A DNA stretch of 64,000 bases. Source: Desulfohalobiaceae bacterium. Its GTDB lineage: Bacteria; Desulfobacterota; Desulfovibrionia; Desulfovibrionales; Desulfothermaceae. Of the stretch, positions 1-64,000 are shown piece after piece. Within the stretch, counting starts at the first letter, position 1. Each line of letters begins with the position of its first letter. A model generated the notes under the pieces. It was not told the origin of the DNA and made no database searches. It saw nothing but the letters and a program-made list of their open reading frames with translations. The translations under genes and the position numbers were made by a program. The stretch lies in assembly GCA_027013815.1 (NCBI GenBank), contig JALWFY010000073.1, positions 62,001 through 126,000 of the forward strand, read 5' to 3'.

Positions 1-1
1 T

Positions 2-232
2 GTAAGCTCTATTTTAGTGGAAAGGGGATGTGGGGGATTCACTAACAATGAGTCAAAGGCTATGGCCCTACTCAAGACCTGGGGTGCAAAAAATCCCATG
101 AAAATAAAGGCCATAAAAGTATTAAAAAATACTGATGTTGAGGTTGGAAAAGACGACGCAGCATTAATCTTTACCAGTAATGAAAGGACCCAATTCTTAA
201 ATCAGGCTAGGGTGGTATTTTTATTGAAATAA
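2..232 (+). CDS. C-terminal fragment of a protein whose start lies upstream of the window; family not recognised
   Basis: Frame is open from the first bases of the window to TAA at 230-232; only the C-terminal end is visible. Confidence 0.5.
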   Translation, partial: VSSILVERGCGGFTNNESKAMALLKTWGAKNPMKIKAIKVLKNTDVEVGKDDAALIFTSNERTQFLNQARVVFLLK

Positions 233-289
233 GACAAACCTTATATCCAAAAGGGAGAGAATTCATATCCTCTCCCTTTAATTGATTTT

Positions 290-2779
290 ATGAAGATTAA
301 TTTTAAAAAATCTTGGATATATCTTTCTCCCTTTGTATTCATCATCTTATTATCTATCCCTTATAATTGGATCTATGCTGAAAAACTAAATGTGAATATT
401 ATAGGTAAACTGGGAATTGATTTACCTGTAAATGCCACCCATTTTAAGATAAATGGTGACCTTCAGATACTTAATCTAAAATTATCAGGTGATTTTGACT
501 TCAGATTAGTCTCTCAAAAACCCTTTAGTTTTAAACTCTTTTCAAAATCATTAAAAATAGATTCTAAACAGCTTCTAATAACATTAAAAAAATTGGGATA
601 CTTAAAATCTCTCCCCAAAGAATTGAGTGGCCCCTTAATAGCACAAAAGGTAAATATCATAGGTAATGATAAGAATTATAGTCTAATAGTAAATAAAGTA
701 TCTGGCCTTCTATTTAAACACAATAAAATTACAATAAAAGGTATTAACATTCAAATAAAACAAAAAAATAAAGAAATACATCTAAATTTTAATAAATTAT
801 TATGGGGGAAAAATAAAATAAATAATTTAATACTTACATACTCCCCTGCTAAGATAGATATGTGTTCAGACAATATTTATCTGGACTTAAATCTTGTGTC
901 CAAGACCCTCTTTTCTTTTTCAAAAGAATTAAAGACAAGAATTCTTTCAAGGCTAAATAAGATATTGGCAGTAAGGGATATATCACTGAATGGGGATTTC
1001 AGGGCCAAGGAGTTTAAAATTTCTTTGTTGCATGAAGGAAGAGGGTATACGCTAAAAAATTTATCTTGTGCCTTATCAACACAGGGTAGTTCTGTAACTT
1101 TATTTAATAAAGGTCAAAAATTGCCTAGTATAGCAGCATTTACAACTAATTCCACGTTTATAAATTACAATAAGAAATTAAAGATTAGTTCAAATGGAAT
1201 TAATTTAAACATAAAAAATATCTTTTACCCAAAAAAGATTAAGGAGATTGGATGGGAGAGTGTATATATCCCCAAAATTTTAATAAATACAAAATTATCA
1301 TACGAACAAAAAAATGGAACATCAAATATTTATCTTCAAGTATCTAGCATAAAACCTATTACTTTAAAAAATATAAAAGGTTCTATTATTACATTAAATC
1401 CTACTAAAATAGATATAAAATTAAAAGATAATATCTTATCAATATTATCAAAAAATGTATCAACACAATTATCCAAAATAAATTATTATTTCTCACCAAA
1501 GAAAAGTATATTATACTCTGGCATAAATAAATTTAAAGACATCTCATTCAAGATAAATTTAATTGACAAAAAAAGCAAGTTAACAACAAATTATAGTATG
1601 TCTAATTCATATCTAAAATATGAAGATATTACATCAAGGATAAAAAAATTAAATATATACATAAATAAGTATCACAATCTACTTGTTTTTAGATCAGGGA
1701 TATTAGATGCAAAAATAAATAAAAAAGGAGATATATTAGCACATTTTCAATGTAAGATTCCTTTAGTGAAAGCAAAAATTCACTTAAGAGAGATATTAAA
1801 AAACCTTGTATTTGATATTAATACAAAAAATATTCTGTATAGGAACATGGTATTTTACAGCATTAATGCCAAAAAGAAGAAGAATAAAACAATTCAAATA
1901 AAATATAATACAAGGCTAAATAATATTAATCTTTCTGGAAACACAGAATTGGATATATTAGATAAGGAAGTAGATATTATAACAAGGTCTATTTTAATAA
2001 AGGAATTAAAAAAAGAATTAGAGAAAAATAAAAAAGCGAATAAAGATAAAATAAATAAACAAGTGTCTCTAAAGATAAATATTCCTTCAATTATTTGGGA
2101 GATCTCAAAACACTATCATTTTGAATTTGACAATATATCTTATAGGAAACTAGATTGGGAGTATGACATCTCATCTTTAAAGGGAGATCTATATTTAAGA
2201 GACCATCCGATTTTAGGCCTGGGATGCTATTTTTGTAATTTGTACATAGAGGCAGGGGTAGACTTATTTAAACAAGGAATCAATACATCAATTGATATTA
2301 AAGGGGTCAGTATTCCCATTGATCATTTAATAGGATGTTTCCTACATAAGGCCCCAATTTATCTAACTGGAACCACTAATATTCAACTCAACATCTTGGC
2401 ACATGGCTCTACCTTTTCAGAATTAAAAAACAACCTCAGTTTTGACGGACTCCTTACCATTGACAATGGCAATGTTTTAAAGCTTTCTAATTTGGGTAAA
2501 AAGGCTGAAATCGTTCTTGATATACTACATTTTGTCAAATTAAACCCTTCCAAATTAGAAGATTCCCTAGAGTTTAACAGGTTAATCGCATCGTTAACTG
2601 GAGGTATAAATATTATACAGTTAAAAGAGATAAAGGTGAGCTCTCCTATATTAAATCTATATTCTTATGGATCTATAAACCTCAACAAAAAATTAATAGA
2701 GGTCTCAGGAGAGGTAGAAAAGGGCTGGTTATCTAAAAAATTTCATTTAATAAAAAATTTTAATAAAAAAAAGGAATAA
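290..2779 (+). CDS. AsmA-like / DUF3971-type large beta-rich periplasmic protein
   Basis: 829-aa ORF, N-terminal TM/signal segment, repetitive beta-rich sequence, AsmA-like C-terminus (GLLTIDNGNVLKLSNLGKKAEIVLDIL...YSYGSINLNKKLIEVSGEV). Confidence 0.6.
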   Translation: MKINFKKSWIYLSPFVFIILLSIPYNWIYAEKLNVNIIGKLGIDLPVNATHFKINGDLQILNLKLSGDFDFRLVSQKPFSFKLFSKSLKIDSKQLLITLKKLGYLKSLPKELSGPLIAQKVNIIGNDKNYSLIVNKVSGLLFKHNKITIKGINIQIKQKNKEIHLNFNKLLWGKNKINNLILTYSPAKIDMCSDNIYLDLNLVSKTLFSFSKELKTRILSRLNKILAVRDISLNGDFRAKEFKISLLHEGRGYTLKNLSCALSTQGSSVTLFNKGQKLPSIAAFTTNSTFINYNKKLKISSNGINLNIKNIFYPKKIKEIGWESVYIPKILINTKLSYEQKNGTSNIYLQVSSIKPITLKNIKGSIITLNPTKIDIKLKDNILSILSKNVSTQLSKINYYFSPKKSILYSGINKFKDISFKINLIDKKSKLTTNYSMSNSYLKYEDITSRIKKLNIYINKYHNLLVFRSGILDAKINKKGDILAHFQCKIPLVKAKIHLREILKNLVFDINTKNILYRNMVFYSINAKKKKNKTIQIKYNTRLNNINLSGNTELDILDKEVDIITRSILIKELKKELEKNKKANKDKINKQVSLKINIPSIIWEISKHYHFEFDNISYRKLDWEYDISSLKGDLYLRDHPILGLGCYFCNLYIEAGVDLFKQGINTSIDIKGVSIPIDHLIGCFLHKAPIYLTGTTNIQLNILAHGSTFSELKNNLSFDGLLTIDNGNVLKLSNLGKKAEIVLDILHFVKLNPSKLEDSLEFNRLIASLTGGINIIQLKEIKVSSPILNLYSYGSINLNKKLIEVSGEVEKGWLSKKFHLIKNFNKKKE

Positions 2780-2782
2780 CTC

Positions 2783-4300
2783 ATGAAAAAAATTAGTTAT
2801 ATTATTTTTATTTTTAGTCTGATATTTCATTCTATTCCCCTTTGCCATGCAAAAATGGACCAACAGACCCTGGCTGCGGAAAGGCTTGCAAAATGGAATA
2901 TAAACTATGCCAGTTATTTAATAGATGTAGGCAAGTATTTGGATGCACTAGATGCATACAATACTGCATTTGAAGTAACTCCTTTTAAACAGACCAAGCT
3001 AAAGGTACTGCTTTATAAAGCCAACCTATTGGCTACCTTTTTGGATGCAGAGGGCCAGGCCATAGGGATTTATAATAAAATAATAAAAGATTACCCAGAA
3101 GGAGAAGAGATTGCACTCTATAGAAAAGGACTACTTTTATTTGATATGAATAGATATAAAGAAGCAGCTTGCGTATTATCCAGCTATTTAAAAAAATACC
3201 CCCATGGGAAATTTAGATTCCAAGCAGAAGTTCTATTTGATAGGGCAAAAAAGGCATCTATTCCTCCACCTATTAAACCTGAGCTGGAAAAAAAAGCTCC
3301 AAATGTAAGGGTGTTGCTCCAGAGGAAGGCAAAGGTTATAAAAATTCAAGGTAAAGACCTTAAAATAAATGGAAGAATAACCAATAGAGAGACAATAACT
3401 TTCTATAGGGAATCAGTAGGCACTAACGTGTATACAATTGAATCCCCTTATCCCATAAGGGTAATTGCAGGGAAATATTCAAAACGTGTAAGAGGAAAAG
3501 TGATAGTCAAAGCCAAAAAATCTAGACTCATGGTAATAAATATACTGGATATAGAGCACTATCTATGGGGAGTTGTTCCAGCAGAATCATATCCTTCCTG
3601 GCCTTTGGAGACCCTAAAGGCCCAGGCAGTAGCTTCCAGGACATATGCCTATTACCAAGTTATCCATAGAAAGAATTGGGAATATGACCTTGTAGATGAT
3701 GAAGGAGACCAGGCATACAAAGGAGTAGACAGGGAAACAAAAAAAACCACTAGGGCAGTAAATGAGACAAGGGGATTAGTGCTTATGAAAAAAAATAGAC
3801 CTATCCTAGCCATGTATACGGCTAATAGTGGGGGCTATACTGCTGATGCCAGTTATATATTCAACTTAAATAAAACATACCTCGTGGCACATCCAGATCC
3901 CTTAAGCCTAAAAGGCAAGATGTCTTCATGGAAAAAAAGCTTTACCCTATATGAGATAGAGAGCAGACTAAAAAAAATTGGACTTCCAGTAAATGGTCTA
4001 AAAAATATAATCCCTAAAAAAAGAGGACCTTCTGGAAGAATAGTTACCATAGAAATTGTATCTAAGAGCTTGAACAAGGAATACAGGACTAGGACTACTC
4101 TAGGTAGGGCACTTAGACTACCAGAGATCTTATTTTCTATTGACAAGATTGGGAATAAAATCATCTTCCAAGGTAAGGGATGGGGTCATGGGGTAGGATA
4201 TTCTCAGTGGGGAAGTGCAGAAATGGGAAAAAGGGGATACAACTTTAAACAAATCCTTGAATTTTATTATCCCACCACAAAACTAATGAAATTATGGTAA
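2783..4300 (+). CDS. SpoIID/LytB domain protein with N-terminal TPR-like region
   Basis: Motifs LWGVVPAESYPSWPLETLKAQAVASRTYA, TANSGGYTAD, GKGWGHGVGYSQWGSAEMGKRGYNFKQILEFYYP. Confidence 0.9.
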   Translation: MKKISYIIFIFSLIFHSIPLCHAKMDQQTLAAERLAKWNINYASYLIDVGKYLDALDAYNTAFEVTPFKQTKLKVLLYKANLLATFLDAEGQAIGIYNKIIKDYPEGEEIALYRKGLLLFDMNRYKEAACVLSSYLKKYPHGKFRFQAEVLFDRAKKASIPPPIKPELEKKAPNVRVLLQRKAKVIKIQGKDLKINGRITNRETITFYRESVGTNVYTIESPYPIRVIAGKYSKRVRGKVIVKAKKSRLMVINILDIEHYLWGVVPAESYPSWPLETLKAQAVASRTYAYYQVIHRKNWEYDLVDDEGDQAYKGVDRETKKTTRAVNETRGLVLMKKNRPILAMYTANSGGYTADASYIFNLNKTYLVAHPDPLSLKGKMSSWKKSFTLYEIESRLKKIGLPVNGLKNIIPKKRGPSGRIVTIEIVSKSLNKEYRTRTTLGRALRLPEILFSIDKIGNKIIFQGKGWGHGVGYSQWGSAEMGKRGYNFKQILEFYYPTTKLMKLW

Positions 4301-4463
4301 CTTGTATGATTTGCTTTATAATTATAAACAATCATTAAACAATATTCTATATATTAATTAATTATATAGATGTAGATTAATACATGACTTTACAAAAACA
4401 AAGAAAATTTGTTAATTAACTTCCACTATCACAAATCATGATTAAGATAGGGGGGAGGAGGTC

Positions 4464-4967
4464 ATGGAGGTAGTTATTGTACTTAATGCAGATTTTACTT
4501 ATTTAAATACCATTGGATGGAAAAGGGCAATCAAGCTCTTGATCAAAAAAAAAGTTGAGGTCATAAAATATACAGACAAGATAATCCATGGATTTAATAG
4601 CAAGATTAAGGTGCCATTGGTGGTGAGACTCATAAAATTTGTAAGGAGTCTATTTCGCTCCAGTGTGCCTATATCTAAAAAGAATATCTTTATCAGAGAT
4701 CAATTTATTTGCCAATATTGTGGCAAAAAAGTAAAGAAAAAACCAACCATTGATCATATTATCCCCAAGTCCAGGGGTGGGACTTTTTCCTGGGAAAATG
4801 TAGTAACTGCATGTATTAGATGCAATCAAAAAAAAGGATGCAAATTGCCATCTGAGGCTGGAATGACCTTAATAAAAAGGCCTGTTAAACCCACTATATC
4901 GGAATTTATGTCCCAAAAAATGAAATTACTAGGCCTTGATGGGTTATTAAAAGAACTATGGGATTGA
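4464..4967 (+). CDS. HNH endonuclease family protein
   Basis: IRDQFICQYCGKKVKKKPTIDHIIPKSRGGTFSWENVVTACIRCNQKKG. Confidence 0.92.
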   Translation: MEVVIVLNADFTYLNTIGWKRAIKLLIKKKVEVIKYTDKIIHGFNSKIKVPLVVRLIKFVRSLFRSSVPISKKNIFIRDQFICQYCGKKVKKKPTIDHIIPKSRGGTFSWENVVTACIRCNQKKGCKLPSEAGMTLIKRPVKPTISEFMSQKMKLLGLDGLLKELWD

Positions 4968-4974
4968 GCTAACT

Positions 4975-6702
4975 ATGACTGATATTGGTCCATCAAATGA
5001 AGATATAGCCCAAATCCTAGAAGAACTTGCCCTGTACGTGGAACTCGAAGGAGAAAATCCATTTAAATCCCGAGCGTTTAAAAATGCAGCTCAGACTATC
5101 AGGGGAATTGATGTTTCACTCTCTCAAATGATAAGACAAGACAAAGACTTAAAACAATTTACTGGTATTGGAAAAAATATTGAAAACAAAATAAAAGAAA
5201 TAATTCAAACAGGATCCCTCAACAAGCTTCAAAAGCTAAGACGAAAATATCCCGAAGGAATCCTAGATATAATAAAGATACCAGGGATAGGCCCTAAACA
5301 GGCCATAGAACTTTGTAGAAAATATGGATTAAAAACTCAGGAAGATATTTATAAATTTGCAAAAACTGGTCAATTAAGACTTCTACGTGGCTTTGGAGAA
5401 AAAAAAGAACAAAAGGTTATTTCATTCCTAGATAAGCTCCTTTCACAAAAAAAATCTTTTAAACTACCAGAGGTTGAGCCCTTTGTTAAGCAATTCATTA
5501 ATTATTTAAAAGAGGTTAAAAGGATAGGGGATCCCTTTGTAGTAGGTAGTTTTCGCAGGAAAAAAGATATAATCAGAAATATTGATATGTTGTTTAAGGG
5601 TTCCTTAGAGGAAGTTGTTCCTATATTAAAGGACTATGCCCTTCAAAAAAATGGAGGCGTTATTATTAGGAGCCAGGATAAGGTAGAAATAGAAATTAAA
5701 AAAAAGCCAAACATAACCATAAGGTTGATAGAACCATCACAATTTGGAATTAAGACCATATTTTTTACTGGATCTAAAAAATTTAATAAAGAGTTATGGG
5801 AGTTTTCTAAGGAGAAATTGAATATAGGCAATTTGTGGGATGATTCTATTGTGTTAAACCTTACAGAACAAGAAATCTTTCAAAAACTGGATATTGAGTT
5901 TATTTCACCTGAGCTAAGGGAGGGAAGGGGAGAAATAGAGCGGGGTGTTAAAAAATGTCTCCCAAAACTAGTAGAAGAATCAGATATTTTAGGAGACCTC
6001 CATATACATACTAATTATACAGATGGAAGAAATACCATTCAAGAATATGCTCAATCTGCTATTTTAAAAGGTTATGAGTATATTTGCATTACTGATCATT
6101 CTAAAAGACTCAGAATGGTCAATGGATTAGATGAAAAGGCTATTAGAAGACAAATAGAGGAAATAGAGTCAATTAATCAGGACATCCAAGGGATAGAAAT
6201 CCTAAAGGGCATAGAGGTGGATATATTGGAAGATGGATCATTGGATCTTCCTAACTCTATATTAAAAGATCTAGACATTGTAATTGCATCTGTTCATAGC
6301 AAATTTCAACTTCCTAAAAGGTCTCAGACAAAGAGGATAATTAGGGCCATGAAAAACCCTTATGTAAATATTATTGGACATCCCACAGGACGTCTAATTG
6401 GGCGTCGGGAACCCTATGCCATAGACATGGATGAAGTCATAAACTGTGCCCTAGAAACAGGGTGTATCCTTGAGTTAAATTCCCAACCTGACAGGCTGGA
6501 TTTAAATGATTATTATCTAAAATTGGCCAAAGATGCCGGGGTAAAAATATGTATAAATTCAGATGCCCATGACATACATGGATTAGGGCTCATAAAATAC
6601 GGGATATATCAAGCCAGGCGTGGTTGGCTAGAAAAAGAGGATATTATAAATACCCTTTCCAAGGAGGAGATCCTTAAGATTATATCAAATAAAAGAGTTT
6701 AA
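4975..6702 (+). CDS. polX: PolX-family DNA polymerase/3'-5' exonuclease (HhH + Pol X + PHP); polymerase active site looks substituted
   Basis: IPGIGPKQA HhH, VGSFRRKKDIIRNIDMLF, FFTGSKKFNKEL, PHP motifs DLHIHTNYTDGRN, ITDHSKR, GIEVDI, SVHS, GHPTGRL, NSDAH. Confidence 0.93.
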   Translation: MTDIGPSNEDIAQILEELALYVELEGENPFKSRAFKNAAQTIRGIDVSLSQMIRQDKDLKQFTGIGKNIENKIKEIIQTGSLNKLQKLRRKYPEGILDIIKIPGIGPKQAIELCRKYGLKTQEDIYKFAKTGQLRLLRGFGEKKEQKVISFLDKLLSQKKSFKLPEVEPFVKQFINYLKEVKRIGDPFVVGSFRRKKDIIRNIDMLFKGSLEEVVPILKDYALQKNGGVIIRSQDKVEIEIKKKPNITIRLIEPSQFGIKTIFFTGSKKFNKELWEFSKEKLNIGNLWDDSIVLNLTEQEIFQKLDIEFISPELREGRGEIERGVKKCLPKLVEESDILGDLHIHTNYTDGRNTIQEYAQSAILKGYEYICITDHSKRLRMVNGLDEKAIRRQIEEIESINQDIQGIEILKGIEVDILEDGSLDLPNSILKDLDIVIASVHSKFQLPKRSQTKRIIRAMKNPYVNIIGHPTGRLIGRREPYAIDMDEVINCALETGCILELNSQPDRLDLNDYYLKLAKDAGVKICINSDAHDIHGLGLIKYGIYQARRGWLEKEDIINTLSKEEILKIISNKRV

Positions 6703-6738
6703 CTTGCCAACAACCTTGGTCCTTGTTAAAACCATCAC

Positions 6739-7458
6739 ATGCAATCCAATTTTATTCAACCAAAACTCTATATCACGCAATACAACTACTGTTGTTGCTG
6801 TGGCATACCCCTTGAGAAGGGAAGAAAAAAATATTGTTCTAAGAAATGTAAAGAGGAATTTATTTTTAAGTTAAACTGGTTTACCAATTTACTTAGGGCA
6901 ATAAACACAAAATATGCGTCCTTTTTTTTCACTCAAGAGGTCCTTATTTTAAATGTCCTCCCTGTGGACTCTACTGAGGTCTATTCATATTTTTTTAAAC
7001 GAACCCCAGGAAAACGACCAACATATGATATGGAAAATATGCTCTTCTTATTGAGTGAGACTTGGTGGAACAATCTAAAACACAGAAGATGTCGAGATAA
7101 GGCATGTAGGGAGGTATTAAAGAAGGGGAATACACATATCTTAAAAAAAGACCTGTTGATTCCCAAGACTAGGATATCCATTGAATGTGTGGCCAAGGAC
7201 CTTACACGTCTAAAAATAAATAAAAGGGAACTTATAACTAGCTCAGACCCTCATTCAATCTTAAAAAAGGCATATAAAATATGTGCCTTAAAGTCCCATC
7301 CTGATACAGGGGGAGATGAAAAATCTTTTATAACAATGTATAATTCTTATCAAAAAATCCTATTATGGTTAAAAAATCCCAATTATTCCAAGAGACGTGG
7401 AATCAATGGCCATTGGTTCTATGATGGTGCTTACAACAATTGGTATCCTCCATTATGA
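6739..7458 (+). CDS. DnaJ-domain-like protein with N-terminal Cys-rich putative zinc finger
   Basis: C-terminal LKKAYKICALKSHPDTGGDEKSFITMYNSYQKIL (HPD J-domain core); N-terminal CCCCGIPLEKGRKKYCSKKCKEEF. Confidence 0.7.
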   Translation: MQSNFIQPKLYITQYNYCCCCGIPLEKGRKKYCSKKCKEEFIFKLNWFTNLLRAINTKYASFFFTQEVLILNVLPVDSTEVYSYFFKRTPGKRPTYDMENMLFLLSETWWNNLKHRRCRDKACREVLKKGNTHILKKDLLIPKTRISIECVAKDLTRLKINKRELITSSDPHSILKKAYKICALKSHPDTGGDEKSFITMYNSYQKILLWLKNPNYSKRRGINGHWFYDGAYNNWYPPL

Positions 7459-8078
7459 AAGATAAAAGTATATTTGATGATTTTTTTCTAAGGGTTACCC
7501 AATTGACTCCTATAAAAAACCAGGCCCAACTCGCCAAAGAGCTGGGAGTAGGTCGGGCTGCTATTTCAATAGCCAAACAAAAAAATACCATACCCCCTAA
7601 ATGGATCTTTGAACTGTCTTCAAGGTATGGGATAAATCCATCTTATCTATTATCTGGTCAGGGAGAACCATATATTGGTACATCTGAAACTGAAAAAAAT
7701 ATTATTATAGAGCCCATGACAAGTGACAAGATATCTATCTCTAACCAGATATTAAATATCAAACTAATAGGGATAGAGACCAAATTACTAGGGGAAACAG
7801 GATATTTTTATATAATAATGCAAGAAAATAGTATGTATCCCCACATTTTACCAGGAGATTTTCTTATAGTGAAAAAGTCCCAAACTTTTAAACCAGGAGA
7901 TATTGGAGTAATAGAATTATCAATTGATCAGGGACCTATCATGCTTATTAGACGGATATCTGCAAATGAGAATAGTTTGATTTTAATAGCAGATAATGAT
8001 AGATATCCTATCCTTGCCTATAAAAAAGATAATATAAAAATATTGGGTAAGGTAATAGGTATATACAGGAAAATTTAA
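7455..8078 (+). CDS. Phage CI-type HTH / S24 (LexA-like) repressor
   Basis: CI-like HTH (NQAQLAKELGVGRAAISIAKQKNTIPPKWIFELSSRYGINPSYLLSGQGEPY) and S24 core (QENSMYPHILPGDFLIVKKSQTFKPGDIGVIEL). ATG overlaps previous stop (ATGA). Confidence 0.87.
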   Translation: MKDKSIFDDFFLRVTQLTPIKNQAQLAKELGVGRAAISIAKQKNTIPPKWIFELSSRYGINPSYLLSGQGEPYIGTSETEKNIIIEPMTSDKISISNQILNIKLIGIETKLLGETGYFYIIMQENSMYPHILPGDFLIVKKSQTFKPGDIGVIELSIDQGPIMLIRRISANENSLILIADNDRYPILAYKKDNIKILGKVIGIYRKI

Positions 8079-8191
8079 AAATTAGGGCCTGTTTAATTAA
8101 GTTAATTGATATATAATGTATAATGTACAATTGTGGGGATAGAATAACTTTTCAATAGCAGTTAATTTTAATCAAATATTCAGGAGTTAGT

Positions 8192-8683
8192 ATGGACAAT
8201 AAATTCAAAGAGGCACTCAAACAAATAGCAGATGTTATCAAATTTGAGATGTGGCTCAGGTTCTATTTCGCATCTCCAGGGAAAGATGGAAACACACTTG
8301 TTTTAAAGATACCTGAAGATGTAATTAATCATATTAAAAAGGAATATGAATTATTATATGAACTTGCCAACGAGTTGAATAATAAACAAATAACCCCAGA
8401 AATATCACAAAAAACTGTGATAGACTTTATTTTAAGAAAATTAGAGGGTAAAAAATTTGCACCAGCTATGGTACCTAGTGTTTTAAATAGCAAATCCTTT
8501 GAGGTAGAGGTCTCAGTATTTCACCTATGGGTATCTGCTCATGAAGATCAGTTAGATGAAAAGATTTTTGATTTTAAGGACTGGATGCAATTCTTTGAGG
8601 CATGGAAGAGGACAGAAAAGGGACAAAAGATGTTAAGTACCCTTCACTCTCCTGGATCAAAGGGAAGTGATGCAATTCAATAG
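8192..8683 (+). CDS. Conserved hypothetical protein
   Basis: 163-aa ORF, good coding density, co-directional with neighbours; no recognisable domain. Confidence 0.65.
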   Translation: MDNKFKEALKQIADVIKFEMWLRFYFASPGKDGNTLVLKIPEDVINHIKKEYELLYELANELNNKQITPEISQKTVIDFILRKLEGKKFAPAMVPSVLNSKSFEVEVSVFHLWVSAHEDQLDEKIFDFKDWMQFFEAWKRTEKGQKMLSTLHSPGSKGSDAIQ

Positions 8684-8689
8684 ATAAAA

Positions 8690-9199
8690 ATGGGACTAAT
8701 AGGCAAACTTTTCAGGATTTCTCATTTTTTGTGGCAAAAAAAGATTGTTTTGATCCCAGATTTACTGTGTTTTTTGATAAGAATAATATATGGTGCAGAT
8801 ATTCACTATCAGGCTCAAATTGGCAAAGGAGTTGTCTTTTCTCACAATGGTCTGGGAACAATTATACATCCCAGGGCAATTATAGGGGATAATGTGGTAG
8901 TTGGAGCACATGTGGTGATAGGATGTAATTTAGATGCCTTTGACGTGCCCAAGATAGGAAATAATGTCTTTATTGGACCTGGTGCCAAGATCTTAGGAGA
9001 TATAGAGATTGGAAGCCATATATTAATCGGTGCAAATTCAGTAGTGCTCTCCTCTATTCCTGATGGATGTGTAGTTGTTGGAGCCCCTGCGAAAATTGTA
9101 AGAAACCTTTCAAGAGATGAAATACTAGCATACTGGCCACATACTAATATAATAGTAGATTTATTACAAAATTTTTTTTTCTGGATGCTCGTGTTCTAA
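8690..9199 (+). CDS. Serine O-acetyltransferase-like hexapeptide-repeat acyltransferase
   Basis: Left-handed beta-helix hexapeptides: GKGVVFSHNGLGTIIHPRAIIGDNVVVGAHVVIG...VVVGAPAKIVR. Confidence 0.85.
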   Translation: MGLIGKLFRISHFLWQKKIVLIPDLLCFLIRIIYGADIHYQAQIGKGVVFSHNGLGTIIHPRAIIGDNVVVGAHVVIGCNLDAFDVPKIGNNVFIGPGAKILGDIEIGSHILIGANSVVLSSIPDGCVVVGAPAKIVRNLSRDEILAYWPHTNIIVDLLQNFFFWMLVF

Positions 9200-9904
9200 A
9201 TATCCATATGGGTGGGCATGGTAATGTTTATGTAATATATCCATATCTGCCTCTATTAGTTCTCCACCCTCCATAACAAAAAGTTTCTTTGTGGTCCTGG
9301 CCAGGAAATCCCAATCATGGGATACTATTACAAATCCAATATCCTGTGCATTTAAAAGATGAATTATAGTTTCTCTTGTGCTAGGTGCAAGTCCAGTCGT
9401 TGGCTCGTCTAAAAGCATTATTTCTGGTTTCATGGCAAGTATGGTAGCCAAGGAAAGTAATTTTTTTTCACCCCCAGATAACTTATTTGTAATTCTATCC
9501 TCAAATCCTGAAAGCCCAACCTGTTCTAATGCCCAAATGGCTCTATCCCTGGCTTTTTCTTTGGATAGACCCAGATTAAGAGGACCAAAAGCAACATCCT
9601 CTAAGACAGTTGGAGAAAATAATTGATCCTCTGGATTTTGAAACACCAAACCAATACTCCTTCTCAAAGAAATGAGATCTTTGTCTGTTTTTACAATCTG
9701 CCCTTTAAATAAAATTTCCCCCTCTTGGGGATTCAGCAACCCCACACACACATGAAGAAAAGAGGTCTTCCCCTCTCCATTTGCACCTATTATTCCAATA
9801 CGATCTTTTGGTTCAATTTTAAAAGATAACCCTTTTAAGATATACTCCTTTGAAGTAGTATATTTAAAAGAAATTGATTTAAGTTCTAAGATTGGAGTTC
9901 CCAT
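9164..9904 (-). CDS. nikO: ECF nickel/cobalt transporter ATPase (CbiO/NikO)
   Basis: Walker A GANGEGKTS, signature LSGGEKKLLSLA, Walker B IMLLDEPTTGL; adjacent to Q and M components. Confidence 0.9.
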   Translation of the reverse strand: MGTPILELKSISFKYTTSKEYILKGLSFKIEPKDRIGIIGANGEGKTSFLHVCVGLLNPQEGEILFKGQIVKTDKDLISLRRSIGLVFQNPEDQLFSPTVLEDVAFGPLNLGLSKEKARDRAIWALEQVGLSGFEDRITNKLSGGEKKLLSLATILAMKPEIMLLDEPTTGLAPSTRETIIHLLNAQDIGFVIVSHDWDFLARTTKKLFVMEGGELIEADMDILHKHYHAHPYGYLEHEHPEKKIL

Positions 9905-9925
9905 AAGCTATTTTCCCAAATTTTA

Positions 9926-10702
9926 TTATTGTATTAATTTCATTACAAAAAATAGAATGTACTGATTAAACATGGAGATGGCAATTATAAAGAAAGTTAT
10001 AAAACTGATATATACATCGTACTTAGATAGTCTTGTGTGTTGCAATGAATAGAACCTTCCATTGAACCCCCTGAGCAACATTGCATTATAGACCCTCTTT
10101 CCCCGCTCATAACTCCTTATAAGAATCATTGCAAACATATAAGATATGGTTTTATAGGTATGGAAATTGGTCTTTAAAATAAAATTTCTTATCTTAGCTG
10201 CATTCATAAGCCTATTAAACTCTTCAAAAATAACACCAATGTATCTGTATGTTAAAAGAAAGAGTAATACAAACTTTGGAGGAAATTTTAATTTATCCAA
10301 GGCATATCCAAGGAGTGGAATAGATGTTGTGTTTATAAAGGAAACAATAATCAATATAGCTCCATTGGCCTTTAAGGTAATAAGAAACGCCTGTTCTATG
10401 CCCTGTAAGGTAGCTACAAATTTATATATATGAAATACTGGAGTACCTGGAGTAGAAAAGGGTAAAAAAAACCAAAGAAACAATACAAATGAATTTACAA
10501 CGATAAGCCTTTTTAAGACTTTTAAAAAAGAGATCCTTGCTATTGGAATCAAGAAACAAGAAAATATAAACAATATGAGAACCCTATCTAAATCATAACT
10601 CAAGACCAGAGTTAATATATATAGACATGCAACTATTATTTTAACCCTTGCATCTGCCTTATGGAATATGGACTTTCCAGAAGAAAAACTCTCCTCTAAC
10701 AT
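9926..10702 (-). CDS. nikQ: ECF transporter transmembrane T component (CbiQ/NikQ)
   Basis: CbiQ-like polytopic protein with ...SYERGKRVYNAMLLRGFNG... motif; operon context. Confidence 0.88.
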   Translation of the reverse strand: MLEESFSSGKSIFHKADARVKIIVACLYILTLVLSYDLDRVLILFIFSCFLIPIARISFLKVLKRLIVVNSFVLFLWFFLPFSTPGTPVFHIYKFVATLQGIEQAFLITLKANGAILIIVSFINTTSIPLLGYALDKLKFPPKFVLLFLLTYRYIGVIFEEFNRLMNAAKIRNFILKTNFHTYKTISYMFAMILIRSYERGKRVYNAMLLRGFNGRFYSLQHTRLSKYDVYISFITFFIIAISMFNQYILFFVMKLIQ

Positions 10703-10807
10703 CCTTATTATTTATCCTATGTAAAAAAAATAGTAAAAGATCTATTAAAAAGGCCATGGATCTTAATTATATTTCAAACTAAGACCCTTGGCCTTTATTT
10801 TTTGTTC

Positions 10808-11404
10808 TTATGCCCTTGATTTAAAGTACATAATTATACCCATAATTCCCATTATATATCCAATGCCTCCTAGAATATCCCTAAAACTCAATTTAGGCTC
10901 TTTTAATTCTGCCAGATCTTCCCTTATTGGTACCAATTTCTTGTCTACTACAACGCTGACAATTTCTTTCAACTTATTGTAGTCAATGGCAACTGGTTTT
11001 GAATTAGCGCTAGGAGATTTCTCTTCTAGAAAATTCTCATTGTCAACAGAATTATCTTCCTGGCTAGAGACCGTAGAAGAGAGTTCATCCTTTCTAACTA
11101 TCCAATAGTTCTTATGTCCCATTTCTGCAATACACACTATTTTTAGATCCTTGGGATGTTTTAATATCCTGTCTGGGATTCTATAGGAAAAATTGCCTTT
11201 TCTATCTCCGGTCCCTGTAAATATCAGTTTATTACCCTCAAAAACCTTAAATGTGCCTTTGACCACTGCATCCCCAGTTGAAAACTTAGCCATACATTTA
11301 ATTGTACCAGCATCCACCCAACAAAACACATCTACTCGATGGGCATAGGATATATTTGCCAAAAATACAATGCCTATAGCTAGAATTACTATTTTTTCTC
11401 TCAT
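10808..11404 (-). CDS. nikL: NikL-like nickel transport accessory protein (N-terminal signal, C-terminal TM)
   Basis: Signal peptide then AHRVDVFCWVD..., C-terminal GGIGYIMGIMGIIMYFKSR; between M and Q genes. Confidence 0.7.
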   Translation of the reverse strand: MREKIVILAIGIVFLANISYAHRVDVFCWVDAGTIKCMAKFSTGDAVVKGTFKVFEGNKLIFTGTGDRKGNFSYRIPDRILKHPKDLKIVCIAEMGHKNYWIVRKDELSSTVSSQEDNSVDNENFLEEKSPSANSKPVAIDYNKLKEIVSVVVDKKLVPIREDLAELKEPKLSFRDILGGIGYIMGIMGIIMYFKSRA

Positions 11405-11420
11405 AATTATTAACCCGATT

Positions 11421-12029
11421 TTAATGTTCTGTACCTAATAACATTTCAGGTTTTACCCTGAAAATAAAATCCACCACCAAAGCAGTAATTATACCCTCAA
11501 TTATCATTATTGGCACATGTGCAATTAAAACAGTCTTGGCTGCATGATTAAAATTTGAGCCTGTAAAAAAAAGGCACAGTGCCACCATAGTACCTGAAAG
11601 TATAATAGAAATAGACCCACTCAGAAAACCTCCAATAATTCTATTCCTCCTTTTTTCTGATATACATAATTTTTTAAACAAGAGGTAAACAATAACAGCG
11701 GGCAGGGCCATATTAGCGGTATTTGCCCCAAGGACTATGATTCCTCCAAATTGAAAAAAAAGTGCTTGCAACAATAGGGCAATGAGTATCGATGGAAAGG
11801 CCCCAAATCCCAATAAAATCCCTACTAATCCATTGAGCACCAGGTGAACACTTGAAGGTCCAAGTGGCACATGGATAAGTGATGCCACAAAAAAGGTTGA
11901 AGTCAAAACTGCCATCAGTGGCACCTGTTGGGCCTTGGTGTTTTTTAACCCTATCCAGGTACCAACTAAAGTAATGGCAGCTCCTGTAATTAAAACAGGG
12001 GGGGATAGTACTCCTTCAGATATATGCAT
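11421..12029 (-). CDS. nikM: ECF nickel/cobalt substrate-binding membrane protein (CbiM/NikM)
   Basis: MHISEGVLSPPVLITGAA N-terminus and HVPLGPSSVHLVLNGLVGILLG. Confidence 0.95.
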   Translation of the reverse strand: MHISEGVLSPPVLITGAAITLVGTWIGLKNTKAQQVPLMAVLTSTFFVASLIHVPLGPSSVHLVLNGLVGILLGFGAFPSILIALLLQALFFQFGGIIVLGANTANMALPAVIVYLLFKKLCISEKRRNRIIGGFLSGSISIILSGTMVALCLFFTGSNFNHAAKTVLIAHVPIMIIEGIITALVVDFIFRVKPEMLLGTEH

Positions 12030-12043
12030 TTTATTCTTCCTTT

Positions 12044-12829
12044 TTATTTTTTATTCCAAGGCAAAAACTTTACCCATATTACCCCACCTACTTCCACAGG
12101 TTTTTCTTGACCTTTATGTTTTATCTTATAGTCAGCAGTAGTAAGTGCAGAAAATCCCCACCATCCTGGCCTTGGGGGCGCATAGGTAAATATACCATTG
12201 TCATCTGTATGGATTACTTGAGTAACCATATACTCAGTATAGGCTTTAACCTTAGAGCCCTTATTAAAGTATTCCACTTCAACATTTGTCCCTACAACTG
12301 GTTTTCCATTCTTTAAGACCTTCCCCTGAAATACATTACCAGCATATAGTCCAAATGGCCTGGTAATTGGCACAACCTCTACTTCCAAACCAAGGGGTTT
12401 TCCCCATCCATCTTCTTCGCCAAAAGCACCTATATAAGTCTTTGTTATGTGCTTTATAAATTTATCTTCAGCAGGTTCCCAATATGGCTTTGGCACCATA
12501 TAAAGACAATATACCCCTGGGAAATTTGGACGAAAAATCGTCTTCCATGCCCTGTGATTTAATATCTTAATAGGTCTGATTTTAGGCAATAAATTTATAA
12601 CCCTACCATGCGTCATATTTACTGCCTTAACCACATCTGGCTTTGCCAAATTCATTCCTGTCTGCTCAAATGGATGAAGAAATGCAAATACAACAGTAGT
12701 CTTTCTATGGCGCTGATCTAACATAGTACGTTTGGTCAATATAGTCCCAAAATGGGCAAAACAGACTGATGGAACAAAAAGAATCAACAAAAACATAACA
12801 GTTTTTCGAAAATAATTTTTTAATGCCAT
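12044..12829 (-). CDS. nikK: DUF4198-type periplasmic nickel transport accessory protein (NikK-like)
   Basis: Signal peptide ending ...CFA then HFGTILTKRTMLDQRHRKTTVVFAFLHPFE; C-terminal GIFTYAPPRPGWWGFSAL; first gene of the nik cluster. Confidence 0.75.
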   Translation of the reverse strand: MALKNYFRKTVMFLLILFVPSVCFAHFGTILTKRTMLDQRHRKTTVVFAFLHPFEQTGMNLAKPDVVKAVNMTHGRVINLLPKIRPIKILNHRAWKTIFRPNFPGVYCLYMVPKPYWEPAEDKFIKHITKTYIGAFGEEDGWGKPLGLEVEVVPITRPFGLYAGNVFQGKVLKNGKPVVGTNVEVEYFNKGSKVKAYTEYMVTQVIHTDDNGIFTYAPPRPGWWGFSALTTADYKIKHKGQEKPVEVGGVIWVKFLPWNKK

Positions 12830-12888
12830 CCTTTACCTCCTTAAAGATAATTAATAAAATTTTAACAAAAATCGTGTTACGAAACAAC

Positions 12889-12917
12889 CCAATAATGAAA
12901 ATCTTTAGGCTTGTCAA
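12889..12917 (-). promoter_or_regulatory. Candidate sigma70-type promoter for the nik operon
   Basis: On minus strand TTGACA (12917-12912), 17-nt spacer, TATTGG (12894-12889), upstream of nikK. Confidence 0.45.
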
Positions 12918-13093
12918 TTATAATTTTCAAACAAAATATCTATTTTATCTAGTATAAGAACTTTAAAATATTATTTAACTATATTCAATATCTATTTCTT
13001 GATTTTTTCATAAAGCTCTAATAAGCTATTTTGGTAGGAACGAACATTTTTTAATTGAATTTCTATTAGCAAAAAAATAAGGAAAAATAAGCC

Positions 13094-13645
13094 ATGGACA
13101 AAATCGTAGTAGGGGTGTTTGGAAGGGACAGACCAGGGCTTGTATGTATGATAGCGCAGCTCTTGGCAAAAAATAAATGCAATATAGAAGATATTTCTCA
13201 AACAGTGCTTCAAGGTGAATTCTGTGGAATGTTTGTTGTATCTTTAAGCAAATCCATTACAATGGAAAAACTACAAGATATATTAGAGTCCAACTTGTCT
13301 AAGGAAAGGCTTAAGGTGTTTACAAAAAGATTAGAAGCTGAGGACAAAACATCAGATAAAAAAACAGAGCCATTTGTTATTGTGAGTATTGGAAAGGACA
13401 GGATTGGACTCATTGCAGCTATTAGTTGCGTTATGTATCAATTTGGCGTGAATATTTCAAATCTCAAGTTCATAAACAGGACCCCAGCATTTCCAGACAA
13501 GACCCTCACCATCTATGAAGTAGACGTGCCCAAAGAAACCAAGTTATCTGAATTTGCCAAAGAATTAAGGAAAAAAGCCGATTCTTTAGGTCTGGATATA
13601 AGTATTCAACACAAAAAAATCTTTGAAGACATTTGTAGGATTTAG
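13094..13645 (+). CDS. Tandem ACT-domain regulatory-type protein (UPF0237-like)
   Basis: Two ACT repeats: [34 protein letters not shown] and [32 protein letters not shown]; upstream of UPF0210. Confidence 0.85.
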
Positions 13646-13659
13646 AAAGGGGATTTCTT

Positions 13660-15033
13660 ATGCTCAGCGAAATGGAAGTATTGCAAATACTGGAAATGGT
13701 AAAGAATGAACACTTAGATGTTAGGACAGTGACATTGGGGGTAAGCCTGTTTGATTGTGTCAGTCATGATATAGATATATTTAAAGAAAAAATTTATACG
13801 AAAATCACTAGACTTGCTGAAAATTTTGTATCTCAATGCAACGTGGTAGGACAAAAATACGGTATTGAAGTGGTAAATAAACGTATATCTGTAAGTCCAA
13901 TAGCAGTATGTGGTGGTGGATTCACTAGCAAAGAATTCATTGAGATTGCAAAGACCCTAGACAATATTGCAGAAGAGGTAGGAGTAGATTTTATTGGAGG
14001 ATTTAGTGCCCTTGTGGAAAAGGGGATGACAAATGGAGACATAGAGCTCATAAAGGCAATACCTCAATCTTTGGCCCAAACCAATAGGGTATGTTCCTCA
14101 GTCAATGTTGCTTCATCAAAGACAGGGATAAATATGGATGCAGTATATATGATGGGCAAGGCAATAAAAAAAGCAGCTGAATTATCTGCTAGTAGAGATG
14201 GAATCAGTTGTGCCAAACTATGTGTATTCTCCAACATACCTCAAGATATCCCTTTTATGGCTGGGGCGTACCTTGGAACAGGAGAGCCAGATGCAGTAAT
14301 TAATGTAGGGGTTAGTGGACCAGGAGTAGTGAAAAAGGCCATAGACCGTGCCTTGGCCAACAACCCAAAATTGACTTTAGGAGGGCTTTCTGAAATAATT
14401 AAACGTACTGCATATAAAGTAACTAGAGTAGGAGAAATAATTGCACGGGAGGTAGCAAAAAATATTGGTGTCTCCTTTGGGATTGTTGACCTATCCCTTG
14501 CACCAACCCCAAATGTTGGTGATAGTGTTGGAGAAATTTTTGAAAGCCTTGGGTTGACTAGCATTGGAGTACCAGGATCAACTGCAGCCCTTGCCCTATT
14601 AAACGATGCAGTAAAAAAAGGAGGGGCATTTGCAAGCTCCCATGTAGGTGGGCTCTCAGGGGCATTTATCCCTGTAAGTGAGGACCTAAATATCGCCAGG
14701 GCAGTAGAGGAAAAATATCTGTCATTGGAAAAATTAGAGGCAATGACCTGTGTATGTTCTGTTGGCCTGGACATGATAGCACTCCCAGGAGACATACCAG
14801 CAGAAACCATTTCAGCCATTATAGCAGATGAAATGGCCATAGGGGTTATAAATAAAAAGACTACTGCCGTGAGAATTATCCCTGTCCCAGGGAAAAAGGC
14901 AGGGGAGAGGGCATATTTTGGCGGTCTCTTAGGGGAAGCCACTATTTGTGAGGTCCAACACATGGGATGTTCTAATGATTTTATCAAAAAAGGGGGCAGG
15001 ATCCCAGCTCCATTGCAAAGTCTCACAAATTAA
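13660..15033 (+). CDS. UPF0210/DUF711 (PFL) family protein
   Basis: 457 aa; [34 protein letters not shown], characteristic of UPF0210. Confidence 0.92.
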
Positions 15034-15058
15034 TTATTGAATAAAAAAGGAGGATCTT

Positions 15059-15502
15059 ATGGGTAAAGACAATGTTATCTTATTACAACCTGAAACAAAA
15101 TCAAAAGGAAAAGACAAGGGTCCAGAGGAACTATTAAAAGAAGTAAAAAAAGATATGGGAAAGGTAGCCTTAATAGTGTCTATAATGGCAGTAATGTTAA
15201 TGGTGGTATTTTATTTTTCCATGAAACTCACCGTAGGCTCAATGGAAAAAAAATTAACTGAGCTCTACCCAATAAAAAATCAAGTAGTGATCTTAGACAA
15301 GAGCGTTGGTGACCTTAAAACCAGGATGGCAAAAATAGAGCAACTCCCAAAAGAAACCAGACGAATGATCTACGAAAATATCTTGAATGAACTCACCCAA
15401 AAGGCTGAGTATCTCTCTAATCATTTAAAAGGACAAGACAAGGAAAAACTTGTTAGGATCCAAAATATGTTAAAAGAAATAGAAGACAATATGGTTAAGT
15501 AA
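15059..15502 (+). CDS. Small single-TM coiled-coil protein, unknown function
   Basis: 147-aa ORF with one TM segment (VALIVSIMAVMLMVVFYFSM) and coiled-coil C-terminus; terminator follows. Confidence 0.7.
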   Translation: MGKDNVILLQPETKSKGKDKGPEELLKEVKKDMGKVALIVSIMAVMLMVVFYFSMKLTVGSMEKKLTELYPIKNQVVILDKSVGDLKTRMAKIEQLPKETRRMIYENILNELTQKAEYLSNHLKGQDKEKLVRIQNMLKEIEDNMVK

Positions 15503-15532
15503 AAAGGGGGGACAGTGAAGTCCCCTTTTTTA
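15502..15532 (+). terminator. Rho-independent terminator
   Basis: aaaaaGGGGGGACagtgaaGTCCCCtttttt directly after the stop of 15059..15502. Confidence 0.85.
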
Positions 15533-15554
15533 TAAAAATACTCTTAAGCCATTC

Positions 15555-16049
15555 TTAAAACAAATAAAAAACACCAAATAAAATAAGGCCACCTATTATC
15601 CCAGCAGCTACGTCATCGCACATTATACCAAGGCCAGAGTTAAACATCTCTTCAATATTTTTTATGGGATAAGGCTTTAATATATCTAGTACACGAAAAG
15701 TTATAAATCCAAACAGGATCTGAAAAAAGTTTGGGCTAAGAATAAAACAAAGGGTTATCAATTGGCCAACTACCTCATCAATAACTACAGAACTAGGGTC
15801 CTTTTCTCCCAGCATCTCTTCTGCCTGAGAAGAGGCAATGATCCCAATTATAAATAAGATTAATATAATAGAAAACCTATATAAAAATGAAAGTTTTAAT
15901 ATTGGATATGCGAGCAAACAAGTTGTTATAGACCCCAAGGTGCCAGGGGCAAACCCAATCCTTCCTATGCCAAAGAGTTGTGCAATATTTAATAATAATT
16001 TTTTCATATCTAAATAGTCCTTCAACACTTTTTCATCTTCTAAAAACAA
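15555..16049 (-). CDS. pgpA: Phosphatidylglycerophosphatase A
   Basis: FGIGRIGFAPGTLGS, VIDEVVGQ, FRVLDILKPYPIKNIE, GIMCDDVAAGI. Confidence 0.92.
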   Translation of the reverse strand: MFLEDEKVLKDYLDMKKLLLNIAQLFGIGRIGFAPGTLGSITTCLLAYPILKLSFLYRFSIILILFIIGIIASSQAEEMLGEKDPSSVVIDEVVGQLITLCFILSPNFFQILFGFITFRVLDILKPYPIKNIEEMFNSGLGIMCDDVAAGIIGGLILFGVFYLF

Positions 16050-16051
16050 TT

Positions 16052-16660
16052 TTATACAGTTATGGCCTTTAACCTTAAAAGTGAGGTTACAACCTCATTC
16101 AAAGGAAGTCCTATTACATTTGTATATGATCCTTTTATCTCCTTTACAAAAAAAGAACCAACCCCTTGGACGGCATAACTTCCAGCCTTATCCATAGGCT
16201 CTTTGGTCTCGATATATTTTCTTATTATATCATCGTCCATTTTATCCAAAAAGACCATTGAGTTGACAAAAAATTGTTCAATTTGTTTTGATTCATTAGA
16301 ATTATCTATTATATAACAACCTGTAATTACTTCATGCCAATTTCCACTAAGTCTTTTAAGGGTAAAATATGCATCTTCTTTATCTCTGGGTTTTCCCAAA
16401 ATTTTTCCTTTAAAAACCACTATAGTATCAGCTCCAATAATTACACCTCTATATCTTGTCCTCAATATGTACTCCGCTTTATTCCTTGCATTTAAAATAG
16501 CTAGGTCATGGGGCATATGTCCCTTTTCAATTTCTCTCACATGGCTTTCCTTCACCTCAAAATGTATTCCTAAAAGGGACAAAAGATATTGTCTCCTAGG
16601 CGAAGCAGATGCAAGTATTATCTCCTTTAAATTATTAAAAGGCCCTCTTATAATCTCCAT
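16052..16660 (-). CDS. maf: Maf family nucleotide pyrophosphatase
   Basis: LASASPRRQYLLSLLGI, GADTIVVFKGKILGKPRD, MDKAGSYAVQGVGSFFV. Confidence 0.93.
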   Translation of the reverse strand: MEIIRGPFNNLKEIILASASPRRQYLLSLLGIHFEVKESHVREIEKGHMPHDLAILNARNKAEYILRTRYRGVIIGADTIVVFKGKILGKPRDKEDAYFTLKRLSGNWHEVITGCYIIDNSNESKQIEQFFVNSMVFLDKMDDDIIRKYIETKEPMDKAGSYAVQGVGSFFVKEIKGSYTNVIGLPLNEVVTSLLRLKAITV

Positions 16661-16875
16661 AAGTTTAATGTTTAAAGACTAATTAAATCAATTTCAAGAA
16701 AAAAGATGCAGAGGGAACTTTACACTATATTTTTTTTATAATAAATAATTAATCAACTGTAAGACATTACTTTCCTATTCCTCCTTATATTTAAGGTATG
16801 CAAAAAGTCACGAGCCCTTTATATTGACTGAAACACGATGGTGTAGTAGCATTCTCCTTTAGGAGAAAAACGGTA

Positions 16876-18009
16876 ATGACTCGAAAAAATATTCAAATAA
16901 TTGCAGTGCTCATAATAGGGGTAATATCAGGCTTTTTAGGAGGATATTTATTTCGCCAAAGCGCCAAATTAAAACAGGTGAGTAAACCTTCTCCGCCTAG
17001 ACAACCTAGTGTAATAAAGCAGATCCATAAAAACAACAAAGTAGAGGAAAAGAGCAAGATTTTTAAAAAAAAGATAGTCGTTGGATCTTTAGAAAAACAA
17101 CAAGTCAAGTCTAAAAATAATTCCTCTAATGGACCCTCAATCTCTCAATTCAAAAAATGGTTAGATGAATATGTAGTTACCCCATATTTTATTCAAGATG
17201 TAGTAAGCTATATATTAGACTCCTATGAACCTGCTATGACTCAAGAGAACCCAACTGACCACCCAAGACTAAACCTTTCTTTAAAAGGTATAAACGCGAG
17301 ATATGGATTAGAATTGATAGGTTTTAGAGTTCAAGCGCCAACCCTGGAAAAGGCCAGAAAAAAAGTATTAACTCAAATAATGGATACTACGCTCCTAAAA
17401 AAACAATATGAACATTATAGCCAGATATTTATAAATGAATTAATAGAACAAGCAGGAGAAACACAAAAAAAATTCTTGGTCAATGGTAAGATAGAGCAAC
17501 GGACCCTAAATAAACAAGAGATTAAAGACCTCCTAATGTTACTCTCTAAGTACATCTCTGACCTATCAAATATCCTTCAAACTGTATCTCAAAACCAGTC
17601 TATATTGGAAAAATTACAGGCATTCTTAGATGCAGAACAATCAAGTATGCATGAAAATTATGTATTAAGTCAAATTATGAACAAATATAACCTAAAAAAA
17701 TCCCAGATCCACGAACATAACAGTACGGGTATTCAAGAGCTTAAATCACTTGAAAAAGAAAGACAAAAGGCAATTAAAGACTACGAAATATCTATTAAAA
17801 GACGAGAACAGCTAAGAAAAGAAATTATTTCATACATATTAAATAAAAATCCCAATATTAAATTCTCTACTTCAGAAATATTATATGTATGTGAATGGAT
17901 ACACAGAAGGATTCAAGCAAACGTTAGTCCTACAGATATTCAAGAAATTGGGAATATATTAGATCAATTATCCGAAAAATTACAAGAAAAGGCTCAGGGG
18001 TTATTGTAA
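16876..18009 (+). CDS. Membrane-anchored hypothetical protein (N-terminal TM, helical)
   Basis: 377-aa ORF; TM segment IIAVLIIGVISGFLGGYLF; AGGAG ribosome-binding site upstream. Confidence 0.7.
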   Translation: MTRKNIQIIAVLIIGVISGFLGGYLFRQSAKLKQVSKPSPPRQPSVIKQIHKNNKVEEKSKIFKKKIVVGSLEKQQVKSKNNSSNGPSISQFKKWLDEYVVTPYFIQDVVSYILDSYEPAMTQENPTDHPRLNLSLKGINARYGLELIGFRVQAPTLEKARKKVLTQIMDTTLLKKQYEHYSQIFINELIEQAGETQKKFLVNGKIEQRTLNKQEIKDLLMLLSKYISDLSNILQTVSQNQSILEKLQAFLDAEQSSMHENYVLSQIMNKYNLKKSQIHEHNSTGIQELKSLEKERQKAIKDYEISIKRREQLRKEIISYILNKNPNIKFSTSEILYVCEWIHRRIQANVSPTDIQEIGNILDQLSEKLQEKAQGLL

Positions 18010-18474
18010 CAGGTAACTATAATCCTCGGCTATGTTGCTTGTAATCGCTAGTATATCTCCTGCCTCAAGGTCAATATCACTCTTATCAATGATTGTCACT
18101 TTATGAGATAAAAAACTGCTCAGTGTATCTTCACCATAATAAAAAGTCCATACAATAGAGCATACTGACCTGAGTTGAGGAGAATTAGAAAACTCTTTTA
18201 TACATTTTATGCTTATACTAAACCCCTTCTCTCTATGCCCTGCAAGATAAAATAAAGGGGAGAGGCTAACCTTTTCTTTGAGCCTTAATCCTAGGACCCT
18301 TCCAAGCTTATCTGATTGCTTATACTGTATAATAATTGGTATTCCTTTTCCAGCCACCTTCTTACCTGTATCCATAGTGGGCCCTTTTTTGATTGTGCTG
18401 TTATCCTGGGCAAAACACAAAACAGCGAAAAAAAATACAGAAATTGTAATCATCCACACATATCTTATTCTCAT
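18001..18474 (-). CDS. Secreted hypothetical protein
   Basis: 157-aa ORF with signal peptide (MRIRYVWMITISVFFFAVLCFAQ). Confidence 0.6.
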   Translation of the reverse strand: MRIRYVWMITISVFFFAVLCFAQDNSTIKKGPTMDTGKKVAGKGIPIIIQYKQSDKLGRVLGLRLKEKVSLSPLFYLAGHREKGFSISIKCIKEFSNSPQLRSVCSIVWTFYYGEDTLSSFLSHKVTIIDKSDIDLEAGDILAITSNIAEDYSYLLQ

Positions 18475-18585
18475 AAAATAAATCCTTGTAACTTAATTCT
18501 TTGAATTATAAGTGATTATCATTTACCCTTATCAAGTAAATAATCACAAATCTCCTTTGCACAATATATATAAAACCTTCAACGT

Positions 18586-18610
18586 AAAAGCGGAGCTTTG
18601 CTCCGCTTTT
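18586..18610. terminator. Bidirectional-looking rho-independent terminator (also last hairpin of the array 3' of tRNA-Ser)
   Basis: AAAAGCGGAGC TTT GCTCCGCTTTT perfect 11-bp stem (coordinates +/-1). Confidence 0.75.
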
Positions 18611-18627
18611 TCTGGCTTCGCCTTTTA

Positions 18628-18695
18628 TAAGGATTTTATTCCTTACTAAAATTGGCCTGAAAGGCCAAGATAAAGTGGAACAGAGTTCCACTTTA
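18628..18695 (-). repeat. Tandem hairpin array downstream of tRNA-Ser
   Basis: TAAGGA-ttttat-TCCTTA (18628-18645), TTGGCC-tgaaa-GGCCAA (18652-18668), TAAAGTGGAAC-aga-GTTCCACTTTA (18671-18695). Confidence 0.75.
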
Positions 18696-18696
18696 C

Positions 18697-18788
18697 GGAG
18701 AGGGTGGGATTCGAACCCACGAGACGACTTTTAATCGCCCACCCGATTTCGAGTCGGGCCCGTTATGACCTGACTTCGGTACCTCTCC
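18697..18788 (-). tRNA. tRNA-Ser(CGA)
   Basis: Reverse complement ggagaggtaccgaagtcaggtc...CCCGActCGAaaTCGGG...gtgGGTTCGAATCCcaccctctcc; long variable arm; anticodon CGA. Confidence 0.95.
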
Positions 18789-18803
18789 TAAAAATATATA
18801 ATT

Positions 18804-19280
18804 TTATATAAGCCCCCTCTTTGACTTAAAAAACAACTTTAATACATTAGAACATTCAATAGAGCTCACCCCTTCTTTTATCCAGAATCTATGATTTAGC
18901 CAAGTTATCTGAGAAAAAAAATCCATCCTTGAAACTACTGCACCTGCCTTTGGATCCCTAGCACCAAATACAAGGCCCTGTATTCTGGCATGGACCAATG
19001 CCCCCATACACATTATACAGGGTTCTAATGTGGTAATTAAAATACATCCTGTCAACCTGTAATTAGAAACCTTGTCACATGCAGACCTAATTGCCAAGAT
19101 CTCTGCATGTGCTGTTGGATCGTTTAAACCAATACAAAGATTGTGCCCCTTAGATATAACCTCACCACTATTTGATATTATAACCGCGCCCACTGGTACT
19201 TCATCTAAGCCCATTGCCTTCTTTGCCTCTAAAAGGGCCAGTCTCATATAGGGGACAAAATCTAATCCATTATCTACCAT
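18804..19280 (-). CDS. tadA: tRNA-specific adenosine deaminase TadA-like
   Basis: HAEILAIRSACD...LYxTLEPCIMCMGALVHARI-type deaminase motif (LITTLEPCIMCMGALVHARI). Confidence 0.92.
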   Translation of the reverse strand: MVDNGLDFVPYMRLALLEAKKAMGLDEVPVGAVIISNSGEVISKGHNLCIGLNDPTAHAEILAIRSACDKVSNYRLTGCILITTLEPCIMCMGALVHARIQGLVFGARDPKAGAVVSRMDFFSQITWLNHRFWIKEGVSSIECSNVLKLFFKSKRGLI

Positions 19281-19296
19281 GTAAATAACTTATCAA

Positions 19297-20118
19297 TTAT
19301 TTCTGAATTTCCCTTAAATACTGTACCCCATTCTCAAAAATCTTAATACCTGTGTTATCTTCCACTATCCCCCTGGTCCATTTTGGATGGTTTGTAGGAT
19401 GATTGTATGCCTCTGGATGTGGCATAAGTCCTAATATCCTTCCACTTGGGTCCGTGAGACCGGCTATCCCCAAGGGAGATCCATTTGGATTATAAGGATA
19501 TTCTTCAGTTGCTTCCCCGTTCTCATCTGTGTATTGTACAGCAATAAGATTATCTTTTACTAGATGTCTTAGGACTAACTCATCCCTTGGAATTACCTTT
19601 CCTTCACCATGCCTAACAGGGAGATATATAAAAGATATATCCTTTAAAAATACACACCTACTCTCTGGATTACATTTTAAATATACCCACCTATCTTCAA
19701 ACCTTGCTGAATCATTATAGCTTAGGCTCACCTGTCTTTCAAAATATCTATTTTCAATGGCTGGGAGCAACCCTAACTTTGTAAGGAGTTGAAATCCATT
19801 ACATATCCCAAGTATTATCCCCCCTTGTTTATGGACCTTTTTTATATCTTCTACAACAAACCCATAAGACTTTGTCTTTGAATACCTTATCCTAGTTGCT
19901 GCTGCCTGAGCTGCACCTAAATGATCTCCATCCAAAAATCCCCCTGGGAATACAATAAAATTAAAGTCAGATACCCTGACTTTTTCTTCAATTATCTCTG
20001 AAAAATGAGAAATCAAGACTTCATCGGCACCAGCGATTTTAGCTGCATATCCACATTCTCTCTCACAATTGGTTCCATAACCAGTAAGCACTAATACCTT
20101 AACTTTTGTGTCCTTCAT
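19297..20118 (-). CDS. purQ: Phosphoribosylformylglycinamidine synthase subunit PurQ (class I GATase)
   Basis: VLTGYGTNCERE, FPGGFLDGDHLGAAQ, GICNGFQLLTKLGLLP, LMPHPEAYNHPTNHP. Confidence 0.93.
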   Translation of the reverse strand: MKDTKVKVLVLTGYGTNCERECGYAAKIAGADEVLISHFSEIIEEKVRVSDFNFIVFPGGFLDGDHLGAAQAAATRIRYSKTKSYGFVVEDIKKVHKQGGIILGICNGFQLLTKLGLLPAIENRYFERQVSLSYNDSARFEDRWVYLKCNPESRCVFLKDISFIYLPVRHGEGKVIPRDELVLRHLVKDNLIAVQYTDENGEATEEYPYNPNGSPLGIAGLTDPSGRILGLMPHPEAYNHPTNHPKWTRGIVEDNTGIKIFENGVQYLREIQK

Positions 20119-20127
20119 TCCATTCCC

Positions 20128-22551
20128 CTATTTTTTTTCCTTTTTAACCAAATCCCATACCTCATCAATATGTTCCACAGGAACGATCTCTATCTTTTTG
20201 GCTAGCTCATGAGGAATCTCCTCTAAATCCTTTGTATTCTGTTTTGGAAGAATGACCTTTTTCACTCCTGCCGCCACAGCTGCCAATATTTTTTCCTTTA
20301 TCCCGCCCACAGGAAGGATCCTACCCCTTAGGGTTATCTCACCAGTCATTGCCACTTCATTGCTAAGAGGTATATTGGTTAAGGCTGAAAGTAGGGCCAT
20401 TACTAGAGTAATACCTGCTGATGGACCATCTTTTGGTATGGCACCAGCAGGGACATGGATATGTATATCCTTTTTTTCTGCGAAATCTGAGGATAGATTT
20501 AATTTATTGGCCTTACTCCGGGCATAACTCAGAGCAGCCTGTGCACTTTCCTTCATCACATCCCCAAGCTGACCTGTTAAGATAAGTTTCCCCTTCCCAG
20601 GCATAGTCAGGATCTCAATATGCAAAATCTCACCACCTGAAGGGGTCCACGCAAGCCCCAGGGCCACTCCTGGAGGAAGTTCTTTCTCCCTTTCTTCTTC
20701 CAAATATTTTGGGGCCCCTAAATATTTGTGTACATTAGAAGGAAGGATAATAAATTTTTTCTGTTTACGACCCTCTGCTATCTTCCTGGCCACTTTTCTA
20801 CAAATACTAGCAATTTCACGCTCAAGATTTCTCAGTCCAGCCTCTCTAGTATAGTTCTTTATAATTACCTGTAGTGCCTTGTCGTTAAATACAACCATAT
20901 TCTGCTTTAACCCGTGTTCTTTTATCTGCTTTGGGATAAGGTACTGTTTTGCTATCCTAATTTTTTCCTGTTCAGTATATCCAGGAATCCTTATCACCTC
21001 CATCCTATCTAAGAGTGCTGGAGGTATGGTGTCCAACATATTTGCAGTACATATAAACATCACCTTTGATAGGTCAAAAGGCACGTTTAGATAATGGTCA
21101 GTAAATGAATGGTTTTGTTCAGGATCAAGGACTTCAAGCAGGGCAGAAGATGGATCCCCCCTAAAATCTGTGCCTACTTTATCTATTTCATCTAACATAA
21201 ATACTGGATTTTTGGTGCCTGCCTCTTTTATACCCTGTATTATCCTGCCTGGCATTGCACCAATATAGGTCCTCCTATGTCCCCTGATCTCTGCTTCGTC
21301 TCTCATTCCTCCTAGGGACATACGTACAAATTTTCTCTTAAGGCTCCTGGCTATAGATTTTCCCAAAGAGGTCTTTCCTACCCCTGGGGGACCCACAAAA
21401 CACAAGATAGGACCTTTCATCTTTGGGTTCAACTTTCTAACTGACAGATATTCCAATATCCTTTCTTTGACCTGTTTTAGGTCGTAATGGTCTTCATCTA
21501 AGATCTTTTTTGCCTTTTTTATATCTAATTCATCCTTTGAGACCTTTTTCCATGGGAGCTCTATAAGCCAATCCAGATAAGTACGAATTACCGTGGCCTC
21601 TGATGAATCAGGATGCATATTTTCCAATCTATTCAATTGCTTTAATGCCTCATTTTTGACCCCTTTTGGCATTCCTGATTTTTCAATGGCCTCTCTCAAT
21701 TCTTCAAATTCTTTTTCTTCAGAATCATCTTCTCCAAGCTCAGACTTTATCGCCTTTAATTGCTCTCTTAAAAAGAACTCCCGCTGGGCCTTGTCCATAC
21801 CCTCCTTTGCCATGGCCTGAATCTTATTCTGCAACATGGCCACTTCTACTTCTTTCATGAGTTGTTTATTGATAAGCTCTAACCTTTTAACAGGGTCAAG
21901 ACACTCTAAAATAGATTGTGCAACCTCTGTTGGCATCCTCAGATTAGAGGCAATTAAATCTGCCAGTCTCCCTGGATCCTCGATACTATTTAAGATTGCC
22001 ACCATCTCAGTAGGATCCATACCTCTAAGGGAAATAATCTTTTCACTCTGTTCCCTAGCAGTCCTCATCTGGGCCTCTACATGGGCACTATAATCAGTTA
22101 CCACTTCCTCCTTAATAGGCTCTATCTCAACTACACAATAGGGATCTTCTTGTACAGGCCTTTTTATCTTTCCCCTAGACAATCCCTGCACTAAGACCTT
22201 TAACTTCCCATCTGGCATCTTCAGCATCCGCATTATAATGGCTACAGTGCCCACTTGATACACGTCATTAATACCTGGATCCTCCACCTTTTCATCCTTT
22301 TGAGTAGCAATAAATATATAACGTTGATTTTCATTTATAGAGGATTCTATTGCCTTTATAGATTTTTCCCTACCCACAAATAATGGGATTATCATATAAT
22401 TAAAGACCACTATGTCCCGCACTGGAAGTAAAGGCAAAACCTCTGGTATTTCAACCTGTGTCTTTGATTGATCAGGGGTTTGAATATCCTGACCCTTAGG
22501 TGTATCTTGTCCCTGTTCATTAGTAGAATTTTGCATATCTTTATCTGTCAT
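20128..22551 (-). CDS. lon: ATP-dependent protease Lon
   Basis: CFVGPPGVGKTSLGKSIA, GHRRTYIGAMPGRIIQ, catalytic PKDGPSAGIT...GGIKEKILAA. Confidence 0.98.
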   Translation of the reverse strand: MTDKDMQNSTNEQGQDTPKGQDIQTPDQSKTQVEIPEVLPLLPVRDIVVFNYMIIPLFVGREKSIKAIESSINENQRYIFIATQKDEKVEDPGINDVYQVGTVAIIMRMLKMPDGKLKVLVQGLSRGKIKRPVQEDPYCVVEIEPIKEEVVTDYSAHVEAQMRTAREQSEKIISLRGMDPTEMVAILNSIEDPGRLADLIASNLRMPTEVAQSILECLDPVKRLELINKQLMKEVEVAMLQNKIQAMAKEGMDKAQREFFLREQLKAIKSELGEDDSEEKEFEELREAIEKSGMPKGVKNEALKQLNRLENMHPDSSEATVIRTYLDWLIELPWKKVSKDELDIKKAKKILDEDHYDLKQVKERILEYLSVRKLNPKMKGPILCFVGPPGVGKTSLGKSIARSLKRKFVRMSLGGMRDEAEIRGHRRTYIGAMPGRIIQGIKEAGTKNPVFMLDEIDKVGTDFRGDPSSALLEVLDPEQNHSFTDHYLNVPFDLSKVMFICTANMLDTIPPALLDRMEVIRIPGYTEQEKIRIAKQYLIPKQIKEHGLKQNMVVFNDKALQVIIKNYTREAGLRNLEREIASICRKVARKIAEGRKQKKFIILPSNVHKYLGAPKYLEEEREKELPPGVALGLAWTPSGGEILHIEILTMPGKGKLILTGQLGDVMKESAQAALSYARSKANKLNLSSDFAEKKDIHIHVPAGAIPKDGPSAGITLVMALLSALTNIPLSNEVAMTGEITLRGRILPVGGIKEKILAAVAAGVKKVILPKQNTKDLEEIPHELAKKIEIVPVEHIDEVWDLVKKEKK

Positions 22552-22647
22552 CTATTATCTCCTCTTCTTTGATTCAATTTTTGCCTACATCCTTAAGAAT
22601 CTTCTAAGATTATAATATCTAATTTCAAAAGGGCAAGTTATATATTT

Positions 22648-23337
22648 TTATAATAAATGGTTTTCTTTAAGGCTAAAATATGAGTCATAGGAAATTATTA
22701 TATGATCAAGTAGGTCTATGTCTAGTTCTTTGCATATGTTATATATTCTCTTTGTAAACTCTACATCTTCTTTCGAGGGCTGGGGATCCCCTCCTGGATG
22801 GTTATGGAGAAATATAACACCCACAGCATTTCTTTTTAAGACCACCTCTACTATTTCCCTGGGATAGATCTTTAAATAATTTACAGTACCTTGTGTTAGT
22901 TTTTCAAGGGAAATAACTCTGTTTTTACTGTTTAAAAGCAATGCCCAAAAACTCTCTTTTTCCTCAAAGCCAATCCTGGTCCTTACATATTCAAACACAC
23001 CCCTGGGGTCAAAGACCTCCTGTCCAAAATCCATGTCTTGTAGTTCAATCCTGGAGATAATTTCCCTAATTAGCCTCAAAAAAATAACAAATCCATTGGA
23101 TATACCTTTTATTTCTATGAGTTCATCTTTAGATGCAAAAATTAGTTTTTTTAATTTTCCAAATCTAGTTAGCAACTCCTTTGCCAAAGGTTTTGTATCT
23201 CTCCTAGGTATTGCATAACCCAGTAATAATTCTAATAATTCATAGTCTTCAAAAGATTGTGGAGAATTCTCAAACCTCTTTTTTAACCTCTTTCTGTGGC
23301 CCACAAAATGAGGTGGTGATAAATCTCTTTTTCTCAT
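22648..23337 (-). CDS. radC: RadC/JAMM-domain DNA repair family protein
   Basis: FLHNHPGGDPQPSKEDVEFT JAMM motif, HhH-like N-terminus. Confidence 0.93.
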   Translation of the reverse strand: MRKRDLSPPHFVGHRKRLKKRFENSPQSFEDYELLELLLGYAIPRRDTKPLAKELLTRFGKLKKLIFASKDELIEIKGISNGFVIFLRLIREIISRIELQDMDFGQEVFDPRGVFEYVRTRIGFEEKESFWALLLNSKNRVISLEKLTQGTVNYLKIYPREIVEVVLKRNAVGVIFLHNHPGGDPQPSKEDVEFTKRIYNICKELDIDLLDHIIISYDSYFSLKENHLL

Positions 23338-23341
23338 ATTT

Positions 23342-24292
23342 CTACGAAAACAATATTTTAAGCCTAACCACAGTTTCTTGAAATACCTCTGCTGAACTCA
23401 ACTTTGATGTCTTTAACCTTAAGTCTGCATCAAGTATAATATCCCACAACTTTACAAGCCCATCTTCACCCAATTTCCTTGCAAGTGAAGTCTTCTTTCT
23501 AATAACCCAATTGGGAAGTGACACGTGTTCCCCATGAAGCAATTTCCAAAATATACGGGCCTCCCTCAAAAACAAATAAAATATCGGAATAATTGTTTCA
23601 TAAGTGGAAAAATCTGGCCCCAATAGTACTGACCATTTTTTTTTGTCTAGTCGACCATCTTCTATAGAATTTATTAAGTCAAAGACCTCATACTCTAGAG
23701 AAGGACAAATTACCGCAAGGTTGGTTAGATCCAACTCTTTGTAATCATTTATAGAAATCTCTATTTTTTTCAATTCCTGTTTAATCCCCTTTAAATCCCT
23801 TGGTAATAACTCCTTTAATATTGGTCTCACACGGGGACTTATCTTTATTTGTTTTTTATTTGCCCACTCATTTAGATACTCATCCAAAAACCGTTCATTT
23901 ACCCCTGGATGGCTAAATATCCATTTCTTTTTTTCTGCTATTTTGTAAAACCTCTTTGATTTAATTTCTCCTATGCCTTTAGGAGCGCCCTTTACCCATT
24001 CTGACTCAATGCATATAAATATACACACATTGGGATAAAACTTACTTAAAAAATGAGATAATCTATCCCAAAATCCATTGCCTACCTTCTGAGCACCTCT
24101 CAAAACAACTGCTTGTTTGATGCCAAGGAGATTAGATGTACGAAAACAGCCCCAAAAACTAGACAGGTCTTCATCATCTCCCCAAAAGACCTTTTTTTTC
24201 CATTTTCCCTCAAATCCCTTTAAGGTCTTTTTGACAAAATCATTTATGATCTCAGGGTCTGGACAAATACATATAAAAAAACCAGGCCTCAT
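23342..24292 (-). CDS. holA: DNA polymerase III delta subunit
   Basis: HolA-like architecture (LLPRDLKGIKQELKKIEI; YEVFDLINSIEDGR); conserved position next to lptE-leuS. Confidence 0.78.
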   Translation of the reverse strand: MRPGFFICICPDPEIINDFVKKTLKGFEGKWKKKVFWGDDEDLSSFWGCFRTSNLLGIKQAVVLRGAQKVGNGFWDRLSHFLSKFYPNVCIFICIESEWVKGAPKGIGEIKSKRFYKIAEKKKWIFSHPGVNERFLDEYLNEWANKKQIKISPRVRPILKELLPRDLKGIKQELKKIEISINDYKELDLTNLAVICPSLEYEVFDLINSIEDGRLDKKKWSVLLGPDFSTYETIIPIFYLFLREARIFWKLLHGEHVSLPNWVIRKKTSLARKLGEDGLVKLWDIILDADLRLKTSKLSSAEVFQETVVRLKILFS

Positions 24293-24391
24293 ATCCTATA
24301 CCAGTGTTGAATTTTGAAATTTTTAAGTTTTAAGTTGTATATGGTTTTATTTAACTCATAATTCAAAACTTAATAAGGCTTTTACTGTGTG

Positions 24392-24901
24392 CTAAAAATT
24401 GTTTGACAATTTAATGGCGATCTTTTCTACAATATCCCTTATTATCTTGTCCTGAATCTTACTAATCTGATCCTGACCTATATTTTCATCTGCGGATTCA
24501 CAACTCTGAACATCGTTAGAATCCCAGACTAAATTATTGGTCAAATTTCTATAAAGAGATATTCGCAATGTAATACAAACATTTGACTTTACTGTTTGTT
24601 CCTTTGTATTTTCTATCTCAGTCTCTTTTGAATAATCCTTAATATCAACAACAAGATATCCCTTGGCACTGGACCTAGAAGTCCATCTAAGGCCCAACGC
24701 CCTTTTTGAGAGTTCATCCATGACAATGGTCTTGACCCTTGAAGTCAAATAGGGGTCTATGGTTGGATTATTTACCTTTGAAATATATAGGGAATCAATA
24801 TTATCTGGCATTACAATTGGGGATAAGGACATAGACCTATATCCACATCCCCACAAAAAAAACAAAGCCACTATTAACAATAAATATCTATACAACAACA
24901 T
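24392..24901 (-). CDS. lptE: LPS-assembly lipoprotein LptE-like
   Basis: Lipobox [38 protein letters not shown]; downstream of leuS. Confidence 0.8.
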
Positions 24902-27374
24902 TTACAAGTTTTCCTGGTATAACAATAATCTTCTTTATGTCTTTACCTGTTATATGTTTTTTTACATTTTCATTTTTCAACGCGATCTTTTCTATTTCTC
25001 CCTTAGAACAGTTGTTGGGCACAGTAATCCTTGCCCTGAGTTTTCCATTTACCTGAACCACTATTAATACCTCATCTTTTTCCAAGGCATCTTCTCTATG
25101 TTGTGGCCACGAGCATTTAGCAAGAGGAGTTTTATATCCAATCTGAGACCACAGCTCTTCACATATATGGGGGGCCATTGGATAGAGTACATTCAATAAT
25201 GTAGACCAAGCCGAGGACAACACCTGAGTGTCCCCTTGAGAATCAGAAATAACATCTTTTTTTCCTTGAATCTCGTTCAAAAATTCCATAATAGCTGCAA
25301 TGGCTGTATTAAACTGATATTTCTCTTCTATGTCTGATGTTACTTTTTTTAAAGTCACATGTTCCTTAAAACGAAGCTCCCTTGCTGGTTTGGATATGTC
25401 CCCTTTAATATCAATCGCCGGCCCAGTAGGCAACACTCTGTTTTTTAATTCCATACCCAATTTCCAAACCCTATGTAAAAAACGATGTGCCCCTTCTATT
25501 CCTGAATCACTCCAATCCAATTCCTTTTCAGGAGGCGCTGCAAACAAAATAAAGAGCCTGGTTGTATCAGCACCATATTTATCTAGCATCTCATTAGGAT
25601 CGACAATATTCCCCTTGGATTTACTCATCTTGGCCCCGTCTTTTAATACCATGCCCTGGGCAAGGAGCCTTTTAAAAGGTTCGTCAAAATCAAAGTATCC
25701 AAGATCCCTCAATGCCTTAACAAAAAACCTAGAGTACAACAGGTGCAAGATAGCATGTTCAATCCCACCAATATATTGGTCCACAGGCATCCAATATTTC
25801 AATGCCTCAGGGTTAAAAGGGGCGGAATCTATCTTTGCATCAGTATATCTAGCAAAATACCAACTGGATTCCACAAAAGTATCCATAGTGTCTGTCTCTC
25901 TCCTTGCCATACCCCTACACTTTGGACATGTTGTTTTTACAAATTCATCATGGTCTGGCAAAGGAGATCTGCCATCTGGATACGTCTTTATATCCAAGGG
26001 CAAAATCACTGGCAGATCTTCTTCAGGAACTGGTTGGACTCCACATTTATCACAGTATATAATTGGTATTGGTGCGCCCCAATATCTCTGTCTTGAGATA
26101 TTCCAATCCCTCAACCTATAATTAATGGCCTTTTTGGCAACCCCTTTTTCTTCCAAATAATCTACTATCTTTTGTTTTGCATCCTCATTTGAGATCCCTG
26201 TAAACTTTCCAGAATCAATCAATATCCCTTCACCAGTATATGCACTGTCTAGATCTTCTGCCTTAATGGTTGTATCCCTTGGAGTTATTACTACCTTGAT
26301 TGGAAGATTGTATTTTTTGGCGAACTCAAAATCCCGTTGATCATGTGCTGGCACTGCCATTACTGCGCCAGTACCGTATTCCATAAGCACAAAATTTGCC
26401 ACAAATATTGGCATCTTCTCCTGGGTAACTGGATTTATACAATACCTCCCAGTAAATACCCCATATTTTTCAAAATCTTCAGCAGAACGTTTTCTTTTGT
26501 CTATCTTTTTTGTCTTTTCAATAAAATCAATAACCTCTTGTTCCTTAGAAGTACCCTTTACAAGTTCAAGGACCATGGGATGTTCTGGAGCAAGACTCAT
26601 AAAAGTTGCACCAAACAAGGTATCTGGCCTTGTGGTAAATACTTTTATATTTTTTTCCAATCCAGATATCTTAAAATCTATCTCTGCCCCTACACTCTTA
26701 CCTATCCAATTTTTCTGCTGGATAATGACCCTCTCAGGCCATCCACCTTGTAGTTGTTTTAGGTCTTCTAACAATTCCTCTGCATATGCAGTTATTTTAA
26801 AAAACCACTGAGAAAGTTCTTTTTGTTCTACCTCTGATGAACACCTCCAACATAGACCATCTTCTACCTGTTCATTGGCCAATACCGTGTGACAAGTAGG
26901 GCACCAATTTACAGGGGCTTTTTTCTTATATACCAGGCCCTTTTTATAGAGCTCTATAAAAAATTTCTGTTCCCATTTATAATACTCAGGAATGCAAGTA
27001 GTAACCTCCCTCTCCCAATCTAGGGAGTAACCCATTCTCTTTAACTGAGACTTCATTTCCTCAATATTGGAAAATGTCCATTTAGCAGGATGCACTCCCC
27101 TCTTTACTGCTGCATTCTCTGCTGGAAGACCAAAGGCATCCCAGCCCATGGGATGAAGGACATTAAAACCATTCATCCATTTATATCTTGCTATCACGTC
27201 TCCAATAGTATAGACCCTCACATGCCCCATATGGATCTTCCCCGATGGATAGGGAAACATCTCTAGCACATAATATTTGGGCCTCTTAGATTTATGTGTA
27301 ACATTAAAATAGCGATTTTCATTCCAAATCCTTTGCCATTTTTCTTCAACTATATGAGGCACATACTTGTCCAT
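24888..27374 (-). CDS. leuS: Leucyl-tRNA synthetase
   Basis: [19 protein letters not shown] (HIGH), [11 protein letters not shown] (KMSKS), full-length 828 aa. Confidence 0.99.
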
Positions 27375-27385
27375 AATAAGACTCC

Positions 27386-27856
27386 CTAACCTGCATTTGA
27401 TGTGTTCTGGATAGATTTGGAAACTGCATCTAAAATACCATTTACAAATTTCTTTGACCTTTGATCGCCAAATTCCTTACTGAGTTCCACTGCCTCGTCA
27501 ATGGCCACCTTTATTGGCACATCTATCCTATACATCATCTCAAAAATCCCAAGTCTCAAGATAGTAACTTCGATCTTTCCTATCCTGCTAAGGCGCCAGT
27601 TTTTAGAATACCTCTCTATGATCTCGTCTAACTTGTCCCTGTTTTCTATTACCCCTTGAATAAGTTCCCTGGCAAATTCTTTTGCCTTTTTCTTTCCCTC
27701 ACTTTTATCTAAATCTGGAAAAAAATGCTCAACCACAGCAAAGAGTTTTTCAGTATCCTGGACATCTAAAAAATTACTGCTATATAAAATTTGGAAGGCC
27801 ACTTCCCTCCCTATTCGTCTTAGCCCCTTTTTCTTCTTACCTTTTTTGTCTGTCAT
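27386..27856 (-). CDS. nusB: Transcription antitermination factor NusB
   Basis: [14 protein letters not shown]..., [35 protein letters not shown]...KFVNGILD. Confidence 0.96.
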
Positions 27857-27869
27857 TTATACCAACAAC

Positions 27870-28340
27870 CTACAATTGTCTAAGTACCTGTACTGTCTCC
27901 AATGCTGCCTGAGCTGCCTCCACTCCCTTATTCCCTGCCTTACTACCAGCCCTTTCAATGGCCTGTTCAATGGTATCTGTGGTAAGTACCCCAAAGGCCA
28001 CAGGGACTTCTGTATCTAGGCTAACCTGGGCTATACCCTTTGCAACCTCTGCTGCCACATAGTCAAAATGAGGGGTCGCGCCCCTTATCACTGCTCCAAG
28101 ACATATAACAGCGTCAAACTCCTTTGACCTTGCGATCCGTTTTGCAACCACAGGCATCTCAAATGCCCCTGGTACCTTTACCAGGGTAATATCCTTCTCT
28201 TGAACTTCATGTCTAAGCAAATAATCAATAGCCCCGCTAATTAATCTACTTACAATAAAATCATTAAACCTGCTAGCGATTAGAGCGAATTTGAGCCCTT
28301 TACCTGTTAACTTTCCTTCAACGATCCTTATATTATCCAT
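27870..28340 (-). CDS. ribH: 6,7-dimethyl-8-ribityllumazine synthase
   Basis: [64 protein letters not shown]. Confidence 0.98.
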
Positions 28341-28487
28341 AAGATAAAATACCCCTATACTTTGGTTATAATTTTGGATTATGGATTATGGATTTTGAAT
28401 TAAAAATGAATATTAATCCCATATCCAAGAATTTCCCCCTTCTCAAACATATATATCATCGACCAAGGGATCTTTTTTAGTTAGGAC

Positions 28488-29717
28488 CTATAGATCATCT
28501 AAAAGATGCCCCATCTTTTCCTTCTTTGTCTTCAAGTACTTGAGATTACAATCACATACTGGTCCAATAATTGGCACCCTTTCCACAACCTCTAGGCCAT
28601 GTCCCTCCAACCCTACTATCTTTTTGGGATTATTAGTCAAAAGTCTCATTTTTTCTACACCAAGGTCCACAAGGATCTGGGCCCCAATACCGTAGTCCCT
28701 AAGATCGGGTTTGAACCCCAGGATTATATTGGCCTCAACTGTGTCTTTGCCCTGGTCTTGAAGTTGGTAGGCCTTTATCTTATTCCCAAGCCCAATACCC
28801 CTGCCTTCCTGTCTCATATATAATATAATACCCTTTCCTTCTTGTTCTATCATCTGCATGGCCTTATGTAACTGAGGCCCACAATCGCATCTAAGACTGC
28901 CAAACACATCCCCAGTAAGACATTGGCTATGGACCCTAACTAAAACAGGCTCTCCCTTTTTTATTTCCCCTTTTACCAAGGCAAGGTGCACATAATCATC
29001 AATGTCGCTTTCATAGGCAATCGCCTTAAATTCCCCAAATTTTGTTGGGAGTTGTGCCTCACCAATCCTCCTAACAAGGGAATCAAACTTTGACCTATAT
29101 CTGATCAAATCTTCAATAGTAGCTATCTTTATGTTGTGTTTCTTCGCAAATTCTATGAGGTCAGGCATCCTGGCCATATTACCATCATCTCTCATTATCT
29201 CACATATAACTGCAGCAGGCTTTAGTCCAGCAAGACGACACAAGTCCACACTCCCCTCTGTTTGACCTGCCCTAACTAAGACCCCGCCCCTCCTTGCTCT
29301 CAATGGGAAGACATGACCTGGGGTAGATATATCTTCTGGGGTCACGTCATCTCTAACAGCAGTTAATATAGTAGTGGCCCTGTCATACGCAGATATGCCA
29401 GTTGTAACCCCCCTTGCTGCCTCAATAGAAACAGTAAATGCAGTGCCAAACCTGGATTCATTCCTCCTAGGCTGTAGATCTAGCTTTAATTTATCCACCA
29501 TATTAGGGGCCATGGCAAGACAGATGAGTCCCCGACCATATTGGGCCATAAAATTTATGGCCTGAGGGGTCACTTTTTCTGCAGCAATAGTCAAATCTCC
29601 CTCATTTTCCCGGTCTTCATCGTCTACAAGGATAATCATTCTCCCCTTTCTTATCTCATTTATTGCCTCTTCAGTTGAGCAGATAACTGATGTATCCTCT
29701 GATAAATTTTTACTCAT
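28488..29717 (-). CDS. ribBA: Bifunctional DHBP synthase / GTP cyclohydrolase II
   Basis: [44 protein letters not shown]. Confidence 0.98.
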
Positions 29718-29836
29718 TTTTCTTACCTTTTTTTATTTATAATTTTAAATTTTTCATCATAAAGTTTCCCTACAATCTAATATTTGAATAACATGCCTTT
29801 TGCAAAGACCTAATGAAAATATCTTGAAAATGCAAA

Positions 29837-30487
29837 TCAAAATCCATGTTCTCTTAAAAAATCCATTGTCACGCCCTGTTTATTATCTCTGTGCTCATTC
29901 CATGGTCTCACTATCTTTTCCACATATTTTCCAATAAGATCAAACTCTGTATTTACCAATGTTCCCACCTTCCAAGTGGAAGTAGTAGTATTTTTTTGGG
30001 TCTCTGGTATGATATTTACCTCAAAAAATTCCATCCCACACTTATTTACAGTGAGGCTTATTCCATCTAAGGCTATTGACCCTTTTTCTATAACATATTT
30101 TGAATAGTCCGAGGGATATTTAAACCTGTATATCAAGGATTTTCCTGAAAAGGAGATATTAGTAACACAAGATAGACAATCAATATGTCCAGACAATATA
30201 TGTCCCCCTAAACGGTCTTGGAGCCTCAATGCCCTCTCAAGGTTTACAGTACAAGATGTAGTCAATGTCTTTAAATTTGTCCTCTCTAGAGACTCTTTGG
30301 ATATGTAAACTGAAAATATATCATTTTCAAAGGATTCAACTGTTAGGCATGCACCATTTACTGCAATACTCTCCCCAATTATAATCTCTTTAAATACAGG
30401 ATTTGGCAATACCCATATCCTAATATCCTTTCCTAAATTGTGAATTTTTATTACCCTGCCTATACTTTGAATAATACCTGTAAACAC
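29837..30487 (-). CDS. ribE: Riboflavin synthase alpha chain
   Basis: MFTGIIQSIG; VNGACLTVE; GGHILSGHID; LDGISLTVN. Confidence 0.96.
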   Translation of the reverse strand: MFTGIIQSIGRVIKIHNLGKDIRIWVLPNPVFKEIIIGESIAVNGACLTVESFENDIFSVYISKESLERTNLKTLTTSCTVNLERALRLQDRLGGHILSGHIDCLSCVTNISFSGKSLIYRFKYPSDYSKYVIEKGSIALDGISLTVNKCGMEFFEVNIIPETQKNTTTSTWKVGTLVNTEFDLIGKYVEKIVRPWNEHRDNKQGVTMDFLREHGF

Positions 30488-30503
30488 TTGATAAACATCC
30501 CCT

Positions 30504-31628
30504 TTATGTTTGTCTTTTTTGCAAGAGGTTAATTAATATATCCGAGTCTATCTGTTTAACATTCATTATTTCAAATTTAAATGAGTCCTTGATCTTAGGT
30601 GTCACACCCCCTGAAAAAGAAGATTTTGCATACTCATCTCCTAAGATAATTGGAGCAATAAATAAAAATAACTCATTTACTAATCCATATCTGACCAGGG
30701 TATTTGCCAAAATAGAACCACCTTCACAAAGCACGTAATATACCCTTTTTTCTCTAAATAACCTCTTAAATAAAGGAACTAGATCTAGCCTACCGTTTTG
30801 ACCATATCCTGTCCAAACTTCTATGCCTTTAGTTCTTAAAAAATTTATTTTTTCTTCATCCCTATTTTTTGTCCAAAACATGGTCTGATTCGCACGACTC
30901 TTTATCAAATAATATTCTGATGTTTTAGGTAATCTAGATGTAACTACTATTGCAAGGGGCTGTCTGTCTCCGTATCCTTTTAGTCTTACTGTAAGTTTTG
31001 GGTCGTCTTTATAAAAGGTATTCCCCCCAATCAATACAGCACCTACCTTGGACCTCAATTCATGGACAAATCTTCGGGATCTATCACAGCTTATCCACTT
31101 AGAATCCCCTTCCCTTGTGGCTATCTTTCCATCCAGGCTTTGGGCCAATTTTAGATAAATATAGGGCCTTTCCTCTCTTGTCCACGTCAAAAAATCTTGA
31201 ATCAAGTTCTCGCATTGCCTTTGTTTCACCCCTACTATAACTTCTACTCCATGGGATCTTAAAAAATCGATCCCCCCACCCTTTACCCTTGGGTTTGGGT
31301 CCTTTGTACCAACAATAACTCTTTTTATCTTATGTTTTAATATGGCATGTGTACACGGTGGGGTCTTTCCATAATGATTACATGGCTCCAGCGTTACCCA
31401 CAAGGTCGCACCTTCTATATCATTGCCCCTGTCTAGGGCATCTTTGATTGCATCTACCTCAGCATGATCTCCACCATATTGTCTATGCCACCCCTGGCCC
31501 AGTATATGCTCACCTTTGGTGATTACTGCCCCAACACAGGGATTTGGAGCAACACTCCCTCTACCCCTAGTTGCCAATTCAATGGCCAGTTCCATAAAAC
31601 TTGGATTTATTAAATCATTTTGAGACAT
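30504..31628 (-). CDS. ribD: Riboflavin biosynthesis deaminase/reductase RibD
   Basis: PNPCVGAVI, GGDHAEVDAI, LEPCNHYGKTPPC, KLAQSLDGKIATREGDSKWI. Confidence 0.97.
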   Translation of the reverse strand: MSQNDLINPSFMELAIELATRGRGSVAPNPCVGAVITKGEHILGQGWHRQYGGDHAEVDAIKDALDRGNDIEGATLWVTLEPCNHYGKTPPCTHAILKHKIKRVIVGTKDPNPRVKGGGIDFLRSHGVEVIVGVKQRQCENLIQDFLTWTREERPYIYLKLAQSLDGKIATREGDSKWISCDRSRRFVHELRSKVGAVLIGGNTFYKDDPKLTVRLKGYGDRQPLAIVVTSRLPKTSEYYLIKSRANQTMFWTKNRDEEKINFLRTKGIEVWTGYGQNGRLDLVPLFKRLFREKRVYYVLCEGGSILANTLVRYGLVNELFLFIAPIILGDEYAKSSFSGGVTPKIKDSFKFEIMNVKQIDSDILINLLQKRQT

Positions 31629-31687
31629 ACACGGTTTTTCCTGAAGTTCTAAAGGAAGTTTTTGGAAAATTGAAATGATGTCGCCAA

Positions 31688-32143
31688 CTAAGATATCTCT
31701 AACTTAATGATACTAACACCAGCTTCCGCTAACATATCTTGTGATAGTTCATCTGGATATCCTTCTAAGATATATATATTCTTTACCTGACAGTTAATAA
31801 GCATCTTTGTACAAATAAGACATGGCAAATGGGTACAATATATGTCTGCCCCTTTTAAGGAAACTCCATGCAATGCAGCTTGAATGATTACATTTTGTTC
31901 TGCATGGAGCCCTCTGCAAAGTTCATGTCTCTCACCAGAAGGGACATTTAATTTTTCCCTTAAACAACCTACTTCCTTACAATGTTTGATCCCTGATGGT
32001 GCACCATTATAGCCAGTGGCCAATATCCTCTTATCCTTTACTGCAATGGCACCAACCTTTCTCCTTAGGCATGTGGAACGCTCACTCACCATTATGGCAA
32101 TCCTTGCAAAATATTCATGCCATTCCATCCTATTATCTGCCAT
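31688..32143 (-). CDS. dCMP/cytidine deaminase family protein
   Basis: [24 protein letters not shown]...[12 protein letters not shown]...[16 protein letters not shown]. Confidence 0.93.
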
Positions 32144-32155
32144 GTCTAGAACCCA

Positions 32156-33400
32156 TTATTCTTCAAATCTTTTAAACAAGATACAGGCATTTGTGCCGCC
32201 AAAACCAAAGGAATTGCACAATGCATAATTCAAGCGTTTTTTCCTTGTTCCATCATTCACATAGTCTAGGTCACACTCTGGATCTGGATTTTCCAAATTA
32301 ATAGTCCCAGGTATCTTTTCGTGATAAATACTGAGCACACTAAACACGCTCTCAACCCCCCCTGCAGCACCAAGCATATGGCCAATCATGGACTTATTTG
32401 CAGTTATAGGAATATCATATGCATGCTTCCCAAAGACCTTTTTTATAGCCCTAGTTTCACATAGATCATTTAAAGGGGTAGATGTACCATGGGCATTGAT
32501 GTGGTCCACATAATGGGGGGGGATCTCGGCCTCTCTAATAGCAGCCATCATAGCATTTGCCATCCCTTCACCACTTTCTTCAGGGGCTGTAATGTGATGG
32601 GCATCAGCAGAAGCTCCAAATCCAACGACCTCTGCATAAATTTTAGCACCTCTTTCCTTGGCGTGCTCCAGTTCCTCTAACAGTAAAAGACCACACCCTT
32701 CAGACATCACAAATCCATCCCTATCTCGATCAAAGGGCCTTGAGGCCTTTTCTGGTTCCTCATTTCTAGTAGAAAGGGCCCTCATGGCATTAAAGCCAGA
32801 AAGAGCCATAGGAGTGATAGTGGACTCCACGCCCCCACATATCATTGCCTTGACCCTACCTAACTTTATATCAGAATATGCATATCCAATACTATGACAC
32901 CCTGATGCACATGCAGAAGTAGTGACCATATTAGGACCTTTTGCCTTTGTAAATATGGCTATCTGTCCTGCAGCAATATTAGAAATGAGCTTTGGGATGT
33001 AAAAAGGAGATACCCTATTTGGACCTTTTTTTAACAATTTTTCATGAAACTCCTCTATAGTTTCAATACCACCAAGGCCACACCCAAGTACAATCCCCAC
33101 TTGATTGCAAGTCTCTCCCTTTATATGAAGATTGGCATCCTCTAACAACATCTTGGCAGTAGCAACCGCATATCGATTAAACCTATCCATTCTTTTTATC
33201 TGTTTCTTTGGAATAAACTTTTCTGGTTCAAACCCTTTGACCTCACCAGCTATCTTAGTGTCATATAGGGAACAATCAAAACGGGTAATTTTCGCTATTC
33301 CAGACTCTCCATTTAAGAGCCTTTTCCAAGAGACCTCTACGTCATTACCCAGAGGTGTAATTGCCCCAACTCCTGTAACTACCACCCGTTTATAATTCAT
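32156..33400 (-). CDS. fabF: Beta-ketoacyl-ACP synthase II
   Basis: MNYKRVVVTGVGAITPLGNDV (start chosen at 33400), TTSACASGCHSIGYA, NAHGTSTPLNDL, NKSMIGHMLGAAGGVE. Confidence 0.98.
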   Translation of the reverse strand: MNYKRVVVTGVGAITPLGNDVEVSWKRLLNGESGIAKITRFDCSLYDTKIAGEVKGFEPEKFIPKKQIKRMDRFNRYAVATAKMLLEDANLHIKGETCNQVGIVLGCGLGGIETIEEFHEKLLKKGPNRVSPFYIPKLISNIAAGQIAIFTKAKGPNMVTTSACASGCHSIGYAYSDIKLGRVKAMICGGVESTITPMALSGFNAMRALSTRNEEPEKASRPFDRDRDGFVMSEGCGLLLLEELEHAKERGAKIYAEVVGFGASADAHHITAPEESGEGMANAMMAAIREAEIPPHYVDHINAHGTSTPLNDLCETRAIKKVFGKHAYDIPITANKSMIGHMLGAAGGVESVFSVLSIYHEKIPGTINLENPDPECDLDYVNDGTRKKRLNYALCNSFGFGGTNACILFKRFEE

Positions 33401-33412
33401 AATACTACCCCT

Positions 33413-33490
33413 AAATAACATTTAAGCACCCAGGCACATATCCACACCATCCACCAAACCTTGTATAGCCAGGGTGCTTAAATGTTATTT
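33413..33490 (-). repeat. Long inverted repeat (19-bp perfect arms) between acpP and fabF
   Basis: AAATAACATTTAAGCACCC (33413-33431) is the exact reverse complement of GGGTGCTTAAATGTTATTT (33472-33490). Confidence 0.9.
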
Positions 33491-33491
33491 C

Positions 33492-33728
33492 TTATTTCTT
33501 TAAATTGGCTTCAATATAATTTATGACATCTTGCACTGTCCTCAATTTCTGTGCTTCTTCATCATCTATTTCCATACCAAATTCGTCTTCCATGGCCATA
33601 ATCAATTCTGTTAAGTCCAGGGAGTCTGCTCCCAAATCATCCACAAAGGATGCCTCAGGCACCACCTGTTCTGGATCTACGTCTAACTGTTCCGCTACAA
33701 TCTTTTTTATCTTTTCTAAAACAGACAT
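33492..33728 (-). CDS. acpP: Acyl carrier protein
   Basis: [25 protein letters not shown]. Confidence 0.99.
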
Positions 33729-33748
33729 ATTTCCTCCTATTTGAGTTT

Positions 33749-34504
33749 TTAAAGATAAAGTCCCCCATTCACCGAAATAACCTGTCCTGTAATATAGCTA
33801 GCTTCTTCTGAAGCCAGCCATGCCACGGTAGATGCCACATCCTCAGGGGTCCCAAATCTATTTAAAGGGATTTTGGAAAGATATACCTTCTTGGTATCTT
33901 CATCTAACTCCTTTGTCATCTCAGTAGTAATAAATCCAGGGGCAACGGCATTTACAAGTATATTCCTTGGAGCCAATTCCAAGGCTATGGCCTTGGTAAG
34001 TCCAATAATTCCTGCCTTTGATGCACAATAATTGGACTGACCAGGATTACCTGAAAGACCTACCACTGAACTGATGTTTATTATCCTTCCCTGTCTCTGT
34101 CTCACCATAATCTTTGATGCCTCTTGTATACAAAAGAAGGTACCTGTTAAATTTACATCTATCACCTTTCTCCAGTCACCTTCCCTCATCCTCAAAACAA
34201 GTCCATCACTGGTAATCCCAGCATTATTTACCAAGACGTGCAAAAAGACCTTTCCTCTTACATGATCTTTAAAAAAAGATGTAACCTGATCTCTATTAGA
34301 CACATCTACCATAAATGCCTTTGCATCGCCCCCATGGGATAGGATCTCATCACATACCCCTTGAGCAAGTTCTTTCTTTGACACATAGGTAAGATATACA
34401 GTATAGCCATCTTTTGCCAACTTCAAGGAAATGGCCTTTCCAATCCCCCTAGAACCCCCAGTAACTATGGCAACTCGTGGTAAATTTTTATCTTCTCTTC
34501 TCAT
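33749..34504 (-). CDS. fabG: 3-oxoacyl-ACP reductase
   Basis: [29 protein letters not shown]. Confidence 0.97.
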
Positions 34505-34549
34505 AATATCAATATCTTTATTCTATTTGATAAATTTAAATTAGACCCT

Positions 34550-35554
34550 TTAAAACTCCAAAATTACACTGGCCAGAGTTAAACCAGCGCCAAAGGTAGA
34601 CAAAAGTACAAGGTCTCCACTTTTAATATTCCCCAAATTATATGCCTCACTCAGTGCAATGGCAACTGATGCAGCAGAGGTATTTCCATACTTATGTACA
34701 TTCACATACACCCTTTCCAAGGGAAAATCGAGCTTCCTCGCCAATGCCTCAATAATTCTGTAATTCGCCTGATGCGGGATAAAAAGGGATATATCATCTG
34801 GAAGTAGTCCATTTTTTTTCAAAATCTCCCAATTCATGTCTGCCATACCACGAACTGCGTGCTTAAAGACCTCCCTACCGTTCATATGAATAAAATATTT
34901 CTCTGTTACCCTTTGCCCCACCTTAAAAGGCTCTAAAGATCCACCTTCTAATCCCACCTGCAGGAGGTGACCCAATTCACCATTTGTCTTGACTAGTATA
35001 TCAATAATCTTAGGGCCATTATCCAACTCACCACTTACAATCATCGCCCCAGCACCATCACCAAACAACACACATGTATTACGATCATTGAAATTCATCC
35101 TAGAACTACATACCTCACTGCCAACTACCAGTATATTTGCATGGGGATTAACCTTAACTAATCCCCTAGCCAATTCTAGTCCATATGTGAATCCTGAACA
35201 TCCAGCTGCAATATCTATGGCCATTTGACAATCAGTTGCCCCTAATTTTGCCTGGAGTATACACGCAGTAGCAGGGGCACATACATCAGGAGTAAATGTA
35301 CCCAAAATAATATGCGTTATGTCTAATGGATCTAAGTGCGCTTGTTCTAATGCTTTCATAGAGGCAACATACGCCAAATCTGAGCAGGATTGACCTTTTT
35401 TTACTATCCTGCGCTCTTTTATACCAGTCCTGGTCACGATCCATTCATCTGAGGTGTCCACCATCTGTTCCAAAGCTGAATTAGTCAGTACTTCCTCAGG
35501 CACATAATAACCCAACCCACGAATGTAACTATTACTTCTCAGATTCCTTGCCAT
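34550..35554 (-). CDS. fabH: Beta-ketoacyl-ACP synthase III
   Basis: IAAGCSGFTYGLELA, LFGDGAGAM, FIPHQANYRI, GNTSAAS. Confidence 0.97.
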   Translation of the reverse strand: MARNLRSNSYIRGLGYYVPEEVLTNSALEQMVDTSDEWIVTRTGIKERRIVKKGQSCSDLAYVASMKALEQAHLDPLDITHIILGTFTPDVCAPATACILQAKLGATDCQMAIDIAAGCSGFTYGLELARGLVKVNPHANILVVGSEVCSSRMNFNDRNTCVLFGDGAGAMIVSGELDNGPKIIDILVKTNGELGHLLQVGLEGGSLEPFKVGQRVTEKYFIHMNGREVFKHAVRGMADMNWEILKKNGLLPDDISLFIPHQANYRIIEALARKLDFPLERVYVNVHKYGNTSAASVAIALSEAYNLGNIKSGDLVLLSTFGAGLTLASVILEF

Positions 35555-36653
35555 CTTTTTCTTCCACAGACTCTATTTCTTCTTTATTCTGGACTTTAGA
35601 GGTTGTAGACAAAATATTTCTCAGTCTATAAAATCTAGTGATCTCTGGGTGAAGTTCTATTTGTTCTTTTATCTTGCCTACAATCCCTTGTTTTACAAAT
35701 AATGCCCCCATCTTTATGGCCTGACAAATGGATTTTGGAGAAGAGCTACCATGGCAGACTATTACAGTTCCCTTAAGCCCTAATAAAGGTGCACCTCCAT
35801 ATTCTTCATAATCAAATCTCTTTACAAGCCTCTTAAATGCTGGCCTTGCCAGGAAGCCCCCAAGTCTAGTAAGCAGCCCTTTATTGATCTCTTTTTTTAA
35901 TACCTTGGAAAATGACTTGCCAAGCCCTTCACAAAGCTTAAGGGCAATATTTCCAACAAATCCATCACAAACTGCGATATCTATCCCATTTGTAAATAGG
36001 TCTCGTCCTTCTACATTTCCAATGAAATTCAGAGAAGTTTTCTTTAAGAGATTATATGTCTCTGTAACCTGGACATTACCCTTGCCCTGTTCTTCCCCAA
36101 TATTTAACAGACCCACTGCAGGATTGTCTATTTTTAGGATATTTTTTGCAAATATATCAGCCATAATTGCAAATTGCACAAGGTGTCTAGGTTTAGAATC
36201 AATGTTCGCACCAACGTCAACCAATATAAGGGCACGCTCTTCCCTAGGGATTATTGAAGCAAGCCCAGGTCTGTCAACCCCTTTTATCCTACCTAGGGCA
36301 AACATACTACATGCTAGACTCACCCCTGTATGTCCAGCGCTCACCACCCCTTGGGCCAAACCTTCTTTCACTAGATTACACGCCACTTGTATGGACGTAT
36401 TTTTCTTTCTTCTCAAAATATATGAAGGCTTGTCGTGCATTTCAGCCACTTCTTCTGCATGTACTAACTCAATATCTAGATCCTGATACACATGCTTGTC
36501 TAGTTCTTGCCTTATCTCATAATCCTTGCCCACTAATTTTAAAGAGATACCCTCTTCCCGAGCAGCCTTCAATGCACCAGGTATTGTCACTGGGGGGCCG
36601 AAATCTCCCCCCATGACATCAATTGCAAGACAGATATTTTTATTTGTCTTCAT
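35532..36653 (-). CDS. plsX: Phosphate acyltransferase PlsX
   Basis: LAIDVMGGDFGPPVTIPGAL, SAGHTGVSLA, DVGANIDSKP, CDGFVGNIALK, EYGGAPLLGLKG. Confidence 0.98.
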   Translation of the reverse strand: MKTNKNICLAIDVMGGDFGPPVTIPGALKAAREEGISLKLVGKDYEIRQELDKHVYQDLDIELVHAEEVAEMHDKPSYILRRKKNTSIQVACNLVKEGLAQGVVSAGHTGVSLACSMFALGRIKGVDRPGLASIIPREERALILVDVGANIDSKPRHLVQFAIMADIFAKNILKIDNPAVGLLNIGEEQGKGNVQVTETYNLLKKTSLNFIGNVEGRDLFTNGIDIAVCDGFVGNIALKLCEGLGKSFSKVLKKEINKGLLTRLGGFLARPAFKRLVKRFDYEEYGGAPLLGLKGTVIVCHGSSSPKSICQAIKMGALFVKQGIVGKIKEQIELHPEITRFYRLRNILSTTSKVQNKEEIESVEEKDGKESEK

Positions 36654-36822
36654 CTTGTGTTAAATAATTCCTCCCAGCATATTTCCCACATGAGGGACAG
36701 ATCCTGTGGGGAAGGGTGGGATTCCCACATTCACATTCAATCACATTGGGGATAGACACCTTATGATGAGAACGCCTCATCCCTTTTTTTGATTTTGATG
36801 TACGCTTTTTTGGTACTGCCAT
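36640..36822 (-). CDS. rpmF: 50S ribosomal protein L32
   Basis: MAVPKKRTSKSKKGMRRSHHK, zinc ribbon CECGNPTLPHRICPSCGKY. Confidence 0.98.
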   Translation of the reverse strand: MAVPKKRTSKSKKGMRRSHHKVSIPNVIECECGNPTLPHRICPSCGKYAGRNYLTQDEDK

Positions 36823-36835
36823 AATCCTTACCTCT

Positions 36836-37363
36836 TTAATATATTTTTATTTTTCTAAAAATCTCCAACCTAGGATCTCCTGCACTCTTCCTACAACCAC
36901 ACCTACCTTTATTTAAATTGGCACCGCAAGCAGGACATAGCCCCTTGCAATCTTCTGAACACAAGACCTTAGTAGGTATATTCAAGACCATTTGTTCCCA
37001 CAAGAGACCAGCTAAGTCCAAATACAATTCTCCATCCTTTTCAAGGATAAAAGAAATATCTAAGCTGTCTTGTTTTTTTGGCTCTTCAATTATTTTAAAA
37101 AAACTATCAATAGAAACATAGGCATCCTCTAAGCAACGGTCACAGGGGATTGTCAATGCACCGCGAATATATCCTTTTAATATACAACAATCCCCTTCTA
37201 CTTGAATATTTAACCTTGATTCACAGGGAACAGAAATTTTATATGGTAGTTTAAATTCCAAAATAGGTCCTGTCCATACTGACTGATCATTGACAAGGAC
37301 ATCTAACCCTTTGGATGGAACATCCTTAAGCCTTATAAAAAAATCTTTCATGTTATCCCTCAC
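36836..37363 (-). CDS. YceD/DUF177 family protein
   Basis: Upstream of rpmF; LDLAGLLWEQMVLNIPTKVLCSEDCKGLCPACGANLNKG. Confidence 0.93.
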   Translation of the reverse strand: MRDNMKDFFIRLKDVPSKGLDVLVNDQSVWTGPILEFKLPYKISVPCESRLNIQVEGDCCILKGYIRGALTIPCDRCLEDAYVSIDSFFKIIEEPKKQDSLDISFILEKDGELYLDLAGLLWEQMVLNIPTKVLCSEDCKGLCPACGANLNKGRCGCRKSAGDPRLEIFRKIKIY

Positions 37364-37413
37364 TGAAAGTGGATTAATGTATCCCCCACCTCATACCTTT
37401 GTCAAGTTTATAA

Positions 37414-37442
37414 AATCCGTCTTATTTTCTAGGGAGTTGCTA
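37414..37442. repeat. 29-nt direct repeat, copy 1
   Basis: AATCCgTcTTATTTTCTAGGGAGTTGCTA; 27/29 identical to 40552-40580. Confidence 0.8.
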
Positions 37443-37461
37443 CCATTAATCTTTAATTTTA

Positions 37462-37593
37462 CAATTAAGGTTGCAAGTCACCTTTAACTTGAGGACTATT
37501 CCAATCAAGTATAGAAAGCTTATAAATGCAGATATAAATGGTGCATTGAATATGTTAAGAAAAAGGATTCTCTACTTAAAGAAATCGAAGAGA
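37462..37593 (+). pseudogene. C-terminal remnant of an IS200/IS605-family TnpB (OrfB)
   Basis: Frame +37462 reads ...IPIKYRKLINADINGALNMLRKRILYLKKSKR*, matching the conserved TnpB C-terminal (INAD-N-A-NIL-RK) signature; no upstream coding portion present. Confidence 0.7.
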
Positions 37594-37628
37594 TAGAAAA
37601 CAAAAGACTTGTGTCCTAGCCTGTAATG

Positions 37629-37714
37629 GGGGAGTATATGTACATCCCCTTACAACCCTTCTCATAAAGGAAGCTACACCTATAATGTGTAAACATTTAG
37701 GTGGAGAGGTTCAC
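37629..37714 (+). mobile_element. IS200/IS605-like right-end (omegaRNA-region) remnant
   Basis: Hairpin GGGGA-GTA-tatg-TAC-a-TCCCC (37629-37649), then CACCTA-t-AATGT-gtaa-ACATT-TAGGTG (37677-37703), then GAGAGGTTCAC ending 37714, typical layout of tnpB element right ends. Confidence 0.6.
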
Positions 37715-37793
37715 TAAACTCTTATATGGAATATGTTCTGTTAATAATATTAAGGTATCTTTTCTGGCTATAATTCCTCTTTTTTTAATTTCA

Positions 37794-40217
37794 CTACTTA
37801 AATTTTTTTATTATCTTCAAAAGTTCATAAAATGGAACAGGTTTGCTAAAATAATAGCCTTGGACCTGGGCGCATCCAAGTTCTCTTAAAATAGTTAATT
37901 GTTCTCTAGTCTCAACTCCTTCAGCACACACATCTATATTTAGAGCAGAGCACATATCTATTATTGCCTTAACAATTTCTTTCTCTTTGGACCCCTTTTT
38001 TAAAGGAGAAATAAATGATTTATCTATTTTTACCAGATCAATTGGAAGGGTATCTAAATAATAAAGAGAAGAATATCCAGTCCCAAAATCATCCATACAG
38101 ATCAAAATTCCTCTTTTTGCCAATTTTTTCAAGACTTCTGAAAGCAACTTTTCATTTTTCATAAGCATAGTTTCAGTAATTTCTACCTGAAATAGCTCAA
38201 TGGGTATATTATATATACTGGAAAGCTCCATAAAGTGTTTTACCCAGTCAATATGTTGTAAACACAATACAGAGAGATTAATAGCACAGGGAATCTTTAA
38301 CGTGGGAAAACTCTTTGTTAATTCTTGTAAATGAGAAGCAATCTGATTTGCCATGGATTTACTTATCTCAATTATAATGCCTGTTTCTTCAGCAAGTTCA
38401 ATAAACTTCACAGGTGGAATAACTTCACCGTCTATAGCAATCCACCTTGCTAATGCTTCCAGACCAAGAATTTTTCCTGTTTTTACGTCAATTTTAGGTT
38501 GATAAAAAGGCACAAATCTTTGTTTATGCACAGCTTCCTTTATTTTTTCAACAGTTTTCAAACGGTTAATTGATCGGTGTAAAATCTCTTTATTAAAATA
38601 AAAATGATTATTAGTGCCAAAACCTCTTGCACTGTTTAGTGCAGTTTCTGCATATCTTAAAAGATCTTTGGGGTCCTTTGAGTCATCGGGGTAAATACTA
38701 ATACCAAAAGAACTGGTAACATCTATTTTAGTATCTTTTAGAACTAGATTATTCATCTTATCTTTAATCTTTTTTATTAATTGCTCAATTTCCAAAAATT
38801 TATTAAATTCAAAAATAAGGGCAAATGTATCCTCTCCTATTCTGGCAACATTATTTTTCCCCACAATCTCAACCAAAATATCACTTTTTTTCTTTAATAT
38901 TTCATCTCCTATATTATATGAAAAGGCTTCATTTATCTGTTTGAAATTATCAATGTCAATTAAGATAACAGAAAATTTTAGATTGTTTTTTGATTCAATT
39001 TTTCCCTTTATCTTACTTAGAAAATATTCTCTGTTCATAAGACCAGTTAGTGGATCAAAAAAACGGTAAAAAAACTGTTCTCCTTCAATCTTTTTTTGTT
39101 TTGTAAGGTCATAAAAGATTGATATAAAGTTTGTAATTTTATTTTTTTCATTTTTAACAGCTTGAATTCTGAGTATTTCAGGATATACTTCACCACTTTT
39201 TCTTCTATTCCATATCTCTCCTTCCCAGAAGCCCTTTGCTAAAATATTTTCCCACATTTTTTCATAAAATTCCTTGGGATGCCTATCAGATTTTAATATA
39301 CGGGGATTTTGCCCCACTACTTCTTCTTTGGAATATCCAGTAATTTTTGTAAATGCAGGATTAACTTCAATAATATTTGCATCCTTATCAGTTATTACAA
39401 TCCCCTCATTTGCCTTTTTACATAACATATCACAAAGTTGTATCTTATAAGACATAAATCGCTTTTCTGTCATGTCCTGAATTATACCAACTAAATAAGG
39501 TTTATTTTTTCCCTCAAAAGATGTAACTATATGTTTAAAATATCTTTTCTTCTTTTTAAAAATCCTTTCCCATCTATAAAATGGCATTCCTCGAGATAAA
39601 TCTTCAACCTTTTTCTTCAAAAGAAGTTTTTCTTGTTCAGGAAATAATTCAAGGAAGTTATTTATACTGATCTTTATCTTTTTTTCTAGATATAATAAAT
39701 CCCGAAATCCATCTGATACTTCCACATACTGAGATCCCACTTCCCAATACCAACTTCCCATTTTTGCAACATATTCTGCTTGAGACAAAAATTTATTTTT
39801 GAGTTCAAGGTAATTTTTATTTTTTGTTGCTTCAGTTATATCTCTGCCAAAGATCACAATCCCTTTTGCATCTCCTTGAAGACTAAATACTGGGATCCTT
39901 CTAATTTTAAAATAATACATTTGTCCCTTGGGATCTTGTAAAGAGACAAACTCAATTAAAACTTCTCTATCTTTCATGCAAATCTCATCCTGTTTTATGG
40001 AGTGTTTTAGGAAATCGTTTAAATGAGGAGATAATGTTATCAATTGGTCATCACTCTTCCCATATATTTTTTCTTTTTCCAATCCATAAATGCGAGACAC
40101 AGAATTGTTTACTTTTAAATAGTTACCAGATTGGTCTTTAAAAATTACCAAGTTAGGACAATTTTCTATCAACACATCAAAAAAAAGTAATTGTTCATTT
40201 AAATTCATTTGATCCAT
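37794..40217 (-). CDS. PAS-PAS-(degenerate GGDEF)-EAL cyclic-di-GMP phosphodiesterase-like protein
   Basis: PAS segments; GGDEF position reads RIGEDTFAL; EAL motifs GLEALARW, EITETMLM, DDFGTGYSSL, KIDKSFI, CAEGVET. Confidence 0.92.
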   Translation of the reverse strand: MDQMNLNEQLLFFDVLIENCPNLVIFKDQSGNYLKVNNSVSRIYGLEKEKIYGKSDDQLITLSPHLNDFLKHSIKQDEICMKDREVLIEFVSLQDPKGQMYYFKIRRIPVFSLQGDAKGIVIFGRDITEATKNKNYLELKNKFLSQAEYVAKMGSWYWEVGSQYVEVSDGFRDLLYLEKKIKISINNFLELFPEQEKLLLKKKVEDLSRGMPFYRWERIFKKKKRYFKHIVTSFEGKNKPYLVGIIQDMTEKRFMSYKIQLCDMLCKKANEGIVITDKDANIIEVNPAFTKITGYSKEEVVGQNPRILKSDRHPKEFYEKMWENILAKGFWEGEIWNRRKSGEVYPEILRIQAVKNEKNKITNFISIFYDLTKQKKIEGEQFFYRFFDPLTGLMNREYFLSKIKGKIESKNNLKFSVILIDIDNFKQINEAFSYNIGDEILKKKSDILVEIVGKNNVARIGEDTFALIFEFNKFLEIEQLIKKIKDKMNNLVLKDTKIDVTSSFGISIYPDDSKDPKDLLRYAETALNSARGFGTNNHFYFNKEILHRSINRLKTVEKIKEAVHKQRFVPFYQPKIDVKTGKILGLEALARWIAIDGEVIPPVKFIELAEETGIIIEISKSMANQIASHLQELTKSFPTLKIPCAINLSVLCLQHIDWVKHFMELSSIYNIPIELFQVEITETMLMKNEKLLSEVLKKLAKRGILICMDDFGTGYSSLYYLDTLPIDLVKIDKSFISPLKKGSKEKEIVKAIIDMCSALNIDVCAEGVETREQLTILRELGCAQVQGYYFSKPVPFYELLKIIKKFK

Positions 40218-40261
40218 ATTTCCTCTCCTGTTTAAAATCTATTTTTCCTAATAATTCCAAA

Positions 40262-40474
40262 CTAATCCACTCCACAAACACAGCAAAGAATATATAATCT
40301 ATAAACTCCATTGCAAGATATCCAAAAACCAGTGGGGGAATTTTGATTGTTATTATCATGGATAATCCAATCTATAAGCAAACAGATAACTAATTTATTG
40401 GTATCCCTGTCAAGATTTTTTGCAAGTTTTCTAAATTTTTGTGTGAGGCGGACTCCATATCTAGCACACCACAA
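40262..40474 (-). pseudogene. Possible ribbon-helix-helix-like short ORF or relic
   Basis: ARYGVRLTQKFRKLAKNLDRDTNKLVICLLIDWI resembles an RHH (Arc/CopG-type) pattern; only a TTG start. Confidence 0.25.
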
Positions 40475-40551
40475 TACTGCCTATAGAAACAAACAGACAA
40501 TGTTCCCTTAATACTAAGGGGCTACTTTCTTCTTCCATTGCAAAATTAAAT

Positions 40552-40580
40552 AATCCATTTTATTTTCTAGGGAGTTGCTA
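40552..40580. repeat. 29-nt direct repeat, copy 2
   Basis: AATCCaTtTTATTTTCTAGGGAGTTGCTA; 27/29 identical to 37414-37442. Confidence 0.8.
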
Positions 40581-40636
40581 TTTCTCATACTATTACTTGA
40601 ATTTGAGACAAGATTAGATTAGTATAAAATTTAATA

Positions 40637-41170
40637 TTGTGTAAAAAATTTGGGAGTTTTGGTATGAAAGAAGAATTTGAGACCCATTTTCAAAAGGTTA
40701 TCCAATTAGAAGGAGGATTTAGACTCATACAAAACCCAAATGAAAAGGCCAAGACTTATGCAGGGATATACAGGATTTCCCACCCCAATTGGGAGGGATG
40801 GGAGTTTATTGACAGGGACGAGAGTCCACCAACTGAAATGGTAAGGAAATTTTATTATGAAAACTATTATAAAAGATTAGAAGAGATAAAGGACCCTCAA
40901 GTCCGTTTTATTATATTTGAATTTGCGGTTAATGCAGGATTAAAAAAGGCAATAAAGCTAGCACAAGCAGTTGTCGGCACAAGTCCTGATGGTATAATTG
41001 GACCAAAAACCATATCTGCATTAAATTCTACCCTACCACTTGATTTTATTAAAAGCTATCTCCTTGCCAGGATAAAACATTACCTGGATTTGGCAAATAA
41101 GGACCCCAAAAGGTATGGAATATATTTAAGGGGATGGTTAAATAGGACATTCAGAGGAGTAATGTTATGA
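40637..41170 (+). CDS. Phage-type endolysin, GH108-like with peptidoglycan-binding-like C-terminus
   Basis: HFQKVIQLEGGF catalytic-region pattern; FAVNAGLKKAIKLAQAVVGTSPDGIIGPKTISALN. Confidence 0.82.
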   Translation: MCKKFGSFGMKEEFETHFQKVIQLEGGFRLIQNPNEKAKTYAGIYRISHPNWEGWEFIDRDESPPTEMVRKFYYENYYKRLEEIKDPQVRFIIFEFAVNAGLKKAIKLAQAVVGTSPDGIIGPKTISALNSTLPLDFIKSYLLARIKHYLDLANKDPKRYGIYLRGWLNRTFRGVML

Positions 41171-41598
41171 ATTTACTGGGAATAGGAACCATTATTGACA
41201 CAGTGGGCAAGATAGCAGACGACTTGATCACCACCGATGAGGAGAGGCTTCAACTCTATATAGAAAAGACCAAGATAGAGGCAGGACTTATAGAGAAGAT
41301 TCATAACACCAATATAGAAGAAGCAAGACATCCATCAATCTTTGTGGCTGGCTGGAGACCAGCAATAGGATGGATAGGGGCCATATGCATTGGATATCAA
41401 TTTATATTATATCCCCTGCTTACCTGGATGTGGACATTACTACAAGCATGGGGCAAGATACCACCTGGCACTAATCCTCCCCCTGTACTCAAGTCAGACA
41501 TGCTTTGGACTATAATCACTGGCATGTTGGGGATTGCAGGACTTAGGACCTATGACAAGATAAAAAAAGTAGATACAAAAAAATTAAAAACTAAATAA
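41167..41598 (+). CDS. 3TM holin (GTA-type holin family)
   Basis: RHPSIFVAGWRPAIGWIGAICIGYQFILYPLLTWMW...LWTIITGMLGIAGLRTYDKIKKV; ATGA overlap with endolysin. Confidence 0.82.
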   Translation: MNLLGIGTIIDTVGKIADDLITTDEERLQLYIEKTKIEAGLIEKIHNTNIEEARHPSIFVAGWRPAIGWIGAICIGYQFILYPLLTWMWTLLQAWGKIPPGTNPPPVLKSDMLWTIITGMLGIAGLRTYDKIKKVDTKKLKTK

Positions 41599-41627
41599 GT
41601 ATTATATTCAAATAATTAGGAGAAAAA

Positions 41628-42254
41628 ATGTTTTGTCCAAAATGTAAATACACCACTTTTGATTATTTTAAAAGATGTCCTAGATGTGATTATGATTGGA
41701 GTGAAATAAAAAAACAACTAGGTTTGGACTGGATTGCTGAACCAGAAGTAGTGGAACCAGAGGTCTATGAAGAAACAATTAATAATAGCAAAGTAGACAT
41801 TTTAGAGCCCCAAAAAAAACAGGCCCCAGAGATAGAGCCCCCTGTTATAGACAATGAAAATAATCACGAGGTAGGGGATGAAACAACTCCGCAGGAGCCA
41901 TCGTCAAACATAGAAAAAGAAATAGACGAGGAAATTGAGTTAGATAAAGACTTTTTTATTGAAATTGAAAAAGGAGTTGAAAAAGAAATCGTTTTACAAG
42001 AAAAGGATGATTTACCTACACAAGAGATATCTGCAGAGGTAGAACCCATTTCTCTAGACACAAAAGAAGAGGTCGGTGCAACTAAATCGCCATCTGAAAA
42101 TGAACAGGGCAAGATAGAACAGGATGTATGGGATATTGAATTCGAGGACCTGGTTTTAGAAGACAATGACACCCAAAAGGTAGATGAAGAAAAGAAAGAT
42201 GATATTGACATGTTATTATTTGTAGAAGAAGACAAGGACAAGAAAAACAAATAA
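41628..42254 (+). CDS. Zinc-ribbon protein with long acidic low-complexity tail
   Basis: MFCPKCKYTTFDYFKRCPRCDYDW followed by Glu/Asp-rich sequence. Confidence 0.7.
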   Translation: MFCPKCKYTTFDYFKRCPRCDYDWSEIKKQLGLDWIAEPEVVEPEVYEETINNSKVDILEPQKKQAPEIEPPVIDNENNHEVGDETTPQEPSSNIEKEIDEEIELDKDFFIEIEKGVEKEIVLQEKDDLPTQEISAEVEPISLDTKEEVGATKSPSENEQGKIEQDVWDIEFEDLVLEDNDTQKVDEEKKDDIDMLLFVEEDKDKKNK

Positions 42255-42264
42255 ATTAATTTAA

Positions 42265-42921
42265 ATGGATATAGAAGAAATAGCAACTATTATTGTCAAA
42301 GAATTAAGTTCCTATCCCAAATTAAAAGAAGGTAAATTTCTATCCCAAATAAATATATTGGCTAGATATATATTGGAATTGTGTAAATGGGGAAAAAAGA
42401 CAAACCTTGTTGGCAAAAATTCTCCTTTGGAAATCTTTAGATCTCTTATTATAGATTCCCTTTTCCTAGTTCAATTAATAGAGGAAATAGGCGTAAACCA
42501 ATATCAAAGTGGTTTTTTAGACATAGGTGCAGGGGCAGGCATCCCTGGAATACCTTTTAGGATATTTTATGAAAACGGACCTTATCTTATGGTAGAGCCT
42601 AGAAAAAAAAGGCATGTATTTATTAACCTTATGATCAAATATTTAAATCTAAGATACACCCAGGTATATCCAGGACCAATAGAACAGATAAAGACAAAAG
42701 GATTTGATATTTGCCTGTCTAGGGCATTTTGCAGATGGGATAAATTCCTCGATGTTTCTTATCCCTTAACAAGACCCAATGGACATGTGATTGTGTTTTC
42801 AAATAAAAAATGGGATCAAAAGGAGCCTCGTAATTACAGATTTGTATTAGAATACCCATATGGACGCAAATCACAAACTCCTCGTTATTTCTGGGTATTT
42901 TCAAAAAAAGCTCCTAATTGA
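42265..42921 (+). CDS. rsmG: 16S rRNA (guanine527-N7)-methyltransferase RsmG
   Basis: WGKKTNLVG...IIDSLFLVQL...FLDIGAGAGIPGIPFRI...VEPRKKRHVFI. Confidence 0.88.
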   Translation: MDIEEIATIIVKELSSYPKLKEGKFLSQINILARYILELCKWGKKTNLVGKNSPLEIFRSLIIDSLFLVQLIEEIGVNQYQSGFLDIGAGAGIPGIPFRIFYENGPYLMVEPRKKRHVFINLMIKYLNLRYTQVYPGPIEQIKTKGFDICLSRAFCRWDKFLDVSYPLTRPNGHVIVFSNKKWDQKEPRNYRFVLEYPYGRKSQTPRYFWVFSKKAPN

Positions 42922-43103
42922 GTATTTTTAAAGATTATCTTTGTGGCTGCTTCATCGGCTGCTTCTCCTAAATCCATTAATTTTTCCAAAAAATCCAAGA
43001 TCTCATACCTCCTTTCCTCACTGGAAAATTCAAATATCTCTGCTAATTCACCTGATTTTATATGATTAATTAGATCATCAATATATTTTTCATGGAGTAT
43101 CAT
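42885..43103 (-). CDS. Small hypothetical protein
   Basis: 72-aa ORF, plausible composition; 3' end overlaps rsmG. Confidence 0.5.
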   Translation of the reverse strand: MILHEKYIDDLINHIKSGELAEIFEFSSEERRYEILDFLEKLMDLGEAADEAATKIIFKNTQLGAFFENTQK

Positions 43104-43125
43104 TGTCCTTCTCCCTGGTTTTAAC

Positions 43126-43154
43126 TTGACACAAAAAAATTATTTAAATATAAA
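43126..43154 (+). promoter_or_regulatory. Sigma70-type promoter for tRNA-Leu
   Basis: TTGACA (43126-43131), 17-nt spacer, TATAAA (43149-43154), tRNA starts 12 nt later. Confidence 0.85.
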
Positions 43155-43166
43155 TTTTGGACCGAT

Positions 43167-43251
43167 GCCGGGGTGGCGGAATTGGAAGACGCACGGGACT
43201 CAAAATCCCGCGGGCCCTGCGCCCGTGAGGGTTCGACTCCCTCCCCCGGCA
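43167..43251 (+). tRNA. tRNA-Leu(CAA)
   Basis: GCCGGGGTGGCGGAATTGGAAGACGC...GGGActCAAaaTCCC...GGTTCGACTCCCTCCCCCGGCA; class II variable arm. Confidence 0.96.
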
Positions 43252-43308
43252 TTTATAATTTCATACTCATTTCATATGTTTAATACACCCAGCCAATATC
43301 GTCTAAAT

Positions 43309-44271
43309 CTATTTAATTATAAATGTTCCAACCTCTATCATCTGAGTAAATACAAAGGCAACACTTATTATAAATGCCACTATGGGTTTTATTATTATTA
43401 TCTCTTTTAGCCTAATGGGGTGCTGACTTTTTATTAATTTTATCCCACAAAACAATTCTATCCCTATTAATAAAATTAAAGCTCCAATTGAACAGAAAAT
43501 TTCAATTGGGATTGTTTTAATTTCTTTATATACCCATAATGTTTGAATAACCAGGAATATTATTCCAACTAAATAAGAGTAGCCCCATTTTGCTGATACA
43601 GGAATAGCAAATTTATAATAATCTCTGCCATAATCATCTTTATTTCTCCTAATCATGAGATAAAATGCAGATACAGACCCAGCAATTGCAATAGAAAAAA
43701 ATAAATAGCACAAGGTCATAAATATAGGAAACTTATATTTATATGATAAGAGGTCTAAAGGGTGTAGATCTCCAATGAAATGAACTCCTTTATAAAAAAA
43801 TAAAAACTTTAAACTGATACCTATGAATGTAAAAAACCACAATAAAACACTTGTCAAAACAGATAGAAATAAAAAAATAGGCCTTGACTTAATAAGTATT
43901 TTTTTGAACAAAAATAAAATTACAATTAAAAAAATAGAGATACCCATTCCACATAAAAAATACTGTACAATAGATAAATTTTCTACAACCTGCTTTATGT
44001 GGTTAATACCAATGGAAATCTTAAATCGCTTTACCAAGATAGTTCCCAACAAAAGGTCTAAAAACAAATAAATCACCAAGGCAAAAAAAACCATATTCAA
44101 TATTTGAGAGGAGTGTTTTTCATAAAATTTTGGTCCCCTAATCCCCTTAATAAGAGATGAGGAACCCAACAAGATTCCTCCGCCCCAAATTGCAAATAAA
44201 AACGTAAGGATTCCTCCCAGTAGGCTCAGTATCAAATATTGGGGACAAGACATATAAAACATAGTCAGCAC
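43309..44271 (-). CDS. Polytopic membrane protein, unknown function
   Basis: 320-aa ORF with about 8 hydrophobic segments. Confidence 0.7.
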   Translation of the reverse strand: MLTMFYMSCPQYLILSLLGGILTFLFAIWGGGILLGSSSLIKGIRGPKFYEKHSSQILNMVFFALVIYLFLDLLLGTILVKRFKISIGINHIKQVVENLSIVQYFLCGMGISIFLIVILFLFKKILIKSRPIFLFLSVLTSVLLWFFTFIGISLKFLFFYKGVHFIGDLHPLDLLSYKYKFPIFMTLCYLFFSIAIAGSVSAFYLMIRRNKDDYGRDYYKFAIPVSAKWGYSYLVGIIFLVIQTLWVYKEIKTIPIEIFCSIGALILLIGIELFCGIKLIKSQHPIRLKEIIIIKPIVAFIISVAFVFTQMIEVGTFIIK

Positions 44272-44493
44272 TCCTTATTTCTATATTTAAACCATGTCTT
44301 TCAGGGCAAGACTATTGCAAATAAAATTAAGATACTATAATATTCTTATAACACAGCAGAAAAAAAGCAAAAAAGATATTAAACTCTATATATACAAACA
44401 TCAACCCCTTTATTTAGCCATTTAATAATTAAGTGTGAGCTTTATATTAACTTAGAAAACTTCACAAGGTCTTTTTTTATTCCAGGAGAACCA

Positions 44494-45615
44494 ATGGAAA
44501 AGGAAATTTGGTGTTCACTTGCCCTAAAACATACCCCAGGATTGGGCCCAAGGACGTGGAACAAACTTATATCACACTTTAAAAGTGCAACACAGTCCAT
44601 TGAAAACATCAAGGAGTGGGGAATCTTAAATATTAGACGGGAAATTATACGGTCCGTAAAAAATAGGCAATATAGTAAGGAAGCTCACAGAGAATATAGA
44701 CTTTGGGAGAGGAGTCAATCTAATTTACTAGTTTTATCTCAAAGCGATTATCCTAGCCTACTAAAAGAAATTCCAGATCCCCCTATTATATTATATTATA
44801 AAGGCAGAAAAGAATTATTAGAAAATCCCTGCATAGCCATTGTGGGTTCAAGAAAAACCTCTGCCTATGGAAGACAATTTTCAGAAAAAATTGCCAGAGA
44901 CCTATCATATGCAGGGATCACTGTTGTGTCTGGACTTGCCATTGGAATAGATACCCTGGCCCACAAAAATGGGCTTTTAGGAAATGGGAGCACTATTGCT
45001 GTCTTGGGAACTGGTATTGATATAGATTATCCAGCACAAAATTTATCCCTAAAAAAAGAAATTATGGAGAAGGCGCTTGTAGTTAGTGAATTCCCTCCTT
45101 ACACCCCCCCTTGTGCTGAAAATTTTCCTATAAGAAACAGGTTAATAAGTGGCCTGTCCCTCGGTGTAATAGTGGTTCAAGCAGCAAAAAAAAGTGGTAG
45201 TCTCATAACTGCTAGGTTTGCATTGGAGCAGAACAGGCTTGTGTTTTCTATTCCAGCCCCAGTTAATCAACCAGATTTTTATGGAAATAACCAGCTATTG
45301 AGAGATGGCGCCATATTGATCAGGGACTTAGATGATATTTTAAAAGAAATAGGACCTATTATCTCTCCTAAACTGAGTCTAAAAAATAATGCTACAAATG
45401 GAAAAAAAGAACTTAATAATTCTACAAAAAACGACTATGAACAAGGAGATCAAGGTAAGATAATTAAATTCCTTTTAGAGCATGAGGGTGCAACTATTGA
45501 TGAAATGATAGAACAGATGGATATAGACGCATCAGATATAATGGCCACCTTGGTTCAACTGGAGATCTTAGGTAAGATAAACAAAGGTCCTGGCAACCAA
45601 TATACACTAAATTAA
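44494..45615 (+). CDS. dprA: DNA processing protein DprA/Smf
   Basis: IVGSRKTSAYG, VVSGLAIGIDTLAHK, TIAVLGTGIDIDYP, SEFPPYTPPCAENFPIRNRLISGLS. Confidence 0.97.
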   Translation: MEKEIWCSLALKHTPGLGPRTWNKLISHFKSATQSIENIKEWGILNIRREIIRSVKNRQYSKEAHREYRLWERSQSNLLVLSQSDYPSLLKEIPDPPIILYYKGRKELLENPCIAIVGSRKTSAYGRQFSEKIARDLSYAGITVVSGLAIGIDTLAHKNGLLGNGSTIAVLGTGIDIDYPAQNLSLKKEIMEKALVVSEFPPYTPPCAENFPIRNRLISGLSLGVIVVQAAKKSGSLITARFALEQNRLVFSIPAPVNQPDFYGNNQLLRDGAILIRDLDDILKEIGPIISPKLSLKNNATNGKKELNNSTKNDYEQGDQGKIIKFLLEHEGATIDEMIEQMDIDASDIMATLVQLEILGKINKGPGNQYTLN

Positions 45616-45628
45616 TGGGATATTAGTT

Positions 45629-45964
45629 ATGCAAAAAATACCAGTAGATAAAGCAAAATCAGACATGGTCCTGGCCAAACCAGTACTTAGGGAAAATGGA
45701 ACAGTATTAATCGCTGAAAATACAAAAATATCTAATAATATTATTTCCACTTTAAAGAAACAGGGAATAAAATTTATAGTGGTAAAGGGTTCTCCCCTAA
45801 ATCTTGGAGACGGGGCATATGGATTTTCTATAAAAAAAAGACTAGATAGACTTGATTATTTATTCAGGAACCATAAAACTAATCCTTGGATGCAAAAAGT
45901 GAAAAAATTCTTTGAGGTATATTTTAAATATAAAATACAACAATCCCAAAAAATTGAGGAATAA
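45629..45964 (+). CDS. Small protein resembling the N-terminal module of HD-GYP proteins
   Basis: VDKAKSDMVLAKPVLRENGTVLIAENTKISNNIISTLKKQGIKFIVV. Confidence 0.65.
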   Translation: MQKIPVDKAKSDMVLAKPVLRENGTVLIAENTKISNNIISTLKKQGIKFIVVKGSPLNLGDGAYGFSIKKRLDRLDYLFRNHKTNPWMQKVKKFFEVYFKYKIQQSQKIEE

Positions 45965-45970
45965 TCATTT

Positions 45971-46807
45971 ATGAAGGACCTGATAGATGAAAGAAGGGGA
46001 AAGATATTATCTGTTAAGGACCTCCCTACTCTTCCACCAGTTTTAGAAGAAATAACAAAAATGATAGAGGACGAACATTCTACACCAAAACAAATAGCAG
46101 AGATTATATCTAAAGATCAGGTACTCTCGGCCAAGGTCCTCAAGATGGTCAATTCCCCAATTTATGGATTCCCCAGGCGAATAAACACTATTCAACATGC
46201 GCTTGTTTTATTGGGTTTTAATGTAATAAGGGGGATCATAATATCTACATCAGTGTTTGATGTAATGACCCAGTCCATGGTAGGCCTGTGGGAACACAGC
46301 CTAGCCTGTGCCACTACCTCAAAAATAATCGCTGAACAGACAGGTCTAAAAGATCCAGAAGAATTCGCAGTAACTGGCCTCCTCCACGACATAGGAAAGG
46401 TGGTTGTGGCATTACAATTGCCCGAAGAAAAACAAGAAATAGATAAATTAGTAAAAAATGAGGACATCCTTTATTTTAATGCAGAAAAAAAGGTCCTTGG
46501 ATTTTCCCATGACCGGGTAAATGCCTGGTTAGCAGAACATTGGAACCTTCCCCTAAATATAAAAGAAGGACTCACATACCATCACAACCCAAGATTTGCA
46601 GAATTTCATCCAGAATTTGCCAATGTAGTACATATAGCTGATTTCATATGCAGGGTATTAGAACTAGGGAGTGGAGGAGATTCACAACTCCCTCTGCTTC
46701 AAAAAAAGGCTATCTTAGCTCTAGGAATTAATTTTAAAAAATTAGCAAACATAATGGATAAGGTATTAGAAGATATTATTGAAATTATAACATTCATACC
46801 AAAATAG
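45971..46807 (+). CDS. HDOD domain protein
   Basis: LPTLPPVLEEITKMIEDE..., KDQVLSAKVLKMVNSPIYGFPRRINTIQHALVLLGF, LLHDIGKVV. Confidence 0.93.
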   Translation: MKDLIDERRGKILSVKDLPTLPPVLEEITKMIEDEHSTPKQIAEIISKDQVLSAKVLKMVNSPIYGFPRRINTIQHALVLLGFNVIRGIIISTSVFDVMTQSMVGLWEHSLACATTSKIIAEQTGLKDPEEFAVTGLLHDIGKVVVALQLPEEKQEIDKLVKNEDILYFNAEKKVLGFSHDRVNAWLAEHWNLPLNIKEGLTYHHNPRFAEFHPEFANVVHIADFICRVLELGSGGDSQLPLLQKKAILALGINFKKLANIMDKVLEDIIEIITFIPK

Positions 46808-46817
46808 ATATTATATT

Positions 46818-47768
46818 ATGTACACAAAACAAGATTTTTTTCTAATAACCCCTGACCAATCTCTAGAATCTTTGTTTAAGGAATTACTAGAGGAGCGAGG
46901 CAACATTCACACCTTTAATAGAGGTAGATCTGCAATTGACAGGATACTCCAGACCCCACCTTCCCTGATAATATTGGACATATTGGTATCTGATATATCT
47001 TATCTTGAAATGATAAAACTCATTAAAGGAGAAAATGTCTACCTCCAGATACCACTTATCCTGTGTCTGGAAAAAGATATACCTCAAGAGTTAATGGACA
47101 TCCCTGCCATGGACTTAGATATTGACGACCTAATACTGAGGCCTATAAATAAAAAAGAGGCAATAATTAGGACCCAGATTACTATTTTAAAGGCATCTAA
47201 ATTCTTAGATGCTAATCCCCTAACAAAGTTGCCTGGGAATACCACTATAATTCAAAAGATTCAAACACTAATAGATGCAAAAAGGGACTTTGCCCTTGGA
47301 TACGTGGATTTGGATTTTTTTAAATCTTTTAATGACAAATATGGTTTTTCTAGGGGTGACGAGGTCCTGATGATGACTGCACGAATTATTGTAAATACAG
47401 TAAAGGACATATGTGGCACACAAGGATTTGTTGGGCATATTGGAGGCGATGATTTTGTTTTTACATCTCCCATAGAAAAGGCAGAAAGGATTTGCAAAGA
47501 GATTATAAAGAGTTTTGATGAAATCATACCATATTTTTATGATCCCCAAGACAAAAAACAGGGGTTTATAATTTCAAAAAATCGACAGGGAAAAACAGAA
47601 AGATTCCCATTAATGGCCATATCCATAGGTGTTGTGTTCAATATAGAAGGGAACTTAAAACATTATGGAGAGGCTTCTCAATTGGCAGTGAATTTAAAAA
47701 GATTGGCCAAATCCTCTCCAAAGAGCTCATACATATTAGACAGAAGGATACCCAAAAACTATGAATAA
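46818..47768 (+). CDS. Response-regulator-like GGDEF domain protein
   Basis: LIILDILVSDISYLEMIKLIK receiver-like; DPLTxLPG-like NPLTKLPGNTTI; HIGGDDFVF. Confidence 0.88.
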   Translation: MYTKQDFFLITPDQSLESLFKELLEERGNIHTFNRGRSAIDRILQTPPSLIILDILVSDISYLEMIKLIKGENVYLQIPLILCLEKDIPQELMDIPAMDLDIDDLILRPINKKEAIIRTQITILKASKFLDANPLTKLPGNTTIIQKIQTLIDAKRDFALGYVDLDFFKSFNDKYGFSRGDEVLMMTARIIVNTVKDICGTQGFVGHIGGDDFVFTSPIEKAERICKEIIKSFDEIIPYFYDPQDKKQGFIISKNRQGKTERFPLMAISIGVVFNIEGNLKHYGEASQLAVNLKRLAKSSPKSSYILDRRIPKNYE

Positions 47769-48669
47769 GCTCCTAGAGAGTTATATGGCATACCTAAAAG
47801 GGCAAAAGGCCATGTCTGAACATACCTGCAAATCATACTATACGGACCTAATTTCCTTTGAAGATTTTATTAGCTCTAAGTATGGAGTCAGTCTAAAACA
47901 CCCAGAGGATATACTCCCAGATCACATTAAAGGTTTTTTAAAAAATCTACATATGCACGGTTTAAAAAAGACTAGCATATCCAGAAAACTCTCATCCCTT
48001 AGGAGTTTTTTTAGATTTTTAGAAAAAAAGCATAAAATCAAAAAGAACCCAATAATGGGAGTCCCAAACCCAAAAATTGGTAGACATAATCCAAGGGTCT
48101 TAAGCGTAGATCAAATAATAAAGTTCCTCTCTCAAAAAACAGACAACTCTCCCAAAGAATTGAGAGACAAGGCCATATTAGAACTTTTATACGGATCAGG
48201 GCTCAGGATAGGCGAGGCCCTGTCCTTAGACATAGATCATATAGACCTAAGTCAAAATACTATTAAAGTCATGGGTAAAGGGAACAAGGAAAGGATTGTA
48301 CCCCTCACAGAAAAATCTAAACAGGCCATTATCAAATACTTAGAACAAAGAGGAGCATTTAACCCTGCACCAAGGGAAAAGGCCTTATTTCTTGGCATCA
48401 GAGGTAAGAGGCTTAACAGGAGACAGGCCATCAGGATAATAGAACACACATTAAAACAAGCTGGCATTCATTTTCATATCTCCCCCCATACTTTAAGACA
48501 TAGTTTTGCTACTCATATGCTTGAAGGAGGGGCAGACCTTAGGACAGTACAAAAATTGTTAGGACATTCTAGGCTATCAACTACTCAACGCTATACTCAT
48601 ATTACCCTGGGGAAGATAACACAAATTTATGACATGGCCCATCCAAGGGCCAACACAAAAAAGAAATAA
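47761..48669 (+). CDS. xerC: Tyrosine recombinase XerC/XerD
   Basis: LYGSGLRIGEALSL, GKGNKERIVPL, SPHTLRHSFATHML, LLGHSRLSTTQRYTH. Confidence 0.94.
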   Translation: MNKLLESYMAYLKGQKAMSEHTCKSYYTDLISFEDFISSKYGVSLKHPEDILPDHIKGFLKNLHMHGLKKTSISRKLSSLRSFFRFLEKKHKIKKNPIMGVPNPKIGRHNPRVLSVDQIIKFLSQKTDNSPKELRDKAILELLYGSGLRIGEALSLDIDHIDLSQNTIKVMGKGNKERIVPLTEKSKQAIIKYLEQRGAFNPAPREKALFLGIRGKRLNRRQAIRIIEHTLKQAGIHFHISPHTLRHSFATHMLEGGADLRTVQKLLGHSRLSTTQRYTHITLGKITQIYDMAHPRANTKKK

Positions 48670-48763
48670 CTACAAAATAACAATATACAGGGATAGGGGC
48701 TAAACAAAAAACTTTCTTTATTAAGAAACAAATTAACAAAAAATGGAGATTAATTAAAAATAA

Positions 48764-50509
48764 ATGAAACTTTCATGGGAAAATGCTTTTTCTCTAGTGA
48801 ATGGCTATAGGTGGGAAGACACTAATACCTTAAAAAAACCCACCTATTTTGATACACTGGAAAGTCTCCATAGATATTTAGATATTATTCACATCAAATT
48901 TTGTCTATTAAAACCTTTTTTTAAAGATCCTCAACACTATCCTTTGGTAAATTCTCAAGACCTACTTCCATCGTTTGAGCCATCTCTAGAAGAATATAGG
49001 GGCCTTCCTGGATTTAGCCTAGTGGTATTTAATAGACCCATTAGTTATTTTAATGAATGTTTTCAATTTGATCTCCTACATTGTATTGAAGATGCCATAA
49101 CTGAGATAAATGGTCCTGCTACTCCCTTTGAACCTGCTATTGTACAACATAATCTCTCTTTGTTCCTCAGCCGGCTTCCAAGAAAATTACATGAAAAATT
49201 AAAAAAAGACACTGTGAGCAAGTTTATAACTAATATACTAACCTATCCCAAGCTCATCCCCTATATCTTAGAAATGGACAGGGCACATGTTATTGCAAAA
49301 AACACACAGGGAAAATTTTATTTTTCAGGTATATACGCATCTTTTCCCTCAGACCTTGATACAGAACTAAAAAAATTCGGCATAAGGATTGGAAAATTTC
49401 ACCCTGGGGACAACAGACTCTATGAATTAAACAGGATATTTGTCTATCAATTTCTAATGGAATTATACGGATTTCCAATTGCCTCAGAAAGACGTACTTC
49501 ATCAGCAATATTTGCAAGAAAACTCTTTAACATGGGAGAAGACTTCTTGATCAGGGTATTGGGGCAATCTGATAGGACCATCACTACCTTATATAGAATA
49601 CCCAACTCTAGATACTATCCACGGGTAGATAAGATTGCCTTAGTCACACTTACAAAAAATCAAAGGGATATGATTATCCAACTGAAAAAACAAGGGCTTC
49701 TTGTATCTGAAGAACCACCATGTGTGATACTTAAGGTCTATTACAAACAACACAAATACGACCCCAATAATATAAGGACAGACAGGGCGTTGTCTGTGTT
49801 AAAACAAGAAATAATTCATCCAATTACTGGTGAACCATCAGGGGATTTTAATCTAATTAAGGATATTAATTTAATGACTTATGTATTAAACGATATTGTA
49901 AAAGGGGAATACACAGGAAAAGTAAAGTACAAGAGAAACGAAATCGTAGAAAATACTCGTACTCACAAAAATCGATTAAAATTTCTATACGCATGGTTAC
50001 ATAAACACCAGCGCAGGATCATAGGATATTCTGACGAATTTTATCACAACATTAGCAAGGTATTAGACAATTATTTGCTAAATCCCAAACATTATCAAAT
50101 CTTTAAAAAAAATATAGATGTGTTTCAAGAAGTCTGGAAAGAATATAGTTATATTCAACAGGCCAGAAAGGTAAGGGTTTTAGAAGAACTATACCAAAGG
50201 ACTTACAAAGGGAAAAAAATCGGATATTTAGAAGCTCTATTGAAAATAAAAGAAATATCCCAAGAATTCAAGTTTGACGCGGCAAACTATTTTGAAAATC
50301 TCATGGAACATGTAATTCACATATTAAACAATATAGTAAACGATAACTACCTTATTAAAAATTATATTAACAAGGACGAAGACTCTTTAACACCTTATGG
50401 AAGACAAATAAAAAAGGTCTATGGACAACTAGTTACCATACTAGACGACCTAAAAAAGATACTTCAGTCAAAGAAGCTCTCTACAGAGAAAAGTCCCATA
50501 TATGGATAA
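48764..50509 (+). CDS. Large hypothetical protein, no recognised domain
   Basis: 581-aa intact ORF with convincing composition. Confidence 0.75.
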   Translation: MKLSWENAFSLVNGYRWEDTNTLKKPTYFDTLESLHRYLDIIHIKFCLLKPFFKDPQHYPLVNSQDLLPSFEPSLEEYRGLPGFSLVVFNRPISYFNECFQFDLLHCIEDAITEINGPATPFEPAIVQHNLSLFLSRLPRKLHEKLKKDTVSKFITNILTYPKLIPYILEMDRAHVIAKNTQGKFYFSGIYASFPSDLDTELKKFGIRIGKFHPGDNRLYELNRIFVYQFLMELYGFPIASERRTSSAIFARKLFNMGEDFLIRVLGQSDRTITTLYRIPNSRYYPRVDKIALVTLTKNQRDMIIQLKKQGLLVSEEPPCVILKVYYKQHKYDPNNIRTDRALSVLKQEIIHPITGEPSGDFNLIKDINLMTYVLNDIVKGEYTGKVKYKRNEIVENTRTHKNRLKFLYAWLHKHQRRIIGYSDEFYHNISKVLDNYLLNPKHYQIFKKNIDVFQEVWKEYSYIQQARKVRVLEELYQRTYKGKKIGYLEALLKIKEISQEFKFDAANYFENLMEHVIHILNNIVNDNYLIKNYINKDEDSLTPYGRQIKKVYGQLVTILDDLKKILQSKKLSTEKSPIYG

Positions 50510-50689
50510 AATTTACCAACCTAAAATCCCAAAAACTGCATATTGATAAAAAAGGAACAGAAGGCTAAAAGTTAAGAGCTAAAAATTTTCCCTTTTGTCA
50601 TTCGCCCTTTGTCCTTAACCTTATATATACAATGAGTCAAAATTACTAAAAAAACGTAAATTTTTCACGTTTTTCATAGGAAAAACATA

Positions 50690-52399
50690 TCAATTGGCCA
50701 CCAACTCAACCAAGATCTTTAATTTATCCCCTGGATATATCCTTGCATCTTTTTTTAGATTATTCCAGGTGAGGAGTTGTGTAGTACTAACCCCAAACTT
50801 CCTGGCAATATTCCACAGGTTATCGCCTCTTCTAACACTATACAATATCTGCTTCATAACCTTTTTCGCAGTCTTCAATGAGCTAGAATCAGTTTTAGGG
50901 ATATAGAGTTCCATCCCAGGTCTAAGCAAAGTCTTTCTATACAAATTATTGGCTACCCTCAAAGTAGATATGGGGACATTGAACTTCCTGGAGATCTTCC
51001 ACAAGGAATCTCCTTTTTTTACTATGTAATTACCATGTCTAGCACTTAATCTTTTTTTAGACCTTCTATGAATATAAGATCTTTTAGCCACATATACCCT
51101 TCTGGTACTCCTAGGTATTAAAAGGGATCGACCTGGTCTGAGTAAATTTGAATAGGTCCTATTAATCTTTTTCAAGATATAGATAGGTACCCTAAACTTT
51201 CGAGACAACCGCCACCAGGAATCACCTACTTTGATCCTATATCTAACTAATCCCCCATAAGGATGGAGCTTCTTTGATAGGATCAGTTCTTTGGCCTTTG
51301 CCACCAACCTCTTGGGGACATATACCTGGGACATAACATCAGGCGGGGTTACATATCTCTTAAAGTGGGGATTTAGCTTTCTAAAAGCCCTCCATCTCAT
51401 GCCCAATTTTTTTGCAAAAGTATAGAGATCTGTGCTCTGTTTTACAAACACCCTACCTGGGATCAATGATTTATCTACCCTAATTGGATGAAAACCCAAG
51501 GAATCTAAGTTCTTGATTATCTTTAAAATGGCCATAAACTTTGGTACATACATGCGCGTCTCTCTACGCAAATACCTTGGTTTGGCTATATGAAAAAAAT
51601 CATTTTTCTTGCTCCTACGCAAGGCCTTCTGGACCTTACCTTCTCCTGCATTATATGCTGCTAGCACCAAGTACCAATCCCCAAACATCTTATATAGGTC
51701 TGTTAAATAATTGGCAGCTGCAATGGTGGACCTATATGGATCAAGCCTCTCATCCACCCACCAATTCACGGTAAGTCCGTACTTTCTGGCAGTGGCAGGC
51801 ATAAATTGCCATAACCCAACTGCCCCTGCCCTGGAATAGGCCCTGGGATTAAATCCGCTCTCTGAAAAAGGCAAAAAGATTAAATCATCTGGTATATGAT
51901 GTTCTCTAAAGACCTTTTGTATATATGGGATGTATGGCTCTGCCCTTTTAAGCCATCTTTGAAAGGTCCTTCTATTAATCTTTGCATAATAGTCAAAATA
52001 TTGTCTTGTATATTTGGTATTTTTAAGAGTTAATTCAAAATGAAAAGGTTCTTTGTTTTTTCTAACTCTTTTCCCCCCTGTCTTTTGAGGGGTATTCTGA
52101 ACTATTGTTTTATTTCTTTGAGCCTTCTCTAATCGTTCTATTTCCTGAGGAGAAATTATTACTTCTTTTTCTAATGGCTGGACACCTTCACTGGCGTCAA
52201 TTATATTTCTATTTGTCTCCCTATAAATCCTGTTTGAACCTAGTTGCCTTTTTGTAGAATTTTGTGTAGGGATATTTTTTATGAGATTTGTTTTATCTTG
52301 CTCAGATAGTTTGACTTTTAAACCTGAAATCACACTACTACAAGAACACAAAAACATCAGCATTGATATTAGTAAAAATCTATTTCTAACCATTATCAA
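50690..52399 (-). CDS. mltD: MltD-like lytic transglycosylase with LysM repeats
   Basis: FLPFSESGFNPRAYSRAGAVGLWQFMPATARKYGL; LysM repeats YRIKVGDSWWRLSRKF, YIVKKGDSLWKISRKF, YSVRRGDNLWNIARKF. Confidence 0.94.
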   Translation of the reverse strand: MIMVRNRFLLISMLMFLCSCSSVISGLKVKLSEQDKTNLIKNIPTQNSTKRQLGSNRIYRETNRNIIDASEGVQPLEKEVIISPQEIERLEKAQRNKTIVQNTPQKTGGKRVRKNKEPFHFELTLKNTKYTRQYFDYYAKINRRTFQRWLKRAEPYIPYIQKVFREHHIPDDLIFLPFSESGFNPRAYSRAGAVGLWQFMPATARKYGLTVNWWVDERLDPYRSTIAAANYLTDLYKMFGDWYLVLAAYNAGEGKVQKALRRSKKNDFFHIAKPRYLRRETRMYVPKFMAILKIIKNLDSLGFHPIRVDKSLIPGRVFVKQSTDLYTFAKKLGMRWRAFRKLNPHFKRYVTPPDVMSQVYVPKRLVAKAKELILSKKLHPYGGLVRYRIKVGDSWWRLSRKFRVPIYILKKINRTYSNLLRPGRSLLIPRSTRRVYVAKRSYIHRRSKKRLSARHGNYIVKKGDSLWKISRKFNVPISTLRVANNLYRKTLLRPGMELYIPKTDSSSLKTAKKVMKQILYSVRRGDNLWNIARKFGVSTTQLLTWNNLKKDARIYPGDKLKILVELVAN

Positions 52400-52422
52400 A
52401 TTCCTCTCTTTAACAATTTTTT

Positions 52423-53184
52423 TTGCCTATGGATAATTCAATACTTACAGGTAAACAGGTAATCATAGAGCTTTTATCAAAAGCCCCAAGTAAGATAGAA
52501 AAAATATGGATACAAAAACATAGACATAAAGACGTTAAAAAAATATTAGAGCTTTGTCAAAATAATAAAGTCAAATATCAATTTGTACCGAGAGAGAAAT
52601 TAGATAGTATAACCAGAGGAAGACATCAAGGTTTTGTTGCCAAGGTCTTCTCCCCTGGATTTCTTGAAACCTCTGAGATCTTATCTTTACTAGGTAAAGC
52701 ACGGCTACCAATTATACTTGCCCTTGATCAAATACAAGATCAAGGCAATATTGGGGTAATTGCAAGGACCCTCTATTCCCTAGGTGGAGTAGGACTTGTA
52801 ATCCCCAAATATCGCTCAGCACAACTAGGGGACAGGGCATTTAAGTCCTCATCAGGGGCCCTAGCCCATCTTCCTATTGCCAGGACCGTTAACTTAAAAC
52901 ACTTTCTCCAGTTGTCTCAAGACAAAGATTTACACTTCTACTATGCAGGTACAGACCAAAACTGCGCAGACTTATATAAAGCTGATATATATTTCCCTTT
53001 AATATTGGTCTTGGGAAATGAAGAAAAAGGTGTAAGGCCGTCTATAAAAAAAATGTGTCATCAAGGTCTAACTATCCCAATGCATGGAGGATTTGATTCC
53101 TTAAATGTAGCACAAGCAGGGGCAATTTTCATGGGTGAATTTTTAAGGAGGTGGCTCAATACCATACAATCTAAAAACAGTTGA
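52423..53184 (+). CDS. rlmB: SpoU-family 2'-O-methyltransferase (RlmB-like)
   Basis: LDQIQDQGNIGVIARTLYSLG, LVLGNEEKGVRPSIKKMC, IPMHGGFDSLNVAQAGAIFM; ATG likely at 52429. Confidence 0.94.
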   Translation: MPMDNSILTGKQVIIELLSKAPSKIEKIWIQKHRHKDVKKILELCQNNKVKYQFVPREKLDSITRGRHQGFVAKVFSPGFLETSEILSLLGKARLPIILALDQIQDQGNIGVIARTLYSLGGVGLVIPKYRSAQLGDRAFKSSSGALAHLPIARTVNLKHFLQLSQDKDLHFYYAGTDQNCADLYKADIYFPLILVLGNEEKGVRPSIKKMCHQGLTIPMHGGFDSLNVAQAGAIFMGEFLRRWLNTIQSKNS

Positions 53185-53193
53185 TTATTAGCT

Positions 53194-53463
53194 CTATCCT
53201 ATTATATGAGGAATGCTTTCAAAAAGATGTCTTGTAAATTCTAGCATCTTATCCATTAACCATGGAAAAGAAAATAGTAAGGCCAGAAAGATCGCCAGGA
53301 TCTTGGGGATAAAAGACAAAGTCATCTCCTGTATCTGAGTAGCAGCTTGAATAATACTTACTATTACACCAACTATCAGGCCTACCCCAAGCATGGGAAG
53401 AGACAAAAGCAAGGTAAGCTCAATTGCATTTTTGGCAAAACCTACCACAAAATCAGGGGTCAT
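53194..53463 (-). CDS. fliQ: Flagellar export apparatus protein FliQ
   Basis: MLGVGLIVGVIVSIIQAATQIQEMTLSFIPKI. Confidence 0.97.
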   Translation of the reverse strand: MTPDFVVGFAKNAIELTLLLSLPMLGVGLIVGVIVSIIQAATQIQEMTLSFIPKILAIFLALLFSFPWLMDKMLEFTRHLFESIPHIIG

Positions 53464-53477
53464 TTCTTTGCTCCTTT

Positions 53478-54257
53478 TTATCTAAAACTGGACACCAAAC
53501 TCCCAACTAGTAGATCCCACCCATTTACTAATACAAACAAAAGTATCTTAAATGGGAGAGAGATCATCACAGGAGGAAGCATCATCATACCCATGGACAA
53601 AAGAATACTTGATACTACCATATCTATAATTAGAAATGGAATATATATAAGAAATCCTATCTCAAATGCAGTCTTTAATTCACTTATAATAAATGCTGGT
53701 ATCAAAATAAAGGTTGGGACATCTTTCTTAGTTCTTGGACGCTTTAATTTTGCCACTGCAAAAAATAAAGACAGATCTTTTTCCCTTGTATTTCTGAACA
53801 AAAAGGCCCGTATGGGTTTTTCTGCTTGTTTTAAGGCCTGTTTAAAACTTATCTCTTCATTTAAATAAGGTTGAAGGGCATTTTTGTTTATACTCCTTCC
53901 AACAGGATACATTATTACAAAGGTCATAAATATGGCCAGGCTGATTAATACCTGATTTGGAGGCATTTGCTGAATACCCATCGCTTGTCTTAAAAATGAA
54001 AACACTATTATTATTCTAGTAAACGAGGTAATCGTCAAAATTATGGCTGGGGCAATGGAGAGTATCGTCAAAAGGAACAAGATCTCTAAAAGCACTGAGA
54101 CCCTTCCTGGATCATTTGCATTCCCAGATAACTGAAGTTTTAAGATAGGAGGACTTAATTCTGCACAATATGAAGTAGTGACATAAAGACAACTAAGTAT
54201 TAGAAGGATTATTAGAACTGATCTTTTTTTTAAAAATAGTCTCAAAATCCTGGCCAT
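53478..54257 (-). CDS. fliP: Flagellar export apparatus protein FliP
   Basis: IVFSFLRQAMGIQQMPPNQVLISLAIFMT, PAFIISELKTAFEIGFLIYIPFLIIDMVVSSILLSMGMMMLPP. Confidence 0.98.
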   Translation of the reverse strand: MARILRLFLKKRSVLIILLILSCLYVTTSYCAELSPPILKLQLSGNANDPGRVSVLLEILFLLTILSIAPAIILTITSFTRIIIVFSFLRQAMGIQQMPPNQVLISLAIFMTFVIMYPVGRSINKNALQPYLNEEISFKQALKQAEKPIRAFLFRNTREKDLSLFFAVAKLKRPRTKKDVPTFILIPAFIISELKTAFEIGFLIYIPFLIIDMVVSSILLSMGMMMLPPVMISLPFKILLFVLVNGWDLLVGSLVSSFR

Positions 54258-54522
54258 CTTCTAATGTTACCTCTTTTAATAGACTAATATTTGACTCGCT
54301 AAAGCCTATTAATAAAAGATTATTCAAAAATTGGACCAGGACTAGAGACTTTTTTGGGCCAAGACTCAAGGTCATAAGTACCTTTAATTTATCCTTCCCC
54401 ATAGGTCCTAAGACCCGTGGTGAAAACCTCTTTAATACAAGCAACACCCCAATTAAGATTGCTATGAGCAAAAATAGTATCCCAAATACCTTTAAATATA
54501 TAACCAAACTTTCACTACCCAA
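54193..54522 (-). CDS. fliO: Flagellar biosynthetic protein FliO
   Basis: Single TM then LGPMGKDKLKVLMTLSLGPKKSLVLVQFLNNLLLIGFSESNISLL. Confidence 0.85.
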   Translation of the reverse strand: MGSESLVIYLKVFGILFLLIAILIGVLLVLKRFSPRVLGPMGKDKLKVLMTLSLGPKKSLVLVQFLNNLLLIGFSESNISLLKEVTLEDGQDFETIFKKKISSNNPSNT

Positions 54523-55075
54523 GTTGTTTCACCCTCTCCATTGGACTTATAATATCTGTTAGCCTTACACCATATTTCTCATTTATCACCACTGCTTCAC
54601 CACGAGCCACTAACTTTCCATTCACCAATATCTCCAAAGGTTCTCCTGCAAGTTTATCCAATTCTATTACAGACCCCTGGCCAAGCTGAAGCAGGTCGTT
54701 TATAAGGAGCTTGCTCCTACCCAGTTCAGCAGAAACACTCAAAGGAATATCCAATATAAATTCAATATCCCTTTTTTCACCTGAATCCTGAGAGACCTCT
54801 CCTGTTATATCTTTAAATTGTACTTCCTGGGCCCTAAATGATTCTTTTTTTTCCTCTTTTTCCCTACTAAGATCTGCTCCTTCTTCTTCTGCTAAGGCCT
54901 TTGCCCACTCCTCTGCTAGCTTATCTTGATCTACCTCATCACCAGATCCTTTGGCAGACTCAGCACCTTTATCCTCTCCACTTGTTTCACCATCTTCCAT
55001 TACCCCCTCTTCTGCTAGGGCCTTTGCCCATTCTTCTGCTAATTTTTCTTGATCCACTTGGTTTTTATCGGCCAT
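54515..55075 (-). CDS. fliN: Flagellar motor switch protein FliN with duplicated N-terminal peptide
   Basis: C-ring domain FILDIPLSVSAELGRSKLLINDLLQLGQGSVIELDKLAGEPLEILVNGKLVARGEAVVINEKYGVRLTDI. Confidence 0.97.
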   Translation of the reverse strand: MADKNQVDQEKLAEEWAKALAEEGVMEDGETSGEDKGAESAKGSGDEVDQDKLAEEWAKALAEEEGADLSREKEEKKESFRAQEVQFKDITGEVSQDSGEKRDIEFILDIPLSVSAELGRSKLLINDLLQLGQGSVIELDKLAGEPLEILVNGKLVARGEAVVINEKYGVRLTDIISPMERVKQLG

Positions 55076-55087
55076 ACATCTACCCCT

Positions 55088-56095
55088 TTATATAAGTTTT
55101 TGGGATATATTTGGATTCAATAACTGATAATTTTCAATTTCCTTTGATATCAAAAGGGCCTTATTCCCTTTATATGCCCCAGGTTTACCCATAAATTTTG
55201 GGATACCTTCCACCTCTGCAATCAACTCATCGTCTACAAAGGTATCTAAAAGCAAAATATCTCCTACTTTGAGATTTAAGAGCTGACGAGGAGTTATTTC
55301 AGTAAAACCGAGATTTACAACTACCTCCACAGGTGTCTCTAGAAGTCTCTCTCTTATCCTTATTATCCAGGTTTGATCCACTTCTAACCTCTCTGATTGA
55401 TATGAGGCATATAATTTTGACCTGATGGGTTCAATAGTTGCGTATGGAAGGCCAATAATCAAATTGCCTATTGCATTTTCCAACTCAACTTCAAAGGAAG
55501 CCACCACAATTACATCTCCTGGTGGAATAATTGAGGCAAATTGTGGATTTATTTCAGTCCGTTGAAACTCTACTTCAACTTCATGTACAGGTTTCCACGC
55601 ACTCTGTAGTTCCTTTAACCCAATCTCCACCACCCTGTGGATTACTGCCTGCTCAATAGGAGTAAAATCTCTACCTTCTACCTTTGGTTGAGAGCCTGAC
55701 CCACCAAAAAAATTCTCTATTAAAGCAAATACCAGTCTAGAGTCTATAATCAATAAGGCATTTCCACGTAATGGATTCATCTTAAAAATATTAATAGATG
55801 TTGGTACTGGCAAGGAGCGCATAAATTCACCAAACTTAATCATATCCACTGAAGTAGGATTAACATCCAACCTTTTTCTCATTATAGTGACAATGGCGTT
55901 GGAAAATTGCCTAGCAAATCTATCATTTATTATCTCAAGTACTGGCATCCTTCCGCGGATAATCCTATCCTGATTGGTGAGATCAAAGGGTACAACATCG
56001 CTCTCTTCTGCAACCTCCACCTCGGTCTCTACTTCCTCCCCTTGTAGGCCGCGGAGTAATGCATCTACTTCATCTTGGTTTAATATCTTACTCAT
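55088..56095 (-). CDS. fliM: Flagellar motor switch protein FliM
   Basis: MSKILNQDEVDALL N-terminal CheY-binding motif; full FliM. Confidence 0.98.
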   Translation of the reverse strand: MSKILNQDEVDALLRGLQGEEVETEVEVAEESDVVPFDLTNQDRIIRGRMPVLEIINDRFARQFSNAIVTIMRKRLDVNPTSVDMIKFGEFMRSLPVPTSINIFKMNPLRGNALLIIDSRLVFALIENFFGGSGSQPKVEGRDFTPIEQAVIHRVVEIGLKELQSAWKPVHEVEVEFQRTEINPQFASIIPPGDVIVVASFEVELENAIGNLIIGLPYATIEPIRSKLYASYQSERLEVDQTWIIRIRERLLETPVEVVVNLGFTEITPRQLLNLKVGDILLLDTFVDDELIAEVEGIPKFMGKPGAYKGNKALLISKEIENYQLLNPNISQKLI

Positions 56096-56162
56096 AACCC
56101 TATACCAGTATATTTTTTTCTTATTCTATTTTTAGTCTAAATAAAAGGGTAAAAAAGTCAAT

Positions 56163-56714
56163 TTATTGAACCAAAAACTCAGTAAAAAACACCCTTGTAA
56201 CCAAAGGCTTTCCAAAAATCTGATTTAACCTTTGGGCTATTTCCATTTTTAATTCATACTTTTTTTGTAGTGAGGCCAAATCATCATAAGTCTTTGAAGA
56301 TAAAAGCAAGATAAGGGCATCTTTTATCATTGGCATCTTTTTCTCAACAATAGCTCCAGGGTTCTTTCCCTTTACCTCAATTTCAATACTGATCTTCAAA
56401 TACCTCCTCCCCAAGGGATCTGCAAGGTTTACCAAAATAGTTGGAAGTTCCACCAACTTTGCTTTCAATGGAGGATGGGTTTCTTCCCCTTCTTTACCCC
56501 CTTTTTGCTCTTTTCCACTCTCCTGGCTTTGAGTCTTTTCTTCTACTTTTGTATTCTCTTTTTTTGAAGAAAAAAACTTCTTATACGCAAAAAATCCACC
56601 CCCCCCTAGAAGTCCAAGTATCAAGACAAGGATAATAATTAATTTTAACTTTCCTGACTTTTTTTTCTCCTGTGCCTGTTCCTTGTTTTTATCTTCTTTT
56701 TTCTTTTTTGCCAT
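56163..56714 (-). CDS. fliL: Flagellar basal body protein FliL
   Basis: N-terminal TM, NLADPLGRRYLKISIEIEV, position before fliM. Confidence 0.92.
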   Translation of the reverse strand: MAKKKKEDKNKEQAQEKKKSGKLKLIIILVLILGLLGGGGFFAYKKFFSSKKENTKVEEKTQSQESGKEQKGGKEGEETHPPLKAKLVELPTILVNLADPLGRRYLKISIEIEVKGKNPGAIVEKKMPMIKDALILLLSSKTYDDLASLQKKYELKMEIAQRLNQIFGKPLVTRVFFTEFLVQ

Positions 56715-56734
56715 CTTTATCCCCCTTAATTTCT

Positions 56735-57463
56735 CTATAAATATGTCTTAGAATGGGGTCTATTTTTTAATAGGATTTCTACCCTTCTGTTCCTGGCCCT
56801 ATTTTCAGGGCTTGTATTTGGCACCATAGGTCTATCTGGGCCATATGCAGAAATAGAAACAAATCTAGGGTCCATACCCCTTGAAAGAAAGAAATCCAGC
56901 ACAGACAAGGCCCTCAAATAAGATATCTGATAGTTTTTTTCCCTACTTCCTGTATCATCTGTATACCCAGAAATATTTACTGGCGCAGCAACCAATTGGA
57001 TGAGATAGAGCACCTGTTTAAGTACTTTTTTTGCAAGTGGAGTAAGAAAAGTGCTACCTGTCTTAAAAAGGATCTTATCACTTAGCACAAGACAAACCCC
57101 CTCAGGTTTGTTTAATATTTTTATATCCTTTAAAAAATCTCCCCTATTTATGTCTTTTGGCAAGATCTCATCAGGGAACAATAGATCTTTTATCCTGTCT
57201 GGTCTTTCTAAAAGTTCCCATGGATTTTCTAACACCTCTCTGGCTATTTGTATCCTTGTAGGGATCTTCCCGGTATTATACGAGGTTAAAAAACCAACCT
57301 TTGCATTTAAACTTTGAAACGCCAGGGTAACCACCTCTTTATCTAAGGTGGACATACTAAGTAACAACACAAAAAAGGTCAAAAGCAAGGTCATCATATC
57401 TGAGAAAGTAACCAACCAAGCCTGGGAATCTCCTTTTGGTTCTTTTTTTTCTTTCCTGGCCAT
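56735..57463 (-). CDS. MotB-family stator protein (paralog 2)
   Basis: WLVTFSDMMTLLLTFFVLLLSM and OmpA-like NISGYTDDTGSREKNYQISYLRALSVLDFF...NRARNRRVEILL. Confidence 0.93.
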   Translation of the reverse strand: MARKEKKEPKGDSQAWLVTFSDMMTLLLTFFVLLLSMSTLDKEVVTLAFQSLNAKVGFLTSYNTGKIPTRIQIAREVLENPWELLERPDRIKDLLFPDEILPKDINRGDFLKDIKILNKPEGVCLVLSDKILFKTGSTFLTPLAKKVLKQVLYLIQLVAAPVNISGYTDDTGSREKNYQISYLRALSVLDFFLSRGMDPRFVSISAYGPDRPMVPNTSPENRARNRRVEILLKNRPHSKTYL

Positions 57464-57518
57464 TTTTACCCATTTACGCTCATTACATTAATATTTTTTT
57501 AATCTTTAGTTCTAAAAA

Positions 57519-58364
57519 TTATTTTCCCCCTGGTTCATTAATATAAAATTCAAACCCCTTATAAATAAGTCCTTTATTTTTCATCTGTTCCAATTGTCTA
57601 AACTTTCTAAGTTTATTGGGATTATGTAATATATAACTCCTTTTATCCAGGATAAAATCTACTCTCCTATTCTTTTTTCTACCTAACTTTGTATTATTCG
57701 AATATAGAGGATGATATTTACCAAATGCCTCAATCTTTATTTTCTCTGAAGGAACCCCTTTGCTAATTAAATACGAGTACACCCTAAGACACCTTCTAAT
57801 AGATAATATCCAGGATGGATCAACTCCTAATAAATGATAAGTTTTCATCTCCTTTTCATATTTCCCTATTGCCTCGAACAAAGAGGTATGGCCTGCAATT
57901 AATACAGGATATTTTAAATTTTTTAATACAGGGGTAATCCTATCTAACAACCTCCTACCCTGTCCAGTTAATAGGCTAGTACCTTTTTGGAAAAGTATAT
58001 CTGCATTCACTGAGAATATCTGAATATATTTGTTTTCCCTAAAATCCAAGTCCTTAGAAAAATCTTCCCATATAAGATTTTTAAGAGGTGACAAGTCCTT
58101 TGCCTCCATTGGACCAGGTTCTAATAGTTTAGGATTTTTTGAAACATTATACCCTAATATACTTAAATTCTCCTTTCCCATACCAAATGTTTCACTCAAA
58201 GAACCAATGGCCAAATGTTTTTTCTTTATATCTTGAAGAGAAGCCATGCTAAGTAGCAATACAAAGAACGTCAACAACAGGGTCATAACATCTGAAAAGG
58301 TAACAAGCCATTCCGGTGTCTCTTCCCCTCCACCTCCTCCATTTTTCTTTTTTTTTCTGGCCAT
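57519..58364 (-). CDS. motB: MotB-family stator protein (paralog 1, adjacent to motA)
   Basis: EWLVTFSDVMTLLLTFFVLLLSMASL; C-terminal OmpA-like RKKNRRVDFIL. Confidence 0.92.
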   Translation of the reverse strand: MARKKKKNGGGGGEETPEWLVTFSDVMTLLLTFFVLLLSMASLQDIKKKHLAIGSLSETFGMGKENLSILGYNVSKNPKLLEPGPMEAKDLSPLKNLIWEDFSKDLDFRENKYIQIFSVNADILFQKGTSLLTGQGRRLLDRITPVLKNLKYPVLIAGHTSLFEAIGKYEKEMKTYHLLGVDPSWILSIRRCLRVYSYLISKGVPSEKIKIEAFGKYHPLYSNNTKLGRKKNRRVDFILDKRSYILHNPNKLRKFRQLEQMKNKGLIYKGFEFYINEPGGK

Positions 58365-58366
58365 GG

Positions 58367-59128
58367 CTATTCCTTTTGTTTTCTTTCCTTTGGAGGGATA
58401 AAACTATTTAGTTTTTCTTCAATTATTCTAGGATTTTCCCCCCTACAAATAGACAAAATCCCTTCTAGCATAAGTTCCCTTATCAGGACTTCTTCCTTGT
58501 GTCTTGTCCTGAGTTTCCCTGCCATGGGATTAAATACCAGGTTTGCAAGGATAGCACCATAAAAAGTAGTAATAAGGGCAACTGCCATGGAAGGCCCAAT
58601 GGTACTGGGATCACTCATGGTCTGAAGCATTTGTATTAAACCAATAACTGTGCCTATCATGCCCATTGCTGGTGCAAAGGATCCCATGATGCTAACCACT
58701 TCTGCTCCTATTTCATGTCTTTCATCTAAATAATTTATCTCTGTCTCCAATATCTCCCTTATAACCTCTGGCTCCATGCCATCTACTGTTAATTGAAGTC
58801 CTTTTTTTAAATATTCATCTTCTATTTCTTTTAAAACAGGCTCTAATGAAAGTATACCCTCTTTCCTGGCCTTTTGTGCATATTCTAAAAACCTCTCAAT
58901 TATCTCCGAAGGAGATGCAGCTTTATACAATATTGTATTTTTTATTACCCCTATCACACCAATAACATTTTTTAATGGATAATTTACAAGGGTTGCCCCA
59001 ATAGTCCCTCCAAAAACTATAAGAGCTGAGGGAAAATTTAAAAATACCATGGGATTTCCGCCCATGACCAAAGAGGAAATTACCAGGCCAAAAGCAATAA
59101 CTATTCCCAGGATGGTGGCAAGATCCAT
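58367..59128 (-). CDS. motA: Flagellar motor protein MotA/PomA
   Basis: GSFAPAMGMIGTVIGLIQMLQTMSDPSTIGPSMAVALITTFYGAILANLVFNPMAGKL. Confidence 0.97.
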   Translation of the reverse strand: MDLATILGIVIAFGLVISSLVMGGNPMVFLNFPSALIVFGGTIGATLVNYPLKNVIGVIGVIKNTILYKAASPSEIIERFLEYAQKARKEGILSLEPVLKEIEDEYLKKGLQLTVDGMEPEVIREILETEINYLDERHEIGAEVVSIMGSFAPAMGMIGTVIGLIQMLQTMSDPSTIGPSMAVALITTFYGAILANLVFNPMAGKLRTRHKEEVLIRELMLEGILSICRGENPRIIEEKLNSFIPPKERKQKE

Positions 59129-59248
59129 TTATCTTCCTCCAGAAAAACAAATAACAACTAATACCAATTCCAGTATATTTTTACCTTATCTTCATTACAA
59201 TATATGTTTAATTATCCATTCCCCATTTTAAATTCTCAGTTGGTACAC

Positions 59249-59953
59249 TTAATATTCTCTAGGCCCAAAAATATTTGTGCCAATTCTAACTAGAGTTGCG
59301 CCTTCTAAAATTGCCTGTTTAAAGTCTGAACTCATACCCATTGAAAGATGAGGCAAATCAATCCCTAGTTTTTGTTCCAAAGATTCCTTTAACCTCCTAA
59401 GTGTTGCAAAATATGGCCTTACTCTTTCAGGGTCTTCAAAATAAGGGGGCATACACATAAGGCCCATCAGCTCTAAATTATTAGTCAGGTCTAAAATATC
59501 TTCTACAAATTTGAATAAATCCTGTTCTAATACCCCGCCCTTTGTCTCTTCTTTGGCCACATTTACCTGAACAAGTATATCCAAGCCAATACCTAGATGG
59601 GCACATCTCTTGTCCAGTTCTTTAACAAATTTTATGGAGTCAACAGAATGTACCATAGAAAAATTTCCAGGCACATACTTGGCCTTATTTGACTGACACC
59701 GACCTATAAAATGAAACTGTATTTTCTGTTTATGTTCTTTTAGTTTTTCTACCTTGTCTAGTGCCTCCTGGATATAATTTTCACCAAATACTTTTTGGCC
59801 TGCTTCAATTGCCCATTGCACATATTCAATAGGTTGGTGTTTTGACACTGCCACAAGGGTTATGTCCTCCTCATCCCTTCCTGCCCTGTGCGTTGCTTCT
59901 ATTATCTGAGACCTTATTTGTTCCAATCTTGTTAAGATATCCTCTTTTTTCAT
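59249..59953 (-). CDS. YggS/PLPBP family pyridoxal phosphate-binding protein
   Basis: LVAVSKHQPIE, FGENYIQEAL, FHFIGRCQSNKAKYV, LSMGMSSDFKQAILEGATLVRIGTNIFG. Confidence 0.96.
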   Translation of the reverse strand: MKKEDILTRLEQIRSQIIEATHRAGRDEEDITLVAVSKHQPIEYVQWAIEAGQKVFGENYIQEALDKVEKLKEHKQKIQFHFIGRCQSNKAKYVPGNFSMVHSVDSIKFVKELDKRCAHLGIGLDILVQVNVAKEETKGGVLEQDLFKFVEDILDLTNNLELMGLMCMPPYFEDPERVRPYFATLRRLKESLEQKLGIDLPHLSMGMSSDFKQAILEGATLVRIGTNIFGPREY

Positions 59954-59957
59954 AGGA

Positions 59958-60893
59958 TTAGAACTCCTTTGTGTAGAGGTTTGCTATAAACCTCTCATCT
60001 TCATTCCAACTATCCTTGACCTTTACCCATAACTGGAGATACACCTTGGTCCCCAAAAGATATTCCAGTTCCTCTCTTGCCTCAGTTCCTACCTCCTTTA
60101 ATTTAGCCCCTTTATGTCCAATCACTATTTGTTTGTGATTCTTTTTTGCCACATAAATAGTAGCGTGTATCCTTGTAAGATTTTTTTCTCTGTCCTCCTC
60201 CCAATGCTCGATCTCAACTGCAACAGAATAAGGCAATTCCTTTTTTAATCTTAGAAATAATTTCTCCCTTATAATCTCTGCAGCCATAAATCTGAGTGGC
60301 ACAGAGGATATTTGGTCTTCTGGAAAAAGTGGTGGACCTATTGGAAGCCTGTTTTTTATCTCTTCCAATAGCTCAAAAGTCATTTCCCCAGTAAGAGCAG
60401 AAATCAAAAATATATCTACTTGTGGAAAATATCTCTGGAGTTCATCTATTATTGGTAAAAATTTATTTTTGTCCCTTATTTTATCTATCTTATTTATGGC
60501 AATAATCAAGTTTTCCCTTTGATTTGTTAGTGGGTCCAATAGAGGAGAGATCTCTTTTTCTAGTAAAAATAACTTGTCCACGTATCTTGAGCCATCTAAT
60601 AGTAATAATATTAGATCGGCCCCATGGAGTGCTTGCCATGCAGTTTCCACTAAAAACCTATTTAAGGTCTCATTGGACTTATGTATCCCTGGTGTGTCCA
60701 AGAAAACAATCTGACAATCATTTCTATGCAATATACCGTTAATCCTGTTCCTTGTGGTCTGTGGTTTAGGAGTTACAATGGAAATCTTCTGTCCCACATA
60801 AGAGTTAAGTAACGTGGATTTCCCAGCGTTTGGAGGCCCAACTAAGGCCACTATACCACATCTAAATTCCTTATCCTCTAAAATTTCATTCAT
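59958..60893 (-). CDS. era: GTPase Era
   Basis: GPPNAGKSTLLN, DTPGIHK, NKIDKI, C-terminal KH HKQIVIGHKGAKLKEVGTEAREELE. Confidence 0.98.
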   Translation of the reverse strand: MNEILEDKEFRCGIVALVGPPNAGKSTLLNSYVGQKISIVTPKPQTTRNRINGILHRNDCQIVFLDTPGIHKSNETLNRFLVETAWQALHGADLILLLLDGSRYVDKLFLLEKEISPLLDPLTNQRENLIIAINKIDKIRDKNKFLPIIDELQRYFPQVDIFLISALTGEMTFELLEEIKNRLPIGPPLFPEDQISSVPLRFMAAEIIREKLFLRLKKELPYSVAVEIEHWEEDREKNLTRIHATIYVAKKNHKQIVIGHKGAKLKEVGTEAREELEYLLGTKVYLQLWVKVKDSWNEDERFIANLYTKEF

Positions 60894-61128
60894 AATTTGC
60901 TCCTTAATTGTATTTTATGCAAAATTTATGTCATACTTAATATTGAAGACATCATATTTCATACACCACCATGCTTATAGGCAAAATAATTTACCCTATA
61001 TTTAAAAATAACCAATAACTATCCTATCTACAAAGTCAACTAATTAGCCATAGGACATAACAGATTAATAATAAATACTTAAATTTTGCTTGCACAAAAT
61101 TTTGACTCCATGTATAGGCACTTCTATT

Positions 61129-63381
61129 ATGAAAAAAGATTTAATCATTGTGGAATCACCTGCCAAGGTCAAAACAATAAAAAAAATAGTAGGAAACCAT
61201 TACCTAGTTGAGGCCACGGTTGGACATATAAGGGACCTCCCAACAAATTCCCTTGGTGTGGACGAAAAAAATAATTTTAAGCCAACATATGTAATTCTTC
61301 CAGGTAAAGAAAAGTTAGTAAAAAAATTACAACAAATTGCAAAAAAAGCCAACCAAGTCTTACTTGCCCCTGACCCTGATAGGGAAGGAGAAGCCATTGC
61401 CTGGCATGTAGCAGAACTTTTAAAGGACGTGAATCCAAACTACAAAAGGATTCAGTTCAATGAAATCACACCCTCTGCTATAAGATCCGCCCTTGAGCAA
61501 CTAAGAGACTTGGATGGGAATCTATTCAATTCCCAACAAGCCAGGAGGGTATTGGATAGACTTGTAGGATACAAGATATCCCCTATACTCTGGAAAAAAG
61601 TAAAAAGAGGTATCTCTGCTGGTAGGGTCCAATCTGTTGCCCTTAGACTTGTGGTGGAAAGGGAAAAAGAAAGACAGGCTTTTGTTCCCAAAGAATATTG
61701 GATGTTTAAGGCCCATCTGAAAAATAAGACTCAAGATAAATTAATAGCTGAGTTGTGGAAAATAAATTCCAAAAAGGCCAATGTCCCTAATGAGAAGAAG
61801 GCCAAAGACCTGGAACAAACAATTGAAAAGGCCGATTTCAAAGTTATAGATGTTATTGAAAAGGAGAGGACAAAGGCACCAAGACCCCCTTTTATTACCT
61901 CCACCTTGCAACAAGAATGCAATAATAGACTGGGCTATTCCACTAAAAAAGTCATGACCATTGCCCAGCACCTATATGAGGGCATGGAACTGGGACCAAA
62001 GGGTACCCACGCACTAATTACATACATGAGGACAGATTCAGTGAGGGTGGCCAAGGAGGCACAAGTAAATGCAAAAAAATGGATCTTAGAAAACCTTGGC
62101 AAGGAATACCTTCCTCCACGGATAAGGAATTACAAGACCAAATCCTCTTCTCAGGATGCACATGAGGCCATACGTCCAGTAGAGGTGTCTATCACCCCAG
62201 AAGAGGTCAAGGGTTTTATACCAAAAGACCATTACATGGTATATAAGCTCATCTGGGAGAGGTTCATGGCATCCCAAATGGCCAGTGCCAGGGTATGGGA
62301 CACAGAGATTATAGTTCAGGCAGAAAATACCCTGTGGAGGACAAAGGGAGAAAGGCTTTTATTTGAAGGATATTTAAAGATATATCCCTATTCTTCAAAA
62401 AAAGACCTACTCTTACCCCAAGTAAACAAAGGTGAAATACTGAAATTAATAAAACTAGAAAAAGAACAAAAGTTTACTACCCCTCCCTCTAGATACACTG
62501 AGGCGTCTTTGGTCAAAAAAATGGAAGAAAATGGTATTGGCAGGCCCTCCACCTATGCCCAGGTAGTTTCTACCTTAAAAGAAAGAGAATATGTTGAGAT
62601 GGAAAATAGATATTTCATCCCAACAGAGCTTGGTACTGTGGTTAGCGACCTGTTGGTAAAACATTTCCCTGAACTCATGGACACCAAGTTTACAGCTGAC
62701 ATGGAAATGAAGTTGGACAAGGTAGCAGAAGGGGCATTGGACTGGACTCTTTTACTCAAGGACTTTGCCAAATACCTTTACCCTGCCTTAGAAAAGGCAT
62801 TAAATGAAATGGAACAAGTAAAAAAAGGTAGGGTTACCAATATTATTTGTGAAAAATGTGGTGCCCCTATGGTAATAAAATTTGGCAGAAATGGAGAATT
62901 CCTTGCTTGTAGCTCTTACCCTGAATGTAAAAATACAAAAAATTTTAAAAGGGATGAAAAAGGAGATATTAAGATAATAGAAGAATCCCCAAAACAGGAA
63001 ACTGTGGTAGGGACCTGTACTGAATGTGGTGGAGACTTGATAGTAAAATTTTCCAAAAGGGGCGGAAGGTTCATAGCATGCAAAAACTATCCAAAGTGCA
63101 AATACACACAACCCTACTCAACACATGTAAAGTGTCCCATTGAGGGATGTGACGGAGAAATAGTGGAAAAGACTACAAAAAAAGGAAAGGTTTTTTATGC
63201 TTGTAATAGATACCCAAAATGTAAATTTGCAATCTGGAACCCACCAATAGCCAAAGAATGTCCAGAGTGCGGATTTAAGATCTTAGAGATAAAGCATACC
63301 AAATCAAGGGGCAAATTTCTTGCCTGTCCTCAAAAGGATTGTAAATTTTGGGAAAAAATAGAGGAAGTAGACGATGAATAA
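61129..63381 (+). CDS. topA: DNA topoisomerase I with four C-terminal zinc ribbons
   Basis: MKKDLIIVESPAKVKTIKKI (start chosen at 61129), ALITYMRTDSVRV, four Cys4 repeats at C-terminus. Confidence 0.98.
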   Translation: MKKDLIIVESPAKVKTIKKIVGNHYLVEATVGHIRDLPTNSLGVDEKNNFKPTYVILPGKEKLVKKLQQIAKKANQVLLAPDPDREGEAIAWHVAELLKDVNPNYKRIQFNEITPSAIRSALEQLRDLDGNLFNSQQARRVLDRLVGYKISPILWKKVKRGISAGRVQSVALRLVVEREKERQAFVPKEYWMFKAHLKNKTQDKLIAELWKINSKKANVPNEKKAKDLEQTIEKADFKVIDVIEKERTKAPRPPFITSTLQQECNNRLGYSTKKVMTIAQHLYEGMELGPKGTHALITYMRTDSVRVAKEAQVNAKKWILENLGKEYLPPRIRNYKTKSSSQDAHEAIRPVEVSITPEEVKGFIPKDHYMVYKLIWERFMASQMASARVWDTEIIVQAENTLWRTKGERLLFEGYLKIYPYSSKKDLLLPQVNKGEILKLIKLEKEQKFTTPPSRYTEASLVKKMEENGIGRPSTYAQVVSTLKEREYVEMENRYFIPTELGTVVSDLLVKHFPELMDTKFTADMEMKLDKVAEGALDWTLLLKDFAKYLYPALEKALNEMEQVKKGRVTNIICEKCGAPMVIKFGRNGEFLACSSYPECKNTKNFKRDEKGDIKIIEESPKQETVVGTCTECGGDLIVKFSKRGGRFIACKNYPKCKYTQPYSTHVKCPIEGCDGEIVEKTTKKGKVFYACNRYPKCKFAIWNPPIAKECPECGFKILEIKHTKSRGKFLACPQKDCKFWEKIEEVDDE

Positions 63382-64000
63382 AATCAAGGCCATTCAATTA
63401 ATTGGCAATAAAAACTCGGGAAAAACTACCCTAGCAATTCAATTGACTGAGATATTTAAACAAAAGGGCTTAAAGGTGGGGTGTATAAAATATACCCACC
63501 ATTGTCTGGACAGAATAGACTCTGATACTGATAAACTCAGTAAAAATGCACATATAGTAGTTGGCATCTCCAAGGATTCCAGTGAGATAATCTTTGCTCA
63601 CAGGAAAAAATTTTTAGACACTATCTCATATCTTGATGTTGACATATTGATAATAGAGGGGGGAAAACATGAAATAGACTTTTTGCCCAAAATAGTTGTT
63701 GGGAATTCCCAAGAAGAGATAGACAAATTAAGGGACGAACTCACTATCTCAGTGTATTCTCCTTCTTGTAAGGAACAAGGGACAAAGGAAGAACTATTAA
63801 AACTCGCCCAATTGATCCTTGACAAGGGATTTTTTCTCCCTGGTATAAATTGTCAGATGTGCGGTGAAAACTCATGCAGGGAAATGGGGATTAAGATATT
63901 AAAAGACCAGGCAAGGCCCTCAGATTGTTCTACACTCCATAGGGGCAAGGTAAAAGTAGAAATAGACGGCAAACCCATGTCCTTAAACCCATTTCTAAAT
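63374..64000 (+). CDS. MobB-like protein with C-terminal Cys-rich Fe-S-type segment; runs off window
   Basis: MNKIKAIQLIGNKNSGKTTLAIQLTEIFKQKGLKVGCIKYTHH...; C-terminal INCQMCGENSCREMGIKILKDQARPSDC; no stop before window end. Confidence 0.78.
   Translation, partial: MNKIKAIQLIGNKNSGKTTLAIQLTEIFKQKGLKVGCIKYTHHCLDRIDSDTDKLSKNAHIVVGISKDSSEIIFAHRKKFLDTISYLDVDILIIEGGKHEIDFLPKIVVGNSQEEIDKLRDELTISVYSPSCKEQGTKEELLKLAQLILDKGFFLPGINCQMCGENSCREMGIKILKDQARPSDCSTLHRGKVKVEIDGKPMSLNPFLN

Follow-up and report, generated by a model that had tools for sequence, protein, structure and literature searches.

The window analysed here is a stretch of 64,000 nucleotides (C73:62001-126000) from a draft genome of 2.59 Mb in 219 contigs, which is estimated to be 95% complete and 0.15% contaminated. 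It contains a pair of genes resembling a phage lysis cassette, with the following features in and around it:

37794-40217, minus strand: PAS-GGDEF-EAL protein, divergent neighbour (Pfam, motif scan)
40603-40630, plus strand: candidate sigma-70-like cassette promoter, TTGAGA-16-TAAAAT, 10/12 (pattern match only)
40664-41170, plus strand: GH108 endolysin (N-acetylmuramidase-type) with C-terminal PG_binding_3, 168 aa (Pfam, PHROG, alignment)
41167-41598, plus strand: 3TM-type holin, 143 aa (PF11351, phrog_3427, conserved W-R-P motif)
41628-42254, plus strand: Zn-ribbon protein (orthologues in 8 of 10 other family genomes)
42265-42921, plus strand: rsmG, 16S rRNA methyltransferase (PF02527, 2.7e-30)

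The endolysin matched two Pfam families above their cut-offs, GH108 (PF05838, E = 7e-9, residues 9-92) and PG_binding_3 (PF09374, 1e-13), as well as the PHROG endolysin family phrog_315 (6.5e-25). It also matched PDB chains titled secretion activator protein (7dnp, 3.6e-9). The ATG at 40664, with GGGAG upstream, is the preferred start; the listed start at 40637 is a TTG nine codons earlier. No signal peptide was evident in the endolysin. E16, the EGG-motif glutamate, was invariant in an alignment of six proteins, as were 20 further columns, and we take this glutamate to be the catalytic residue established for GH108.

The holin matched PF11351 (GTA_holin_3TM, 2e-15) and phrog_3427 (holin, 1.3e-25). 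Its hydropathy profile shows one strong membrane segment (residues ~57-92) and two weak ones (the N-terminus and 107-125), so '3TM' is best read as a family label. The same applies to 'GTA' in the family name, which we rejected as evidence for a gene transfer agent (GTA), since members of this family are widespread in ordinary phages. The two co-oriented genes overlap by ATGA, each is preceded by a plausible ribosome-binding site, and both proteins keep every residue that is invariant among their aligned relatives. They are the sole members of their families in the genome. Judged from these features, the pair appears to be complete with both genes intact, and its adjacency, orientation and catalytic residue correspond to those of a phage holin-endolysin lysis cassette. 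This agrees with a sequence-only reading of the same DNA, which had described a GH108-like endolysin with a PG-binding-like C-terminus, overlapping by ATGA with a 3TM GTA-type holin. The promoter scan gave 17 sites, against 12 expected in shuffles.

The surroundings of the cassette are chromosomal, with housekeeping genes on both sides. One flank consists of plsX-rpmF-yceD and the divergent PAS-GGDEF-EAL gene, the other of the Zn-ribbon gene, rsmG, tRNA-Leu and dprA (several of these names were assigned by eye). Capsid, tail, terminase and portal genes are absent from the window ORFs, in line with the earlier description of a stand-alone cassette, and no structural, packaging or integration genes adjoin the pair, as they would in a prophage. 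The Zn-ribbon gene starts 29 nt past the holin and may therefore share its transcript. On the other side, the PAS-GGDEF-EAL protein has a degenerate GGDEF motif (GEDTF) and an intact EAL motif, so it is probably a phosphodiesterase; the idea that this c-di-GMP gene regulates the cassette found no support.

Comparison with related genomes places the cassette at a rearrangement breakpoint. The Zn-ribbon gene is present in 9 of 11 family genomes, source genome included, and lies 3' of the orthologue of the 48764-50509 gene in every relative in which the gene order was read; in G003 and G001 it is followed by the topA-flagellar block or moeA. In the source genome it stands between the holin gene, which it follows directly, and rsmG. 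Relatives have a different yceD flank, only the source genome joins the yceD/EAL flank to the rsmG flank, and none of the relatives examined has an endolysin or holin near rsmG. Hence, the order endolysin-holin-Zn-ribbon-rsmG, proposed earlier as something to look for in relatives, is unique to the source genome. Together with the relocated Zn-ribbon gene, this unique flank order marks the cassette as the site of a breakpoint. The acidic Zn-ribbon protein itself is conserved across the family in its first 37 residues and diverges in the remainder; in relatives its gene adjoins that of a conserved 581-aa protein.

The 'mobile-element debris' mentioned in the sequence-only reading corresponds to a TnpB-like remnant and a 21-bp direct repeat around the EAL gene. 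The remnant resembles the C-terminus of an IS200/IS605-type TnpB (LINADINGALNMLRKRI, window ~37480-37600, judged by eye), while the exact repeat (37422-37442 and 40560-40580) flanks the PAS-GGDEF-EAL gene. The repeat suggests a joint insertion or duplication of the EAL gene and the TnpB-like remnant; repeat and remnant are further signs of local rearrangement. No att repeats or phage debris bracket the cassette.

A gene order found only in the source genome, in a draft of 219 contigs, might also result from a phage fragment misjoined into a host contig during assembly. We regard such an artefact as very improbable. Host genes lie only 447 bp and 29 bp from the cassette, the estimated contamination is low, and a foreign composition of the cassette was not distinctive: its GC content (0.365 and 0.407) and codon scores are near those of the host (window GC 0.36).

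The distribution of the pair and its closest relatives point to phages. All three congeners lack the endolysin and holin genes (one of these genomes is only 43% complete), and within the family the pair recurs only in G005, where it is part of a prophage. The window cassette is thus confined to one genome among those searched. A viral scan with the single holin protein gave no relatives and a scan with a holin alignment succeeded; holin homologues in phage records share at most 54% identity. The same two genes occur on viral contig L026 (IMG/VR), likewise overlapping by ATGA and with an endolysin that is 49% identical; an internal virion protein is encoded a few genes further on. In locus L091, a prophage of a Sulfurospirillum genome, the genes for terminase, portal, endolysin, holin and minor head protein follow one another. 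A maximum-likelihood analysis of 62 endolysin-holin pairs, concatenated, grouped the window pair with L026 and L091 at a bootstrap of 100%, which identifies the cassette as being of phage type. None of the relatives of the window pair is close enough to be usable for dN/dS.

Another reading is that the cassette would act in trans as the lysis module of a GTA or of a prophage on the same contig. Such an arrangement has a precedent: lysis genes apart from the structural cluster are a GTA trait that a lone pair fits, and the GTA of R. capsulatus uses an unlinked endolysin/holin pair (PMC8601537). The absence of any second GH108 or PF11351 gene in the genome also speaks for this option. A phage tail module does indeed occur on the same contig, beyond the window end (C73:129925-141116; the wider span C73:129158-141116 corresponds to L020:3158-15116) and ~26 kb from the cassette. 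It lies beyond topA, mobB, moeA and tRNA-Thr(CGT) and runs off the contig end. Its content includes phrog_6128, 4408, 9600, 6079 and 5076 as well as CBM5/12 and DUF2341/laminin-type proteins, and a 1198-aa protein of the module has its nearest counterparts in phages S1, AS1 and Lodos. Phage Lodos has a lysozyme gene after the phrog_5076 position, and the contig-end prophage stops at its phrog_5076 gene without such a lysis gene, which could leave a role for the cassette.

However, the relatives of this prophage also place their lysis genes elsewhere, between head and tail in phage S1 and next to the terminase in phage AS1. Moreover, the TerL (PF03237, PF03354, PF05876), portal (PF04860) and HK97 capsid (PF05065) families have no match in the 95%-complete genome, and the bin therefore shows no sign of a GTA or of the remaining part of the contig-end prophage, although a GTA might lie in the missing part. 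This argues against the earlier suggestion of a GTA lysis module acting in trans. The cassette as part of the contig-end prophage, whose own lysis genes were not seen, was likewise not supported: it groups with other phage types. Housekeeping genes fill the ~26 kb separating the two. The sequence-only reading had considered a complete prophage or GTA cluster just outside the window; what lies there is a tail module unrelated to the cassette. Overall, we consider a trans-acting role improbable.

The explanation that we favour for the window copy, over a domesticated switch, a trans-acting module or an artefact, is that a phage lysis module, to all appearances intact, would have been captured and left isolated on the chromosome, as a fairly recent remnant that has not decayed. 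We hold this to be moderately probable. The source of the pair would have been a phage or prophage, and it would have ended up at the breakpoint beside the Zn-ribbon and rsmG genes, with the other phage genes gone. The 447-bp gap upstream contained no recognisable fragments of phage genes, so a donor prophage would have left no trace there, which counts against a captured remnant. Most likely, the cassette has no present role or an incidental one. If expressed, the intact pair could still lyse or permeabilise the cell. Going by what is known of these families, the holin would permeabilise the inner membrane by forming lesions, and the leaderless GH108 muramidase would pass through these lesions and cut the peptidoglycan. 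The cassette has no spanin (the holin is separated from the next gene by 29 nt, and no embedded ORF has a lipobox), and rupture of the outer membrane may therefore be incomplete.

Whether such pairs also occur on their own in other bacteria was addressed by scanning 84,980 species genomes with the holin alignment, which gave 251 confirmed loci; the best 80 of these 251 were analysed. A same-family endolysin lies beside the holin in 42 of the best 80 loci, and the holin starts between -15 and +20 nt from the endolysin stop in 36 of them. Among the 29 paired loci with at least 3 kb on both sides, five are evident prophages (L078, L082, L087, L090 and L091; three were judged by eye). A classifier based on BLAST to viral loci missed L078, L082 and L087, and neighbours were therefore checked against PHROGs and Pfam. 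Most other well-flanked loci lie among housekeeping genes, giving ~20 lone pairs with non-phage neighbours, for instance beside succinyl-CoA ligase (L072), tex (L073), MATE and ROK genes (L085), glnS (L093), rmuC and radA (L101) and recQ (L107). Near 23 lone loci, no structural or packaging PHROGs were among the matches listed in two pooled scans of their neighbours, one list being complete and the other giving 25 of 49 families. Judging from record titles, lone pairs occur in at least six phyla (Pseudomonadota, Calditrichota, Marinimicrobiota, Nitrospirota, Nitrospinota and the Bacteroidota/Ignavibacteria group), and many of their genomes are metagenome bins.

Both genes had a dN/dS of 0.05-0.15 in four pairs of related genomes, two of which (L098/L101 and L104/L112) also had conserved flanks. 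Low dN/dS in a housekeeping context indicates that lone pairs are likely retained for a bacterial purpose, and domesticated lysis cassettes of the GH108-3TM-holin kind therefore probably exist. No third gene is common to the lone cassettes beyond the pair itself. Several of them have conspicuous neighbours. In the gammaproteobacterial loci L104 (3769-8429) and L112 (3808-8429), with conserved synteny and dN/dS of ~0.06-0.08, the pair comes right after Ser/Thr kinase and Sel1-caspase-domain genes; this kinase-caspase-endolysin-holin arrangement is possibly a programmed-death module. Fused PP2C-kinase proteins and MFS transporters are encoded within ~7 kb of the pair in three other gammaproteobacterial loci (L108, L110, L111). 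In Marinibactrum (L084:8001-10728), a second, diverged holin homologue (32% identical) lies 2.3 kb downstream of the lone pair. Pleionea sediminis (L075:3926-7475) has, ahead of its pair, several related hypothetical genes with a VGRGVAEAQQALD-type motif that might represent cargo or particle genes.

Selection maintains lone pairs in other genomes, and the window cassette may likewise have a lasting role. The host might switch the pair on in some cells, releasing proteins, vesicles or DNA. An intact pair with ribosome-binding sites and possibly its own promoter would suit such a programmed-lysis or release device, as would the ~20 lone pairs and their purifying selection. Yet the window copy falls outside the lone-pair clades and groups with phages, congeners lack it, and no spanin, obvious cargo gene or regulator adjoins it. 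Domestication, which the sequence-only reading had offered as an option, is thus backed by other genomes and not demonstrated for the window cassette, where we find it conceivable and rather doubtful. We rate as unlikely the broader proposal that this cassette would be an instance of a widespread class of free-standing GH108-3TM-holin pairs, repeatedly derived from phages and kept as lysis or release switches in many phyla, here with its own promoter and perhaps co-transcribed with the Zn-ribbon gene and rsmG.

Phage lysis genes have been put to new use by bacteria in exporting toxins and in releasing gene transfer agents. To our knowledge, such reuse is known only from a few cultivated models. 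Here, the same two-gene unit stands alone in chromosomes of at least six phyla and is sometimes kept in place between species, which makes these recurring, preserved pairs candidates for built-in lysis switches. If they act as such, public goods, vesicles and environmental DNA would have in them a source that is common and open to testing. The copy in the window makes a weaker case, being a phage-like capture that has so far been seen in one genome. We found no general survey of such lone pairs in the literature searched, which was chiefly open-access, and as far as this search goes the free-standing class is undescribed.

Among known systems, R. capsulatus encodes the endolysin/holin pair of its GTA (rcc00555/rcc00556) away from the structural cluster (PMC8601537, PMC3423380), and the window cassette resembles it in standing apart from any such cluster. 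In contrast to the window genome, from which the tested terminase, portal and capsid families are absent, R. capsulatus does possess a GTA structural cluster. Type 10 secretion in Serratia, Salmonella and Yersinia entomophaga relies on a holin and a peptidoglycan hydrolase outside a prophage (PMC10109510, PMC10847048, PMC9527704). The window cassette, for which the sequence-only reading had offered a type 10-like system as an option, shares this trait but differs in having no spanin, adjacent cargo or known regulator. The GH108-3TM cassettes of phages (L026, prophage L091 and the Manatee Spring podovirus MW202665) combine these two families in the order seen in the window, and in most cases the genes overlap or adjoin. 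Theirs, however, lie among terminase, portal or virion genes, whereas the window cassette does not. Lone pairs such as L072, L073, L092, L098/L101 and L104/L112 consist of the same two genes without phage neighbours, as in the window, yet they belong to other clades, and some keep their synteny between species and evolve under purifying selection.
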